Positions 1 through 64,000 of a stretch of 64,000 nucleotides of DNA are shown here, piece by piece. The position numbers and the translations under genes are program-made. How positions within the stretch are numbered: position 1 is the first letter of the stretch; every line of letters starts with the position of its first letter. The notes beneath the pieces are model-generated. The model searched no databases and was not told where the DNA came from. It saw only the letters and a list, made by a program, of their open reading frames with translations. The DNA lies in the NCBI GenBank assembly GCA_947474565.1, contig CANJIS010000007.1, positions 1 to 64,000 on the forward strand. The letters run 5' to 3'. This DNA comes from Alphaproteobacteria bacterium (lineage in GTDB: Bacteria > Pseudomonadota > Alphaproteobacteria > Micropepsales > Micropepsaceae).

Positions 1-179
1 GCCCCATAGCTCGCTCGGTTATCAGCCGCCGGCCCCCGAAACCGCGTCGTCGCTATGGCCGCCCTCCGGTTCCGCTACGCTCCACCTACGGCCGGCCATA
101 GCGCTGGAGGCTGCAATGCACTAACAATCAAAACGGACCACTCAGTGGGGGCCGATCACAGGCGCACGGCCATATAAAA
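1..179. other. Gene-free flank after tolB
   Basis: No gene is supported here. An 11-bp perfect inverted repeat (CGCTATGGCCG at 51-61, CGGCCATAGCG at 93-103) could form a hairpin past the tolB stop, but no T-run follows. In most alphaproteobacteria pal follows tolB. The only possible start of a leftward neighbour is an ATG at positions 5-7 that runs off the edge, which is too little to call. Confidence 0.4.
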
Positions 180-1487
180 TTACTGGATTAGCGGCGACCA
201 CGCAGGATCAGAGGCGTCACCGGGTGTCAGGACCCGCCGTTCATTGCGGCCTGTCACATCGATCGACCAGATCTGTGATCCGCGCCCGCCCTGCAGTTCG
301 CGGGTGAACATCAGAACACGGCCATTGGGGGCCCAGGTGGGGCCTTCATCAAAGGTGCCGGAGCTGATCAGGCGCTCGCCCGAGCCATCGGGACGCATCA
401 CCGCGATGCTGAAACGGCCAGCATTATCGCGGGTAAAACCGATCAGGTCGCCGCGCGGGCTCCACACCGGGGTGTCGGCGCGGCCGTTGCCGAAGCTGAT
501 GCGCTTTTGGCCCGAGCCATCGGCATTCATCACATAAATCTGCGGCGAACCGCTGCGATCGGATTCAAAGGTGATCTGGCGGCCATCGGGAGAAAAGGAC
601 GGCGCGGTGTCGATGGCCGGATCGGTGGTCAGACGGGTGACCTGACGCGAGCGCAAATCCATCACGAAGATGTCGGAGTTGCCGTTGTTTTCCAGCGACA
701 GCGCCACCCGGTTGCCGTCGGGCGAGAAGCGGGGCGAGAAGGTCATGTTGGGAAAATCTCCCAGCATCTCCTGCTTGCCGGTTTCGATGTCGAACAGATA
801 CACGCGCGGCTTGGTGCCGATATAGGACATGTACGCGATCATCTGGGCGGTGGGATTGAAGCGCGGCGTCAGCACCATGTAGTCGCCGCGGGTGAGGAAG
901 GTGGGATTGGCGCCGTCCTCGTCCATGATCGCCAGACGCTTGACGCGGCGCAGGGCAGGACCGTTTTCCGAAATAAAGACGATGCGGGTGTCGAAATAGC
1001 CCTTTTCGCCGGTGATGCGCTCATAGATGGCGTCCGAGACCATATGGGCGACGCGGCGCCAATTGTTGGGCTCGGTGGAAAAGGATGTGCCCACCATCTG
1101 GCTTTCGCCATAGACGTCCCAGAGGCGGAAATTCACGGTCAGGCGCCCGCCCTGGCCCGCCACCACTGCGCCGGTGACCAACCCTTGCGCATTGATCACG
1201 CGCCAGTTGGTGAAGTTGGGCACCACGTTGATATCGGTGATGTGATCGACATAGGCCTTGGGATCGACCGGCTTGAACAGGCCGGAGCGTTCCAGATCGG
1301 CGCGGATCACGCCCGCGATATTGGCGCCATTGGGATCGGCGGCAATGAAATCCGGAATGGCGATGGGCAGCGGCTGGACATTGCCCTGGGTCACATCCAC
1401 CGACAGGGCCGCGAAAGCAGGCGACGCCAGGGACAGGACAAACAGGACAAGGGGAAGGAGCGGTTTGCGCATCACCGAGTGCCTCAT
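180..1487 (-). CDS. tolB: Tol-Pal system protein TolB
   Basis: Periplasmic beta-propeller protein of the Tol-Pal complex, which links TolA to the lipoprotein Pal during outer-membrane constriction. The 435-residue product begins with a signal peptide (cleavage likely after residue 26, SPAFA). An N-terminal TolB_N domain follows, then propeller blades marked by repeated motifs such as [27 protein letters not shown] and APNGRVLMF between about residues 200 and 430. The start overlaps the tolA stop by 4 bases, implying translational coupling. An alternative ATG five codons in would also leave a good signal peptide. Length matches the family. The usual partner gene pal is not seen before the window edge. 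Confidence 0.97.
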
Positions 1488-2308
1488 TGTTTCATCATTT
1501 CTCGCGGATCGAACCGCAAATTGATATCGCGCCAGTCACTATAACGCTTGGGCGGCAATTTATAGGGCGCACATTGATAGATTGCCCGGCTGGCCGCCTC
1601 GGCCGCGGCGCGGGTGTAGGGATTGCCCATCGCCGACTGACTGGTGGCGGATAATTGTGGCCGGTTCGCGACAGTGCCGTCGGTATTGAGCTGCATATGG
1701 AAATCCACCACCAGATCATCGGCATTGGGGGCGCCCGCGGGCGGATTCCAGCAAGCGTAAATCTGGCTCTTGAGGGCGTCGGCCAGATCGGCGGTGGCGA
1801 GCGACTGGTTACCCTGGCCCTGGATGACCTTGGTGCCGGCCACGGCGTTCTTGGGGCGCGCTGCCTGGGCCAGAATCTTGTTCAGCACCGCGTCGGCGTC
1901 GGCCACGATTTCCTTCTTGGTCTTGGGCTGGGGCGGCTGATCGACGGGTGTGGGTTTGGCGATGATGATCTGCGGCACCGGTGGCAGGGGCGCGGGTTCG
2001 ACAGCGGCGAAGGCGGGCAATTGCGGCTCCACCATCACATCTTTTTCCGGCAGCTTTTCCTGCTCCGGCGGCGCTTCGGCGCGAATATTGGTCTGCTCGG
2101 CCACCACCAGTTCGACCGGAATGGCGCGGCTGGGCGGCGACATCTCCATCATCCGGCTCCAGGTCAGATAGGTGGCCGCCAAAAGGCCGCCATGAAACAG
2201 CACCGAGATCACCAGGCCGGTGGGCGACTGGCGCGCAGTGGTGGGGCGCGGCGGGCCGCGCTTTACCGCTTTGGGCTTAGCGCCCGCTGAGGTCTGGCTT
2301 TTCAACAT
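1484..2308 (-). CDS. tolA: Tol-Pal system protein TolA
   Basis: Inner-membrane protein that transmits proton-motive force from TolQR to TolB/Pal. About 274 residues: a short basic cytoplasmic N-terminus, one membrane segment near residues 30-47, a Pro/Glu-rich linker (about 60-135) and a C-terminal TolA/TonB-like domain with the 'IYACWNPP' and 'NADGTV'-like features of alphaproteobacterial TolA. It is shorter than E. coli TolA because the long Lys/Ala helix is missing. The ATG at 2308 is preferred over a TTG three codons upstream. Either start lies inside the end of tolR, so the genes overlap by about 30 bases. Identification rests on position and architecture. Confidence 0.9.
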
Positions 2309-2732
2309 CCGTGACAAGCCCGATATGGGTGAAACCGGCAGCCGACAGCATGCCCATCACGATCATCACCTTGCCGTAATTCACGGTGGTATCGCCGCGC
2401 ACAAAGATGCGCTGGTCATAGCCATTGTTAGAGATGGCCGTGAGCTTGGGCACCAATTCGTCTTCGGTGATGAGCTGCTTCTGCAGATAGATTTTGCCGT
2501 CCTTGGCAATGGAGACCGAAAGCGGCTCGCGGTCCTGGCCCAGCGCGGGCGCGCGGGTCTTGGGCAGGTCCACCGGCACGCCAACCGTCAACAACGGCGC
2601 GGTGACCATGAAGACGATCAAGAGCACCAGCATCACGTCCACGAATGGCGTGACGTTGATTTCGGACATTGGCCGGCCACGGCGGCGTCCGCGCCGCGAC
2701 TGGATTCCGCCTTGGCTAATACCGCCAGCCAT
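2277..2732 (-). CDS. tolR: Tol-Pal proton channel subunit TolR
   Basis: TolR/ExbD family subunit that forms the proton channel with TolQ in the inner membrane. In 151 residues it has an unusually basic N-terminus (runs of Arg at residues 13-20), the conserved '[19 protein letters not shown]' region with the essential membrane Asp at residue 32, and a periplasmic C-terminal domain. The start codon shares one base with the tolQ stop, and the end overlaps tolA. The Arg-rich leader is longer than in enteric TolR. Confidence 0.96.
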
Positions 2733-3619
2733 CAGCGCGCTTTCTCTTCCAGCTGACGAGAAAGAATGGCGGAGAATTCGTCGGCGAAGGCGTCGAGCCG
2801 GTTCACATAGCGGCCGATTTCATTGACGAAGCGGTTGTAGAAAATAACCGCCGGCACCGCCGCAAGCAGGCCCATGGCGGTGGTGAACAAGGCCTCGGCG
2901 ATGCCCGGCGCCACCACGGCCAGCGTGGTGTCATGGCGGGCGGCGATGGCGCTGAAGGCATTCATGATGCCCCAAACCGTGCCGAACAGGCCGATAAAGG
3001 GCGACACCGAACCCACCGTGGCGAGGAAACCCAACTGGCGTTCAATGCCGTCGGTCTCGCGCAGAATGGTGACGTTCATCGCCTTTTCGATGCGCTCCTT
3101 GATGCCGGGGATCTGGCTTTCGCGGGGCTGATTGCCGCCTTCGAAGGCACGGCGCCATTCGCGCAGCGCGGCGATGAACGTGGCAGCCATGGGGTGATCG
3201 GCCTTGGGCGCAATCTGGGAATACAGCTCATCCAGCGATTGGCCCGACCAGAAGAGTTTTTCAAACTTCGCGGCCTTGCGCTTCAGAGAACCCAGCACCA
3301 GCCACTTGTTGAAGATGATCGCCCAGCTGAACAGCGAGCCAAGCAGAAGAATGGCCATGGTGGCCTTCACCACCAAACCGGCGGTCATGAACATGTTGAC
3401 CAGATTGAAGCCGGCGCCGACATCGCCGCCGATGGGGCCGCTGGAATTGGCAGCGCCGGAAAGCGGCGCCAGGGATTGGACGGTGGTGCCGCCCGCGCCG
3501 CTGGGTGCGGCAGTGGGGGCGGATTGCGGCGGCAGCGGGGGCGCTTCCTGCAACTGGGCGAGTGCCGGCGTTGCCAGGCTGAGGAACAGCAAAAGAGCAA
3601 GCAGACGCTTCATCGTCAT
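2732..3619 (-). CDS. tolQ: TolQ/ExbB-type proton channel subunit with N-terminal signal-like extension
   Basis: MotA/TolQ/ExbB family channel subunit that drives the Tol complex. The ATG at 3619 (a purine-rich AGGTTTG stretch lies just upstream) gives about 295 residues, some 65 longer than E. coli TolQ. The extra part is a signal-peptide-like segment ([19 protein letters not shown]) followed by a Pro/Ala/Gly-rich stretch, placing a short extension ahead of the usual three membrane segments. Similar leaders are known in some ExbB proteins. Gene order ybgC-tolQ-tolR-tolA-tolB makes the Tol role much more likely than a TonB-associated ExbB. Confidence 0.92.
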
Positions 3620-3693
3620 GGAACAAACCTTAAATGGGACGGCCCGTCGAAAGCCGTGGGATGAATGCAATTCAATCTTGGCCGAACTACGGC

Positions 3694-4142
3694 TTACGTC
3701 CCTGATTCGTAAAGAAAAGGCGTCAATAAATCACGTATATCCTGCGGTATGCGCCGGGGTTTGCCGGTTAACGTGATGATGCAGGCTTCGATCCGTCCAT
3801 CGGTGAGCAAAATTTCATCAGCATAGATGCGCTGGCGGGCCAGAAGGCGCGCGCCGGAAAGCCCAGTCAACATCGTGTGAACCTGAAGCGTGTCGTCCAT
3901 CCGGCCGGGGCGCTGGAATTCGATCTGGACGTTGCGAATGGCCCAGGCGGTGGGCTCATCCAGTTCCAGCCCCTCGATCTTGGAGATGCCGGCGGAGCGG
4001 AAAAATTCGGTGCGGCCGCGTTCCATATAGCGCAGGTAATTGGCGTGATAGATCACACCCGACAGATCGGTGTCTTCGTAATAGACCCTGAGCGGCAGCA
4101 CATGGGTCTTGCCGTCGAAATGACCGAGGCCCTTTACGCCAC

Positions 4143-4146
<4 letters not shown>
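3694..4146 (-). CDS. ybgC: Tol-Pal associated acyl-CoA thioesterase YbgC
   Basis: Hotdog-fold thioesterase of the 4-hydroxybenzoyl-CoA thioesterase type, found almost always beside tol genes. It is thought to act on short or medium acyl-CoA or acyl-ACP linked to phospholipid metabolism. The 150-residue protein carries the signature around residues 22-40 ([20 protein letters not shown]), including the catalytic Asp and the His-containing loop. The start overlaps the ruvB stop by 4 bases. A 74-base gap separates it from tolQ, the largest in this run, so a secondary promoter for tolQRAB could lie there. Confidence 0.94.
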
Positions 4147-5182
<1,036 letters not shown>

Positions 5183-5186
<4 letters not shown>

Positions 5187-5785
5187 CTGGCCATGCCTCT
5201 CAGGGCTTCACGCAATAGCGCGCTGGTTTCGGCTTGCTCGCCCAAATCATTCGCGGCGCGCGCCACCGCTTCGGCGGCCTGGCCTTCGGAGTAACCCAGT
5301 TTGACCAGCGCGGTGACGGCATCGGCAGCGGGGCCGTGCGGCGCGGTGACGGCCGCATACACGCCAGCATCGTCCCGCATCATCATGGCCGGAGCCTTGT
5401 CTTTCAATTCGGTGGCGATACGCAGCGCCAGCTTGGGGCCGACGCCGGGGGCGCGGCCGATCATCGCCTTGTCAGACAGCGCCAGCGCCCGCTGCAGATC
5501 GCGCGGGCTCAAGGTGGACAGCACCGACAGCGCCACCTTGCCGCCAACATTCTGCACCGTCTGCAGCAAGCGAAACCATTCGCGTTCTTCGGCCGAGGCG
5601 AAGCCATAAAGCTTCATGGCGTCGTCGCTGACTTTCATTTCGATCATCAGGGCAGCATGTGCGCCAACCGCCAGGCGTGAAATCGTGGAAGACGGGCATT
5701 GCACCAGATAGCCGACGCCGCCGACATCCAGAATGATGGTGTCGTCGCTGATGGAATCCACGATGCCCGAAAGTTTTCCGATCAT
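5183..5785 (-). CDS. ruvA: Holliday junction DNA-binding protein RuvA
   Basis: Tetrameric junction-binding subunit that recruits RuvB. In 200 residues it has the N-terminal OB-fold ([12 protein letters not shown]...GGVGYLV), two helix-hairpin-helix motifs (near '[17 protein letters not shown]' and '[17 protein letters not shown]') and the flexible linker plus C-terminal RuvB-binding domain ('[14 protein letters not shown]'). It overlaps ruvC and ruvB by 4 bases on each side. Confidence 0.98.
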
Positions 5786-6318
5786 AGGGATGCCCGCGCG
5801 CGGAGGCGCGCATCCTCAGACAGAAGTATCTTGGCGCGACTACCGGACAGATGCGCATGGGTGATGGCGGCGGCGAGTGCGTCGGCGGCATCTGTTTCCT
5901 TGACGCCGCAAGACGGCAACAGGCGCTTGACCATAAAGAGCACCTGATCCTTGCCGGCATGCCCTGCCCCCACCACGGCCTTCTTGATGTGGTTGGGCGA
6001 ATATTCGGCGATCTCAAGTCCGGCTTGCGCCGCCGCCAGCAGCGCCATGGCGCGGGCATGCCCCAGCTTGAGAGCGGCGGACGGATCGCGGGCGACAAAG
6101 GCCTGCTCCACCGCGATGGCCACGGGGCGGTGATCGGCGATCACGGTGACAATCTCGCGGTGCAAAGCGTGAAGACGGTGGGCCAAACCCATGGCGGTTT
6201 TGGTGGCGATGACACCATGCGCGATATGGCCAAGCCGCGTGCCGTCGAGCGTGATGACGCCCCAGCCCATACGGGCCAGGCCGGGGTCCAGACCTAGGAT
6301 GCGAATCGCGGCGGGCAT
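5782..6318 (-). CDS. ruvC: Crossover junction endonuclease RuvC
   Basis: Holliday junction resolvase with an RNase H-like fold. The four acidic catalytic residues are visible: D11 in GLDPGL, E71 in AVEQAF, and D143 and D146 in ETDAADAL. At 178 residues it is the normal length. It is the first gene of the ruvCAB-ybgC-tol run on this strand, with its start about 55 bases from the divergent acetyltransferase gene, so the operon promoter should lie in 6319-6373. Confidence 0.98.
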   Translation of the reverse strand: MPAAIRILGLDPGLARMGWGVITLDGTRLGHIAHGVIATKTAMGLAHRLHALHREIVTVIADHRPVAIAVEQAFVARDPSAALKLGHARAMALLAAAQAGLEIAEYSPNHIKKAVVGAGHAGKDQVLFMVKRLLPSCGVKETDAADALAAAITHAHLSGSRAKILLSEDARLRARASL

Positions 6319-6373
6319 TACCGGATTTGTACGCCTTATGTTCCGATCCTGGCTAGACCGGCTATAAGGGCCG

Positions 6374-6814
6374 ATGCGCCTGGAAACCGCCCAAGAAAAA
6401 GACCTGGAAGACCTGGCGGCATTGCGCGCCCTGCTCTGGGCTGACGAGGCTGATGCCGATCACCGCGCCGATGCCTTGAGGGCGCTGGGTCGCGCCGACA
6501 TGGCGACGTTTCTGGCCCGCGATGACGGCCGCGTGATCGCGTTCGCTGAAGCCAGCCTGCGACGCGATTATGTCAATGGCTGCGCCACCACGCCGGTGGC
6601 GTTCCTGGAAGCGATCTATGTGCGGGAAGACGTGCGGCGCCAAGGTGTCGCCCGCGCGCTGATCCTGGCTGTCGAAACCTGGGCCAGAGACCGGGGCGTC
6701 CACGAACTGGCGTCCGATGCCTTGCTGGCCAACAGCCAGTCTCACCGCATGCATCAGGCGCTGGGATTCTCCGAGACCGAACGCGTGGTCTATTTCCGCA
6801 AGACGCTCGATTAG
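6374..6814 (+). CDS. GNAT acetyltransferase resembling aminoglycoside 6'-N-acetyltransferase AAC(6')
   Basis: Acetyl-CoA dependent N-acetyltransferase of 146 residues. The acetyl-CoA loop motif is RRQGVARAL (about 93-101). The segment before it, with DYVNGC followed by PVAFLEAIYV, and the later 'HQALGFSETERVVYFRK' closely resemble chromosomal AAC(6') enzymes of the Iy/Iz type as I recall them, which modify the 6'-amino group of aminoglycosides. It stands alone, divergent from ruvC and convergent with the broken antiporter gene (4-base tail overlap). Substrate specificity is inferred from motif resemblance only; a generic GNAT role remains possible. No integron or transposon context is seen. 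Confidence 0.72.
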   Translation: MRLETAQEKDLEDLAALRALLWADEADADHRADALRALGRADMATFLARDDGRVIAFAEASLRRDYVNGCATTPVAFLEAIYVREDVRRQGVARALILAVETWARDRGVHELASDALLANSQSHRMHQALGFSETERVVYFRKTLD

Positions 6815-8425
6815 GGCGCGGCGAAGTCGAGCATGGCGTGGGCGATCTCGCGTTCGCCCATCACCACATCATTGGCGCCATGGGCCTTGAGGTGAGCCAC
6901 CTCGGCGTCGAAATGAGCCCGGGCCACAATCTTGAGACCGGGGTTGGCCTTGCGGGCTTTTTGCACGATCTGGCCGGCCTCAAACGCTTCGGGAATGGCG
7001 ACGAGAAGCATGCGCGCGCCGGTCAGATTGGCGGCTTTGAGAACATCGTCCCGCACGCCATTGCCGCGAATATGCTCCACGCCGATTTCGCCCACCGCCA
7101 TTTCCTCGATCACCAGCAGCGGCAGGCGGTCTTTCAAACCTGCCACCAGCAATTTGCCCACCCGGCCATAGCCCACCACCACGGCATGCTGGCTGAGCGC
7201 GGTGGGCGGCGGCGCGACCCGCGGTTCCGCCTTGGGCCCCGGCTTGGGATTGGTGATGCCCCGCGCAGCGAGCGCGAACAGCAGAGGATTGACCAGGATG
7301 GAAAGAATGGAAGCGCCCAGCACCAGGGCGCGGGAACTGGGGCTGAGGATGCCCAGCCCGATACTGAGATCGGCCAGGATGAAAGAGAATTCGCCGACTT
7401 GCGCGATGCTGACTGCGATCACCAGAGCCCGCACATGCCCCACACCCAATAGCCGCAGCAATAGATAAGCGGCGACGCCGCCCGCCAGCACCACGCCCAG
7501 CGCCAGCGCCAGATCACCGGTCTGGCGGGTGATGACATGGGGATCGAACAACATGCCCACCGACAGGAAGAACAGCACGGCAAAGGCGTCGCGCAGCGGA
7601 AGGGATTCCTCCGCGGCGCGCTGGCTGAGCGGTGAGCCGGCCAGGATCATGCCGGCGAAGAAGGCACCCAGCGCGATGGAGACACCGAACAATTGCGCCG
7701 CGACAAAAGCCACGCCCAGCGCCACCGACAGCACCGCGAGCCGGAACAATTCCCGGCTGCCGGTATGGGCGATGTAATGCAGCATGGTGGGGATCACCTT
7801 GGCGCCCACCAGGAACAGCAGCAGTCCGAAAACGCCCAACTTGCCAAAGGTAATGAGGAGCGACTGGCCCAGCGCCATCAACTGAAGCGGCTCGCCTTTG
7901 AGCAGGCCGGCCAATGGCGGCAGCACCACCAGCACCAGCACCGTGGCGAGGTCCTGCACCACCAGCCAGCCGGTGGCGACCTTGCCCGGTTCGGTTTCGG
8001 TGAGGCGGCGGTCTTCCAGCACGCGCATCACCACCACGGTGGACGCGACCGAAAGGCAAAGCCCGAACACCAGGCCCTGACGCCAAGGCCATCCCATCAG
8101 CGATCCCGCGCCGATACCAAGCACGGTGATGACCGCCATTTGGATCAGGGCGCCGGGCACCACCAGCTTTTTCACGGCCAAAAGATCGCGGGGGGGCGAA
8201 ATGCAGGCCGACGCCGAACATCAGCAGCACCACGCCGATATCGGCCAATTGCAGGGTCAAATCGGTGTCGGCGACAAAACCGGGGGTGAAAGGCCCGACC
8301 ACGATACCGGCCAGAAGATAGCCAACCAGCGGCGGCAGCTTCAGCCGATGCGCCAGCGTGCCCAGCACAAAAGCCAGGCCGAGGCCGATAACGATCACGC
8401 CGATCAGGGGAGAATGGAATTCCAT
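6811..8425 (-). pseudogene. KefB/YbaL-type monovalent cation:proton antiporter, frameshifted
   Basis: CPA2-family antiporter: about 12 membrane helices followed by a cytoplasmic RCK/TrkA-N domain (GYGRVGKLL nucleotide loop). The first part (8425 to about 8197, starting MEFHSPLIGVIVIG) is in one frame and the rest (about 8189 to 6811) in another. The break sits at a run of seven G at 8190-8196. With six, the frame joins as HFAPRDLLAVKKLVVPG, exactly the family sequence, and the product would be about 537 residues, the normal length. No other lesion is seen. This could be a recent inactivation, a slippage-switched gene or a sequencing error in the homopolymer. Confidence 0.9.
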
Positions 8426-8477
8426 GCCCGCATCATGGGGCAGGAAAACTCAGGCGGATAGATGACCTATTGCCCGT

Positions 8478-9224
8478 TCAGCCAGCTAATTTGGCCATGA
8501 GCGCGTCAGAGAGCTCATAATTGCCATAGACGTTCTGGACGTCGTCATGGTCGTCGAGCACTTCGATCAGCTTGGCCAGGGTTTCACCCGCATCATCGGC
8601 CACCGCCACACTGCTCTGGGGCCGCCAGATGATGGCGGCGGACTGGGGCGCGCCCAGCTTGGCTTCCAGCGCATCGCGCACCGAAGCAAAGCCTTCGATG
8701 GAGGTGAGGAATTCATGGCCCTCATCGGTGGAGACACATTCATCGGCGCCAGCTTCCAAGGCCGCTTCCAGCATGGCGTCGTCGCTGCCCTTGGCCTTGG
8801 GATAGGCGATCAGGCCAACATGATCGAACATGAAGCTGGCTGAACCGGTTTCGCCCATCGCCCCGCCATGTTTGGAGAAGGCGGCGCGGATGTCGGCGCT
8901 GGTGCGGTTGCGGTTGTCGGTCATGGTCTCGACGATCAGGGCGACGCCGCCGGGGCCACGGCCCTCATAGCGGATCTCGTCATAATTCTCGCCCTCGCCG
9001 CCCGCCGCTTTGCTGATGGCGCGCTGGATCGTGTCCTTGGACATGGACTCCTGCTTGGCGGCGATGATGGCGGTGCGCAGGCGGGCGTTGAGATCAGGGT
9101 CCGGCAGGCCCGATTTGGCGGCGACGGTGATTTCGCGGGACAGCTTGGCGAAGAGCTTGGAGCGCTCTTTGTCCTGCTTGCCCTTGCGGAACATGATGTT
9201 CTTGAACTGGCTATGACCGGCCAT
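8478..9224 (-). CDS. yebC: YebC/PmpR family translation-factor-like regulator
   Basis: YebC/TACO1 family protein of 248 residues starting [18 protein letters not shown], the family's near-invariant opening; an in-frame upstream extension is not needed. Conserved blocks are present: '[15 protein letters not shown]', '[18 protein letters not shown]' and 'GSASFMFDH'. Family members have been described as transcription regulators and, for the YebC/TACO1 group, as factors that help ribosomes through proline stretches; which applies here is open. It is often near ruvC in bacteria, as here. Confidence 0.96.
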
Positions 9225-9348
9225 GCGACACCTGAAATGCGGGAAATGCGGGCGCTGAAATAACCGGGTGGGCCGCGCTTTTACAAGCACCTGGCCGGAA
9301 GCTTTACGTCCGCCATTTTCGGGGGCTTTCAGAAGCCCGGACTTCTCT

Positions 9349-9378
9349 ATACCTTGGTATTCAAGGTATTATACCTTG
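9349..9378. promoter_or_regulatory. Triple half-site palindromic operator upstream of padR
   Basis: Three 8-base half-sites alternate in orientation: ATACCTTG (9349-9356), CAAGGTAT (9362-9369) and ATACCTTG (9371-9378). The first two form a perfect inverted repeat with a 5-base spacer, and the second and third a perfect one with a 1-base spacer. The cluster lies 16 bases before the padR start codon and next to its ribosome-binding site, as expected for autoregulation. No other gene start shares it, so the regulon is unknown. Confidence 0.75.
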
Positions 9379-9393
9379 ATTACAGAGGTATAT

Positions 9394-9720
9394 ATGAAAT
9401 CTGTCGGAAAAACTGGGTTTTTGACAGGCCTGCCAGAGCTTTTGATTTTGCGGCTGCTGCAGGATCAGGAGATGTATGGCTATGAAATCGTCCAGGCCAT
9501 CGCCCAGCGCAGCGGCGGCGTGGTCACGCCCGGCGAGGCTGTGGTCTATCCCCTGCTGCGGACGCTGGAGCGGGATGGCGATCTGAAGTCGAGGCCTGAG
9601 CCGGCTGACGGGCGCACCCGCGTCTATTACGCCCTCACCTCCAAAGGCGTGCGGCGGCTGTTCGACCAGACCGACCAATGGACCCGCGTCGCCAAAGCGA
9701 TCCAGCAGGCCCTGCGATAG
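9394..9720 (+). CDS. PadR family transcriptional regulator
   Basis: Small winged-helix repressor of the PadR family, 108 residues. The start at 9394 is set by an AGAGG ribosome-binding site 5 bases upstream and by the family opening (KTGFLTGLPELLILRLLQDQ). The recognition region (EMYGYEIVQAI...GEAVVYPLLRTLERDG) and the wing with 'TRVYYALTSKG' are intact; the short C-terminal helix fits subfamily 1. It is convergent with ymdB. A striking palindromic element directly upstream suggests autoregulation. The effector and targets cannot be read from the sequence. Confidence 0.93.
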   Translation: MKSVGKTGFLTGLPELLILRLLQDQEMYGYEIVQAIAQRSGGVVTPGEAVVYPLLRTLERDGDLKSRPEPADGRTRVYYALTSKGVRRLFDQTDQWTRVAKAIQQALR

Positions 9721-9724
9721 GGGC

Positions 9725-10537
9725 TTAGACGGTGGGCACCGAGCGCTTTAGGCGGCCGCCGACGCGCACAGCTTCGATGCGGGTGGCCAGGCCCTTGGGG
9801 CCGGTTTCCACAAAGACGCCGCACAGGGTGGCGGGGCCGGTGGCCGGGCTGTAGCGCTGGGTGGAAAGCTTGCGGGTGAAACGTTGGATCGGCTCGGCCT
9901 TGTCCATGCCGATCACGGAATCATAATCGGCGCAGGCCCCGGCATCGGCCTGGAAGGCGGTGCCGCCGGGCAGGATCTGGGCGTCGGCGGTGGGGATGTG
10001 CTGATGGGTGCCCACCACCAGACTGGCGCGGCCGTCGCAGAAATGGCCCATCGCCATCTTCTCAGAGGTGGCCTCGGCATGCAGATCCACGATCACCGCA
10101 TCGGCGGCTTCGCCCAGCGGACAGGCGTTGAGTTCGGCATCCACGGCGGCAAAAGGATCCCCCAGGGCGTCCATGAAAACCCGGCCCATCACATTCATCA
10201 CCAGCACGCTTTTGCCGGCGGCCGTCTTGTAGAGATTGGCGCCGCGCCCCGGTGTGCCGGGCGGATAATTGAGGGGCCGCAGGATGCGGTCCTCGGTTTC
10301 GATATAAGCCAGGATTTCCTTCTGGTCGGCCCAGTGATTGCCGGTGGTGATGACGTCCACCCCCAGGCCGAAAAACTCTTCCGCCACGCCTTTGGTCAGG
10401 CCGAAACCGCCGGCGGCGTTTTCGCCATTGGCGATGACGATGTCGAGTTGAAGGGAGGTTTTGAGGGACCGGAGCTCCGCCGCCAGAACATCGCGGCCCG
10501 GCTTGCCGATCACATCGCCCAGAAAAAGAATGCGCAT
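9725..10537 (-). CDS. ymdB: YmdB-like metallophosphoesterase (TIGR00282)
   Basis: Calcineurin-like phosphoesterase of 270 residues with a dinuclear metal site: D8 in LGDVIGKPGRD, E39/N40 in ANGENA, N67/H68 in TGNHWAD, and later His residues in DLHAEATSEK and GTHQHIPTAD. Family members hydrolyse 2',3'-cyclic AMP or other phosphodiesters, and in Bacillus YmdB affects biofilm gene expression. In many alphaproteobacteria it sits next to the 5-formyl-THF cyclo-ligase gene, as here. Cytoplasmic; physiological substrate uncertain. Confidence 0.95.
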   Translation of the reverse strand: MRILFLGDVIGKPGRDVLAAELRSLKTSLQLDIVIANGENAAGGFGLTKGVAEEFFGLGVDVITTGNHWADQKEILAYIETEDRILRPLNYPPGTPGRGANLYKTAAGKSVLVMNVMGRVFMDALGDPFAAVDAELNACPLGEAADAVIVDLHAEATSEKMAMGHFCDGRASLVVGTHQHIPTADAQILPGGTAFQADAGACADYDSVIGMDKAEPIQRFTRKLSTQRYSPATGPATLCGVFVETGPKGLATRIEAVRVGGRLKRSVPTV

Positions 10538-10580
10538 GGGCCCTCATAACACAGGACGCGGATTTTGGTCCGGAAAAAAG

Positions 10581-10607
10581 CTGGATTCCCGCTTTCGCGG
10601 GAATGAC
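10581..10607. repeat. REP-like palindromic repeat, copy 1
   Basis: CTGGATTCCCGC-TTTC-GCGGGAATGAC: a palindromic element with TTCCCGC/GCGGGAA arms between ymdB and ygfA. Related copies lie at 27804-27829 (inverted) and 27843-27868 (a variant with GCCCGC/GCGGGC arms). The sequence class matches the widely dispersed intergenic palindromes of many proteobacteria. Confidence 0.8.
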
Positions 10608-10633
10608 AAAACCTTGGCCATGACAAGTGAGGG

Positions 10634-11197
10634 TTAGGGATACAGCGTGAGGCCGGTTTCGGTGAGGATGCCGTCCAGTGGCATGTCATGGGCTTCGACC
10701 GGCAGGCTGTCCATTTCCTGCGCTGCATAGGCGACGCCGATGGCGCGCAGAGAATGCGGCCCGCTGCGATAAGCATAAAGTGTGCGGTCATAAAAGCCGC
10801 CGCCATAGCCCAGGCGATGGCCGTGTTGGTCGAACGCCAGCAGCGGCACCAGCAGCAGATGCGGCATCACCGAGGGCCAGTGCGCCTCAGGCTCGTGAAT
10901 GCCGTGGCTGCCGGGCTTCAGCACTTCGCCATCCGGCACGAGATGAAATTCCAGCGGCATATCGCGCGCCGCGATGCGGGGAAAGGCGATGTGGCAGCCC
11001 TGTCCCACCAAGGCCTGCAGCAACAGCGCCGGATCGGCTTCATGCGGCAACGCGTGATAGCCGCCCACCACCGCGCCCGGCGGCAACTTCAACGCCGCGG
11101 CCTGGGACGCCAGAGCCACGCCGATATCGGGATGGGCGGCGGCTTTGCGCTTTTCACGCGCCAGTTTTCGCAGCTCGGATTTGGCAGAGGATGTCAT
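10634..11197 (-). CDS. ygfA: 5-formyltetrahydrofolate cyclo-ligase
   Basis: ATP-dependent enzyme that turns 5-formyl-THF into 5,10-methenyl-THF, keeping the folate pool active. The 187-residue protein has the N-terminal Lys/Arg-rich segment (KLAREKRKAA) and the ATP-binding signature HRLGYGGGFYDRTL near residues 127-140. It lies downstream of zapA and the 6S RNA candidate, the conserved order zapA-ssrS-ygfA seen across proteobacteria. Confidence 0.95.
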   Translation of the reverse strand: MTSSAKSELRKLAREKRKAAAHPDIGVALASQAAALKLPPGAVVGGYHALPHEADPALLLQALVGQGCHIAFPRIAARDMPLEFHLVPDGEVLKPGSHGIHEPEAHWPSVMPHLLLVPLLAFDQHGHRLGYGGGFYDRTLYAYRSGPHSLRAIGVAYAAQEMDSLPVEAHDMPLDGILTETGLTLYP

Positions 11198-11221
11198 GGA
11201 GTATCACTGGCCAAGCCCGCG

Positions 11222-11392
11222 CTTTGCGCGTGGGAAGAAGTGGACGGAACCATACTTGCCGTTGGTATTTGGAACCTCACGGGCCTGCAGTGCAGGTGGG
11301 CGCCATATAACCGGAACCACGGCTCCAGTCAGGGACAGCTCCCGGTGAGTAACATTACGGCCCCTGGGTGTCGCTAACCTGACGCGCAAGAC
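11222..11392 (-). ncRNA. ssrS: 6S RNA candidate (ssrS)
   Basis: The interval between zapA and ygfA lacks a coding gene and is where 6S RNA sits in many proteobacteria. Read on this strand, TTGCGCGT (11389-11382) pairs perfectly with ACGCGCAA (11231-11224), closing a molecule of about 170 nt. The interior is largely paired-capable and contains a short CCTGCA/TGCAGG hairpin. That matches the long rod with a central bubble by which 6S RNA mimics an open promoter for RNA polymerase. Exact ends are estimates; no covariance search was possible. Confidence 0.72.
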
Positions 11393-11412
11393 AGTATCCG
11401 TCCGCCCCTAAC

Positions 11413-11772
11413 CTAGGCAGCCGAGAGCCTCGCGGCAATGTCTTCGATCTTTTTAGTGGCCCGTTCCAGAACATCGGCGGCGGCGCTTTCCGCCTCCATG
11501 GCCCGGGTTTCCAGGGCGCCGCGGGCATCACTGAGCGCATTGGCGGCTTTGGCGGAATCCGAAAGCCGCGATTCTGCGGAATGCTGTTCATCAGCGATCA
11601 GCAACGCCGCCATCAAAAGCAGCCTTGTGTCGCCGACCTGGCCCACAGAACCCAGCACTTCGCGCGCTTTGGCGTCCACTATGCCGGCAAGTTCCCGCAG
11701 GTGATCTTCTTCGCCGTCATCACAGGCGATGGTGTAGGCCCGGCCATTCACCATGACATTTACCAGGGGCAT
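11413..11772 (-). CDS. zapA: Cell division protein ZapA
   Basis: FtsZ-ring associated protein of 119 residues. The N-terminal globular domain is visible (VMVNGRAYTIACDDGEEDHL, residues 6-25, then 'LAGIVDAKAREV'), followed by a long coiled coil rich in Ala and Glu. It bundles FtsZ protofilaments at midcell. Next to it are the DUF4164-like coiled-coil gene upstream and the 6S RNA candidate downstream, a conserved alphaproteobacterial neighbourhood. Confidence 0.94.
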   Translation of the reverse strand: MPLVNVMVNGRAYTIACDDGEEDHLRELAGIVDAKAREVLGSVGQVGDTRLLLMAALLIADEQHSAESRLSDSAKAANALSDARGALETRAMEAESAAADVLERATKKIEDIAARLSAA

Positions 11773-11844
11773 CCCATTCTCCTTACTTTGGTCGCGCGGC
11801 CTGCGGAAAACCGCGAGGCCGCACTTTTCCTGGCCGACGCTCCT

Positions 11845-12111
11845 TCAGGATCTGGCCAGGGCGGCGCGAATCTCGCCAATCGCCCCATCCAGCCGGCCTT
11901 CGACATCTTCGGTTATGCTGGAAAAGGCTGCCAGCTCTTCCTCCAACGCGGCGATGCGGGTCAGCAGATGCTGCTTTTCGTCCTCCAGGACGGCCAGGCG
12001 GGGGTCGGGAACATGGGAAACCGGCGCGGCAGACGCCCCTTTGGAGGCTGCTTTTTCCAGGTTTTCCAAGGCCGCAGCCAGATGTTCCGCCGCCAATTCC
12101 AACCGGCTCAT
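11845..12111 (-). CDS. Small coiled-coil protein, DUF4164-like
   Basis: 88 residues starting MSRLELAAEHLAAALENLE (AGGG lies 5-8 bases before this ATG; a longer reading from 12135 is possible). The sequence is a helix-forming, heptad-like protein with an N-terminal helix, a Ser/Ala/Pro linker and a second helix (EDEKQHLLTRIAALEEELAAF). Position immediately upstream of zapA is where DUF4164 coiled-coil proteins are found in alphaproteobacteria, suggesting a role in division or ZapA partnering. The family assignment comes from context and composition, not a clear motif. Confidence 0.75.
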   Translation of the reverse strand: MSRLELAAEHLAAALENLEKAASKGASAAPVSHVPDPRLAVLEDEKQHLLTRIAALEEELAAFSSITEDVEGRLDGAIGEIRAALARS

Positions 12112-12247
12112 CGGCACCCTCTTTTCCGATTTCAAAATGACCTTAGGCTCCGGACGGAAAGAGGGTCAACGCAATTGCGTTAGCGGTTGGAAACCAGGCC
12201 TTGACGGCGGCTTACCCCCCTCTTAATGGCCCTACCGGAACCGACAA

Positions 12248-14239
12248 ATGACCAGCCCCGCCGCTCCCCCGGAGCAAGCCAAAATTCGCCCTCTCGCCAA
12301 TGCCATCCGGGCCTTGTCCATGGATGCCGTCGAGCAGGCAAAATCCGGTCACCCCGGCCTGCCCTTGGGCATGGCCGATGTCGCCACTGTGCTGTACCGG
12401 CACTTTCTGAAATTCGACGCCGCCCAGCCGCATTGGCCCAACCGCGACCGCTTCGTGCTGTCGGGCGGTCATGGCTCGATGCTGCTCTATTCCCTGCTCT
12501 GGCTGACCGGCTATCCCGGCATCAGCCTGGACGACATCAAGAGCTTCCGCAAAGTCGGCAGCCCCTGCGCCGGGCATCCCGAGTACGGCCATGCGCCGGG
12601 GATCGAGACCACCACCGGCCCGCTGGGCCAGGGCATTGCCAACTCGGTCGGTATGGCGATTGCCGAGCGGCACCTGAATGCGCGCTTCGGCGACCTGATC
12701 GACCACAAGACCTATGTCATCGCCTCGGATGGCGATCTGGAAGAAGGCATCTCCCACGAAGCGATTTCGCTGGCCGGGCATCTGAAGCCCAAGGGCCTGA
12801 TCGTGCTCTGGGACGACAACAACATCACCATCGACGGCTCGACCAACCTTTCCACCTCGACCGACCAGTTGAAGCGGTTCGAAGCGGCGGGCTGGACCAC
12901 CGACGCGTGCGATGGCCAGGACGCCGCCGACATTTACCGCGCGCTGGCCAAGGCGCAGGATGCGAACGCGCCGGTTCTGATCGCCTGCCGCACCACTATT
13001 GGTTTCGGCCTTCCCAGCGCCGGCACCCAGAAAGCCCATTCCGACGCGCCGGGCGCCGACGCCATAGCCGCCGCGCGCAAGACTTTGGGCTGGGATCATC
13101 TTCCCTTTGTCATTCCCGACGATCTGCTCGGCCAGTGGCGCGCCATCGGTGCCCAAGGCCGTGATGCCCGCGAAGCCTGGGAAAAGCGCAAAGCTGCGAA
13201 CTCCAAAGCCAAGGAATTGGACGAGGCTTTTGCCGGCGGCCTTCCCGCTGCCCTGGGCGTCAAGCTGGGCGAACTGAAAAAGAAGTTCAGCGAAGAAAAG
13301 CCCAGCGCTGGCACGCGCAAATTCTCCGAGAAGGCGCTGGAGGTCATCAACGACGTGCTGGCGGTCACCATCGGCGGCTCGGCGGATCTGACACCGTCCA
13401 ACAACACCAAGACCAAGAACATCACATCGATCACGCCGGGCGATTTCTCCGGCCGCTATATCCATTACGGCATCCGCGAACACGGCATGGCGGCGGCCAT
13501 GAACGGCATGGCGCTGCATGGCGGCGTCATTCCCTATGGCGGCACCTTCTTTGTGTTCTCGGATTATTGCCGTCCTTCCATCCGCCTGGCGGCGTTGATG
13601 GGCATTCGAGTCGTCTTTGTGATGACCCATGACTCCATCGGCGTGGGCGAAGACGGCCCCACCCATCAGCCTGTCGAGCAATTGGCCGCGATGCGGGCCA
13701 TGCCCAATCTTCTGGTGATGCGCCCGTGCGACGGCGTGGAAACGGCGGAGTGCTGGCAGATTGCACTGGAAAACCGCAACCGTCCCAGCCTGATCGCCTT
13801 CTCGCGCCAGGATGTGCCCACCGCACGCCTGCTGCACACCGACGACAATCTTTCCGCGCGCGGCGCCTATGAACTGGTGGCCGACGACAAGGCGCAAGTG
13901 ACGTTGCTGTCCACCGGCTCGGAAATTTCCATTGCCCTGACCGCGCGCGCGCTGCTGGCCAATGACGGCATCGGCGCGCGCATCGTCTCCATGCCCTGCT
14001 GGAGCCTGTTCGAAGAACAGGATGAAGGCTTCCGCAAAAAGCTTCTGGGCACCCTGCCGCGCATCGCGGTGGAAGCCGCCGCCCAGATGGGCTGGGACCG
14101 TTATATCGGCCCCAATGGCGCCTTTGTCGGCATGCATAGTTTCGGTTCTTCCGGTCCCTTCAAGGACGTCTACAAGCATTTCAACATCACCGCGGAAGCG
14201 GTGGCCGAAGCGGCGAAAAAAGCGCTGCGCAACACGTAA
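12248..14239 (+). CDS. tkt: Transketolase
   Basis: Thiamine diphosphate enzyme moving two-carbon ketol units between sugar phosphates in the pentose phosphate or Calvin cycles. 663 residues: the TPP-binding motif with [13 protein letters not shown] (about 158-170), the phosphate-binding His-rich N-terminus ([13 protein letters not shown]), the catalytic Glu region [14 protein letters not shown], and the C-terminal transketolase domain. First gene of a plus-strand run tkt-gap-pgk-fba, so all four are likely co-transcribed. Normal length and complete motifs. Confidence 0.97.
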
Positions 14240-14249
14240 GGAACACGCC

Positions 14250-15257
14250 ATGGCAACCCGGGTAGCGATCAATGGCTTTGGCCGTATTGGACGGCTGGTG
14301 CTGCGGGCGATCGTGGAGTCGGGCCGCCGCGACATCGAAGTTGTTGGCGTCAACGATCTGGGGCCCGTGGAAACCAACGCCCATCTGCTGCGCTATGACA
14401 GCGTGCATGGCCGCTTTCCCGCCCAGGTGACGGTGGACGGCGACATCATGGTGGCTGCCGGTCATCGCATCAAAGTGACGGCGATCAAGAATCCCGCCGA
14501 ACTGCCGCACAAGGAATTGGGCGTCGATATCGCGCTGGAATGCACCGGCATTTTCACCGCCCGCGAAAAGGCGGCGCTGCATTTGGAAGCCGGCGCCAAG
14601 CGTGTGCTGATCTCGGCCCCCGGCGAAGGCGCCGACCTGACCGTGGTCTTCGGCGTCAACCAGGACAAGCTCACCAAGGACATGACGGTGGTGTCAAATG
14701 CGTCCTGCACCACCAACTGCCTGGCCCCGGTGGCCAAGGTGCTGAACGACGCCATCGGCATCCAGCATGGCATAATGACCACGGTGCATTCCTATACCAA
14801 CGACCAGCCGTCGCTGGACCAGATGCACAAGGATCTGTACCGCGCCCGCGCCGCGGCGCTATCCATGATCCCGACCTCGACCGGCGCCGCCAAGGCTGTC
14901 GGCCTGGTGCTGCCGGAATTGAAGGGCAAGCTGGACGGCATGTCGGTGCGCGTGCCGACCCCCAATGTCTCGCTGGTCGATCTGAAATTCACCGCCAAGC
15001 GCGCTACGTCGGTGGAAGAGATCAACAACGCCATCAAGGGCGCAGCCCTGGGCCCGCTCAAGGGCATCCTGGACGTGGTGCACGAGAAGCTGGTGTCGAT
15101 TGATTTCAATCACAATCCGGCTTCGGCATCCTTCGCGCTGGACCAGACCAAGGTAATCGACGGCACCTTCGTGTCGGTGATGGCCTGGTACGACAATGAA
15201 TGGGGCTTCTCCAACCGCATGCTCGATACTGCGGTTGCGATGGGCAAGCTGATCTAA
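14250..15257 (+). CDS. gap: Glyceraldehyde-3-phosphate dehydrogenase
   Basis: Phosphorylating GAPDH of 335 residues. Start ATG at 14250 follows an AAGGAACACGCC leader and gives the standard opening [14 protein letters not shown] with the NAD(P)-binding GFGRIG. Catalytic Cys lies in [11 protein letters not shown] and the catalytic His follows in '[11 protein letters not shown]'. The reading frame stays open upstream into tkt, but that extension is spurious. 'NDLGP' replaces the Asp-Leu/Thr region seen in E. coli GapA, so the cofactor could be NAD or NADP. It begins 10 bases after the tkt stop. Confidence 0.97.
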
Positions 15258-15295
15258 ATGTCCTCGGCCTCAAGTAGCGAAGCGGTAGGCCAACA

Positions 15296-16486
15296 ATGAA
15301 GTTCCGGACCCTCGACGGCCTGGATGTCAAAGGCAGGCGCGTGATCGTGCGCGCCGACCTCAACGTTCCCATGGCTGGCGGCAAGGTCACTGATACGCTG
15401 CGGCTGCGCCGACAGGCTCCCACCATCCGCGAGTTGTCGGAAAAGGGCGCCAAGGTGATCGTGCTCAGCCATTTCGACCGGCCCAAGGGCAAAGTTGTTC
15501 CGTCCATGTCGCTGAAGCCGGTGGCCGAGCCGCTGGCCAAGGAAGTGGGCCTGCCCGTGGCGTTCGTGGGCGAGTGCGCCGGACCGGATGCGGAAGCCGC
15601 GATCAAGAAGCTGAAGGACGGCGAAATCCTGCTTTTGGAAAACACCCGCTTTCATCCCGGCGAAGAAAAAGACGCGCCGGAATTTTCCAAGGCTCTGGCC
15701 GCGCTGGGCGATATTTTCGTCAATGACGCGTTTTCTGCGGCCCATCGGGCGCATTCCTCGACCGCCGGCATCGCCGACCTGCTGCCGTCTTATGCCGGCC
15801 GCGCCATGGAAGAAGAATTGCGCCATCTGGAAAAGGCGCTGACCAAGCCGGAACGCCCGCTGATGGCGGTGGTGGGCGGGGCGAAAGTCTCATCCAAGAT
15901 CGCGCTGCTGGAAAACATGGTGACCCAGGTGGAAACGCTGGTGATCGGCGGCGCCATGGCCAACACGTTCCTGGCGGCGGAAGGCCTGCATGTCGGCCGC
16001 TCGCTCTATGAACCCGAATATCTGGAGACCGCCCGCAAGGTGATCCGCATGGCTACCGAAAGCGGCTGCGCCCTGCTATTGCCCACCGATGTGGTGGTGG
16101 CCAAGGAATTCAAGGAAGGCGCGCCGCACCGCACCGTGGCGACCAACAAGATCGCGCCCGACGAAATGGCGCTGGATGTGGGCCCCAAGACCATCGCCGC
16201 ATTCAAAAACCGGCTGGCCACCATCAAGACGCTGGTGTGGAACGGACCGTTCGGCGCGTTTGAAACCTCGCCCTTCCAGGCCGGTACGGTGGCGGCGGCG
16301 AAGGCGGTGGCGGAAGCCACCAAGGCCGGCAAACTGTTGAGCGTGGCGGGCGGCGGCGATACGGTTGCGGCGTTGTCGGCGGCAGGCGTGGAGAATGATT
16401 TCACCTATGTCTCGACCGCCGGTGGGGCATTTCTGGAATGGCTTGAGGGCAAGGATCTGCCCGGCGTGCAGGCACTTAAGGCTTAA
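15296..16486 (+). CDS. pgk: Phosphoglycerate kinase
   Basis: Transfers phosphate between 1,3-bisphosphoglycerate and ADP. 396 residues; visible signatures are the N-terminal substrate loop ([11 protein letters not shown]), '[13 protein letters not shown]', the hinge '[15 protein letters not shown]' and the C-terminal nucleotide loop '[11 protein letters not shown]'. It follows gap by 38 bases and precedes fba by 11, forming a compact glycolysis/gluconeogenesis unit. Confidence 0.98.
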
Positions 16487-16497
16487 GGGGAAGAACA

Positions 16498-17520
16498 ATG
16501 AATCTCGACGAATTGCACGGCATTGCGCAGAAGATGGTCGCCAAGGGCAAGGGCCTCTTGGCAGCGGATGAATCCAACGCCACCATTGGCAAGCGCTTCG
16601 ACGTCATCAAGACCGAGAACAGCGAAGACAATCGCCGCGACTATCGCGAATTCATGTTCCGCACCATGCCGGCGATGAAGGAGCATATCTCCGGCGTCAT
16701 CCTGTATGACGAAACCATCCGCCAGAAGGCCAAGGACGGCACACCGCTGGTCAAGCTGATCGAAGCCGCCGGCGCGGTGCCGGGCATCAAGGTGGATACC
16801 GGCGCCAAGCCGCTGGCCGGCCAGCCGGGCGAGACCATCACCGAAGGCCTGGATGGTCTGCGCGAGCGTTTCGTCGAGTATTACAAGCTGGGCGCGCGCT
16901 TCGCCAAATGGCGGGCGGTGATCGATATCGGCGCCGGCATGCCCAGCTACAACTGCATCAATGCCAACGCCCAGGCCATGGCGCGCTATGCCGCCCTGGC
17001 GCAGGAAAACGGCATCGTTCCCATCATCGAGCCGGAAGTGCTGATGGATGGCGATCACGACATCAAGCGCTGCGAAGACGTCACCTCCTGGGTGCACCAG
17101 GAATTCTTCAACCAGCTTTTCTATGCCGGCGTGAAACTGGAAGGCATCATCCTGAAGCCCAACATGATTGTGCCGGGCAAGAAGTGCCCCAAGCAGGCCA
17201 GCATCGAAGAAGTGGCCGAAGCCACGGTGCGCCAATTGAAGCGCCATGTTCCGCCCGCCGTCACCGGCATCGCCTTCCTGTCAGGCGGCCAGTCGGACGA
17301 AGAAGCCACCGCGCATCTGTCGGCCATTAACGCCATTGGCGGCACGCCCTGGCCCATCACCTTCTCCTATGGCCGCGCGCTGCAGGCCGCGCCGCAAGCC
17401 GCCTGGGGCGGCAAGGCGGAAAATGTCGCCAAAGGCCAGGCCTCTTTCGCCCACCGCGCCCTGATGAACTCGCTGGCGTCGGTCGGTAAATGGACCAAGG
17501 CCGCCGAGAAGGCAGCTTAA
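16498..17520 (+). CDS. fba: Class I fructose-bisphosphate aldolase
   Basis: Schiff-base aldolase of 340 residues, the eukaryote-like class I type rather than the zinc class II enzyme. Signatures: '[18 protein letters not shown]' near residue 18, '[10 protein letters not shown]', 'WRAVIDIG', '[14 protein letters not shown]', and '[14 protein letters not shown]' holding the Schiff-base lysine (about residue 220). C-terminus ends KAAEKAA. It starts 11 bases after pgk. Class I enzymes do occur in alphaproteobacteria, so transfer need not be invoked. Confidence 0.97.
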
Positions 17521-17521
17521 G

Positions 17522-18145
17522 CTGAGCAATTGCAGACTCTATCTGGTCTCGCCGCCGCGCATTGCGGCGAATGATTTCTCGGCTGTGCTGAAAGAGGCGC
17601 TGGCAGGCGGCGATGTCGCCAGCTTTCAGTTGCGGCTGAAGAATGTCAGCGACGATGAAATACGGCGCGCCTGTGATGTGCTGCGCCCGGTGGCGCAGGC
17701 GGCAGGCACGGCTTTTATTCTCAACGACCGGCCTGACCTCGCCGCCGAATTGGGCTGCGACGGCGTCCATGTCGGCCAGGAAGATGCGGCCTATGCCGAG
17801 GCGCGCGCGGCAGTGGGCAAGGATGCGATTGTCGGCGTCACCTGTCACAACAGCCGTCATCTGGCGATGGAAGCCGGTGAAGCGGGCGCGGATTACATCG
17901 CCTTCGGCGCTTTCTTTCCCACCAAGACCAAAGACCCCAAGACCCAGGCCGATATCGAGTTGTTGAAATGGTGGGGTGACAGCATGGTGGTGCCATGCGT
18001 CGCCATCGGCGGCATCACCGTGGCCAATGCACCCGTCCTGATCGAAGCCGGCGCCGACTTCCTGGCGGTGGCGGCGGGCGTGTGGGAACACCAGAACGGT
18101 GCGCGCGCGGCGGTGAAGGAATTCAACGCCCTGTTCCAGGCATGA
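17522..18145 (+). CDS. thiE: Thiamine phosphate synthase, apparent CTG start
   Basis: Joins hydroxymethylpyrimidine diphosphate to thiazole phosphate. The reading frame shows a TIM barrel with 'SFQLRLKN', '[24 protein letters not shown]', 'IVGVTCHNS', '[16 protein letters not shown]' and 'CVAIGGI'. The first ATG/GTG/TTG in frame (GTG at 17585) would cut off the first strand. The conserved '[10 protein letters not shown]' lies upstream, preceded only by CTG at 17522, with AAGG 9 bases before it and the fba stop 1 base before it. I therefore place the start at CTG (about 207 residues). No TPP riboswitch is seen, and expression is probably coupled to fba. Confidence 0.85.
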
Positions 18146-18205
18146 TCGCCCCGGCTTCACCATGAAAGCCCCGCCTACACCATGAAAGCCCCATCTTCCC
18201 CATGA
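18141..18205 (+). repeat. 20-bp tandem repeat forming three coupled 7-codon mini-ORFs
   Basis: A 20-base unit CATGAAAGCCCC(N8) is repeated: 18141-18160, 18161-18180, 18181-18200 and the start of a fourth at 18201. Each unit encodes a mini-ORF of seven codons whose TGA overlaps the next ATG as ATGA: MIAPASP (18142-18165), MKAPPTP (18162-18185) and MKAPSSP (18182-18205). The first ATG overlaps the thiE stop; the last mini-ORF's stop overlaps the start of the next membrane-protein gene. Because 20 is not a multiple of three, each step changes frame. Confidence 0.85.
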
Positions 18206-18474
18206 AAGAGAGACTGCTGAGTTTTGTCTTTCTCGGCATTCTTGGGACGCTGGCGTATCACCTGCTCTATAGCCGCCTCGTTTCCGCCCCCACGCAGATC
18301 TATTGGTATGTGCCGCAAATCCTGGTTCCGGCGCTGTTGCTGCTGGGGCTGGCCTGGGGACTGGGTTTTTACCGGCGGGCCGGCTGGCTTGAGGCGGCGG
18401 TAACCCTTATTTTGCTGGCGATTGTGGGCCTGACGGTGCCGGCCTCCTATTCCTGCGGGCTTGGCTGTTTCTAG
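18202..18474 (+). CDS. Small membrane protein of unknown function
   Basis: 90 residues ([15 protein letters not shown]...), with three hydrophobic segments near residues 6-24, 38-57 and 64-85, and a C-terminus ending in SCGLGCF with two cysteines. The protein is not recognised. Its ATG overlaps the last of three mini-ORFs that link it to thiE, so its translation may be strongly dependent on reinitiation. Downstream lies efp. Confidence 0.7.
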
Positions 18475-18565
18475 ACTTTGCATGTCGAAGTGGGGGCTGC
18501 TATCACCCGCCCGCTCTTTGAACCTGCTGACCGTATTCCCGCACGCGCCCGGAGGCGCATTCCGT

Positions 18566-19132
18566 ATGTCCAAAATCACCGGCAATGAAATCAGCCCCGG
18601 CACCATGATCGAGTATGACGGCGGGCTGTGGATCGCGGTCAAAACCCAGAAGGTGAAGCCCGGCAAGGGCGGCGCCTATAACCAGGTCGAGCTCAAAAAC
18701 GTCATCAACGGCACCAAGCTGAACCAGCGCTTTCGTTCCGACGAAGCGGTGGACGAAATCAATCTGGAGAAGAAGGACTTTCAGTTCCTCTATGCCAGCG
18801 GCGACATGCTGACCTTTATGGACATGGTGACCTATGAACAGATCGAGTTGGCCGCCGATTTCGTCGGCGACCAGGCGGTGTTTCTGCAGGACGGGATGAA
18901 GACCCTGGTGCAGATGTATGAAGACCGCCCCATCGGCATCAAATTGCCGGTGCAGGTGACGCTGACCGTCACCGAAGCCGATCCGGTGATGAAGGGCGGC
19001 ACGGCCGCGCCATCCTATAAGAGCGCGGTGCTGGAAAATGGTTTGAAGATCCAGGTGCCGCCGTTCATTTCGGCGGGCGAGAAGATCATCGTCGCCACCG
19101 AAGACAGTTCTTACGTTCGGCGGGCCGAATAG
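18566..19132 (+). CDS. efp: Elongation factor P
   Basis: Rescues ribosomes stalled at polyproline. 188 residues from ATG 18566, with GGAGG ending about 10 bases upstream (18551-18555). The KOW-like N-domain ('[17 protein letters not shown]') carries the modification loop '[16 protein letters not shown]', with Lys at the tip position of the PGKGGA loop, followed by two OB domains ending '[13 protein letters not shown]'. The modifying genes (epmA/epmB) are not in the window. Its stop abuts the inositol monophosphatase start. Confidence 0.97.
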
Positions 19133-19933
19133 ATGACCTATACGTCTCCCATCCTGAATGTGATGACCGCGGCGGTGCGCAAGGCCGGCCGCCCCCTGAT
19201 CCGCGATTTCGGTGAACTGGAAAACCTGCAAATCTCGATGAAAGGCCCGGCGGATTTCGTCACCAGCGCCGACACCAGAACCGAAAGCCTGCTGATCGAG
19301 GAATTGACCAGGGTGCGGCCCGGTTATGGCTTTCTGGGCGAAGAAAGCGGCACCATCGAAGGCAAGGACGAGAGCCACCGTTTTATTATTGATCCCATCG
19401 ACGGCACCACCAACTTCATGCATGGCGTGCCGCATTTCGCCATCTCGGTGGCGCTGGAGCGCGAAGGCCAGCTTGTGGCGGGGGTGATCTACAACCCCGT
19501 CACCGACGATCTTTTCGTCGCCGAGAAAAATCATGGCGCCTATCACAACCACAAGCGGCTGCGGGTAGCGGGGCGCAAGGAGCTTGGCCCCTGCCTTCTC
19601 GCCACCGGCTTTCCCTTCAAGGGCCGCGAAGGCCATGCACAATCGCTGGCCGAGATGGAAACCATGATGGGTCTGACCGCCGGCATTCGCCGCTTCGGCA
19701 CCGCCTCGCTGGACCTGGCCTATGTCGCGGCGGGCCGGTTTGACGGCTTCTGGGAGCGCGGCATCAAGGCCTGGGACATGGCGGCGGGAATTCTTCTCGT
19801 CCGGGAGGCCGGCGGCATGATCGCCGACCTGGACGGCGGCCAGGACATGCTCACCAAGGGCTCCATCCTGGTGGCCAATGAGTATCTCCAGCCCCAGCTT
19901 TTGAAGCTGCTGAAGAACGTCAAAGCCGGATAA
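19133..19933 (+). CDS. suhB: Inositol monophosphatase family protein (SuhB-like)
   Basis: Mg-dependent phosphatase of 266 residues with the family motifs: GEESG (about 65), the metal-binding signature DPIDGTTNF (about 87-95) and the C-terminal WDMAAGILLVREAGG. It directly follows efp with no gap, a conserved alphaproteobacterial pair. The substrate could be inositol-1-phosphate, histidinol phosphate or other sugar phosphates; SuhB in E. coli also assists rRNA transcription. Confidence 0.94.
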   Translation: MTYTSPILNVMTAAVRKAGRPLIRDFGELENLQISMKGPADFVTSADTRTESLLIEELTRVRPGYGFLGEESGTIEGKDESHRFIIDPIDGTTNFMHGVPHFAISVALEREGQLVAGVIYNPVTDDLFVAEKNHGAYHNHKRLRVAGRKELGPCLLATGFPFKGREGHAQSLAEMETMMGLTAGIRRFGTASLDLAYVAAGRFDGFWERGIKAWDMAAGILLVREAGGMIADLDGGQDMLTKGSILVANEYLQPQLLKLLKNVKAG

Positions 19934-19998
19934 AACAGCGCATTGAGACAAGGCGGCGGACCCGCTACACTTTTCCAGTCGAACTGGGCGAAATCAGG

Positions 19999-20793
19999 AT
20001 GCGTTTTTCCACCGCTGCTTTACTGGCGAGTATTGCCGTCCTGGCTCCCGCCGCGGCCTTCGGCCAGGTCGCGACCGGCCTGGAAATAAGCGTCAATCCC
20101 GTCGCCGGCGCCGGCCAGACCCTGCTTTATCCCGGCGGCCAGTATGCCCGGGTGGTGGGCCCCCTGCGCCAGCCCGGACAGAGGCCCGCCGATAGCGGCG
20201 CCATCGCCCTTCACATGCCCGACCGCAATGCCCGGCGGGCCCCGGCTTCCCAGCCCCGGGTGGCAATGGCTGCACCCAGACCCGTCCCTGCCCCAGCGCC
20301 CGTCCGTCCGGTAGCGCCGCCGCCACCGCGTGCGGCAACCGCGCCCCGCGCCGGCAATTTCGGCGCCGCCGGCATCCTGGGCTCGCTGCCCTCGACCCCG
20401 CAACTCGCCAAGGCCAACCCCGTCCCCACCCCGCCCTCGCCGGCTTCGGCGGTCGAGCCCGGCGCGGCCGGCACCACCAAGCGCAGTGTCATCCTGTTCG
20501 CGGCCGGCGCCTCCGATCCCGCCCAGTCGGCGCTGGACGCCATCAAATTGCTGGCCGGCGATCTCAACGCCGCCATGACCGGCGCCGGCAGCCGGGTGCA
20601 ACTGATCGCCTATGGCGGCGACAAGGGCGACAAGGGTTCGGATGCGCGGCGTCTGTCGCTCAAGCGGGCGCTGGCCATCCGCCAGGTGCTGATTGACGAT
20701 GGCGTGCCATCGGAACGCATTGATGTGCGCGCCATGGGCGGCTCTGATGACGGCGGTCCGCTGGATCGCGTCGACGTTTACGTCAAGGCGTAG
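19999..20793 (+). CDS. Exported OmpA-like C-terminal domain protein
   Basis: 264 residues: signal peptide (MRFSTAALLASIAVLAPAAAFG), a low-complexity Pro/Ala/Arg-rich middle (about 65-130), and a C-terminal OmpA/MotB-like domain beginning 'RSVILFAAGASDP' and containing 'DARRLSLKRALAIRQVLIDDGVPSERIDVRAMGG'. That domain usually binds peptidoglycan. The middle could span the periplasm. The canonical D and R positions of the peptidoglycan site appear only partly conserved (D in SDARRLSLKRA), so binding is inferred. Confidence 0.78.
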   Translation: MRFSTAALLASIAVLAPAAAFGQVATGLEISVNPVAGAGQTLLYPGGQYARVVGPLRQPGQRPADSGAIALHMPDRNARRAPASQPRVAMAAPRPVPAPAPVRPVAPPPPRAATAPRAGNFGAAGILGSLPSTPQLAKANPVPTPPSPASAVEPGAAGTTKRSVILFAAGASDPAQSALDAIKLLAGDLNAAMTGAGSRVQLIAYGGDKGDKGSDARRLSLKRALAIRQVLIDDGVPSERIDVRAMGGSDDGGPLDRVDVYVKA

Positions 20794-20804
20794 GAGCGTC
20801 GGCC

Positions 20805-20829
20805 CGGAAAAGTGTGTCGCGGTTTTCCG
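20805..20829. repeat. Dispersed GGAAAA...TTTTCC palindromic repeat, copy 1
   Basis: CCGGAAAAGTGTGTCGCGGTTTTCCG, with GGAAAA and TTTTCC arms, lies between convergent genes. A near-identical element (CCGGAAAAGTGTGCAGCGGTTTTCC) lies at 25086-25110. Both are followed by sequence ending GGCCGCGCGACCA or CTCGGCGCGACCA, so the repeated unit extends past the palindrome. Confidence 0.7.
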
Positions 20830-20848
20830 CAGGCCGCGCGACCAAAAA

Positions 20849-22048
20849 TCAAGTTTCGTTATTCATCCGGACGCCACGGGCCTCCGGGCCCAGCCACACC
20901 ACCAGACTGATGGCAAGCGCGGCACATACCGCCACCGTGGCCAGCGACACCGACCAGCTTGTGCGCTCGGCCAGCAACGGCTCGATGGTGGCGTTGGTGG
21001 ATGAGATGCAATTGCCCAACTGATAGACCGTGCCGGCGAAGGCCCCGCGCACCGCCGGCGGCGCCAGCTCGTTCAATTGCGCCGGCACCGAACCCCAGGC
21101 GCCCTGGACGAAGAACTGCATCAGAAAGACGCCGATCCCCAGCATCAGGATGGAGCTGGAGAACATCCAGAGTCCCACCATCGGCACGCTCAGAAGCGCG
21201 GAGGTGATGATGGCGCGGCGGCGGCCGATCTTCTGGCCGATGCTGCCGAACACCACGCCGCCGATAATGGCGGCCACCGAGCCGATGCTGGCCAGGGTGG
21301 TGACCGTGTTCTTGTCGAGGCCATGCTGCTTCTGCAGGAACACCGGATAGAAATCCTGGGTCCCGTGGCTGAAGAAGGTGAAGGCCGTCATCAGGATGAC
21401 GCCGTAAAGCGCCAGCCGCCAATGCTGCGAGAGAATTTCCGTCAAGCCCTGGGCGCCGCTGCGAGCGATGGCCCAGCCCGGCGATTCCGAAACGCAGGTT
21501 TCGATATAGGGAATGAGGAGCACGGCCGGTGCCAGCCCCAGCATGAAAAGGCCGCGCCAGCCGATCAGGCTGTAGAACGCGCCATAGGCGAAGGCGGCCA
21601 GCAGCGAGCCGGTCGGATATCCCGTCTGCATCAGGCCCGAGACAAAGCCGCGATGACCCGGCTTGATGCTTTCCATCGCCAGGCTGGCGCCCACGCCCCA
21701 GATGCCGCCCATGGCGACACCGAACAAGGAGCGGATCACCAGAAAGCCGGTGAGATTGGGCGAGAAGGCCGTGAGAAAAGCGAACACCGAATAGCAGGCG
21801 ATATTGATCGCAAAGACATGACGGCGGCCATAATGATCCGCCAGGCGGCCGAAAATGAACGCGCCGACGGGCCGGAAAAACAGCGTCAGGGTCACCGAGA
21901 AAGCGACGGTGGGAATGGAGACATGGAATTGCGCCGCCACATCCGGCAGCACGAATGTCAAAATGAAGAAATCGAAGGCGTCCAGCGTCCAGCCCAGATA
22001 GCTGGCAGCCACCGCATGACGCGCGGGTTTCGTCCATCCTGACAGCAA
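20849..22048 (-). CDS. MFS transporter, organic acid/sialate-like (SHS/AAHS type)
   Basis: 399 residues, about 12 membrane helices, with the MFS loop motif GRLADHYGRRHVF between helices 2 and 3 and 'SIGQKIGRRRAI' in the second half. The opening 'AASYLGWTLDAFDFFILTFVLPDVA' resembles the sialate:H+/lactate (SHS/JEN) and aromatic-acid symporter groups. That suggests proton-coupled uptake of a carboxylate, but the substrate cannot be fixed. Convergent with the OmpA-like gene across a dispersed repeat. Confidence 0.85.
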   Translation of the reverse strand: MLSGWTKPARHAVAASYLGWTLDAFDFFILTFVLPDVAAQFHVSIPTVAFSVTLTLFFRPVGAFIFGRLADHYGRRHVFAINIACYSVFAFLTAFSPNLTGFLVIRSLFGVAMGGIWGVGASLAMESIKPGHRGFVSGLMQTGYPTGSLLAAFAYGAFYSLIGWRGLFMLGLAPAVLLIPYIETCVSESPGWAIARSGAQGLTEILSQHWRLALYGVILMTAFTFFSHGTQDFYPVFLQKQHGLDKNTVTTLASIGSVAAIIGGVVFGSIGQKIGRRRAIITSALLSVPMVGLWMFSSSILMLGIGVFLMQFFVQGAWGSVPAQLNELAPPAVRGAFAGTVYQLGNCISSTNATIEPLLAERTSWSVSLATVAVCAALAISLVVWLGPEARGVRMNNET

Positions 22049-22094
22049 GAGCGCCTCCCCTTTTTGGGAAGCCTAACAGGCGGAGGCGAAAAGG

Positions 22095-23321
22095 CTAGGC
22101 GGCCACATCCTTGAAACTGTCCACCCGGCGCAATTGTGGAAACAGCTTCATCCAGCCTGCGACCACGGCCAGGGTGCCGATGCCGCCCACCACCACCGAC
22201 ATCACCGTGCCCATCAAGGCAGCCGTGGTGCCGGATTCGAACTCCCCCAATTCATTGGAAGCGCCGATGAACAGCGTGGAGACCGACGAGACCCGGCCGC
22301 GCATGGTGTCGGGTGTGGAAAGCTGGATCAGGGACGAGCGGACATTGACGCTCACCATGTCGGCGGCGCCCAGCACAAACAGCGCCGCGAGAGAGACCGG
22401 GAAGAAGGTGGAAAGCCCGAACACGATGGTGGCCAGACCGAAGATCGCCACGGACGCGAACATCTTGAGGCCGACATGGCGCTTCATGGTGTGGCGCGTG
22501 AGCCAGACGGCAATGACAAATGCCCCCGCCGCCGGGGCGGCGCGCAACAGGCCAAGGCCGGTGGGCCCGACATGCAGAATATCGCGGGCATAGATCGGCA
22601 ACAGCGCGGTGGCCCCGCCCAGCAGCACGGCAAACAGATCAAGTGAAATCGCGCCGAACACGACGGGCCGCGAACGCACAAAGCGAATGCCTTCGGCGAC
22701 ACGCTCAAACCGGGTGGCCAGGGTGGGCTCCGGGGTAAAGCGCCGCCCGCCCAGATTGCCGACGATCAAGGCGGCAACAGCAAAACCGAAAATGCAGAGC
22801 GAATAGGTCGCCAATGGACCGAAGGCATAGAGAAGCCCGCCCAAAGCCGGGCCGGCGATGATGGCGGCGGTGAAGGTCGAAGAACTGATCGAGATGGAGC
22901 GGGGCAATCTTTCCGCCGGCACCAGGAATGGCAGCAGCGATTGGCCGGAAGGGCCCGCAAACCCCCGCGCCGCACCGAACAGCACCAGCACGGCATAAAA
23001 AGCCCAAGCGGTGTGGGCGGCGAAAATGCTGAGGCCCAAGAAAAGGGCGCTGCACATCGCCTGGAGCGCCGCCGCAAGGCTGTAGACCCGGCGTTGATTG
23101 AAACGATCGGTGATATCGCCAGCCGGAAGCGTGAGCAGGAACATGGGCACGAACTGGCAAAGCCCCACCAGCCCCAGCGACAGTGGCGTGCGTTCCATCT
23201 CGTAAATCTGCCAGCCGATCGCCACCGATTGAACCTGGACCGCGACCGTGGCGATGAAGCGGGACGTGACGAAGAAATGAAGATCGCGGCGGCGATACAG
23301 GACGGGCGGAATTTCGCTCAT
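22095..23321 (-). CDS. MFS transporter, EntS-like (MFS_3)
   Basis: About 408 residues from ATG 23321 (MSEIPPVLYRRRD), with about 12 helices and 'AGDITDRFNQRRVYSL' as the loop 2-3 motif. The organisation, including 'SRFIATVAVQVQSVAIGWQIYEM', is typical of the MFS_3/enterobactin exporter-like group, usually exporters of siderophores or drugs. Its start overlaps the stop of the DUF2141 gene by ATGA, so the two are translated together. The substrate is unknown. Confidence 0.85.
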   Translation of the reverse strand: MSEIPPVLYRRRDLHFFVTSRFIATVAVQVQSVAIGWQIYEMERTPLSLGLVGLCQFVPMFLLTLPAGDITDRFNQRRVYSLAAALQAMCSALFLGLSIFAAHTAWAFYAVLVLFGAARGFAGPSGQSLLPFLVPAERLPRSISISSSTFTAAIIAGPALGGLLYAFGPLATYSLCIFGFAVAALIVGNLGGRRFTPEPTLATRFERVAEGIRFVRSRPVVFGAISLDLFAVLLGGATALLPIYARDILHVGPTGLGLLRAAPAAGAFVIAVWLTRHTMKRHVGLKMFASVAIFGLATIVFGLSTFFPVSLAALFVLGAADMVSVNVRSSLIQLSTPDTMRGRVSSVSTLFIGASNELGEFESGTTAALMGTVMSVVVGGIGTLAVVAGWMKLFPQLRRVDSFKDVAA

Positions 23322-23860
23322 GGGCAATCGCACTTAGCATGTGCGGCACGCATCCCAAAACGATCAGGACGCGGACGGCTATCCGAATTCTGCAGTTGGA
23401 GGGTTTGGGTGTTTTCGCCTGGGTTCAACGTAAAGGCGACAGCGTTGAAATCGGGCTTGGACAGGAACGGCTTGGCATCGCGCGAGAAGCCATACGGCTC
23501 CTGCGGCAGGCCAATCCAGCTGGTGTCCATCTTGCCGTTGCCGTTGACGTCCTGAAAGCTTTCGATGGCATAGCGGCCGGGCGGAATATCCTTCAGCGTC
23601 ACCGTCATCACCGTGCCGGTGACTGCCACATCGGCCGAGACGATGGTCTTGGCGTCGTCGGTGGGATAGCTGGCGGCGTCATACAGGCCCAAGCGCAGGA
23701 TGCCGCCGCGCGGGGAGATTTTTCCGATGGTGATGGTGAGGCTGGCCAGGTCATGGCCGGTGGCGGCAAGGCTCTCCGCTTTCGCGGGCTCCACGAGCCA
23801 AATCGCCGCCACCGCCATAGAGGCCATGAAGAAAGGGAAGAACGCGAGCAACCTGCTCAT
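23318..23860 (-). CDS. Exported DUF2141 protein
   Basis: 180 residues from ATG 23860 (MSRLLAFFPFFMASMAVAA), with a signal peptide ending near 'PAKAES'. The mature part matches the DUF2141 pattern: 'LTITIGKISPRGGILRLGLYD', 'LKDIPPGRYAIESFQDVNGNGKMD' and 'PYGFSRDAKP'. The family is a periplasmic beta-sandwich of unknown function; the DxNxNGxxD-like stretch suggests calcium binding. A longer reading upstream is possible but would bury the signal peptide. Coupled to the downstream MFS gene by a 4-base overlap. Confidence 0.88.
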   Translation of the reverse strand: MSRLLAFFPFFMASMAVAAIWLVEPAKAESLAATGHDLASLTITIGKISPRGGILRLGLYDAASYPTDDAKTIVSADVAVTGTVMTVTLKDIPPGRYAIESFQDVNGNGKMDTSWIGLPQEPYGFSRDAKPFLSKPDFNAVAFTLNPGENTQTLQLQNSDSRPRPDRFGMRAAHAKCDCP

Positions 23861-23945
23861 CCTCCCTGATCCTCCAAGAGCCCCCCTGGGGACTTGTCGT
23901 GCAATTGTAGCCGTTTGTCGCATAAGTTTGTCAATTCCTAAAACA

Positions 23946-23975
23946 CAAAAAGCCCCGGAGATTATCCGGGGCCTT
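23946..23975 (-). terminator. Rho-independent terminator of mdh
   Basis: Read leftwards, GGCCCCGG, a 7-base loop and CCGGGGC are followed by TTTTTG. It starts about 25 bases past the mdh stop, so it ends the mdh transcript and isolates it from the DUF2141-MFS pair. Confidence 0.9.
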
Positions 23976-24000
23976 CTGATGCTGGGAATGAGCGAAAAGC

Positions 24001-24996
<996 letters not shown>

Positions 24997-25085
24997 CTAC
25001 CCCCCGGGGCGATATGGCGCAAGGCGGCATAGCGCGCACACAACACGCGGCACAAACCGGGAATATGGCCTGCCGGAGCGACCGT

Positions 25086-25110
25086 CCGGAAAAGTGTGCA
25101 GCGGTTTTCC
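25086..25110. repeat. Dispersed GGAAAA...TTTTCC palindromic repeat, copy 2
   Basis: CCGGAAAAGTGTGCAGCGGTTTTCC, matching the element at 20805-20829 with two or three differences. It sits in the gene-poor 272-base interval between mdh and the HU gene, together with a GGCGCCGGAGGCGCC palindrome and the HU terminator. Confidence 0.7.
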
Positions 25111-25175
25111 AACCGGCGCCGGAGGCGCCATTTGAAAATGGGGCGCGTCCGCGCCCGCTCGGCGCGACCATTAAA

Positions 25176-25216
25176 AAAGAAAAAAGCCGGGCTCAGCATC
25201 GCTGGCCCGGCTTTTT
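25176..25216 (-). terminator. Rho-independent terminator of the HU gene
   Basis: GCCGGGC (25186-25192) pairs with GCCCGGC (25205-25211), flanked by A/T runs on both sides. On the minus strand it is followed by a T-rich run of about ten bases. It starts about 20 bases after the HU stop. Confidence 0.92.
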
Positions 25217-25235
25217 CGCAACGTGTGAAAGAAGC

Positions 25236-25532
25236 TTAGATAGCTTCCTTCAGTTCCTTGGAGGCGCGGAACGCGACCTTCTTGGACGCCTTGATCTTGA
25301 TCGCTTCGCCGGTGGCGGGATTGCGGCCCATACGCGGACCGCGCTTGCGCACAACCAGAATGCCCAGGCCGTTGAGACGGATGCGGGCACCCTTCTTCAA
25401 ATGCTTGGTGATCAGGCCAATGGTGTCTTCGATGATCGCGTTGGCGGCCTTCTGAGACATCTCATGCTTTTCGGCGAGCTGGCCGACGAGCTGACGGGTG
25501 GAAACGGTTTCGACTTTTGCGGCAGTAGCCAT
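25236..25532 (-). CDS. hup: HU family DNA-binding protein
   Basis: 98-residue histone-like protein that bends DNA. The N-terminal helices (TRQLVGQLAEKHEMSQKAANAIIEDT) and the beta-arm with the signature 'GRNPATGEAIKIKASKKVAFRASKELK' are intact; the Pro of RNPATG is the intercalating residue. A short extra N-terminus (MATAAKVETV) precedes the usual start. Monocistronic with its own terminator. Confidence 0.96.
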   Translation of the reverse strand: MATAAKVETVSTRQLVGQLAEKHEMSQKAANAIIEDTIGLITKHLKKGARIRLNGLGILVVRKRGPRMGRNPATGEAIKIKASKKVAFRASKELKEAI

Positions 25533-25607
25533 TGGGGGCTCCCTCTTAACGAATCAACGATAGAGCCGGATTTTAAAGCATTTTCTGCGCATGCAAGCGG
25601 GCCATAA

Positions 25608-25640
25608 GCAAAAAAGCCCCGAAAAATAGGAGCTTTTTGA
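25608..25640 (-). terminator. Rho-independent terminator of rplS
   Basis: On the minus strand AAAAAGCTCC pairs with GGGGCTTTTTT around a TATTTTTC loop (one G-T wobble), about 50 bases past the rplS stop. This would end the rpsP-rimM-trmD-rplS transcript. Confidence 0.75.
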
Positions 25641-25685
25641 CACTTTCGGACGAAATATCGGAAAAAGGCCCGTTTTTCTGGGCTT

Positions 25686-26099
25686 TTACGACGCCTTCTC
25701 TTCCGGGCCGGCATTGTCGACGCGCTCGGTGATACGCGCCGACTTACCGGTGCGGCCACGCAGATAGTAAAGCTTGGCGCGGCGGACCTTGCCCTTGCGC
25801 ACGACAATGATCGAATCCACCAGCGGGGAATAGACCGGGAAAACGCGTTCCACGCCTTCGCCATAAGACAGCTTGCGCACGGTGAAAGCCTCGTTCAGGC
25901 CCTGGCCCTGACGGGCGATGCAGACGCCTTCGAAAGCCTGGATGCGTTCGCGGGTTTTGTTCTGCTTGGTCTTCTCGTCAAAGGTGACGTCCACCACTTT
26001 GACGTTGACCTTGAGGGTGTCGCCCGGACGGAACTCGGGATGCGCCTTGGCCCGCAGAGCCTTCATTTGCTCAGCTTCGAGGGTCTTCAACAGGTCCAT
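25686..26099 (-). CDS. rplS: 50S ribosomal protein L19
   Basis: Protein at the 30S-50S interface. 137 residues; the L19 core '[17 protein letters not shown]', '[46 protein letters not shown]' region and '[17 protein letters not shown]' are all visible. Last gene of the classic rpsP-rimM-trmD-rplS order. A short acidic tail ends the protein, normal for the group. Confidence 0.98.
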
Positions 26100-26147
26100 G
26101 GGGCAGTCTCCGTAACGGCAAAAAGCGAGTGAGGCCGGGCATATAGC

Positions 26148-26846
26148 CTAGGGCTTCCCTTTTTCATAGAGGGCCCAGAGGTCGGGGCGGCGCAGCTTTG
26201 TCAGGCTTTCCGCCTGGGCCTGCCGCCATTTGGAAATTTCTGAATGATTTCCGTCGGTTACAACATCCGGGATTGAGCGATCCTCGAACGTCTGGGGGCG
26301 GGTGAAATGCGGATATTCCAAAAGGTGCCGGGCGAAGCTTTCGTCATCGGCAGAGGTGGCATCCCCCAGGACGCCGGGGAGCAGGCGGACGATGGCCTCG
26401 ATCATGGCCATGGCCGCCACCTCGCCCCCCATCAGGACAAAGTCGCCCAGGCTGATTTCTTCCATCTGGCGGGCCTCGATCACCCGCTGGTCCAGGCCCT
26501 CGAAGCGGCCACAGAACAGGATGGCGCCGGGGCCCCCTGCCAGGGCGCGCACCCGCGCCTGGGTGAGCGGGGCGCCGCGCGGCGAAAGATAGATCAGGGG
26601 ACGATTGCCACGCTCCACGGCGTCAATCGCAGCGGCGGCGACATCGGCCCGCATCACCATGCCGGGGCCGCCGCCCGAGGGCGTGTCATCCACGGTGCGA
26701 TGCTTGCCCAATCCGTGATCGCGGATATCGCGCACGTCGAGCGACCAGCGGTTTTCCTTCAGCGCCTTGCCCGCCAGTGACGCGCCGATCGGCCCGGGAA
26801 ACATATCGGGGAAGAGCGTGAGGACCGTTGCTTGCCAGCCTGTCAT
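26148..26846 (-). CDS. trmD: tRNA (guanine-N1)-methyltransferase TrmD
   Basis: Makes m1G37 in tRNA and prevents +1 frameshifting. About 232 residues from ATG 26846 (MTGWQATVLTLFPDMFPG). The trefoil-knot SAM site is seen in 'LIYLSPRGAPLTQ', 'ILFCGRFEGLDQRVIE' and 'EISLGDFVLMGGEVAAMAMIEA'. The catalytic Asp lies in 'DDESF'-'DVVTDGNHSEI'. Slightly short C-terminal domain. A reading frame extension to 26873 exists but the ATG at 26846 gives the family start. Confidence 0.97.
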   Translation of the reverse strand: MTGWQATVLTLFPDMFPGPIGASLAGKALKENRWSLDVRDIRDHGLGKHRTVDDTPSGGGPGMVMRADVAAAAIDAVERGNRPLIYLSPRGAPLTQARVRALAGGPGAILFCGRFEGLDQRVIEARQMEEISLGDFVLMGGEVAAMAMIEAIVRLLPGVLGDATSADDESFARHLLEYPHFTRPQTFEDRSIPDVVTDGNHSEISKWRQAQAESLTKLRRPDLWALYEKGKP

Positions 26847-26915
26847 CGGTATTGCGCCACCCTCGCGGTCCAAATTACGCTGTCGCTATGGACCGCTCGG
26901 CGATGAGGAGAGCGA

Positions 26916-27431
26916 TCATTCCACATGATCGTTCTCCTCATCGTCTTCCGGCACAGCGACGACAACGCGTCCGCCCGGAATGTCGATGGTGGGAACGGTT
27001 TCACGGGTGAAGGCGAGCAGCACGCTGTCACCATCGCTGCGAACAATCTCGATAATGTCGCCGGCGCCGTAATTGTGGATGGCGGCGACTTTGCCGATGA
27101 CGCGGCCTTCGCTGTCCTGCGCTTCCAGCCCGATCAGATCGGCGTGGTAGAATTCTTCTTCGGCCGTTTCCGGCAAAGCGTCACGGGCAATAAAGAGTTC
27201 GGTGCCTTTGAGCCCTTCGGCGGCTTCACGCGTGGTGATGCCCGCAAAAGAAATCACCGCCTCGCCCGGTTTACCCGGGCGAAAGGCGGTGATGGAATAG
27301 GCCTTACCGTTCTTGTCTTGCAGCGCGCCATAACCGGCCAGCGCCTCGGAGGACGCGGTGAAGGTTTTCACCTTCACCGCCCCTTGGAGGCCGGAGGCGC
27401 CGATCACAACAGCGAGCAGAACCGGCTTCAA
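26916..27431 (-). CDS. rimM: Ribosome maturation factor RimM
   Basis: Assists assembly of the 30S head near S19. 171 residues: N-terminal RimM domain starting 'LLAVVIGASGLQGAVKVKTFT', with 'GITTREAAEGLKGTELFI', and a C-terminal PRC barrel with 'EEEFYHADLIGLEA' and 'VPTIDIPGGRVVV'. The stop abuts rpsP coding sequence with no spacing, and trmD follows 69 bases on. Confidence 0.96.
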   Translation of the reverse strand: MKPVLLAVVIGASGLQGAVKVKTFTASSEALAGYGALQDKNGKAYSITAFRPGKPGEAVISFAGITTREAAEGLKGTELFIARDALPETAEEEFYHADLIGLEAQDSEGRVIGKVAAIHNYGAGDIIEIVRSDGDSVLLAFTRETVPTIDIPGGRVVVAVPEDDEENDHVE

Positions 27432-27782
27432 TTATGACGCCGGAGCTTCCGCCGCCTTGGCGGCCGCGGCAGCGCGTTCCTGCGCCTTCTTCTTGGGCTG
27501 GGCTTTCTGCGGATTGTTATGGATGCGCGCCTTCACCAGACCGGCCTTGGCCAGCATCTTGTGAACGCGGTCGGACGCCACGGCGCCCTTGGCGATCCAC
27601 TCCTTGGCCTTTTCCAGGTCCAGCTTCAGGCGGTCGGCATGATCCGACGGCAGCAGCGGGTTGTGGAAGCCGATCTTTTCAATAAAGCGGCCATCGCGCG
27701 GCGAGCGCGAGTCCGAGACCACGATGGAATAGTTCGGGCGTTTCTTGGTGCCGCCGCGCGCCATGCGAATACGAAGAGCCAT
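27432..27782 (-). CDS. rpsP: 30S ribosomal protein S16
   Basis: 116 residues with the S16 opening '[38 protein letters not shown]' region and '[14 protein letters not shown]', followed by a long Ala/Lys-rich tail (from about residue 85) common in alphaproteobacteria. First gene of the ribosomal run; separated from ffh by a pair of REP-like elements. Confidence 0.98.
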
Positions 27783-27803
27783 TTTTAGTTCCTTTCTCTA
27801 ATT

Positions 27804-27868
27804 GTCATTCCCGCGAAAGCGGGAACCCATTCTTCTTTTTTGCTGGATGCCCGCTTGCGCGGGCATGA
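27804..27868. repeat. Pair of inverted REP-like palindromes between ffh and rpsP
   Basis: GTCATTCCCGCGAAAGCGGGAACCCA (27804-27829) and CTGGATGCCCGCTTGCGCGGGCATGAC (27843-27868). Each is itself a hairpin, and the two face each other with a 13-base spacer, so the pair could also fold as one larger structure. The first is the reverse complement of the element at 10581-10607, with small differences. The arrangement resembles BIME-type units. Confidence 0.8.
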
Positions 27869-27876
27869 CAGCAACG

Positions 27877-29244
27877 TCAATGCCGTCCCGGAAACATTCC
27901 GGGCGGTAAACCACCTGGGAAACCACCGGGCATTTGCGGCATGCGGCCGCCCTTGCCCATTTTCTTCATCATGTCCGCCATCTGGCGGTGCATTTTCAGA
28001 AGCTTGTTGACCTCGCTGACATCGACGCCGGCTCCGGCGGCAATGCGCTTCCGGCGCGAGCCGTTGATCACATCGGGATCGGTGCGTTCCGCCTTGGTCA
28101 TGGAGCAGATGATCGCTTCCTGGCGGGTGAGGATTTTGTCGTCGATGCCGGCGGCCTCTAACTGGCCCTTGATCTTGCCCACGCCCGGCAGCATGCCGAG
28201 CACGCCTTTCATGCCGCCCAGCTTCTTCATCTGATTTAACTGGCTGCGAAGGTCGTCCATATCGAACGTGCCCTTCTTCATCTTTGCGGCGATTTTTTCC
28301 GCTTCCGCCTTGTCGAGAGTCTCGGCCGCCTTCTCCACCAGGCTGACGACATCGCCCATGTCGAGGATGCGGGCGGCGACGCGGGCGGGATGGAACACTT
28401 CCAGCGCGTCGAGCTTTTCGCCGGCGCCCAGGAATTTGATCGGCGCGCCGGTGACCGAACGCATGGACAGCGCGGCGCCGCCGCGCGCATCGCCATCAAC
28501 GCGGGTGAGGATGATGCCGGTCAGCTTCACCCGGTCGTTGAAGTTCTTGGCGATATGGACAGCGTCCTGGCCGGTCAGGCTGTCGGCCACCAGGATGGTT
28601 TCGTGCGGATTGGTGGCGGCCTTGATGGCGGCCACTTCGCTCATCAACTGTTCGTCGATGGACTGGCGGCCAGCGGTATCAAGGATGACGACGTCATAGC
28701 CGCCGACCTTGGCCGACGACATGGCGCGCTTGGCGATGGCGAGCGGGTCCTGGCCCGCAACGATGGGAAGCGTGGCCACGCCGGCCTGTTCGCCCAGCAC
28801 GCGCAACTGTTCCATGGCGGCGGGACGGTTGACGTCCAGCGACGCCATCAGCACGCGCTTCTTTTCCTTGGTGGTGAGCAGCAAGCCCAGCTTGGCCGAG
28901 CTGGTGGTCTTACCCGAACCCTGCAGGCCGACCATCAGGATCGGCGCGGGCGGCGAGCCCAGATTGAGGGCGGCGTTGTCGCTGCCCAGGGTTTCCACCA
29001 GCACGTCATGGACGATCTTGATGACTTGCTGGCCAGGGGACACCGAGCGGATGACGTTTTCGCCAATGGCGCGGGGGCGCACCTTGTCGATGAATTCCTT
29101 GACCACCGGCAACGCCACGTCGGCGTCGATCAGGGCGGTGCGCACTTCGGCCAGGGCGGCATCAACGTCAGCCTCGCTGAGCGCGCCGCGCCCGCGAAGC
29201 TTGTCGAATACGCCGCCGAGGCGGGATTGAAGCGATTCAAACAT
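27877..29244 (-). CDS. ffh: Signal recognition particle GTPase Ffh
   Basis: Protein subunit of the bacterial SRP, which binds signal sequences and docks with FtsY. 455 residues: N domain, G domain with GLQGSGKTTSSAKL (about 105-118), DTAGRQ and TRVDGDARGG, then a methionine-rich M domain from about residue 300 ('QLNQMKKLGGMKGVLGMLPG', 'RRKRIAAGAGVDVSEVNKLLK'), ending in a Gly/Pro/Met-rich tail. The 4.5S RNA gene is not in the window. ftsY is 4.4 kb away on the other strand. Confidence 0.98.
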   Translation of the reverse strand: MFESLQSRLGGVFDKLRGRGALSEADVDAALAEVRTALIDADVALPVVKEFIDKVRPRAIGENVIRSVSPGQQVIKIVHDVLVETLGSDNAALNLGSPPAPILMVGLQGSGKTTSSAKLGLLLTTKEKKRVLMASLDVNRPAAMEQLRVLGEQAGVATLPIVAGQDPLAIAKRAMSSAKVGGYDVVILDTAGRQSIDEQLMSEVAAIKAATNPHETILVADSLTGQDAVHIAKNFNDRVKLTGIILTRVDGDARGGAALSMRSVTGAPIKFLGAGEKLDALEVFHPARVAARILDMGDVVSLVEKAAETLDKAEAEKIAAKMKKGTFDMDDLRSQLNQMKKLGGMKGVLGMLPGVGKIKGQLEAAGIDDKILTRQEAIICSMTKAERTDPDVINGSRRKRIAAGAGVDVSEVNKLLKMHRQMADMMKKMGKGGRMPQMPGGFPGGLPPGMFPGRH

Positions 29245-29304
29245 TCAACGCCTTTATCCAAACGATAGCGCCCCAGGGGGCGCACCTGCGCTGCCTGGGG
29301 TCGA

Positions 29305-29350
29305 TCCCCCGCGCCAGGCGGGGGACCGGAAAGGCCTAAGGTCTTTCCGG
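29305..29350. repeat. Tandem hairpins in the ffh upstream region
   Basis: TCCCCCGC (29305-29312) pairs with GCGGGGGA (29318-29325), immediately followed by CCGGAAAG (29326-29333) pairing with CTTTCCGG (29343-29350). Both are perfect 8-bp stems. They lie after the oligopeptidase stop and before ffh. No T-run follows, so they are not classic terminators, though they may protect or attenuate transcripts. Confidence 0.55.
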
Positions 29351-29391
29351 AAACGGCCGGGTTTAGGGCTTTTGGGCCGGAAAAGTCAATT

Positions 29392-31455
29392 TCAGGCCTT
29401 CAAACCAAGCTTCTGGGCCAGATAAACGAAGGAAAGGGCCCACATTTCGGCGCTTTGCTTGTGGTCGGCGGCGGCGGCATGGCCGCCATCGGTATTCTCA
29501 TAAAAGAGAACATCCTGGCCCATGGCTTCCATCTTGGCCGCCATCTTGCGGGCATGGACGGGCGTTACCCGGTCATCGCTGGTGGCGGTGACAAAGAACA
29601 CGGGCGGATATTTTACCCCCGGCTTCACATTCTGATACGGCGAATAGGTGAGGATGTAGTCGCGCTCTTTGGGAATGGCGGGATCGCCATACTCGCCCAC
29701 CCAGCTCGTGCCCGCGCCGATATGGGTATAGGCGATCATGTCGATCAGCGGCACCTGACAGACCACCGCCGCCAGCTTGTCCGGGATCTGGGTCATCACG
29801 GTGGAGACCAAGAGCCCGCCATTGCTGCCGCCCATGATGCCGAGCTGCTTGGCAGTCGTGAGCTTGCGTTTGGTCAGGTCATCGGCCACCGCCACGAAAT
29901 CGTCATAGGCGCGCTGGCGATTGGTTTTCAGCGCCGCTTCATGCCAGGCGGGACCAAATTCGCCGCCGCCGCGGATATTGGCCACCACATAGATGCCGCC
30001 ATGGGTGAGCCAGAGCCGGCCGAAATTGGCGGAGTATCCCGGCGTCAGGGAAACTTCGAAGCCGCCATAGCCGTACAGCAGCGTCGGCGCGGGACCGGAA
30101 AGATTTTTGGGGCGGGTGACGAAATACGGAATCCTGGTGCCGTCTTTTGAAACGGCTTCGAACTGTTCGGTGACAATGCCGGAGGCGTCGAAGCGGGCGG
30201 GCAGCGACTTGATCGGATGCGGCGCGTCGTTGCCGCCATCAAAATACAAAGTCGTGGGGGTGACGTAGTTCTCGAAGCGGAACATGGCTTCGGGGCCGTA
30301 ATCATTGGTCGAAACAATTTCGGGCGAGCCCTGCCCCGGCAGCGCCAGCTTCTTGTCGCTCCAGACGTTTTTGCCATCTTTTGGGGGGCCGTTGGTGGTG
30401 AAGACATGCACCGCACCCACGACATTGTCGTAGATCGCGGCATAGAGCTTGTCGCGGCCGGTGGAGACGCTTTCGACGCTGCCGCGCGGGCCTGGCTGAT
30501 AGATCAGTTGTGTCGGCGCATTTTCGCGGAACGCGACCAGCGCGCCTTTCTTGAAGCCCTGATAATCCTGGCGCAGGGTAGCGATCAGCGCGCCGTCAAA
30601 CATCCCTTTCACGTCGGCGGAACGGGGCAAAGGCAGTTTTTCGGACTTGCCGTTCTTGATGGCGAAATAATCGGTTTCAAAAAAGCTCACCGAGCGGAAG
30701 ACCACCGCAGCGGTCTCATTTTTGGTGTGGAAGACACCGGCGGACGAACCGACGTCGGACACTTCGCCGGTATAGACAATCGGTGCGGCGGCAACTTGCG
30801 TGCCGCGCTTCCATTGCCGCACCTTGTAGGCATAGCCGGATTTGGTGGCGCCGTCGGCGGCGCTGGAAAACAGCACCGTATCGTCATTCAGATAGCTGGC
30901 GTCGGATTTGGCTTCAGCCAGCTTGAAGCCGTCCGCCGCCAGCTTCAGCGCCTTCAAATCATATTCGCGGATCACCACGGCATCGCCGCCGCCGCGCGAC
31001 AGCCGGATCAGGCAGCGCGTCTCACCCGGATTGCATTCGGCCCCGGCAAAGACCCAGTTTTCCTTTTCGCTTTTGGCCAGAGCATCGACATCCAGCAGCA
31101 CCTGCCAGTGCGGCGCCTTGGTCTGATAATCGGCGATGGCGGCGCGGCGCCACAGGCCTTTGGGATTTTTGGCATCCTGCCAGAAATTATAGACAAAGCC
31201 GTGGCTGAGCCCGCCCATGGGAATACGGTCGGTGGCGTCCAGCACTTCCAGGATGCTGTTGTAATTCTTTTGATAGCGCGGATCGGATTTGAGCAGGCCC
31301 AGCGACTTCTTGTTCTGATCTGTCACCCAGGCCAGCGGCTTGGCGCCATGCACCTCTTCCAGCCAGACATAAGGATCGTTGGGCTGGGACAAGGCGGGTA
31401 CTCCTGAGAGAAAAGCAGCCAGAAGGGCAAAGGCCGGCAAAAATTTCGCGCGCAT
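29392..31455 (-). CDS. Exported prolyl oligopeptidase family serine peptidase (S9A)
   Basis: 687 residues with a signal peptide (MRAKFLPAFALLAAFLSGVPALS), so likely periplasmic. An N-terminal seven-blade propeller domain (about 25-410) is followed by an alpha/beta hydrolase domain. The catalytic Ser is in MGGSNGGLL, Asp in TATSDDRVTP and His in TDGGHAAAA; the PYVWLEEVHG opening is typical of S9A peptidases. It would cleave short proline-containing peptides, probably for nutrition or recycling. It faces dapF divergently, with a promoter region of about 77 bases. Confidence 0.94.
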   Translation of the reverse strand: MRAKFLPAFALLAAFLSGVPALSQPNDPYVWLEEVHGAKPLAWVTDQNKKSLGLLKSDPRYQKNYNSILEVLDATDRIPMGGLSHGFVYNFWQDAKNPKGLWRRAAIADYQTKAPHWQVLLDVDALAKSEKENWVFAGAECNPGETRCLIRLSRGGGDAVVIREYDLKALKLAADGFKLAEAKSDASYLNDDTVLFSSAADGATKSGYAYKVRQWKRGTQVAAAPIVYTGEVSDVGSSAGVFHTKNETAAVVFRSVSFFETDYFAIKNGKSEKLPLPRSADVKGMFDGALIATLRQDYQGFKKGALVAFRENAPTQLIYQPGPRGSVESVSTGRDKLYAAIYDNVVGAVHVFTTNGPPKDGKNVWSDKKLALPGQGSPEIVSTNDYGPEAMFRFENYVTPTTLYFDGGNDAPHPIKSLPARFDASGIVTEQFEAVSKDGTRIPYFVTRPKNLSGPAPTLLYGYGGFEVSLTPGYSANFGRLWLTHGGIYVVANIRGGGEFGPAWHEAALKTNRQRAYDDFVAVADDLTKRKLTTAKQLGIMGGSNGGLLVSTVMTQIPDKLAAVVCQVPLIDMIAYTHIGAGTSWVGEYGDPAIPKERDYILTYSPYQNVKPGVKYPPVFFVTATSDDRVTPVHARKMAAKMEAMGQDVLFYENTDGGHAAAADHKQSAEMWALSFVYLAQKLGLKA

Positions 31456-31532
31456 TGGCCCCTCTGCTGGCGGATAATTTCAAGCAGACTACGCAATGGA
31501 AAATGGCCCGGCAAACCCATATAAGGCCTGCC

Positions 31533-32360
31533 ATGACTCCATTCCGGAAAATGCAGGGCCTGGGCAATGATTTTGCCGTGTTCGATGCCCGTACTGCGCC
31601 TATCCCGATCAACTCGGAACAGGCGAAGAAACTCGCCGACCGGCATTTCGGCATCGGCTGCGACACTCTGGTGGTGATCCTGCCAGGCGGCGCCAAGGCG
31701 GACGCCACCTTGCGCTTCTTCAATGCCGATGGTGGCGAAGTCGGTGCTTGCGGCAATGCCACGCGCTGTGTGGCGCGGCTGCTCATGGATGAACGCGGGC
31801 TGGCGCGGGTGCAGCTGGAGAGCAATGGCGGCACGCTTTTGTGCAGCGATGCCGGCAAGGGCCTGGTGACCGTGGATATGGGCGAGCCCGGGCTGGATTG
31901 GCAGAAAATTCCCATGTCCGAAGCGCGCGACACGCTGCAGTTCCAGTTCGACCTGGAAGGCCGCATGCTGACCGCCAGCGCGGTCTCGATGGGCAATCCC
32001 CATTGCGTGCTGTTCGTGGGCGATGCGGACAAAGCGCCGGTGGCCCAGATCGGCCCCCTGATCGAAAACCATCCTTTATTTCCCCAGCGGGTGAATGTGG
32101 AATTCGCGCAAGTGCTGGACCGCAGTCGCATCCGGATGCAGGTGTGGGAACGCGGCGTGGGCATTACGCTTGCCTGCGGCACCGGCGCGGCGGCAACCGC
32201 CGTGGCTGCGATCCGCAAAGGCATGATCGACCGCAAAGTGGAATTGATCCTGGATGGCGGAAGCCTCACCCTGGAATGGCGGGAAGAAGACGGCCATGTG
32301 CTGATGACCGGCCCGGCTGTGACCAGCTTCATGGGTGAAGTGGATCTGGCGCGCCTATGA
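31533..32360 (+). CDS. dapF: Diaminopimelate epimerase
   Basis: Interconverts LL- and meso-diaminopimelate for lysine and peptidoglycan. About 275 residues from ATG 31533, opening 'FRKMQGLGNDFAVFD'. Active-site cysteines lie in GACGNATRC (about residue 71) and 'TLACGTGAAATAVAA' (about 216). The stop overlaps the mtaB start by 4 bases, so dapF-mtaB-ftsY-ispZ are chained by ATGA overlaps. Confidence 0.97.
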   Translation: MTPFRKMQGLGNDFAVFDARTAPIPINSEQAKKLADRHFGIGCDTLVVILPGGAKADATLRFFNADGGEVGACGNATRCVARLLMDERGLARVQLESNGGTLLCSDAGKGLVTVDMGEPGLDWQKIPMSEARDTLQFQFDLEGRMLTASAVSMGNPHCVLFVGDADKAPVAQIGPLIENHPLFPQRVNVEFAQVLDRSRIRMQVWERGVGITLACGTGAAATAVAAIRKGMIDRKVELILDGGSLTLEWREEDGHVLMTGPAVTSFMGEVDLARL

Positions 32361-33616
32361 CGGTTGAAGTTGTGACCCTCGGCTGCCGCCTGAACGCTTA
32401 TCAAAGCGAGGCCATTCGCGCCCGCGCCGCCGAGGCGCAGTTGCGCGATGCCGTGGTGATCAATACTTGCGCGGTCACAGGCCTCGCGGTGCGCCAGTCG
32501 CGCCAGGCGATCCGCAAACTGCGCCGGACACGGCCCAATGCTCGCATCATCGTCACCGGCTGCGCTGCCCAGACAGAGCCGGAAACCTATGCCGCCATGC
32601 CGGAAGTGGATCTGGTGCTGGGCAACGGCGAAAAGCTGAAAGCCGACAGCTATGCCGGGCTGGGGGAGCGCACCCACTTCGCGCTTCAGCGCATAAGCGT
32701 CAATGACATTATGAGCGTGCGCGAAACCGTGCCCCAGATGGTGGAAAGTTTCGACAGCCACACCCGCGCTTTCCTGCAGGTGCAGAATGGCTGCGACCAT
32801 CGCTGCACCTTCTGCATCATTCCCTATGGCCGGGGTAATTCCCGCAGTGTGGGAATGGGCGAAGTGGTGGCAGAGGCGCGGCGGCTGACGGAAAAAGGCT
32901 ATGCCGAGATCGTGCTGACGGGCGTGGACCTGACCTCTTACGGTTCCGATCTGCCAGGACAGGCCAGCCTGGGCGCGCTGGTGCAAAAGATTTTGAAACT
33001 GGTGCCGGAATTGAAGCGCCTGCGGCTGTCGTCGCTGGATTCCATTGAAGCGGACCCGATCCTGATGCGCGCCATCGCCAAAGAAGAAAGGCTGATGCCG
33101 CATTTTCATCTTTCGGCCCAATCCGGCGACGATCTGATCCTGAAGCGGATGAAGCGGCGCCATGCCCGCGCGGATACGGTTCGCTTTTGCAACGACGTGC
33201 GTCGCCTGCGGCCCGAAGCCGCGTTCGGCGCCGACCTGATCGCGGGCTTTCCCACCGAAAGCGAGGCCATGTTCCAGAACACGCTGTCGCTGATGGATGA
33301 AGCCGGGCTTTGCTTCCTCCATGTCTTCCCCTTCAGCCCGCGCAAGGGCACGCCGGCGGCGCGCATGCCACAACTGAAGCCGGGTGTGCCCAAGGATCGC
33401 GCCGCGCTGCTGCGCGCCAAGGGCGCCGCCATGGAACAGGCGCGGCTGGCCACGCTGGTGGGTCAGACAAAGGATGTGCTGGTGGAAAAAGACGGCAAGG
33501 GTCATACGCCCTGCTATGCCCCGGTGCGGCTTCAGACCGCGGCGGAGCGGGGCATGATATTGAAAACGCGTCTCACCGGCATGGCAGACGGTTTTCTTTT
33601 GGGCAGCGCAGCATGA
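32357..33616 (+). CDS. mtaB: tRNA (t6A37)-C2-methylthiotransferase MtaB
   Basis: Radical-SAM enzyme converting t6A to ms2t6A at position 37 of tRNA. 419 residues. The N-terminal domain binds one Fe-S cluster through Cys in TLGCRLNAYQSE, NTCAVT and TGCAAQT; the radical SAM cluster is CDHRCTFC (about residue 148). The C-terminus corresponds to a shortened TRAM region. MiaB was considered, but the 'GCRLNAYQSE' opening and position between dapF and ftsY fit the MtaB/YqeV group. Confidence 0.94.
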   Translation: MTVEVVTLGCRLNAYQSEAIRARAAEAQLRDAVVINTCAVTGLAVRQSRQAIRKLRRTRPNARIIVTGCAAQTEPETYAAMPEVDLVLGNGEKLKADSYAGLGERTHFALQRISVNDIMSVRETVPQMVESFDSHTRAFLQVQNGCDHRCTFCIIPYGRGNSRSVGMGEVVAEARRLTEKGYAEIVLTGVDLTSYGSDLPGQASLGALVQKILKLVPELKRLRLSSLDSIEADPILMRAIAKEERLMPHFHLSAQSGDDLILKRMKRRHARADTVRFCNDVRRLRPEAAFGADLIAGFPTESEAMFQNTLSLMDEAGLCFLHVFPFSPRKGTPAARMPQLKPGVPKDRAALLRAKGAAMEQARLATLVGQTKDVLVEKDGKGHTPCYAPVRLQTAAERGMILKTRLTGMADGFLLGSAA

Positions 33617-34533
33617 CTGACGAAAAAGAAGGCGGCTTCTTCAGCCGGCTGAAAAGCGGCCTCAGCAAATCGGCTGCCGGCCTGACCGGGTTTTTCACCA
33701 AGAAGAAGCTGGATGCCGCCACGATCGGGGAGCTGGAAGAAAGCCTGATCCGCAGCGACATGGGTTCGGTGCAGGCCCAAGCCATCGCCAAGGCGGTGGC
33801 AAAGAACCGCTATGACGCCGAGATGGAGCCGGGACAGCTGCGCGCCCTGGTGGCGGAAGAAATTGCCAGCAAGCTTGCCGGGATTGAAAAGCCGCTGATC
33901 ATTGACAGTGGCAAGAAGCCCTTTGTCATTCTGGTCGCCGGGGTCAATGGGGCGGGCAAGACCACCACCATCGGCAAGCTGGCCAAGCGTTTCACCAAAG
34001 ATGGCAAGAAAGTCATGCTGGCAGCCGGCGACACCTTCCGCGCCGCCGCCATCGAGCAGCTGGGCGTCTGGGCCGGGCGTGCAGGGGCGGAGTTCGTCTC
34101 CACCAAGCCGGGCGGGGATGCCGCAGGGCTGGCCTTCACGGCGCTGGAAAAGGCGAAAAGTCAGGACACTGACATTTTAGTGATTGATACCGCCGGCCGG
34201 TTGCAGACCAAGACCGACCTGATGGCGGAACTTGAGAAGATTGCCCGGGTAATCAAGAAGCTGGACGCCAGCGCGCCCCATGCCGTGCTGCTGGTGCTGG
34301 ACGCCACCACCGGCCAGAACGCGATTTCCCAGGTCCAGGCCTTTGGAACCAGCGTGCCCCTGACGGGCCTGATCATGACCAAGCTCGACGGCACCGCCAA
34401 AGGCGGCATACTGGTGGCGCTGGCGGCGAAGTTTCCGTTGCCCGTCCACTTTATCGGGGTGGGCGAAGGCGAGGATGATCTGATGCCGTTTCAAGCCATG
34501 AATTTCGCCAAGGCGCTCACGGGGGCGGCATGA
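33613..34533 (+). CDS. ftsY: SRP receptor FtsY
   Basis: Membrane-associated GTPase that docks the ribosome-SRP complex. 306 residues from ATG 33613 overlapping the mtaB stop. A very short A domain (MTDEKEGGFFSRLKSGLSKSA) is followed by the NG domain with GVNGAGKTTTIGKL, 'DTFRAAAIEQLGVW', DTAGR and TKLDGTAKGG, ending FAKALTGAA. A reading upstream of 33613 is open but overlaps mtaB and is spurious. Confidence 0.98.
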   Translation: MTDEKEGGFFSRLKSGLSKSAAGLTGFFTKKKLDAATIGELEESLIRSDMGSVQAQAIAKAVAKNRYDAEMEPGQLRALVAEEIASKLAGIEKPLIIDSGKKPFVILVAGVNGAGKTTTIGKLAKRFTKDGKKVMLAAGDTFRAAAIEQLGVWAGRAGAEFVSTKPGGDAAGLAFTALEKAKSQDTDILVIDTAGRLQTKTDLMAELEKIARVIKKLDASAPHAVLLVLDATTGQNAISQVQAFGTSVPLTGLIMTKLDGTAKGGILVALAAKFPLPVHFIGVGEGEDDLMPFQAMNFAKALTGAA

Positions 34534-35087
34534 ACCCGCAAATCCGCCGGTTGGCTCTGGATCTGGGTCCGCTGCTGATCTTTTTCGCCGGTTTCAAATA
34601 TCTGGGAATTTTCGGCGCCACCGCGGCCTTCATGGCGGCGGTGCTGGTGGCGCTGGCGGTGGGCTGGCTGGTGGAGAAGAAAATTTTTCCCATGCCGCTG
34701 GTCACCGCCATCCTGGTGGTGATCTTCGGCGGACTGACACTTTATCTGAAGAACGATATTTTCATCAAGATAAAGCCGACGGTGCTTTATGCCTTTTTTG
34801 GCGTCACTTTGATCGGCGGCCTGTGGTTCAATCGCCTTTTCATCAAATATGTTTTCGCGCAAGCCTTTGAACTTGATGAACCCGGCTGGCGGCAACTGAC
34901 CTGGCGCTGGGGTCTTTTTTTTCTGGTCCTGGCGTTCCTGAACGAAATGGTGTGGCGCAATGCCTCAACCGACGCCTGGGTCTCGTTCAAGGTGTGGGGC
35001 ATCATCCCGTTGATATTCCTGTTTGCTTTGGCGCAAACGCCGTTTGTGATGAAACATCACATCGAGCCGGAAAAAACCGCAGACTGA
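34530..35087 (+). CDS. ispZ: Inner-membrane septation protein A (IspZ/YciB)
   Basis: 185-residue membrane protein with five predicted hydrophobic segments (first near residues 14-30). The family motifs 'LALDLGPLLIFF', 'KPTVLYAFFG', 'WRQLTWRWGLFFLVLAFLNEMVWRNAS' region and the late 'FALAQTPFV' are present. Family members affect cell envelope and septum formation in Shigella and E. coli; mechanism unclear. It ends the dapF-mtaB-ftsY-ispZ chain. Confidence 0.93.
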   Translation: MNPQIRRLALDLGPLLIFFAGFKYLGIFGATAAFMAAVLVALAVGWLVEKKIFPMPLVTAILVVIFGGLTLYLKNDIFIKIKPTVLYAFFGVTLIGGLWFNRLFIKYVFAQAFELDEPGWRQLTWRWGLFFLVLAFLNEMVWRNASTDAWVSFKVWGIIPLIFLFALAQTPFVMKHHIEPEKTAD

Positions 35088-35157
35088 CAATTTTTCTTTT
35101 CCCAACCATGTTGCGGTGAATTTCGCCACCGCAACAGATATGGCCGCCGCTTTCTGC

Positions 35158-35180
35158 GACACAATTCATTGTGTCTTTTC
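35158..35180 (+). terminator. Possible terminator of the dapF-ispZ operon
   Basis: GACACAA (35158-35164) pairs perfectly with TTGTGTC (35169-35175) around a TTCA loop, followed by TTTTCC. The stem is AT-rich and short, so efficiency is doubtful. It lies 70 bases after the ispZ stop. Confidence 0.5.
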
Positions 35181-35330
35181 CGCACAAAGACATAGGCGCG
35201 AAAATTAAAAAGAAAAAGGATCCCGCCAAAGCAATCCTCCAAGCCACACATGGCTGGACTCTGCCGATCAAACCACGTTTAAGACTGGCGTGGACGCGCG
35301 GCATGATGTTTAGTAGCCCCGTTGTCCGAT

Positions 35331-35353
35331 AATTGACTGACGTAAATTGACTG
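35331..35353. promoter_or_regulatory. Direct repeat AATTGACTG upstream of marR
   Basis: AATTGACTG occurs at 35331-35339 and 35345-35353, a centre-to-centre spacing of 14 bases, about 57 bases before the marR start. Each copy includes TTGAC, which could act as a -35 box; the pair could also be an operator for the adjacent regulator. No palindrome typical of MarR sites is present. Confidence 0.4.
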
Positions 35354-35409
35354 CCGAAATTTCCAATACGCGCACCGGAGACTGCATCCGGATTATTCAG
35401 GGGTGATGG

Positions 35410-35925
35410 ATGAGTAAGGGGGTGCGCAAAAGCGATGGAGGGTTTGAACTCTCCGAAGCGCCGTCTCACCTCATCCGCCGTTGCCAGCAATTCTATGGCG
35501 ACCTCTACGCGCGCGAGTCTGGTGCGCGCGAACTCACCAAGCAGCAATATATTCTTCTCGCCGCGCTGGAGCATCATGATGGCGCCAGCCAGACCGTGCT
35601 GGTGGACATCACCGGCATTGACCGTTCCACTTTGGCGGAGATGGTCCGCCGGATGCTGGAAAAGGGTCTGCTGTCGCGGGAGCGGACCGAGGAAGACCAG
35701 CGCGCCAATGCGGTGGCGATTTCCCCGACCGGCCGCAAGGCCCTGCGCTCGGCCAGGAACGCTTCGGACCGCGCGGAACGGGCGCTTTTGGAAGCCCTGC
35801 CGGCAGCGGAACGGCCCAAATTCGTGAAGTTCCTCGCCCAGATCGCCCAGGCGGCAGACAGCCATATCGCCAATGGCGGGTCGGCCCGGCCGGCGCGGGT
35901 GCGCCGTCCTTCCAAGCGCGGATAA
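35410..35925 (+). CDS. MarR family transcriptional regulator
   Basis: 171 residues with the winged-helix core: 'LTKQQYILLAALEHHDGASQTVLVDITGIDRSTLAEMVRRMLEKG' region and wing 'RANAVAISPTGRKAL'. The basic C-terminus (ARPARVRRPSKRG) may add DNA contacts. Targets are unknown; the next gene runs in the opposite direction, and no enzyme or efflux gene lies beside it. Confidence 0.92.
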   Translation: MSKGVRKSDGGFELSEAPSHLIRRCQQFYGDLYARESGARELTKQQYILLAALEHHDGASQTVLVDITGIDRSTLAEMVRRMLEKGLLSRERTEEDQRANAVAISPTGRKALRSARNASDRAERALLEALPAAERPKFVKFLAQIAQAADSHIANGGSARPARVRRPSKRG

Positions 35926-35928
35926 TCT

Positions 35929-36090
35929 CTAGATTTTGATGTCGAGCAGGCTGCCCATGCGCATCGGCGCGGGCGCAGCGGGCGCTTCAGCATTCAGTTC
36001 TGACAGAAAACTGGCGGCGGGCGCGAGCAAGGCCGCGCGGGCTTCGCGGGCGGCCTGCTGGGCGGCGATGATGGTGGCGTTGACTTGCAT
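35929..36090 (-). CDS. Small hypothetical protein downstream of ccmG
   Basis: 53 residues (MQVNATIIAAQQAAREARAA..., ending GSLLDIKI), on the same strand as ccmG and 35 bases after its stop. Ala-rich N-terminal helix, then an acidic Pro/Ala stretch. GGGG sits about 6-9 bases before the ATG. Codon use appears like that of neighbours. No family is recognised, and it may be a chance frame, though an unbroken start-to-stop here with a plausible ribosome site favours a gene. Confidence 0.5.
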   Translation of the reverse strand: MQVNATIIAAQQAAREARAALLAPAASFLSELNAEAPAAPAPMRMGSLLDIKI

Positions 36091-36125
36091 GGCTTCGCCC
36101 CTGCCAAAACAGGGTAATTAAATGA

Positions 36126-36668
36126 TTAAGAGGCCAGCTTGGCTTTTTCAATCGCGGGTAGAAGCTGCTGCTGCACCACCCGCTCGGTCAGTTCACCGAC
36201 GATCTTGAGGCGGATGATGCCTTTGCCGTCCACGACATAGGTTTCGGGCCAGCCATAGATGCCCCAGTCGCGGCCGATGCTGCCGTCAATGTCCAGGCCG
36301 ATGCGGGAAAAAGGATTGCCCATTTCGCCCAGGAATTTGCGGGCGGCCTCGGGTTTGTCTTCCCAGACCAGGCCGTACAGCGTCATGCCGGGCATGGCGG
36401 CCAGACGGTTCAGCATGGGCGCTTCCAGGCGGCAGGGGACGCAGGTGGAAGAAAACACATTCACCACCGTGACTTTTCCGGCGGAAAGATCTTCGGGACC
36501 GAAACCCTGTGCTTGCGCATCCAGCGGCGGCAGGATGCGCTGGGGCACCGGCTTGTTGATCAAGGCCGAGGGAATGATATTGGGCGCGGGCGCGAACAGG
36601 CCGCGGAACATGAAAAAGGCGATCACCGCAAACGCCGCCACCGGCAGGATGTAAACCAGCCGCTTCAT
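36126..36668 (-). CDS. ccmG: Thiol:disulfide interchange protein CcmG/DsbE
   Basis: Membrane-anchored periplasmic thioredoxin that keeps apocytochrome c haem-binding cysteines reduced. 180 residues from ATG 36668 (MKRLVYILPVAAFAVIAFFMF anchor). The active site is CVPC in 'FSSTCVPCRLEAP' (about residues 80-83), with the later 'YGWPETYVVDGKG' holding the cis-Pro. Its start overlaps the ccmD stop by 4 bases. Confidence 0.95.
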   Translation of the reverse strand: MKRLVYILPVAAFAVIAFFMFRGLFAPAPNIIPSALINKPVPQRILPPLDAQAQGFGPEDLSAGKVTVVNVFSSTCVPCRLEAPMLNRLAAMPGMTLYGLVWEDKPEAARKFLGEMGNPFSRIGLDIDGSIGRDWGIYGWPETYVVDGKGIIRLKIVGELTERVVQQQLLPAIEKAKLAS

Positions 36669-36814
36669 TTGCCGCCTTCCAGGTCTTTGACGCGCTTCTT
36701 GGCGGCGGCATAGGCCGACAGAGTCCACACCAGCGCGCCGATAAGCCCCACAGCCGAAACCGCATAGGCCGGCCAGATATACGCAGCATAGCCGCCCATC
36801 GACCAGAAACTCAT
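36665..36814 (-). CDS. ccmD: Haem exporter protein CcmD
   Basis: A 49-residue single-span membrane protein (MSFWSMGGYAAYIWPAYAVS..., then 'LVWTLSAYAAAKKRVKDLEGGK'). The sequence pattern FWxMGGYAxYIWPAY and basic C-terminal end are characteristic of CcmD, which helps release holo-CcmE from CcmABC. Its start overlaps the ccmC stop by ATGA, and its stop overlaps ccmG. Easy to miss because of its size. Confidence 0.93.
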   Translation of the reverse strand: MSFWSMGGYAAYIWPAYAVSAVGLIGALVWTLSAYAAAKKRVKDLEGGK

Positions 36815-37542
36815 AATCCGCCTCGCGGCATCAGGGCCCCACTGAGCATCAAAGAATGTGCACGGCGGCTGATGATCTCAGTCCGTACCCGGATCATCCA
36901 CAGCGTGAGAAACAGAAAACCGTAAGCCGCCATCATCGTCAGCAGCGGCCACAAAAACACCGGCGCCAGCTTGCCGCTGACAATGCTTTCGCCCTGATGA
37001 AGCGTGTTCCACCATTCCACCGAATAAACGATGATCGGCAAATTGACCGCGCCGATCAGGGCCAGAATGGCGGCGGCGCGGGCGGCCTTGGTTTCATCCT
37101 CGATCGCGTTCCACAGCGCCAGATAGCCCAGGTACAAAAACAGCAGCAGCAGGAAGCTGGTCAGGCGCGCATCCCATACCCAATAGGTGCCCCACATGGG
37201 CCGGCCCCAGAGTGAGCCCGTGATCAGCCCCAGCGCAGTGAACAGCGCCCCCAGCGGGGCGGCGGCGCGCGCCATGACATCGGAGAGAGGATGGCGCCAT
37301 ACCAGCGCCATCAGCGACAGAACAGCAATCAGGCCATAGCAACCCTCGGCCACGATGGCGGCGGGGACATGGATGAACATGATGGTGACGGTCATGCCCT
37401 GCTGGTAATCGGGCGGAACGGTGAAACCCAGGAACAGGCCCAGCGCCAGCAGCAGCGCCGCAGCGATGGCCGTGAAAGGCAGCAGCACCGAGGACAGGCG
37501 CATGAACTGGCCGGGATTGGCATAACGGAACAAGAACTGCAT
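36811..37542 (-). CDS. ccmC: Haem exporter/chaperone CcmC
   Basis: Inner-membrane protein that loads haem onto CcmE. About 243 residues, six membrane segments, with the WWD-type haem-handling motif 'WGRPMWGTYWVWDARLTS' (about residues 115-132) and flanking His residues in 'FIHVPAA' and 'WWNTLHQGES'. Start ATG 37542 (MQFLFRYAN). Lies between ccmB and ccmD in the standard order. Confidence 0.96.
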   Translation of the reverse strand: MQFLFRYANPGQFMRLSSVLLPFTAIAAALLLALGLFLGFTVPPDYQQGMTVTIMFIHVPAAIVAEGCYGLIAVLSLMALVWRHPLSDVMARAAAPLGALFTALGLITGSLWGRPMWGTYWVWDARLTSFLLLLFLYLGYLALWNAIEDETKAARAAAILALIGAVNLPIIVYSVEWWNTLHQGESIVSGKLAPVFLWPLLTMMAAYGFLFLTLWMIRVRTEIISRRAHSLMLSGALMPRGGL

Positions 37543-37561
37543 CTTTACCCGACCCCCCACT

Positions 37562-38239
37562 TCAAGAGGATAAGTTGAGCCGCACGCTGGCTGCGGCAGC
37601 GAAGGGACTTAGCAGGCAAGCGGCGGCGGAAAAAGCCAGAAGCAGCCATAAACCGTCGCCTCCACCCATGGCACTTTGGCCCATCAATGTGGCGGAAACC
37701 GCGCCGGAGCCGAAAATCACCGCCGGAGCCAGCAAGGGAAGAATGAGCAAAGGCAGAATGAGCCCGCCGCGCTTCAGCGACAGGGTCAAGCTGGCGCCGA
37801 TGGCGCCGACGGCGCTCACGGCGGGGGTGCCGATCAGCAGCGACAGGAACAAGGTCAGGGTTGCCGGCGCGGGCAGATTGAACAGCAACGCCAGCAGCGG
37901 CGAAACCAATGTCAGCGGCAGGCCGGTGGAAAGAAAATGGGCCAGCATCTTGGCCAGCGAAACGCTTTCCAGCGAAAGCGGCGACAGCGCAATCACATCC
38001 AGGCTGCCATCCTCGTAATCGCCCTGAAACAGCCGATCCAGCGACAGAAGCGCGGCCAGCACCGCGCCGACCCACAAGACGCCGCCAGCCACCCGGGCCA
38101 GGACATTGAGATCGGCACCGATGCCCAGCGGCACCAGCGTCGCCACCAATGCAAAGAAGCCCAAGGCGAGCGCCGCGCCGCCGCCGCTGCGCGCTGCCAG
38201 CCGGATATCCCGCGCCACAAGTGTGGTGAAAGCGCTCAT
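37562..38239 (-). CDS. ccmB: Haem exporter protein CcmB
   Basis: Membrane subunit of the CcmABCD ABC-type complex. 225 residues with about six membrane segments, typical opening 'TLVARDIRLAARSGGG' and 'LFQGDYEDGSLDVIALSPLSLESVSLAK'. Its start overlaps the ccmA stop by 4 bases. Confidence 0.96.
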   Translation of the reverse strand: MSAFTTLVARDIRLAARSGGGAALALGFFALVATLVPLGIGADLNVLARVAGGVLWVGAVLAALLSLDRLFQGDYEDGSLDVIALSPLSLESVSLAKMLAHFLSTGLPLTLVSPLLALLFNLPAPATLTLFLSLLIGTPAVSAVGAIGASLTLSLKRGGLILPLLILPLLAPAVIFGSGAVSATLMGQSAMGGGDGLWLLLAFSAAACLLSPFAAAASVRLNLSS

Positions 38240-38841
38240 AGCCGGATGCTGGCCTGGCCCAGCGGCAAGGGATCATGGGTGGCGGCGATCACCATGCCGC
38301 CACCGGCGCAGTGACGCGCCATCGCATCGGCGATCATGGTCTGGCCTTCTATGTCCAGCGCTGCGAAGGGCTCATCCAGCAGCCAAAGCGGCCGGGCGCT
38401 GACCATCAGCCGCGCCAACCCCAGGCGGCGGCGCTGGCCGGCCGAAAGAAAGCGGCAGGGAAAATCCTTCTGGCGGGTGAGGCCCACTTGCCCCAACATG
38501 CTGTCGAAATCAGGCGAGGCGCTGTACAGCGCGGCGAAAAATTCCAGTTGCTCGCGCACCGTCAATTGCGGCTTGAGCGCGTCTTGATGGCCAAGCCAGC
38601 CGATCTGCTTGCCGCGCTCTTCGCCGTCATCGCTTTGCCCGTGATCGGACACCACGACAAGCCGCCCGGCGCGGGGCGTCAGGAAGCCGGCAATCAGGCG
38701 CAGCAAAGACGTCTTGCCTGTGCCATTGGCCCCTTCCACCGCCAGCGCATGGCCGCGCTCCAGCCGGAAGGACAAGCCTTCGAACAGCACGCGGTCGCCG
38801 CGCGCGCAGGCGAGATTTTCAGCGGTTAAAGACGCGATCAT
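38236..38841 (-). CDS. ccmA: Haem exporter ATP-binding protein CcmA
   Basis: ABC ATPase powering release of haem-loaded CcmE. About 201 residues. Walker A GANGTGKTS (about 37-45), ABC signature 'LSAGQRRRLGLARL' and Walker B 'LWLLDEPFAALD' are intact; the H-loop His follows in 'IAATHDPL'. ATG at 38841 is preferred over a GTG one codon earlier. First gene of ccmA-ccmB-ccmC-ccmD-ccmG; ccmE, ccmF and ccmH are not in this window. Confidence 0.97.
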   Translation of the reverse strand: MIASLTAENLACARGDRVLFEGLSFRLERGHALAVEGANGTGKTSLLRLIAGFLTPRAGRLVVVSDHGQSDDGEERGKQIGWLGHQDALKPQLTVREQLEFFAALYSASPDFDSMLGQVGLTRQKDFPCRFLSAGQRRRLGLARLMVSARPLWLLDEPFAALDIEGQTMIADAMARHCAGGGMVIAATHDPLPLGQASIRL

Positions 38842-38867
38842 CACGGGTACATACTACCCCGCTCTGA

Positions 38868-38895
38868 CCTTGTCGAAACTAGGCCTTGTCGAAAC
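38868..38895. repeat. 12-bp direct repeat upstream of ccmA
   Basis: CCTTGTCGAAAC occurs at 38868-38879 and 38884-38895, start to start 16 bases. It lies between the phaB stop and the ccmA start, so it may belong to the ccm promoter. There is no inverted component. Confidence 0.4.
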
Positions 38896-38906
38896 CGCCC
38901 CGGCCT

Positions 38907-39629
38907 TCAATACATATGCTGGCCGCCATTAACCGACATCGTCGAGCCGGTGATAAAGCCGGCATCGTCAGCGATCAGGAACAGCACCGCCCGGGCGATT
39001 TCGTCGGCCTTGCCCAAACGGCCGACGGGGATGCGGGCTACGATCTTGGCCAGCACGTCGGGCGGCACCGCCGCCACCATGTCGGTATCGATATAGCCGG
39101 GGGCGATGGCGTTGACGGTGATGCCGCTGCGGGCGCCTTCCTGGGCCAGGGCCTTGGTGAAGCCGTGAATGCCGGATTTGGCGGCGGCGTAATTGACCTG
39201 GCCATACTGACCGGCCTGGCCGTTGATCGACCCGATATTCACCACACGGCCGAACTTGCGTTCCACCATGCCGTCCCATGCAACCTTGCACATGTTGAAG
39301 CAGCCGCCGAGATTGGTATCGAGCACTTCGTCCCAACCGACGCGGTTCATCTTCTTCATGGTGGCGTCGCGGGTGATGCCGGCATTGTTGACGATCACGT
39401 CCACCGATCCCAATTGCGCGGCGACGGCGGCGACGCCCTTCTCGCATTCGTCGAAAGAGGACACATCCCATTTGAACGCGGCGATGCCCGTGCGATCCGA
39501 GAACGCCTTGGCGCGTTCGTCATTGCCGGCATAATTGGCCGCCACCAGATAGCCGGCTTTTTTCAATCCGATTGAAATTGCTTCTCCGATACCGCGCGTT
39601 CCCCCGGTCACCACCGCTACCCGAGCCAT
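38907..39629 (-). CDS. phaB: Acetoacetyl-CoA reductase
   Basis: Short-chain dehydrogenase that reduces acetoacetyl-CoA to (R)-3-hydroxybutyryl-CoA for polyhydroxybutyrate synthesis. 240 residues from ATG 39629 with TGGTRGIGEA (cofactor loop), NNAGITRD, the catalytic Ser in 'GSINGQAGQYGQVNYAAAK' and Tyr/Lys of YAAAK. The sequence 'MNRVGWDEVLDTNL' is PhaB-like rather than FabG-like. Downstream of phaA on the same strand. A phaC synthase gene is not in the window. Confidence 0.93.
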   Translation of the reverse strand: MARVAVVTGGTRGIGEAISIGLKKAGYLVAANYAGNDERAKAFSDRTGIAAFKWDVSSFDECEKGVAAVAAQLGSVDVIVNNAGITRDATMKKMNRVGWDEVLDTNLGGCFNMCKVAWDGMVERKFGRVVNIGSINGQAGQYGQVNYAAAKSGIHGFTKALAQEGARSGITVNAIAPGYIDTDMVAAVPPDVLAKIVARIPVGRLGKADEIARAVLFLIADDAGFITGSTMSVNGGQHMY

Positions 39630-39664
39630 CCCATTTTCCTTTTTTTGATTGTGGGATGAATTAG

Positions 39665-39712
39665 GCAGCAAAAATCGGCCCATTCAACAAAAAGGCGATG
39701 CCGCAGCGCATC
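39665..39712. promoter_or_regulatory. Possible PhaR-type site upstream of phaB
   Basis: GCAGCAAAAA (39665-39674) is the reverse complement of TTTTTGCTGC at 41033-41042 in the phaR upstream region. Nearby GATGC-CGCAGC-GCATC (39697-39712) is a TGC-rich palindrome. PhaR proteins of alphaproteobacteria bind TGC-rich palindromes, so both could be operators. Inferred only. Confidence 0.35.
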
Positions 39713-39747
39713 AAATCTGCCGCTTAAATTTTGATCAGTTTTGAGGG

Positions 39748-40920
39748 CTAACGCTCGACGGTGAGCGCGATGCCCATGCCGCCGCCGATGCAGAGCGTGG
39801 CGAGGCCCTTCTTGGCGTCACGGCGGCCCATTTCGTACAGCAGGGTGGTCAGCACCCGTGCGCCCGACGCCCCGATGGGATGGCCGATGGCGATGGCGCC
39901 GCCATTGACGTTGACCTTGGCCGTGTCCCAGCCGAGATCCTTGTTGACGGCGCAGGCCTGGGCGGCAAACGCCTCATTGGCTTCGACCAGGTCGAGGTCG
40001 GAGGCTTTCCAGCCCGCTTTTTCCAGCGCCTTGCGGGACGCGGGAATGGGACCGGTGCCCATGACTTTGGGGTCCACCCCGGCCTGGGCCCAGCTGGCGA
40101 TGCGCGCCAGCGGTGTGAGGCCCTTGGCGGCGGCGTCTTTGGCGCTCATCAGCACCAGCGCGGCCGCGCCGTCATTGAGGCCGGAGGCATTGCCCGCCGT
40201 CACGGTGCCGTCCTTGGCGAAAGCAGGCTTGAGGCCGGCCACCGTCTCATAGGTCGCGCCATCGCGGATATATTCGTCATGCTCGGTCACGACATCGCCC
40301 TTGCGGGTTTTCACCGTGACGGCGGCGATCTCGTCCTTGAACTTGCCGGCCTTGCGGGCGGCTTCGGCCTTGTTCTGCGATGCCACCGCGAAACGATCCT
40401 GGTCTTCGCGGCTGATCTGGAATTCCTTGGCGACATTCTCGGCGGTGGTGCCCATGTGATAGCCGTTGAAGGCATCCCACAAACCGTCGCGGATCATGGT
40501 GTCGATCATATTGAGATCGCCCATCTTCTGGCCGGCGCGCAGATAGGCGGCGTGCATGGACATGCTCATGGATTCCTGACCGCCCGCCACGACAATGCGG
40601 CTGTCACCGTTTTTGATCGCCTGCGCGCCCAGCGCGACGGCGCGCAGACCCGAGCCGCACACCATGTTGATACCCCAGGCTGCGGTGCCGATGGGAAGAC
40701 CGGCAGCGATGGCAGCCTGGCGAGCGGGGTTCTGGCCCTGCCCCGCTGTCAGCACCTGACCGAGAATGACTTCACTGATTTCGGCGGGATCGAGCTTGGC
40801 GCGTTCGAGCGCGGCCTTGATCGCCACTTCACCCAATTTGTGGGCAGGAAGGCTGCCAAAGGCGCCATTGAAAGAGCCCACCGGCGTCCTGGCCGCCGCA
40901 ACAATCACCACGTCTTCCAT
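39748..40920 (-). CDS. phaA: Acetyl-CoA acetyltransferase (beta-ketothiolase)
   Basis: Condenses two acetyl-CoA to acetoacetyl-CoA, first step of PHB synthesis. 390 residues from ATG 40920 with GAAGGGG about 7 bases upstream (an earlier in-frame ATG at 40941 is less likely). Catalytic Cys in '[10 protein letters not shown]' (about residue 88), His in '[14 protein letters not shown]' (about 348) and second Cys in 'LCIGGGMG' (about 378). Pairs with phaB; phaR is divergent. Confidence 0.97.
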
Positions 40921-41019
40921 GCTGATCCCCTTCACCGCCACTGCAAATATTTATGGAGGGACTATGCCGCGAATGCGAGGCCGCAAAAATCTCCGTTTAA
41001 TGACAATGGCTTACATTTA

Positions 41020-41042
41020 TGCTGCGCAGCATTTTTTGCTGC
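41020..41042. promoter_or_regulatory. TGC-rich palindrome in the phaA-phaR divergent promoter region
   Basis: TGCTGCGCAGCA (41020-41031) is a perfect 12-bp palindrome, followed at once by TTTTTTGCTGCA. It lies 100 bases from phaA and 110 bases from the phaR GTG start. PhaR repressors recognise CTGC/GCAG-type palindromes, and autoregulation is common, so this is the best operator candidate in the cluster. Confidence 0.55.
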
Positions 41043-41141
41043 ATTTGCTAAAATGGCACTCCAAGGCCCTCGGCAGCGGTGCTAGGGTTTATCCACAGAG
41101 CGTCCGTGGGGGACGCCGAAATTCAAGTTCAGGTGGGTGTT

Positions 41142-41720
41142 GTGTCGGAAGAAAAGCCCAGGGCCGAAGGGCCGGTCATCATCAAGAAATACGCCAATCG
41201 GCGTCTCTACAATACCAAGACCTCCAGCTATGTGACGCTGGATCATCTGGCCGCCATGATGAAAGAGGGCACCGAATTCGAGGTGCAGGACGCACGCAGC
41301 GGCGAAGACATCACCCGCTCGGTCCTGACCCAGATCATCTTCGAGGAAGAGGCCAAGGGCCAAAACCTGCTGCCGATCAAATTCCTGCGCCAGCTGATAC
41401 GCTTCTATGGCGACAGCTTGCAGGCTTTCGTGCCCGGTTATCTGGACATGAGCATGGAGAGCTTCACCAAGAACCAGGGCGCCATGCGCGACCGCATCGC
41501 CGAAGCCTTGGGTGGCGGCAACCAGATGGTGGAAAACCTCACCCGCCAGAATCTGGCGATTTTCGAACGCGCCATGCAGATGTTCTCGCCGTTCGGCGGC
41601 GCAGGACGCCCCGCACGCGAAAGCGGCGAGGACAAGCCCCAGTCCAGTGAAGTGGACACGCTCAAGAAAGAGATGGAAGCGATGCGCCGCCAGATCTCCG
41701 AACTGAGCCAGAGGAAGTGA
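41142..41720 (+). CDS. phaR: Polyhydroxyalkanoate synthesis repressor PhaR
   Basis: Binds PHB granules and phasin/own promoters. 192 residues from GTG 41142, preceded by AGGTGGG; upstream in-frame codons are less likely. The N-terminal DNA/granule-binding domain 'IIKKYANRRLYNTKTSSYVTLDHLAAM' region and two PHB_acc segments ('LLPIKFLRQLIRFYGDSLQ', 'VPGYLDMSMESFTKNQ') are clear, then a coiled-coil tail ('VDTLKKEMEAMRRQISELSQ'). The stop overlaps the next start (GTGA). Confidence 0.95.
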   Translation: MSEEKPRAEGPVIIKKYANRRLYNTKTSSYVTLDHLAAMMKEGTEFEVQDARSGEDITRSVLTQIIFEEEAKGQNLLPIKFLRQLIRFYGDSLQAFVPGYLDMSMESFTKNQGAMRDRIAEALGGGNQMVENLTRQNLAIFERAMQMFSPFGGAGRPARESGEDKPQSSEVDTLKKEMEAMRRQISELSQRK

Positions 41721-42010
41721 ACCTGCCTGCTAGGGCTGCCTGCGCCCTCTTTCTTTCCAGCCTAACACTGATGGCCTGCGCGGCGCCCATGGGCCAGCGC
41801 GAGGCCGTGACGCGCGCCAACCGTTCGCTCAGCACGTTCTGCGCCAAGGAAGCTTGCGGCCCCACCAAGCTGATCAAAGCGCAAAGGATGAAGGATCGCT
41901 GGCTGGTGGATTATGAAAACGGCGCCCGCTTTTATGGCGTGATGGTGGACCGTGGCGGAAACACCCAGGTGAGCGTCTGGGACAAGAACCCGAATCCCAC
42001 GCGGCCATAA
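41717..42010 (+). CDS. Small lipoprotein of unknown function
   Basis: 97 residues, GTG start overlapping the phaR stop. The N-terminus 'ARAACALFLSSLTLMAC' has a lipobox (LMAC, Cys about residue 21). The mature protein has two more Cys ('FCAKEACGP') and an Arg/Lys/Gly-rich body. No family is recognised. Probably co-transcribed with phaR and possibly the next exported protein. Confidence 0.7.
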   Translation: MNLPARAACALFLSSLTLMACAAPMGQREAVTRANRSLSTFCAKEACGPTKLIKAQRMKDRWLVDYENGARFYGVMVDRGGNTQVSVWDKNPNPTRP

Positions 42011-42059
42011 TTTGCTCTAAAGTCTTCTGCTACGGTTGGATCTTTCGGAGGAACTCGCC

Positions 42060-42680
42060 TTGCGTCATTTCCGGGCTTTGCCGCTTTTGGCCGTGATGGC
42101 CGCCACGCCGGTGCTGGCCGCTGTGCCGCTGGATGGCTGGGGCGCTTACAAATTCGGCCTGTCGCCGGATGCCGCGCGCGCCATACCCGGTCATTCGTTC
42201 CGTGCTTATTCGGCCAAGAATCTGTGGAATGAAAACAAGGGCGCGATGGGCGCCACCACTCATCCCAAGATCAATGGCGTCACCTATGACTTCAATCTCT
42301 ATTTCGACGATGGCAGCAAGCTGAACGGCATCGAACTGGAGAATGAGAAGAAAAACGTCACCCTCTCCGATTGCGGCAATGCCTTTCTCACCCTGTTGGG
42401 CCAGCAGCAAAAGGATTATGGCGCGTTCGCCCCGGTCAGCCCCGAGCGCAAGCGCGACACCAGCCAGACCCCGCCCACATCGGTGGAATGGAAAACGGAA
42501 GGCGGCTCACGCTATGAGCTGGCCACCCTCACCCTGGCCGATGAATATGCCTATGCCTGGCGCGCGCGCAAAAGCGCCGGTGCCAATTACTTGGAAGTCC
42601 AGGCGACCTGGTCAGCGCATCCCGACAGCAAGACAGCGGCCTGCGTCACCGGCATCAAATATGCGGGCAAGAAAAGCTAG
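42060..42680 (+). CDS. Exported protein of unknown function
   Basis: About 206 residues with a TTG start at 42060 preceded by CGGAGG at a spacing of about 8 bases; the first residues give a signal peptide (MRHFRALPLLAVMAATPVLA). The mature part opens 'VPLDGWGAYKFGLSPDAARAIPG', with two Cys (in 'LSDCGNA' and 'AACVTG'). The 'GWG.YKFGLSPDAA' stretch is reminiscent of small periplasmic proteins whose function is unknown. The reading frame upstream of the TTG is open but lacks a ribosome site. Confidence 0.7.
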   Translation: MRHFRALPLLAVMAATPVLAAVPLDGWGAYKFGLSPDAARAIPGHSFRAYSAKNLWNENKGAMGATTHPKINGVTYDFNLYFDDGSKLNGIELENEKKNVTLSDCGNAFLTLLGQQQKDYGAFAPVSPERKRDTSQTPPTSVEWKTEGGSRYELATLTLADEYAYAWRARKSAGANYLEVQATWSAHPDSKTAACVTGIKYAGKKS

Positions 42681-42692
42681 CGGCGGCCAGGA

Positions 42693-42790
42693 GTTCGATA
42701 GCGACAGTATATCGAACACGGCCGCGCCTCGCCCAAAGGGGCTCGGCTAGGACAAGGTTTTCTAAGCTCGCTTTGCTCGCAAGAAAACCT
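42693..42790. repeat. Two inverted repeats between convergent genes
   Basis: GTTCGATA (42693-42700) with TATCGAAC (42710-42717), and AGGTTTTCT (42755-42763) with AGAAAACCT (42782-42790). The second also has GCTCGC direct repeats in its loop. They lie between the ends of the exported protein and the EAL protein and may act as bidirectional transcript ends. Confidence 0.5.
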
Positions 42791-42814
42791 AAGCCCGCGA
42801 CCAGTAATCGGCGT

Positions 42815-44509
42815 TCAGGAAAATTCGGGGTCCAGGGCCGGTTCACCGAAGTGGAAGCCCTGGAAGTAATCCACGCCGAAGCTTTGCAGCAGGGCCGCTT
42901 CGGCATCGGACGCCACCCATTCCGCCACCGTCTTCAGGCCCAGATTCTTGGCGAGCCCCACCAGGGTGCGGACAAAGACCTGGTTTTCCGGGCTGTCACC
43001 GAGATCCTTCACATAGGAGCCGTCGATTTTGACGGTATCCACGTGCAGCATCTGCAGATTGCGGAACGAGGTATAGCCGGCGCCGAAATCGTCGATCGCC
43101 ACCTTCACGCCCAGCTCGCGCAACTGGGTGATGAAGCGGGCGTTTTCCTCGAAATGATTCAGCGCCGCGGTTTCGGTCAGTTCCACGATCAGGCGGCTGG
43201 CGACATCGGCCCTTTCGCGGATGTAATCGACAAAGCTTTGCAGCCAGGCCGGATCATCGGCTGCGGTGCCTGAGACATTCACGGCCAGGGTGATGTTCTT
43301 GTGCTGGCGAAGTTGCGTGATCACCGTTTCCAGCGCGAAACGGTCAATCAGATGGACAATGCCCATCTGCTCGGCGGCGGGCACGAAATAGCCCGCGGTC
43401 ATGACTTCGCCCTCGGGACGCACCATGCGCAGCAGGGATTCATAATGTCTGACCCGGCGCGACTTGGCGCCGATGATGGGCTGATAGGCTAGCTTCAACC
43501 GGTTTTGCTTGAGCGCCTGCACGATCTCATCGGCGATGCTCATCTGGCGCAAGCGGCCGCTTTCGCGCTGGGGCGAGTGTTTGTAGACGGTAAAGCCGTC
43601 GCGGCCGCGTTCGCGCGCCTTATCTAGCGCTTCCTCGGCGCGCAGCATCGCTTCCTGGCTGTTGGAGGCAGCCCCAGGCAGCCATACCGCACCCACCGAA
43701 CAGGTCGCGGCGACCTGGCCACCGCAAGTGTCGATGATGTTGTCGCGGACGGCGGCGCGCAGGCGGCCCGAGACGATCTCGATCTCGCGTTCCTTGCAGT
43801 TCTTCAGGATGACGCCGAACTTGTTGCCGGCGGTACGGCCGATAATATCGCTGCCGCGCAATGAGCGGGCCAGGCGTTCGCCCACGCCCACAATCACTTC
43901 CTCGCCGGCGTCGAAACCAAAGCCGTCATTGATCATGGCCAACCGGTCGACCGAGGCGACGATGAAAGCGCAATGGCGATGCTCGTCCTTGGCCTTGTCG
44001 ATGGCCTGGGCCAGTTCGGCGCGCAAGGCATTGCGGTTGAGATGGCCGGTGAGTTCGTCGCGGGTGGCCAGATAGTTGAGGCGCTGATACTCGCGCGCCC
44101 GTTCCGTGGTTTCGCGGAGCAGGCCGACCATCCGCTCGGTGCGGCCGTCTTCGCCGGGCATGCGCGAGCCCATCATGGTGAAATTGAGCGGCCCCATGGC
44201 GGACGCGATTTCCAGTTCGATCTGGAACGTCGTGGCGTAGGGCGAGCGCGTGTCGAGGATGTTCTGCAGCGGTCCGCGCTTTTCCTGCGGGATGCTGTCG
44301 ATCAAAGTCTGGGCGCGGCTATTGTCGAGATGCAGGGGCAGCGTCTGAAGCGCGCCACCCCACACAACCGAACCACTTGGGACATGCCAGTCGAACACAG
44401 CGGCGGCCGCTGCCTGGGCAGCAAGCCGAAGGCGCATGTTTTCATGCACCACGCCGATCTCTGCAACCGGCAGCTCCTTATGAAGCTTCTGCGTCAACAC
44501 ACTCACCAT
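42815..44509 (-). CDS. PAS-GGDEF(degenerate)-EAL cyclic-di-GMP phosphodiesterase
   Basis: 564 residues. A PAS-like sensor (about 25-140) is followed by a GGDEF domain (about 145-305) whose signature is AGNKF at 227-231 instead of GG(D/E)EF, so cyclase activity is very unlikely. An EAL domain (about 325-560) follows, with ESLLR at 357, N411, E444 in VELTE, DDFG at 473, K494, E530 and Q550, all expected catalytic or metal positions present. It should hydrolyse c-di-GMP, with the degenerate GGDEF as a possible GTP sensor. No membrane segment is seen, so cytoplasmic. Confidence 0.93.
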   Translation of the reverse strand: MVSVLTQKLHKELPVAEIGVVHENMRLRLAAQAAAAAVFDWHVPSGSVVWGGALQTLPLHLDNSRAQTLIDSIPQEKRGPLQNILDTRSPYATTFQIELEIASAMGPLNFTMMGSRMPGEDGRTERMVGLLRETTERAREYQRLNYLATRDELTGHLNRNALRAELAQAIDKAKDEHRHCAFIVASVDRLAMINDGFGFDAGEEVIVGVGERLARSLRGSDIIGRTAGNKFGVILKNCKEREIEIVSGRLRAAVRDNIIDTCGGQVAATCSVGAVWLPGAASNSQEAMLRAEEALDKARERGRDGFTVYKHSPQRESGRLRQMSIADEIVQALKQNRLKLAYQPIIGAKSRRVRHYESLLRMVRPEGEVMTAGYFVPAAEQMGIVHLIDRFALETVITQLRQHKNITLAVNVSGTAADDPAWLQSFVDYIRERADVASRLIVELTETAALNHFEENARFITQLRELGVKVAIDDFGAGYTSFRNLQMLHVDTVKIDGSYVKDLGDSPENQVFVRTLVGLAKNLGLKTVAEWVASDAEAALLQSFGVDYFQGFHFGEPALDPEFS

Positions 44510-44621
44510 CCCCGGCCAGTTTCTCCGGCCCCTTGGCGAGGATCATGCGCAGGCACGCTTTAAAATCCGGTAACCCGCGAATGGCGCCAACGCGGCCTAA
44601 AGCTTGCGTCGTCAACAACTT

Positions 44622-44963
44622 ATGAAGCCCATCGGCGACCCAGGATTCGATGCCAAGACCACCGCGGTGAACGCGGCATGGCGGGCGCGCGGCTTGCAAA
44701 AACCGAAAGCCACTGCCGATTTACATGGTAAAGGCCAGGACGAACCGCATCAGTCGCCGCCACACAACCGCAAATTCCAGGCTTCAGTTTCGTCCCAGAA
44801 TGGCACGGGCGGCCATGTGCCATTCCGGCACGCGCCACGATTGACCGCCGCTTTCACCGCTCAATTGCTGGGCCAGATCCTGCCGGATCCGGAACGCCCT
44901 TCAGCGCGTGGCTATGGCCCCGAGCGTTTCGCGGCTCTGCCGGGATTCGACGCCAAGTTCTGA
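44622..44963 (+). CDS. Small hypothetical protein, tail overlapping the next gene
   Basis: About 113 residues from ATG 44622 (MKPIGDPGFDAKTT). The C-terminal part 'RHAPRLTAAFTAQLLGQILPDPERPSARGYGP' resembles small alphaproteobacterial proteins with an FxAQLLGQ motif. It overlaps the convergent membrane-protein gene by 63 bases at the 3' ends, which is unusual but possible. No domain recognised; it could be a chance frame. Confidence 0.45.
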   Translation: MKPIGDPGFDAKTTAVNAAWRARGLQKPKATADLHGKGQDEPHQSPPHNRKFQASVSSQNGTGGHVPFRHAPRLTAAFTAQLLGQILPDPERPSARGYGPERFAALPGFDAKF

Positions 44964-45497
44964 CGCACGCGCCGCGCCGATCAGGCCGGCAGCAAACAGC
45001 AGTAAAGTCGGCATCCAGGCGCCTTCCAGCATGGTGAAGCCGCCGATCACCAGCGCCAGCATCGCGCCCATCGCCAAAAGCGCACGGCCCGGTACGCCCG
45101 CGAATTTGCTGATGCTCATGCCGATCACCAAAAGACCGGCGATGAAGACGCAAGCCAAAGCATAAAGCGGCGAGCCGGCCAGCGGCGCAGCCAAGGCGGA
45201 GAACAACGCCAACATCAGGCCCAGCACAGACGCCAAAACCGGCAAAGGCCGGCCCAGCGCCGCGAACAAGGACAGCGCCATCGCCGCGCCGCCCAGGCTG
45301 AGGGCCATCATCGCCACCACAGGCATCAATTCGGGAAAACCAAACAGCCCCAAACCCCAGGCCACGGCAAAGGCCGCCAACAGCACGGTCGCGAACCGCA
45401 GGGGGATGCGCGCGGGCGCCCTGGCGTCACGCGACAGCCACCAGACGGCGATGGCCGACAAAAACAAGGTCAGGGCTGCCAGAGAATCAAAAACCAT
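44901..45497 (-). CDS. Integral membrane protein of unknown function
   Basis: 198 residues with about six hydrophobic segments (start 'VFDSLAALTLFLSAIAVWWLSRDARAP'), rich in Ala, Leu and Gly, with a charged cytoplasmic-like C-terminus ('ARASELGVESRQSRETLGAIATR'). No family or catalytic motif is recognised. It lies 47 bases upstream of the region beyond the acnA end, transcribed in the same direction as acnA, and could be read through from it. Confidence 0.7.
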   Translation of the reverse strand: MVFDSLAALTLFLSAIAVWWLSRDARAPARIPLRFATVLLAAFAVAWGLGLFGFPELMPVVAMMALSLGGAAMALSLFAALGRPLPVLASVLGLMLALFSALAAPLAGSPLYALACVFIAGLLVIGMSISKFAGVPGRALLAMGAMLALVIGGFTMLEGAWMPTLLLFAAGLIGAARASELGVESRQSRETLGAIATR

Positions 45498-45544
45498 GCA
45501 CTGATATTATCAGCGCATGGCTTTGAACGTTGGGCAGTTGATGC

Positions 45545-48250
<2,706 letters not shown>

Positions 48251-48487
48251 GGTCACGGGGAGCGCCTTTATTAAGGTGTGCAGTTGGGGCGATTTAGTCA
48301 AAAACCGCACCAAAAGATAGAGATTTTGGGGTCACAGCCGCCTTTATCGAATGGGGCCGCTGTTAACGCGGACCCCGGATAAGCCCATAAATTCGCCCAA
48401 TTCCCCAGACATTATGTGGGTGAAGGGACTCTTGCGGCCGCCCTCTTTTTTAAAAGGGTGCCGCGGGTCGGGGGCTTAAGGAACGTC

Positions 48488-49270
48488 TTGATTCTCGTGC
48501 GCGCGATTACGATTCTATTGCTGTTTGCCTTTGCCGCCCCCGCCGCGGCGCAGAGCAATGCTGTCAGCGCCCGCAGCAACGGCCCGGTCGCCGACCGGCT
48601 CTCTGCCGAGAAGCTGAGCGATGTCGAAGCCGGCATCTACAGCGCCGGCGAGAACCTGAACTTCATCCTGGCGCCCTATGGCGACAAATATCTGCTGCGT
48701 TTTCCCGGCAATCCCGAAAGCTACGTCCTGTCGGTGCAGCGGGTGATCCTGGGCGGGCGCATCCTGCGCTATGACACCGGTGCGATCGCCCTTCGGGTTT
48801 CGGTGTGGGGCGGCATGACGATGTATACCGCCGAAGCGCCGGGCGGCGTGCCCGCCACCAAGATCGGCGAAGAGACCGCCCCGCCCCAGCCGCTGGTCAG
48901 TCATAACGATCTGGCTGCCGCGATGGTGGATGAAGGCAATCACCTCGCCTACACCAGCAAACTTCGCCTTCGCTTTATCGTCGATCCCGCCATTCTCAAT
49001 AGCAGCGATGAGGACAGGCGGCTGGCGTTCGACGCTCTGGTGAGCGCGGAAGCGGGCATGGAGCGGCTGTTGGCAAGCCCCGCCGGCCGCAAGGCGCTGG
49101 CGCGTTTCACCACCGTGCGCCTGGTGCGCGGCGATAAGGCGTCCATCACCACGGCGGGCAAAACCGTGATGGTGAGCTTTGCGCCCGCCCAGGGCGTGGA
49201 AGGCCGCGCGTCCTCGCGCGAAGTGGCGATGGAATTGGGCAAGTTGCTGCAAGTGGCGGAAGCGGGCTAA
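48488..49270 (+). CDS. Exported protein, tentatively DUF4908-like
   Basis: About 260 residues with a TTG start at 48488 (AAGGA 5 bases upstream), giving the signal peptide 'LVRAITILLLFAFAAPAAAQS'. The mature protein reads 'YSAGENLNFILAPYGDKYLLRFPGNPESYVLSVQRVILGGRILRYDTG' and ends in a helix-rich domain ('EDRRLAFDALVSAEAGMERLLASPAGRKALARF'). A DUF4908 assignment is tentative. The frame is open further upstream, but that part lacks a signal peptide. Confidence 0.7.
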   Translation: MILVRAITILLLFAFAAPAAAQSNAVSARSNGPVADRLSAEKLSDVEAGIYSAGENLNFILAPYGDKYLLRFPGNPESYVLSVQRVILGGRILRYDTGAIALRVSVWGGMTMYTAEAPGGVPATKIGEETAPPQPLVSHNDLAAAMVDEGNHLAYTSKLRLRFIVDPAILNSSDEDRRLAFDALVSAEAGMERLLASPAGRKALARFTTVRLVRGDKASITTAGKTVMVSFAPAQGVEGRASSREVAMELGKLLQVAEAG

Positions 49271-49692
49271 GGCTCAAAACCGTCAGGGGCCATTTCGAAT
49301 TTAGAAAACTCAAATCCCGGCGCAACCGTGCACCCCACCAGCGTGTAATCGCCAAGCGAACGCGCCGCCTGCCATTCACCCGGCGGCACCACCAGTTGCG
49401 GCGCTTCACCCTTTTCAATCGCCGGTCCAAGAAACTGGATGGTCTTGCCGATCTTCAGTTCCAGCGGCGCGCCGCGATAGAAATGCCAGATCTCGGCGGC
49501 ATCCACCCGATGCCAGCGCGAGGCTTGGCCCGCTTTCAACAAAAAATAGATGGCGGTCGAATGGGAGCGGCCCGGGTTGGAGTCGCGGCCCGCGGGCGGA
49601 GGCCCGCAATCCCTAAATGTTTCGCGGAAATATCCGCCTTCGGGATGGGGCAGAAGCCCCAGCCGCGCGATGAGATCGCCGGCCTCGTTCAC
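49267..49692 (-). CDS. Cupin domain protein, DUF985 (Cupin_5) type
   Basis: 141 residues. The family opening 'LIARLGLLPHPEGGYFRETFRD' is followed by cupin motifs: 'STAIYFLLKAGQASRWHRVDAAEIWHFYRGAPLEL' with metal-type His residues, and 'VPPGEWQAARSLGDYTLVGCTVAPGFEF'. Family members are small single-domain cupins of unknown substrate, some sugar epimerase-like. Its start overlaps the exonuclease stop by 4 bases. Confidence 0.93.
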   Translation of the reverse strand: MNEAGDLIARLGLLPHPEGGYFRETFRDCGPPPAGRDSNPGRSHSTAIYFLLKAGQASRWHRVDAAEIWHFYRGAPLELKIGKTIQFLGPAIEKGEAPQLVVPPGEWQAARSLGDYTLVGCTVAPGFEFSKFEMAPDGFEP

Positions 49693-50264
49693 GCCGCGGC
49701 CGGTTTGCTGGCCAAGCTTTTCATGCCCGCGGCTAGGCAGCGGGCGTCGTCCAGCGCATTGTGATCGCGGCCGATAAAATCCGCGCCGGCCTTGGCGGCG
49801 ATGTCGGAACTGTAGACCCCGCGCGGATCAAGGCCGCGCGCGGCGAACCAGAGGCGCAAATCCTGAAAGGGCGGCAGCGGCGGCAATCCGCTGAGGCCAT
49901 AAAGCCGGATATTCTCTTCAAGCACCCATTCGTCATGTCCGAAGGCGGCAATCGGGCACGCCCCTGCGAACGTGACAAAGCGGCGATAGGCCAGTTCGAA
50001 ATCCACGCCCTTCATGGTCACGAGGGCGTTGCCGATGCCGGTGAGATTTTCAAAATAGGGTGAGAGGGTGGAATTGACCCGCGGACGCACCAGGATTTCA
50101 AATTCGTCTAGGATGTTGAAAGCCGCGTCCAGCTTCACGGCGCCGATCTGCACCACTTCCTTGAATTCGCCCGGCTTCAGCCAATGGCCGGCCATGGAGC
50201 ATTCCCAAGCCGTGAATTCGAGATCGAACACGGTAAGCACGGCAGGGGCGCGCGCAACTGTCAT
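49689..50264 (-). CDS. DEDDh 3'-5' exonuclease
   Basis: About 191 residues from ATG 50264 (MTVARAPAVLTVFDLEFTAWE). Catalytic set: D and E in FDLEFT, D in 'FGHDEWVLEEN', and H plus D in 'RDHNALDDARC'. That is the RNase T/DnaQ-like exonuclease fold, close to the KapD/Eri-1 subgroup with 'IGAVKLDA'. Substrate could be RNA 3' ends or DNA. Coupled to the cupin gene. Confidence 0.88.
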   Translation of the reverse strand: MTVARAPAVLTVFDLEFTAWECSMAGHWLKPGEFKEVVQIGAVKLDAAFNILDEFEILVRPRVNSTLSPYFENLTGIGNALVTMKGVDFELAYRRFVTFAGACPIAAFGHDEWVLEENIRLYGLSGLPPLPPFQDLRLWFAARGLDPRGVYSSDIAAKAGADFIGRDHNALDDARCLAAGMKSLASKPAAA

Positions 50265-50350
50265 AATGGGCCGAATCACGATATGCAGCCCACATTAACC
50301 TATCGTTAACGACATTCCGCCGAGCGTTGCCTTGCTTACCGGAGTGCGTC

Positions 50351-51025
50351 ATGGCCCTGACCGATATTCAAGACTCGCCGTTGGCCCCTTTGCAGGTCTC
50401 GCGCCCGCTTGCGCTCCAGTCCGGACCGCTTTCGTCCCTGGCGCGGCTGCCCGAAATCCACGCCGAAGCTTCCGAAATTGCGCACTTAAGCCGCTTTCTG
50501 CGCGCCTCGGTGGGCGCCGCGGCCATGCTGATGCTGCTGGGTGCGGTGGCGATCGCCGTGGCGGGCGGCGCCGGCCTGAAACAGGAATTCGCCTGGGCTC
50601 TGCTGGTGCTGGCGGGCGTGGGCGCGATGCTGCGCTCTTATATAAGGAGTACCGCGCAGGCCTTTGACCGATTGCCGATGCGCGAAGCCGCCAAGGATCT
50701 GCGCGCGGTGCTGTTTTATACCGGCTTTGCCTGGGGCGCGGGTGCCTTCCTGCTGTTGGGCGACAACCCCCTGCCCCTGATGGGTCTGTGTTTCGCGGTG
50801 CTGCCTTCTGCCATCCTGCTGCCGTTGCTGCGCGACAAGACCGCCGGGCTGTTTTTCCTTAGCCCCGTCACGGTGCTGACGGCGGCGGCGATGTTGCTGC
50901 AGCACTGGGCGGCCATGCCGGTGGCGCTGACCATGCTGCTGGTGATGCAATCGTGTATCGGCGCCGGGCTGGCGCTGGCCGGACGCAGCCGGGAAACAAT
51001 TCCCGCCGGGCTCTCTCTACGTTGA
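50351..51025 (+). CDS. Membrane protein of unknown function
   Basis: About 224 residues from ATG 50351, with GGAG 5-10 bases upstream. A hydrophilic N-terminus (about 1-60) is followed by about six membrane helices in pairs; the last loop ends 'GRSRETIPAGLSLR'. No family is recognised. It resembles the membrane-anchoring halves of alphaproteobacterial signalling proteins whose catalytic domain is missing, but nothing shows such a domain here. It precedes the broken glutamate dehydrogenase. Confidence 0.65.
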   Translation: MALTDIQDSPLAPLQVSRPLALQSGPLSSLARLPEIHAEASEIAHLSRFLRASVGAAAMLMLLGAVAIAVAGGAGLKQEFAWALLVLAGVGAMLRSYIRSTAQAFDRLPMREAAKDLRAVLFYTGFAWGAGAFLLLGDNPLPLMGLCFAVLPSAILLPLLRDKTAGLFFLSPVTVLTAAAMLLQHWAAMPVALTMLLVMQSCIGAGLALAGRSRETIPAGLSLR

Positions 51026-51094
51026 CTGGCATTACGCTGACGCCGCCCTTGGGCTAACTTTTTCTCCCGCCACATCTGTTCCAGTTGAGGTTTC

Positions 51095-54000
51095 ATGACC
51101 GATCATCATCAACTGGCACAGGAACGCCTGACCCAGGCGCGCCGTGACATCGCTCGTACCGGCGATCTCCCCACCTTCTTCGATGCCCTGTTTGCGGGCG
51201 CCGATGCCGAAGACATTTTAATGTCGGAAGCGCTGGTGAAAATCGCCAGCACCGCCAAAAACGTGCTCGACCGTCATCAGCCCGGCGACATCACTGTCGA
51301 GTTGCTGCCCGGCCCCGACGCCAAGGAACCGCAGGACCTGCTGGTGGCGATCAATGACGACCGCCCCTTCCTGTACGACAGCGCCTTGCGCGCGGCGGCA
51401 GCGGGCGGCGGACACGTCCGCGCCGCTTTTCATCCCATCGTCAGCCACAACGGTAAATCCACCAGTGTGATTGTGCTGCTGCTGGATATGGTGGGCGCGC
51501 GCGATGAATTGACCGAGACCATGCGCAAGGCATTTGGCGCGGGCATGCTGGCGGTACGCGACTGGAAGAAGATGCTGGAACGGCTCAAAGCGGTGCGCGA
51601 CGAACTCGCCGCCCATCCGCCGCAAGGCCGCAATATCAGCGAAGATCTGGCCTTTCTGGACTGGCTGGCCGACAACAATTTCACCTTCCTGGGCGCGCGC
51701 GATTACAAGCTGAACCAGGATGGCGGCAGGGCGCAACTGGAGCCGGTGGATGTTTCCGGCCTGGGCGTTCTGGCCGATGCGCAGGAGCGCGTATTGCGCA
51801 AGGCATCCGAGCCGCGCGAGCTTTCCCGCGAAGTGCAGGAATTTTTGAATTAACCGGCCGCCCTGATCGTCACCAAATCCAGCAGCATCAGCCAGGTCCA
51901 TCGCCGCACCCATATGGATTATGTCGGCGTCAAAACTTTTGATGCCGCCGGCAAATTCACCGGCGAGCATCGCTTTGTCGGGCCGTTCACCTCCAGCGCC
52001 TACAGCCTCAACCCCCGCCAGATTCCCTTGCTGCGCCAGAAAATCGCGGCGGTGACAGCGCGCGCCGGTCTGGCGCCGTCCAGTCACGACGGCAAGGCGC
52101 TGGCGCATATTCTCGATACCTTCCCGCGCGACGAACTGTTTCAGGTCTCGGACGACGAGCTGTATGCCATCGCGCTGGGTATCCTGCGCCTGGGCGGGCG
52201 GCCGAAAGTCAGGCTGTTCCTGCGCTTCGACCGTTTCGACCGCTTCGTCTCGGCGCTGCTGTTCGCGCCGCGCGATCACATGAATCCCATGGCGCGGGCG
52301 CGTATTCATGCCTTGCTGGCAAAAACGCTGAACGGCCGCACCTCGGCCTCCGATGCTGCGATTGATGAAACCGCGCTGGTGCGAATCCATTTCATCATCG
52401 GCCGCAATGCCGGCCCACGGCCCAAGGCCGACATTGCCCAGCTGGAGGATGAGATCACCGAAATCCTCAAGACCTGGGATGACGGCCTGGTCGAAGCGAT
52501 GAGCGCCCGCCACGGCCGCAGCGAAGGCGCACGGATGGCGGCGGCGCGGGCGCCAAAATTCTCGCCGGGCTATCAGGGCCATTTCTCCGCCCATGAAGCG
52601 GTGTGCGATCTGGAGATACTGGAACTTCTGGCCTCCAGCCATGATCCGGTAAAGGTTGCGGCCAGCGTCTATCGCAAAGCCGGCGATGCCGCGCCGGTGA
52701 TCCGGCTGAAGCTGCATGTTCTGGGTGAAATTCTTCCTTTGTCGGCCACCTTGCCGGTGTTCGAGAATCTAGGTCTGAAAGTCATCGCGGAAGACAATTT
52801 CACCCTCAGCTTCAAGCGCGATGACGGCTGGAATGCGCAAGCGGTGATCCTGGATTTCCTGATGGAGCGGGCCGATGGCCAGCCGGTGCATGTCGACGAT
52901 ATCCGCGAGCCGCTAGAAGATGTTTTCCATGCCGTGATCCGGGGCAAGGCGGAAAGCGACAATTTCAATAGACTGGTCATGGGCGCAGGACTGCCCTGGC
53001 GCGACGTCACCATCCTGCGGGCTGTGGCGAAATTCCTGCGTCAGTCCGCCTTCTCCTTCAGCCAGGACTATATGGAGCAGACGCTGAACCGGAACCCGCA
53101 GATTGCCGGGTTGCTGGTGGAGCTGTTCTTCGCGCGCAATCATCCCACCGAGGCCAGTGAAGCGGCGGCCAAGAAAGCGGGCGAGCGGATCGAAGCGGCG
53201 CTGCGCGATGTGCCCAGCCTTGACGATGATCGCATCCTGCGGCGCTTCCGCAACGTGATCGAAAATATTCTGCGCACCAATTACTGGCAGGAGAACGGCC
53301 AGCGCCCGGCGCTGGCCTTCAAGCTGGATTCCCACAAGCTTGATGAATTGCCCGCGCCGCGTCCCTGGCGGGAAATTTTTGTCTATTCGCCAGCCATGGA
53401 GGGCGTGCATTTGCGCTTCGGCAAAGTGGCGCGCGGCGGCTTGCGCTGGAGCGACCGGCGCGAAGATTTCCGCACCGAAATTCTCGGTCTGGTGAAAGCG
53501 CAGCAGGTCAAGAATGCCGTAATTGTGCCGGTGGGCGCCAAGGGCGGTTTTTATCCCAAGCTGGCGGTGGCGACCGGCGACCGCGAAGCGATGATGGCGA
53601 ACGGCATCGCCGCCTACAAGATTTTCATCAACGCCCTGTTGGACATCACCGACAATCTCAAGCCCGATGGCGCGGTGGTGCCGCCCAAGGATGTGGCGCG
53701 CCATGATGGCGATGATCCCTATCTGGTGGTGGCTGCCGACAAGGGCACCGCGACATTCTCGGACATCGCCAACGGCATTGCCGAAGGACGCGCTTCTGGC
53801 TGGGCGATGCCTTCGCCTCCGGCGGCAGCCATGGCTATGACCACAAGAAAATGGGCATCACCGCGCGGGGCGCCTGGGAAGCCGTGAAACGCCACTTCCG
53901 CGAAATGGGCCGTGACATTCAGAAGGAAGATTTCAGCGTCATCGGCGTGGGCGACATGTCGGGCGACGTCTTCGGCAACGGCATGCTGTTGTCGGAGCAT

Positions 54001-54264
54001 ATCAGGCTGGTGGCGGCGTTCGATCATCGCCACATTTTCCTGGACCCGAATGCCGACGCGGCAACCAGCTTTGCCGAACGCCAGCGCATGTTCGCCCTGC
54101 CCCGTTCCAGCTGGGACGATTACAACAAAAGCCTGATCGGCAAGGGCGGCGGCGTGTTTGCCCGCACCCTGAAGGAAATTCCGCTGAGCGATGAGGTCCG
54201 GGCGCTGATCGGCAGCGATGCCGCCGGGGGCCGATCACCGTATTTTCGGCCTTTCCGGGCTTAA
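51095..54264 (+). pseudogene. gdhB: NAD-specific glutamate dehydrogenase remnant, three lesions
   Basis: Fragments of the large (about 1600-residue) NAD-GDH, which deaminates glutamate to 2-oxoglutarate. The N-terminal domain (51095-51850) ends at TAA 51851-51853 after 'REVQEFLN'; the same frame resumes with 'PAALIVTKS' through 'MDYVGVK' and 'RGGLRWSDRREDFRTEILGLV', as in intact enzymes. Near 53784-53796 a base is missing; the next frame continues [19 protein letters not shown]. After '[15 protein letters not shown]' the homology stops at about 54225 and a stop occurs at 54262-54264, so roughly 550 C-terminal residues are gone. Three independent lesions indicate a true pseudogene. Confidence 0.93.
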
Positions 54265-54346
54265 CGGGGCCTTCCCTTCACGGTATATGGAACCTTAGCG
54301 GCGGCTAGCGGGCTGGGGCCCAGGCACCGCACCTGGAGTAGATCGC

Positions 54347-55309
54347 ATGTTTATGACCGTCCGCCGCCCGCTGGCCTTCAGCGCGGCCGCTATTGCCATC
54401 CTTGCCGTCGCCGGCTGCGCCAGCGACGACGCCACCTCCGCCGCTACGCCTTTCACCCAGGCGCTGGCCACCAATTATACCGACCTGGCCAACCAGGCAG
54501 CGTCTGTGCCCACGCCGGACAGCGACCTGAACTTCCTGGAAGAGACGGCGGTGTTTGTCTCCAATCCGTTCGGACTGTTCGGTGATGACGGCACCAGCAG
54601 CAGCTCCAATGACCTGCTGGTTCAGGCTTTCACCTCCAAGGCCGAACTGGCCGCGCAGGGCGAAGAGCCCGCCCCCGAACCGGCCCCCGCCGACCCGGGC
54701 GCCCAGAGCATCCATGACCGGCTGGTTCGCGCCGTGGCCGCGGGCAAAGATCGTTTCGCCGATCAAGCCGCCCGCGCCCAGGCCGATTATGATTGCTGGA
54801 TCCTGGATTCCAGCGTCGCCAGCATGGCGGCTGCTGCCGCAGCCTGCAAAGGCTCGCTGGATCGTTCGCTGATCGCCCTGGAAAATTCGGCCCGTCCCGC
54901 GCCGCCGCCCACAAGCTTCCCGGTCGCGCCGATTGCGCCGCCGCCGCCCGTGGCTGCCGCCCCCATGGCGCCGCCGCCTGCCGAAAACACGGTCTATTTC
55001 GATTTCAATTCCTGGACCCTGACCGCCGAAAACCTGACGGTGATCACCAATGTGATTAACACCGCCCGGACCGGCGGCCAGTCGCGTATCACCGTTGTGG
55101 GTCATACCGATACGTCCGGCGCGCCGGACTATAACCAGAGGCTGTCGGTTCGTAGAGCCAATGTGGTGGTCGAAGCGCTGATCGATATGGGCGCTCGTCG
55201 AGCCGCCATTGAGGCGTCGGGCGTGGGCGAAAACGACCTGGCGGTTCAGACGCCGGACGGCACCAAGGAAGCCAAGAACCGCCGTGCGGTGATCGGCCTG
55301 CAGCCGTAA
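54347..55309 (+). CDS. OmpA-type peptidoglycan-binding lipoprotein
   Basis: 320 residues. Lipoprotein signal with lipobox LAVAGC (Cys about residue 25), an acidic and Pro/Ala-rich middle (about 100-215), and a C-terminal OmpA domain starting 'NTVYFDFNSWTLTAEN', with 'VVGHTDTSGAPDYNQRLSVRRANVVVEALIDMG' holding the D and R that bind the peptide stem. It should tether the outer membrane to peptidoglycan, like Pal or OmpA. A second ATG two codons in would also serve. Followed by a strong terminator. Confidence 0.93.
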   Translation: MFMTVRRPLAFSAAAIAILAVAGCASDDATSAATPFTQALATNYTDLANQAASVPTPDSDLNFLEETAVFVSNPFGLFGDDGTSSSSNDLLVQAFTSKAELAAQGEEPAPEPAPADPGAQSIHDRLVRAVAAGKDRFADQAARAQADYDCWILDSSVASMAAAAAACKGSLDRSLIALENSARPAPPPTSFPVAPIAPPPPVAAAPMAPPPAENTVYFDFNSWTLTAENLTVITNVINTARTGGQSRITVVGHTDTSGAPDYNQRLSVRRANVVVEALIDMGARRAAIEASGVGENDLAVQTPDGTKEAKNRRAVIGLQP

Positions 55310-55334
55310 TTTCCCATTGTTACAATTCCGGAAA

Positions 55335-55364
55335 GGGCCCGCTCACACTGGCGGGCCCTTTTTT
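55335..55364 (+). terminator. Rho-independent terminator of the OmpA-like lipoprotein gene
   Basis: GGGCCCGC (55335-55342) pairs with GCGGGCCC (55351-55358) and is followed by six T. It begins 26 bases after the stop codon. Confidence 0.95.
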
Positions 55365-55443
55365 GTTGGGTTTCAGCCCTTTGCGCGGAAAGGACGCGTT
55401 CCCGGGCTATCGCCTTGGCAACGAACCTTTTAAGGTCCGCGTT

Positions 55444-55821
55444 ATGACTGAGATGCGGCTCTTGCGGACAATTTGGCTTTTTGCCGGCCTGGCGGCGCTT
55501 TCGCCCCTGGCCCTGTCACAGCCCGTGTCGGCGCAAGGCTCCAATTACAGCGTGCAGACGATGAACTTCGATCTGTGGTGCCAGGAGCAGATGCATCTGG
55601 CGCCCGAGCGCTGCGACAAGCGATTGCCGCAAGATGATGCGGCCTTCACGGCGTTTCGCGCCAAGATCGAGGCCTATGAAATTCCCTACCTTCAGGACAA
55701 GAAGAACCAGATCAACCTGAACAACAACATCCTGCACAATGATCCGACGGTCACGCCGGATTCGGGCCAGACGCTGCAGCAACAGCGCAATCCGACTATC
55801 GACACGCGTACAACCCGCTAG
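55444..55821 (+). CDS. Small exported protein with conserved FDLWCQE motif
   Basis: 125 residues from ATG 55444. Signal peptide (MTEMRLLRTIWLFAGLAALSPLALS), then 'TMNFDLWCQEQMHLAPERCDKRLPQDDAAFTAFRAKIEAYEIPYLQDKKNQINLNNNILHND', a pattern I recall from alphaproteobacterial secreted proteins of unknown function. The two Cys may form a disulfide. The C-terminus is Asn/Thr/Gln-rich. Function unknown. Confidence 0.78.
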   Translation: MTEMRLLRTIWLFAGLAALSPLALSQPVSAQGSNYSVQTMNFDLWCQEQMHLAPERCDKRLPQDDAAFTAFRAKIEAYEIPYLQDKKNQINLNNNILHNDPTVTPDSGQTLQQQRNPTIDTRTTR

Positions 55822-55837
55822 GCGGGACACCCTCTCC

Positions 55838-56545
55838 TCAAGAAGATCGACTGAGTTCGTCGCTGTTGGCGGCGCCTTTCAGGCGCGTGAACGCATCGAA
55901 CATCTTCTGCAACAAATCTCCGCTGCCGAAATTGGAAAGATTGGGGTGATCCTGGTTCACCACCAGGCGCAGATACGGCGCTTTGGGATGGGACTTCATC
56001 ATGGAAGGCGGGGGCGGGGGCGGAAGATTCTGGTCATAATGCGGAAGCGGTTCGTCTTCATTGATCAGCTGCGATGCGATCAATCTTTCATACGCAATCG
56101 CGCGGCCGAGCAGCGGTGTGGGATCCGATAACATCTGCACCAGGCCGAAGAAGCGCTTGGGCTGACTGCCATTGAAGCTAACCGGGGCAAGGATAGTTTC
56201 AAGTTCGACCATGCCGTTGTCGGCAGTGGCTGCGATGGAAGACAGGCAAACCGGCTGATTTGTCTGCAGCGCCTGGCGCAGCAGCGAAGCCAGCGCGAGA
56301 CCTGATTGAGATTCCCAATGGGCAAGGAAACCGGTGCCCTTCAGTTCGAAACCGAACCGTTCGCACAGCGCGGTGCCGGCCAAACGGTAAACAGGTCGTG
56401 AAGGGTTCTCGCAGTCGAGAATAAATGTGTAAGACAAAAGCCGCTTGATCTGGCGCGGATCGATATCCGTCTGGTCGGGAACATCCCGTCCATTGCGCAG
56501 TCGGCTCCAATACCCCACCAGCAGGTGCGAATTCTTGTGTTTCAT
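55838..56545 (-). CDS. PAS domain protein (PAS_5-like)
   Basis: 235 residues. The first 150 resemble the alphaproteobacterial PAS_5 domain ('YWSRLRNGRDVPDQTDIDPRQIKRLLSYTFILD', 'YRLAGTALCERFGFELKGTGFL'), followed by a proline run (about 180) and a hydrophilic tail. No output domain. Family members act as small sensory or adaptor proteins of unclear function. It is divergent from the Asn-rich locus, so the 371-base interval serves both. Confidence 0.8.
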   Translation of the reverse strand: MKHKNSHLLVGYWSRLRNGRDVPDQTDIDPRQIKRLLSYTFILDCENPSRPVYRLAGTALCERFGFELKGTGFLAHWESQSGLALASLLRQALQTNQPVCLSSIAATADNGMVELETILAPVSFNGSQPKRFFGLVQMLSDPTPLLGRAIAYERLIASQLINEDEPLPHYDQNLPPPPPPSMMKSHPKAPYLRLVVNQDHPNLSNFGSGDLLQKMFDAFTRLKGAANSDELSRSS

Positions 56546-56916
56546 AGCCCCGTTAATCCCTTAGCAGCGACCTGTGTGTTTCACTTCGAAACGCATACTG
56601 GTCGTACGCCTGGGTACAGAGCGAAAGGCGTGCCAGAGCCAGCTGCGGTCTTGTGTTTCAGGGAGCCGGTGCGCGCGCCTATATAAAGCGTGATCTCCGG
56701 CCAGAGTGGGTCGTGGGGGTTTTTGCGAATTCATCGTCTGTGCCGTTCTCGCGCGTTCACCAAACGCGCTGCGAGACCGCGCGCCTTCTGCAGCAAATGA
56801 GCCCCTCAGTCTCATTCCGGGACAACTTTGTCCCAACATCTGCCAGCGCCCCTGGCACAAAACTTGAAGCGATGGGAGCGGTCATTCACGCGCCCTTCGG
56901 GGCAGGGAGCATCTAA
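56546..56916. other. Gene-free region between the PAS gene and the Asn-rich gene
   Basis: No convincing coding sequence. Besides the palindrome and sigma-54-like site listed separately, it has an AT-rich TATATAA stretch near 56680 and a TGCCAG/CTGGCA hairpin at 56841-56857. Short open frames here have no ribosome-binding site or recognisable product. Confidence 0.6.
56819..56867 (+). promoter_or_regulatory. Palindromic operator and sigma-54-like promoter before the Asn-rich gene
   Basis: GGGACAA-CT-TTGTCCC (56819-56834) is a perfect palindrome. Downstream, TGGCAC (56853-56858) and TTGA (56864-56867) match the -24/-12 sigma-54 pattern with the correct 5-base spacing and one mismatch in the -12 element. 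Transcription would start about 37 bases before the ATG at 56917. Inference from sequence pattern only. Confidence 0.35.
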
Positions 56917-59770
56917 ATGTCGCTCAAACCAGCATTATTTTTGACATCCGCGCTGGTAGGTACCGGCCTGGTTGCCGCTCCCTTCTCGGCACAAGCCGGC
57001 GGCATGACCCATGTTGGGAATTGGGGCGGCGAAGCCGGTACCAGCCCGGTGATCAGCAATCTTGCCTGCGACACGCCTGCTTTCATGCAGCAGCCGATCA
57101 TTCCCCAGGTGCGCATGCCCAATTCCGGCATGAACACGTATGGATTCGGCCGCAACCGCGACCGTGACAATGACAATGCGGCCAACAGCTTTGGCCGCAA
57201 CCAGGACAATGCCGGTCAGGTCAATGTCCCACATCCGGGCAATTTCGGCGGCAACCGTCCGCTCAACGTGCAAGGCAATTTCGGTCCCAGCGAACCGGTC
57301 AACGTCCAGGCTGATGCGCCGCAGGTGCGCGCGCGCGGCGGTGACTTCTGCGGCAATCGCCAGAACTTCGGCGGCAATCAGAATTTCGGCGGCGGCAACC
57401 ACAACTTCGGTGGCGGCGAACAGAATTTAGAAGGTAACCGCCAGAACTTCAGCGGCGGCAACCGCAATTTCGCCCCGCAGGCCAATACCGATTCCAGCAA
57501 TCGCCGCGGCAATTTCGGCGGCAACAACATGAATGTGTAGCGGCCGTCCGAAGCGGGCAGCCCCCATATCGAGAATTTCAAGGCAATGGAGGTCAATCGT
57601 CCCGCCTCCAACAATGTCGAAAACCACACCCAGGTGGAAGGCAATCGCCCGTCCTTCAATCGCAGCATGGAAGGCAACCGCCAGAATTTCGGCGGCGGCA
57701 ATATCGAAACCAGCAAGCCCGCCTTCAACCATGACGATGGCGGCTCAAAGAATTACGGCTATGGCGACAAGAATGCCGGCGGCAACAAGAAGTTCGAGAA
57801 CTTCCGTCCGAGCACGGTAAACAACGACGTCCGGGTCAATAACAACAACAAGACCATCAACAATATCGATAATTCCAAGAAGATCGATATCTACAAGCCG
57901 GTGACGATCGAAAAGAACATCGATAATTCGAAGAACATCAACATCAACAAGTCGATCGAGATCAACAAGAACGCCTCGATCAACAGCAACAACACCAGCT
58001 ACACCGTCAACAAGGGCGGCAATGGCGGTGGTGGCGGCGGCAGCAACAGCAATTCCAACAGCAGCGCGGATGCCGCAGCGGCGGCGCTGGCGGCCGCGAT
58101 CTCGCAGCTGTCCAACACCACCGCCAACCAGAATCACAACAACAACAGCTCCAGCGCCACGGGCGGCAGCTCGACCGGCGGCACGACTGTCATCAACATC
58201 ACCGGCCCGACCGTCACCGCCAATGGCGGCGAAGGCGGCGCGGGCGGCGAAAGCGGCTCGAGCTCGCTGAGCGATATCACTGTCACGGGCGGCAACGCCA
58301 CCGGCGGCAATGCCAATGCCACCAGCGCCAATACCAACACCAACAACAACGCCAGCACGGCGACCAACAACAACACGAGCACGAACAACAACACCAGCAA
58401 CGCGACCGCGACCAACAACAACACGAACAACAACAATGCGTCGTCCTTCGCGGCGGCGACGGCGTCGGGTTCGGGTTCGGGTTCGGGTGGCGGCGGCAGC
58501 CCTGTGACGGTCAACGTCTCGCAGCAGCAACAGCAGGCGCAGCAGCAGGCTCAACAGCAGCAGCTGATCAACAACAACAACAACTTCAACAACAATAACA
58601 ACAACAACAACTACAACTACAACTACAACACGAACAACAACAACAACGCGAACAACAACAACTCAAACTTCAACAACAACAATAACAACAACAATTCCAA
58701 CTTCAACTACAACAACAACACCAACTACAACCGCGGCGGCGGCTGCGGCGTCAGCTGGTGCGGCAGCGGCGGCCGGCAGCCTGGTAGCGGCAGGTGCCGT
58801 AGCGGGAGCGGCCGGTTACGGCCAAGGCTATGGCTATGGCCAATGTTACGGTCAGGGCTATGGCTATGCCCAAGGCGGCGGTCAGGGTTACGGCTATGCC
58901 GCGCCCTATGGCGGCCCCAACTACTACAGCATTTATCAGCAGGGCGGCTTTGCTGCCGGCGGCGGCGCTTACGGTTACGGCCGTCCTTATGAAGGCCAGG
59001 TCGTGGGCCAGGCTCCGGCGGGCCAATACTATGTCGGCCATGGCGCCGGCGTGGCGATCACCGATGCCGCGGGCAACTACGCCCATGGTTACGGCTATGG
59101 CTATGCCCAGCCGGTGCAGCAGAGCGTGGCGCAGCCGGGTCCGGCGCCTGTCCAGGGCTACAGCGCCCAGGTGCAGCAGCAGAGCGTCGCCAGCAATGAC
59201 AACAGCATGGTCGGCGGCCAGTGCCACTTCGTGCAGGCCACCGTCATCAAGTCCATCCACGCGGTCTGCGTCAGCAGCGACGGGCATCAGTTCCCCGCCT
59301 CGCACATGACGCCCGACACCTGGATCAACAACAGCTACGAAGGCGAAGTCGCGCGCTGCTTGCCCGGCTCGACCCTGCGTGTGCTGCTCGGCTCGGTGAT
59401 GCAGTCCAACCAGGGCATGGCGACGACGTATGAAGACGCCGAAGCCCTGATGTGCGGCGCCGGCGAAGCCGCCCGCCACTACAAGGACGGCATGCTGAAA
59501 TGCGCACCGGCCGAAAAGGTGGTGGACTGCACCGAGCGCACCAATCTGCGCAAATGGGGCACCGGCGACATGTTCTTCACCTATGTCACCCAGGTCTGCC
59601 TGGAACAGCATCAGCAGCTGGTCGGCGGCCAGACCAAGGAATCGGCGGAAGCTGCCGCAGTCCGCGCCCAGAGCTATGCCAAGACACAGGCCACCAGCGG
59701 CAATGCCTCGGCGCTGCATCTGTCGGGCATGTCGCTCGGCGGCGGCGTCGGTGGCTTGGGCTTCTACTAA
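56917..59770 (+). pseudogene. Large exported asparagine-rich protein, stop codon and frameshift
   Basis: One interrupted gene of about 951 codons. From ATG 56917 (GGGAG about 8 bases upstream): signal peptide ending SAQAGG, then Gly/Asn repeats of FGGN type. TAG at 57538-57540 breaks the frame, but the same frame resumes with 'FKAMEVNRPASNN'. Next come Asn/Ile/Lys repeats (57830-58010), Gly-, Ala- and Ser-rich parts, Gln runs and long Asn runs (58580-58730). About 58730-58760 the frame shifts by one base; the continuing frame gives an Ala-rich segment, YG repeats and a C-terminal domain with seven Cys (HFVQATVIKSIHAVC..., 'CTERTNLRKWGTGD'). No known family recognised. Both lesions could be errors in low-complexity sequence or real decay. 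Confidence 0.72.
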
Positions 59771-59832
59771 TAAAGAGATCGAATTGCCTGCCCTGTGAAT
59801 GACCAATTTACGGCGGGCAATCCTGGCGTCCC

Positions 59833-59868
59833 GGGGAGGGAAAACCTCCCCGTGGCGCCTCCTTTTTT
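59833..59868 (+). terminator. Terminator after the Asn-rich gene
   Basis: GGGGAGG (59833-59839) pairs with CCTCCCC (59845-59851) over a GAAAA loop, and TTTTTT follows at 59863-59868 after an 11-base gap. It lies about 60 bases past the stop and isolates the Asn-rich locus from sucC. Confidence 0.65.
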
Positions 59869-59970
59869 GGCGCTCCGGGAGCGCGTTTTAACCGCCTTGC
59901 ATGCCGGATTTTGGCTGCTATGGTCCCGCCGCACACTCACCGGCGCGCCGGTTTCTCTCGGGGTAACTCC

Positions 59971-61140
59971 ATGAATATCCACGAATATCAGGCCAAAGAG
60001 GTCCTGCGCGGCTTTGGTGCGCCGGTGCCTGTCGGCAAGCCCGCTTTCACGGTCGAAGAAGCAGTGGCCGCGGCACGCGCCCTGCCCGGCCCGGTCTGGG
60101 TGGTGAAGGCGCAGATCCATGCCGGCGGACGCGGCAAGGGCGGCGGCGTCAAGGTGGTCAAATCCATCGAGGATGTGGAGAAGGAAGCCAAGCGCATGCT
60201 AGGCATGACGCTGGTCACGCACCAGACCGGCCCGGCCGGCCGCCTGGTCAAGCGCCTTTATATCGAAGACGGCTCGGCGATTGATCGCGAGCTGTATCTG
60301 TCCGCGCTGGTGGACCGCGAAACCAGCCGCATCGCTTTCATCGTGTCCACCGAAGGCGGCATGGACATCGAAAAAGTGGCGCATGACACGCCCGAAAAGA
60401 TCAAGACCTTCCAGGTCGAACCCGTCACCGGCTATTCGCCGTTTGTCGGCAATGAGATCGCCACCGCGCTGGGCGTCAAAGGCGATAGCGCCAAGCAGAT
60501 CGGCCAGGTGGTGAAGAGCCTTTACGAAGCGTTCGTCGCCAAGGACATGAGCCTGCTGGAAATCAATCCGCTGGTGGTGACCAAGGACGGCAAGGTCATC
60601 TGCCTGGATGCCAAGATCAATTTCGACGACAACTCGCTCTATCGCCACAAGGACATTCAGGCGCTGCGCGATCTGGATGAAGAAGATCCGGCGGAAGTCG
60701 AAGCCGGCAAATACGACCTGTCCTACATCAAGCTGGATGGCGAAATCGGCTGCATGGTCAATGGCGCAGGCCTGGCCATGGCGACCATGGACATCATCAA
60801 GCTGTTCGGTTCGGAGCCTGCCAACTTCCTAGACGTTGGCGGCGGCGCGACCAAAGAGAAAGTCACCGCAGCCTTCAAGATCATTGTCAGCGATCCCAAT
60901 GTGAAAGGCATCCTGGTCAACATCTTCGGCGGCATCATGAAATGCGACATCATCGCGGAAGGCATCATCGCCGCCGCCAAGGAAGTGTCGCTGAAGGTTC
61001 CGCTGGTGGTGCGCCTGGAAGGCACCAATGTCGATTTGGGCAAGAAAATACTGGCGAAATCCGGGCTTGCCATCACCTCCGCCGACAATCTCGCCGACGC
61101 GGCCGAGAAGATCGTCAAGGCCGTGAAGGGTTCGAAATAA
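59971..61140 (+). CDS. sucC: Succinate-CoA ligase, beta subunit
   Basis: ATP-grasp subunit of succinyl-CoA synthetase, TCA cycle. 389 residues from ATG 59971 ([16 protein letters not shown]; the open frame continues upstream but is non-coding). Signatures '[18 protein letters not shown]' (nucleotide), '[10 protein letters not shown]', '[17 protein letters not shown]' and the C-terminal '[16 protein letters not shown]' power-helix region. Its stop overlaps the sucD start by one base (TAATG). Confidence 0.98.
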
Positions 61141-62018
61141 TGTCCATTCTCGTCGACAAGAATACCAAGGTCATCTGCCAGGGCTTTACCGGCAACCAGG
61201 GCACCTTCCATTCCGAGCAGGCCATCGCCTATGGCACCAAGATGGTCGGCGGCACCACGCCCGGCAAAGGTGGCACCACCCATCTGGGCCTGCCGGTGTT
61301 CGACACCGTGCGCGAAGCCAAAGAGAAAGTCGGCGCTGACGCCTCGGCGATCTATGTGCCGCCGCCTTACGCCGCCGATGCCATCCTGGAAGCAATCGAC
61401 GCCGAGATTGCGCTGATCGTCTGCATCACCGAAGGCATTCCGGTGCTGGACATGGTGAAGGTCAAGCGCGCCCTCTCCGGCTCCAAGTCGCGGCTGATCG
61501 GTCCCAACTGCCCCGGCGTCATCACGCCCGGCGAGTGCAAGATCGGCATCATGCCCGGCCACATTCACAAGCGCGGCAGCGTCGGCATCGTGTCGCGCTC
61601 CGGCACCCTCACCTATGAAGCGGTCTTGCAGACCACCGTGGCGGGCCTGGGCCAGACCACGTGCGTCGGCATCGGCGGCGACCCGGTCAAGGGCACCGAG
61701 CATATCGACGTTCTGGAAATGCTGCTGGCCGATCCGGAGACCAAATCCATCATCATGATCGGCGAAATCGGCGGCAGCGCCGAGGAAGACGCCGCCGAAT
61801 TCGTGAAGCGCTCCAAGATCAAGAAGCCCATGGTCGGCTTCATTGCCGGCGTCACCGCCCCCCCGGGACGGCGCATGGGCCATGCCGGCGCCATCATTTC
61901 TGGCGGCAAGGGTGGGGCTGAGTCCAAGATCGAGGCCATGAAGTCGGCCGGAATCCGGGTGTCCCCGAATCCGGCGGCCCTGGGCACCACCATGCTGGAC
62001 CTTTTGAACGGAAAATAA
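61140..62018 (+). CDS. sucD: Succinate-CoA ligase, alpha subunit
   Basis: CoA-binding and phosphohistidine subunit. 292 residues starting [18 protein letters not shown]. The phosphorylated His is in [11 protein letters not shown] (about residue 246), and CoA-binding '[20 protein letters not shown]' and '[13 protein letters not shown]' are intact. Followed by a terminator, so sucA is probably transcribed separately or by readthrough. Confidence 0.98.
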
Positions 62019-62041
62019 GCAGCCAAAATTGTGCGACTGCG

Positions 62042-62075
62042 AAGGCCCCGAGGCATGCGCCCGGGGCCTTTCTTC
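62042..62075 (+). terminator. Rho-independent terminator after sucD
   Basis: AAGGCCCCG (62042-62050) pairs with CGGGGCCTT (62062-62070), followed by TTCTT. It begins 24 bases after the sucD stop, between sucD and sucA, and may attenuate read-through rather than end it fully. Confidence 0.85.
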
Positions 62076-62231
62076 TATGTGCTAGGAAAGGCTCCCATTC
62101 TATCCATATTAACTGCATTGCCGTTGAATTGGCCTGGTAAAACCGCTAACCAAACCGCCCATAAAGCGCCCGTATTCGCGTGTCCCAGGGAAACAGGGTC
62201 CAGCCCAACAAGCTCCCCTTAAATATTTGAG

Positions 62232-64000
62232 ATGACAGAGCAATCTGGATCCGGCCGGATCAACCGCTCCTCCAACGATATCCTCGAAGCCACCAGCTTT
62301 CTTTCCGGCACCAATGCCGCGTTTATTGAAGGCTTGTATGCGCAGTATCTCGCCGATCCGCAGTCGGTAGAGGAAGGCTGGCGCAATTACTTCGCCGAAC
62401 TGGGCGAACAGGCGCTTTCGCCCACCCAATTGGGCCGCGGTCCGGCCTGGCAGCGCGACAAGCGCGCCTCCTTTCCGCAAGACGAAATCACACAAGCACT
62501 TTCTGGGGCGCTTTCCGGCGGCCAAGCCGCCACGGCCAAGCCTGCCAAAGGCGGCAAAGCCGACATCAAGCCCGCTGATGGCGAAAGCGTGCGCGGCGCG
62601 GCGCTCGATTCCATTCGCGCCATTCAATTGGTGCGCGCCTATCGTGTGATCGGTCATCTCGAGGCCGATCTCGATCCGCTGGGCATCACCCCGCGCCAGC
62701 CCCACCCGCAGCTTGAAGCCGGTTTCTACGGCTTCCACGACGCGGAGATGGACAAGCCGATCTATATCGCCGGCGTCATGGGCATGGACACCGCCACGCC
62801 GCGCCAGATGATGGACCTGCTGCGCCGCACCTACTGCGGCCGCATCGGCTATGAATTCATGCACATCAATGACGCCGAGCAGAAAGACTGGCTGCAGCGG
62901 CGCATCGAAGGCCAGGACAAGGACATCAAGTTCACGCCGGAAGGCAAGAAGGCGATCCTGAACAAGCTGGTGGAAGCGGAAGGCTTTGAGAAATTCTCCG
63001 CCAACCGTTTTGTCGGCACCAAGCGCTTCGGTCTGGACGGCGGCGAAGCCACCATCCCGGCGCTGGAACAGATCATCAAGCGCGGCGGCCAGCTGGGCGT
63101 GAAGGAAATCGTGCTGGGCATGGCCCATCGCGGCCGCCTGAACGTGCTGGTCAATGTGATGAGCAAGCCCTACCGCCAGCTCTTCCACGAATTCCAGGGC
63201 GGCGGCGCCAACCCTTCGGAAGTCGAAGGCTCGGGCGACGTGAAGTATCATATGGGCGCGTCCTCGGACCGCGAGTTCGATGGCCACAAGGTTCACCTGT
63301 CGCTGACGCCCAATCCCTCGCATCTGGAAATCGTCAATCCGGTGGTGCTGGGCAAGGCGCGCGCCAAGCAGCATCAGCTGAAGGACAAGGAAAGCCGCAC
63401 CTCGGTGCTGCCGCTCCTGATCCATGGCGATGCGGCGTTTGCGGGCCAGGGCGTGGTGGCGGAATGTTTCGCCGCCTCCGGCACCCGGGGCTTTCGCACC
63501 GGCGGCACCATCCATTTCGTCATCAACAACCAGATCGGCTTCACCACCGCGCCGATCTTCTCGCGCTCCTCGCCCTATTGCACCGATGTCGCGTTGATGG
63601 TGCAGGCGCCGATCTTCCATGTGAATGGCGACGATCCGGAAGCCGTGGTGCATGCCGCCCGCATCGCCACCGAATTCCGCCAGCTGTTCGGCAAGGATGT
63701 CGTGATCGACATGATCTGCTATCGCCGCTTCGGCCATAACGAAAGCGACGAGCCGGCATTCACCCAGCCTTTGATGTACCGGGTGATCAAGGATCATCCC
63801 ACCACCCTGACCATGTATGCCCAGAAGCTGGTGAGCGAAGGCGCGGTGACCGACGCCGAAGTCGCCGCCATGCAGGATCAGTTCAACAAGCAGCTGGACC
63901 AGGAATTCGACGCCTCCAAGTCGCATCTGCCCAACCGCGCCGATTGGCTGGACGGCAAATGGGCCGGCCTTGCCGCCGCGCCCAAGAACAGCGACCGCCG
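62232..64000 (+). CDS. sucA: 2-oxoglutarate dehydrogenase E1 component, 3' end outside window
   Basis: Thiamine diphosphate decarboxylase of the 2-oxoglutarate dehydrogenase complex. ATG 62232 opens an unbroken frame (MTEQSGSGRINRSSNDILE) to the window edge: 589 codons of an expected 950-1000. Visible are the N-terminal 'FIEGLYAQYLADPQSVEEGWRNYF', 'YCGRIGYEFMHI', 'GMAHRGRLNVLVNV', the TPP region 'LLIHGDAAFAGQGVVAE' and 'NDPEAVVHA'-like 'GDDPEAVVHAARIA' with 'DMICYRRFGHNESDEP'. sucB and lpd would be expected downstream. Confidence 0.97.
   Translation, partial: MTEQSGSGRINRSSNDILEATSFLSGTNAAFIEGLYAQYLADPQSVEEGWRNYFAELGEQALSPTQLGRGPAWQRDKRASFPQDEITQALSGALSGGQAATAKPAKGGKADIKPADGESVRGAALDSIRAIQLVRAYRVIGHLEADLDPLGITPRQPHPQLEAGFYGFHDAEMDKPIYIAGVMGMDTATPRQMMDLLRRTYCGRIGYEFMHINDAEQKDWLQRRIEGQDKDIKFTPEGKKAILNKLVEAEGFEKFSANRFVGTKRFGLDGGEATIPALEQIIKRGGQLGVKEIVLGMAHRGRLNVLVNVMSKPYRQLFHEFQGGGANPSEVEGSGDVKYHMGASSDREFDGHKVHLSLTPNPSHLEIVNPVVLGKARAKQHQLKDKESRTSVLPLLIHGDAAFAGQGVVAECFAASGTRGFRTGGTIHFVINNQIGFTTAPIFSRSSPYCTDVALMVQAPIFHVNGDDPEAVVHAARIATEFRQLFGKDVVIDMICYRRFGHNESDEPAFTQPLMYRVIKDHPTTLTMYAQKLVSEGAVTDAEVAAMQDQFNKQLDQEFDASKSHLPNRADWLDGKWAGLAAAPKNSDR

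Follow-up and report, generated by a model that had tools for sequence, protein, structure and literature searches.

A twice-interrupted member of an alphaproteobacterial family of exported repeat proteins, encoded beside a divergent PAS_5 gene

What is encoded by the asparagine-rich stretch at 56917-59770 of the window, and is the gene still whole? The window is the entire stretch of DNA that was analysed, 64,000 nucleotides from an alphaproteobacterium of the Micropepsaceae. The first-pass annotation had described a signal peptide, FGGN repeats, an Asn/Ile/Lys array, N/Q tracts, YG repeats and a C-terminal domain (CTD) with seven cysteines, all of which were read at 56917-59770. The gene lies on the plus strand between a divergent PAS_5 gene and sucC-sucD (59971-62018, plus strand). 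Its features and the divergent neighbor are listed below.

55838-56545, minus strand: PAS_5 (PF07310) protein of 235 aa, the divergent neighbor (Pfam E 6.4e-32)
56917-57540, plus strand: 5' segment (207 aa ORF) with the signal peptide, a Gly-rich part and FGGN repeats, closed by an in-frame TAG at 57538-57540 (translation)
56917-56997, plus strand: Sec-type signal peptide MSLKPALFLTSALVGTGLVAAPFSAQA (translation)
57346-57456, plus strand: FGGN/FGGG tandem repeats, period 21 and 42 (Tandem Repeats Finder)
57541-58740, plus strand: frame resumed past the stop, with FGGG, hexads, Ala/Ser, Gln and Asn tracts (translation)
57817-57981, plus strand: hexad array, degenerate relative to the one by which the family is defined in this order (periodicity score)
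58038-58130, plus strand: Ser/Ala-rich linker SNSNSNSSADAAAAALAAAISQLSN, corresponding to the Ala/Ser stretch that is conserved 3' of the hexads in the alignment of relatives
58492-58731, plus strand: Q/N-rich tract (composition, Tandem Repeats Finder)
58733-58780, plus strand: GGC-rich tandem run of the type GCGGCGGCAGCT, which holds the frame change (frame comparison; Tandem Repeats Finder, period 12)
58810-59200, plus strand: YG/GYGQ repeats (translation, Tandem Repeats Finder)
59201-59767, plus strand: CTD with 7 Cys, 4 of them invariant family-wide, and a predicted all-beta core (alignments; AlphaFold2)
59711-59767, plus strand: C-terminal tail ALHLSGMSLGGGVGGLGFY with a near-invariant GGVG (alignments)

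The first-pass annotation had read the protein on the condition that the frame is rejoined. Translation located two lesions, the in-frame TAG at 57538 and a frame change within 58733-58780, since the CTD reads in another frame that ends with the stop at 59770. The N-terminus of the 5' segment is similar to those of the intact relatives L022, L025, L026 and L043. Programmed recoding of the TAG and the frameshift was considered and dropped, because the relatives' frames are open and two unrelated events would be required.

Random low-complexity DNA had been named as the reading that would gain if relatives had neither a CTD homologue nor a signal peptide. The result was the opposite. The CTD was found in 26/36 other genomes of the same genus and in 58/96 genomes of the order, as a single copy in each, and the signal peptide and repeats were recovered in relatives along with it. 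Wider sampling placed the family in several other alphaproteobacterial families, and in a phylum-wide sample every match fell within the Alphaproteobacteria. The intact short form is about 300-400 aa long: the signal peptide comes first, then a Gly-rich stretch containing a single Cys, the hexads, the Ala/Ser linker and the CTD, with the GGVG tail last. The window gene carries the marks of the family, namely the signal peptide, CTD cysteines C23, C53, C85 and C101, the C-terminal GGVG, a single copy and the divergent PAS_5 gene, with its frame broken twice. It is far beyond chance, for the CTD is kept in the genus and dN/dS is about 0.28 relative to the closest relative (L039). In the same comparison, departures from the consensus numbered 7 versus 2. 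Because the CTD remains this well conserved, any break in the window copy is recent.

The locus is conserved together with the gene. The usual gene order is an OmpA-family gene, a small secreted protein, the divergent PAS_5 gene, the gene itself, sucC and sucD; the exceptions in which no adjoining PAS_5 gene was found are L043 and L164, besides the cases of loss. Outside the genus, the divergent PAS_5 gene is immediately upstream in 26/28 loci with upstream sequence, and it occurs in nearly all families. The exported repeat protein and the PAS_5 regulator form a widespread alphaproteobacterial gene pair, whose exported partner belongs to a previously undescribed gene family with no Pfam or NCBIfam coverage. 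The small secreted protein (window 55363-55821) is itself conserved, has no Pfam family and always lies between the OmpA and PAS_5 genes; translation probably begins further downstream than the TTG listed for it.

The CTD is the best defined part of the protein. An AlphaFold2 model of the domain was all-beta, with a mean pLDDT of 73 and core blocks reaching 95. C23, C53, C85 and C101 are present in 42/42 CTD sequences, C110 is found in some families only, and C8 and C133 occur jointly across the whole genus; all seven cysteines of the window CTD are conserved in the genus. This pattern suggests two core disulfides among the four invariant cysteines and a third, predicted as C8-C133, in this order, and the odd cysteine could link molecules. 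The domain had been described as Cys-rich and of no known family, and the searches agree. Pfam, NCBIfam and PHROGs gave nothing significant for the CTD, although the hexads were touched by a single phrog, one without known function, and there was no significant match to the PDB by sequence. Foldseek matches of the CTD model (best E 0.069, rmsd above 10 A) were rejected.

The protein ends in a second conserved element. GGVG (GGIG in one case) followed by 0-6 residues, the last often aromatic, terminates 39/42 members. The linker ahead of it varies in both length and sequence, so that a short C-terminal motif has been retained while almost everything around it varies. By chance, GGVG-type ends arose in 2 among about 2,480 other six-frame ORFs, most of them spurious. 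A tail-profile search of six whole genomes found no further gene with a GGVG end, the weaker matches being internal or spurious, and a general sorting signal was rejected on this ground. The GGVG tail is a family-specific end, and a natural guess is that it acts as an anchoring or assembly signal. Literature searches gave nothing relevant on the family or its tail.

Upstream of the CTD lies the hexad array. The family consensus is [IV]-x-K-[NP]-[IV]-x, as in IYKPVT INKNIS, and the window copy reads VNNDVR, VNNNNK, TINNID, NSKKID, IYKPVT, IEKNID, NSKNIN, INKSIE, INKNAS. Aliphatic residues recur with a period of six, the periodicity looked for in hexapeptide left-handed beta-helix (LbH) proteins. 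Periodicity scored 0.96 in the window copy versus a shuffle maximum of 0.61, weaker than the 1.57-1.89 of relatives (shuffle maxima 0.61-1.04). AlphaFold2 placed a 3-residue strand in each 6 residues over the array of a short form, at a pLDDT of about 50 or less; the model of the short form is poor, with a mean pLDDT of 42. Several members gave weak matches to LpxD/LpxA-type left-handed beta-helix profiles, far under the curated cut-off; the best LbH score was 26.2 bits versus a cut-off of 242.5 for TIGR01853, and Hexapep reached E 0.048 in one member only. No match to the Hexapeptide LbH profiles (Pfam Hexapep, LpxA-LpxD) therefore exceeded the curated cut-off. Given the hexad periodicity, the low-confidence strand spacing and the weak beta-helix matches, the array likely folds as a beta-solenoid. 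LpxA, LpxD and PF00132 proteins share with the window family hexads with an aliphatic first position, a likeness accompanied by weak profile matches. The Hexapep pattern has a small residue at the fifth position. In contrast to these proteins, the window family is exported, has I/V at the fifth hexad position and is without the acyltransferase parts.

Asn is the most frequent residue in the first 608 aa of the window copy, and 54/80 residues of the Q/N-rich tract are N or Q. The longest Asn run is 8, so the "very long Asn runs" of the first-pass annotation were overstated. Could this tract be the active part, making the protein a bacterial extracellular prion-like or amyloid protein? N-rich tracts recur throughout one clade of the family, and a CsgG-type channel is encoded elsewhere in the genome. 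However, no poly-N or poly-Q tract occurs in the short-form relatives (about 300-400 aa), the CsgG gene stands among HfaA/HfaD-like genes at another locus, and the genome has no curlin repeats. We felt that this reading was very unlikely. The Q/N-rich low-complexity expected of prion-like proteins is present in the expanded clade only, and there the tracts are lineage-specific filler outside the conserved core, which is made up of the signal peptide, hexads, Ala/Ser linker, CTD and GGVG tail. The prion-like character noted earlier stood as composition and failed as the defining part; the term would apply to composition only.

The clade in question has enlarged the protein. In the CTD tree, long forms fall in a single clade (13 rows, support 100/95), to which the window copy belongs; three of its rows have no long frame because they are truncated or cut by contig ends. 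Intact long members are 1,055, about 1,175, 3,382 and 3,832 aa. Gly makes up 23-25% of their middle part and Thr 18-21% (in L043, 17% Gly and 18% Thr), and Ser and Asn are added to these; 2-6% of the residues are charged, about 10% are hydrophobic and none is Cys. Relatives in this clade with a stated source are freshwater MAGs from lake and reservoir samples. This is a clear case of tenfold protein growth at one syntenic locus, from about 350 to nearly 4,000 aa, with later decay in the genome-reduced members.

Exported repetitive surface proteins with N-rich repeats are known in alphaproteobacteria, and the holdfast anchors HfaA/HfaD and curli (CsgA) resemble the window family in this respect. 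HfaA is amyloid-like (PMC6707917). The window family differs in having the CTD and GGVG tail, in lacking the curlin repeat and in having no CsgG/HfaB gene alongside. Curlin_rpt (PF07012) had no match in the whole window genome, and its sole CsgG-type (HfaB-like) gene, confirmed by Pfam, is at G000:C19, away from the window gene. Curli membership was ruled out on these two grounds. No outer-membrane exporter or anchor gene adjoins the window gene. By inspection, the CsgG-family gene (L089:7033-9139) is flanked by short secreted proteins that resemble the HfaA-HfaB-HfaD holdfast anchor. Its separate position and its own neighbors leave the window protein with no exporter assigned to it.

The partner gene offers a different view of function. 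The window gene's neighbor is the sole PAS_5 match in its genome. Two small genomes lack the gene at its conserved place, and the neighbor shares in the loss: G015 (2.5 Mb, L102) is missing both genes, and in G018 (2.3 Mb, L100) the gene is gone and the PAS_5 gene is reduced to its end. Judged by this neighborhood only, the gene is probably expressed or controlled jointly with the PAS_5 gene. In Caulobacter the single-domain PAS_5 protein MopJ (CCNA_00999) acts as a polarised regulator of the cell cycle (PMC4432633). Its gene, mopJ, is reported among those missing in Caulobacterales without flagellar and holdfast genes (PMC12700997). The likeness is one of a shared Pfam domain (MopJ is 165 aa, the window PAS_5 protein 235 aa) and concerns the neighbor, not the repeat protein. 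The association and co-loss, together with the regulatory role of MopJ, would suit a periplasmic or envelope sensor or partner of the PAS_5 protein, with a ligand-binding CTD and the repeats as a mere spacer. Yet no membrane-spanning component is encoded that would join the PAS protein to the exported one, and tenfold length tolerance is easier to reconcile with a structural role outside the cell than with a tight sensor. We consider the sensor quite unlikely.

Export, repeats, disulfides, tenfold length tolerance and loss in reduced genomes instead fit a surface or extracellular structural or adhesive protein, which from these features is the most likely location and role. The signal peptide would export intact members via Sec. 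The hexad array would form a beta-solenoid stalk, followed by the Ala/Ser linker and a small beta CTD held by at least two disulfides from the four invariant cysteines, with the GGVG tail free. The solenoid and low-complexity segments may let the protein extend and self-associate, and the functional or anchoring end may be the CTD plus tail. One clade has inserted the long Gly/Thr/Ser/Asn-rich filler between the array and the CTD, giving proteins of up to 3,832 aa. Several genome-reduced members have lost the gene through point lesions, deletions or near insertion sequences, the window genome probably among them. Taken as a whole, the reading of the window gene as a decaying copy whose product was a structural or adhesive protein of the surface, exported by Sec, stabilised by disulfides, built on a beta-solenoid and coupled to a PAS_5 regulator, has in our judgment about an even chance of being right. 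If the surface role holds, the PAS_5/MopJ domain would be tied to a concrete surface structure. A bolder version, which we regard as unlikely, is that the CTD and GGVG form an unrecognised alphaproteobacterial export or surface-assembly module with a dedicated PAS_5 regulator, carrying cargo of about 150 to more than 3,500 residues surfaceward and displaying giant low-complexity polymers in one freshwater clade.

Is the window copy really decaying? The gene could be intact in the organism, with both breaks introduced by error when this low-complexity region was sequenced or assembled. The second break falls in a slippage-prone GGC-rich tandem run, the CTD residues are still conserved at the low dN/dS given above, large members are frequently at contig ends, and isolated stops occur in otherwise sound members of the group, even in sucC of G006. 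On the other hand, the TAG at 57538 is a simple substitution and lies in no slippery run. The window genome is 2.18 Mb and estimated 99.8% complete, and the neighboring NAD-glutamate dehydrogenase gene (window 51095-54264) has an in-frame stop near 51851 and a frameshift near 53850, with the rest of its catalytic domain and C-terminus missing ahead of OmpA at 54347. Since relatives keep this frame open (L046, L049, L050), real decay is under way at the window locus.

The two small genomes that lack the gene at its conserved place are not the only reduced genomes in which it, or its CTD, has been lost. In G460 (1.8 Mb, L042) the PAS_5 gene and the N-terminal part of the gene are missing. In G006 (2.2 Mb; L101, about 2472-4200, minus strand) no CTD is left, and a GGVG-coding stretch from inside the gene runs directly into the terminal GGVGDRY, the pattern expected if the sequence between short repeats had been deleted or had collapsed in assembly. 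In several genomes of the expanded clade, transposase-like fragments border the gene or the site where it used to be, at L039:1-130, L041:1-130, L042:9651-9730, L165:1-110 and L099:3451-3530; one matches rve_3 just under the cut-off (E 1.2e-5), and the L042 fragment was found again beside sucC in G001. The broken dehydrogenase, the losses and truncations in other small genomes and the transposase-like fragments favor real decay over assembly error, and an intact gene in the organism seems to us rather unlikely. If the surface role holds, loss of the gene would mark a shift from attached to free-living life.

The stop in sucC of G006 (L093) is an in-frame TAA, odd for a central enzyme, and reflects either assembly error or decay. 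Sequence related to the transposase-like fragments also occurs at window 2-76 and 9071-9148.
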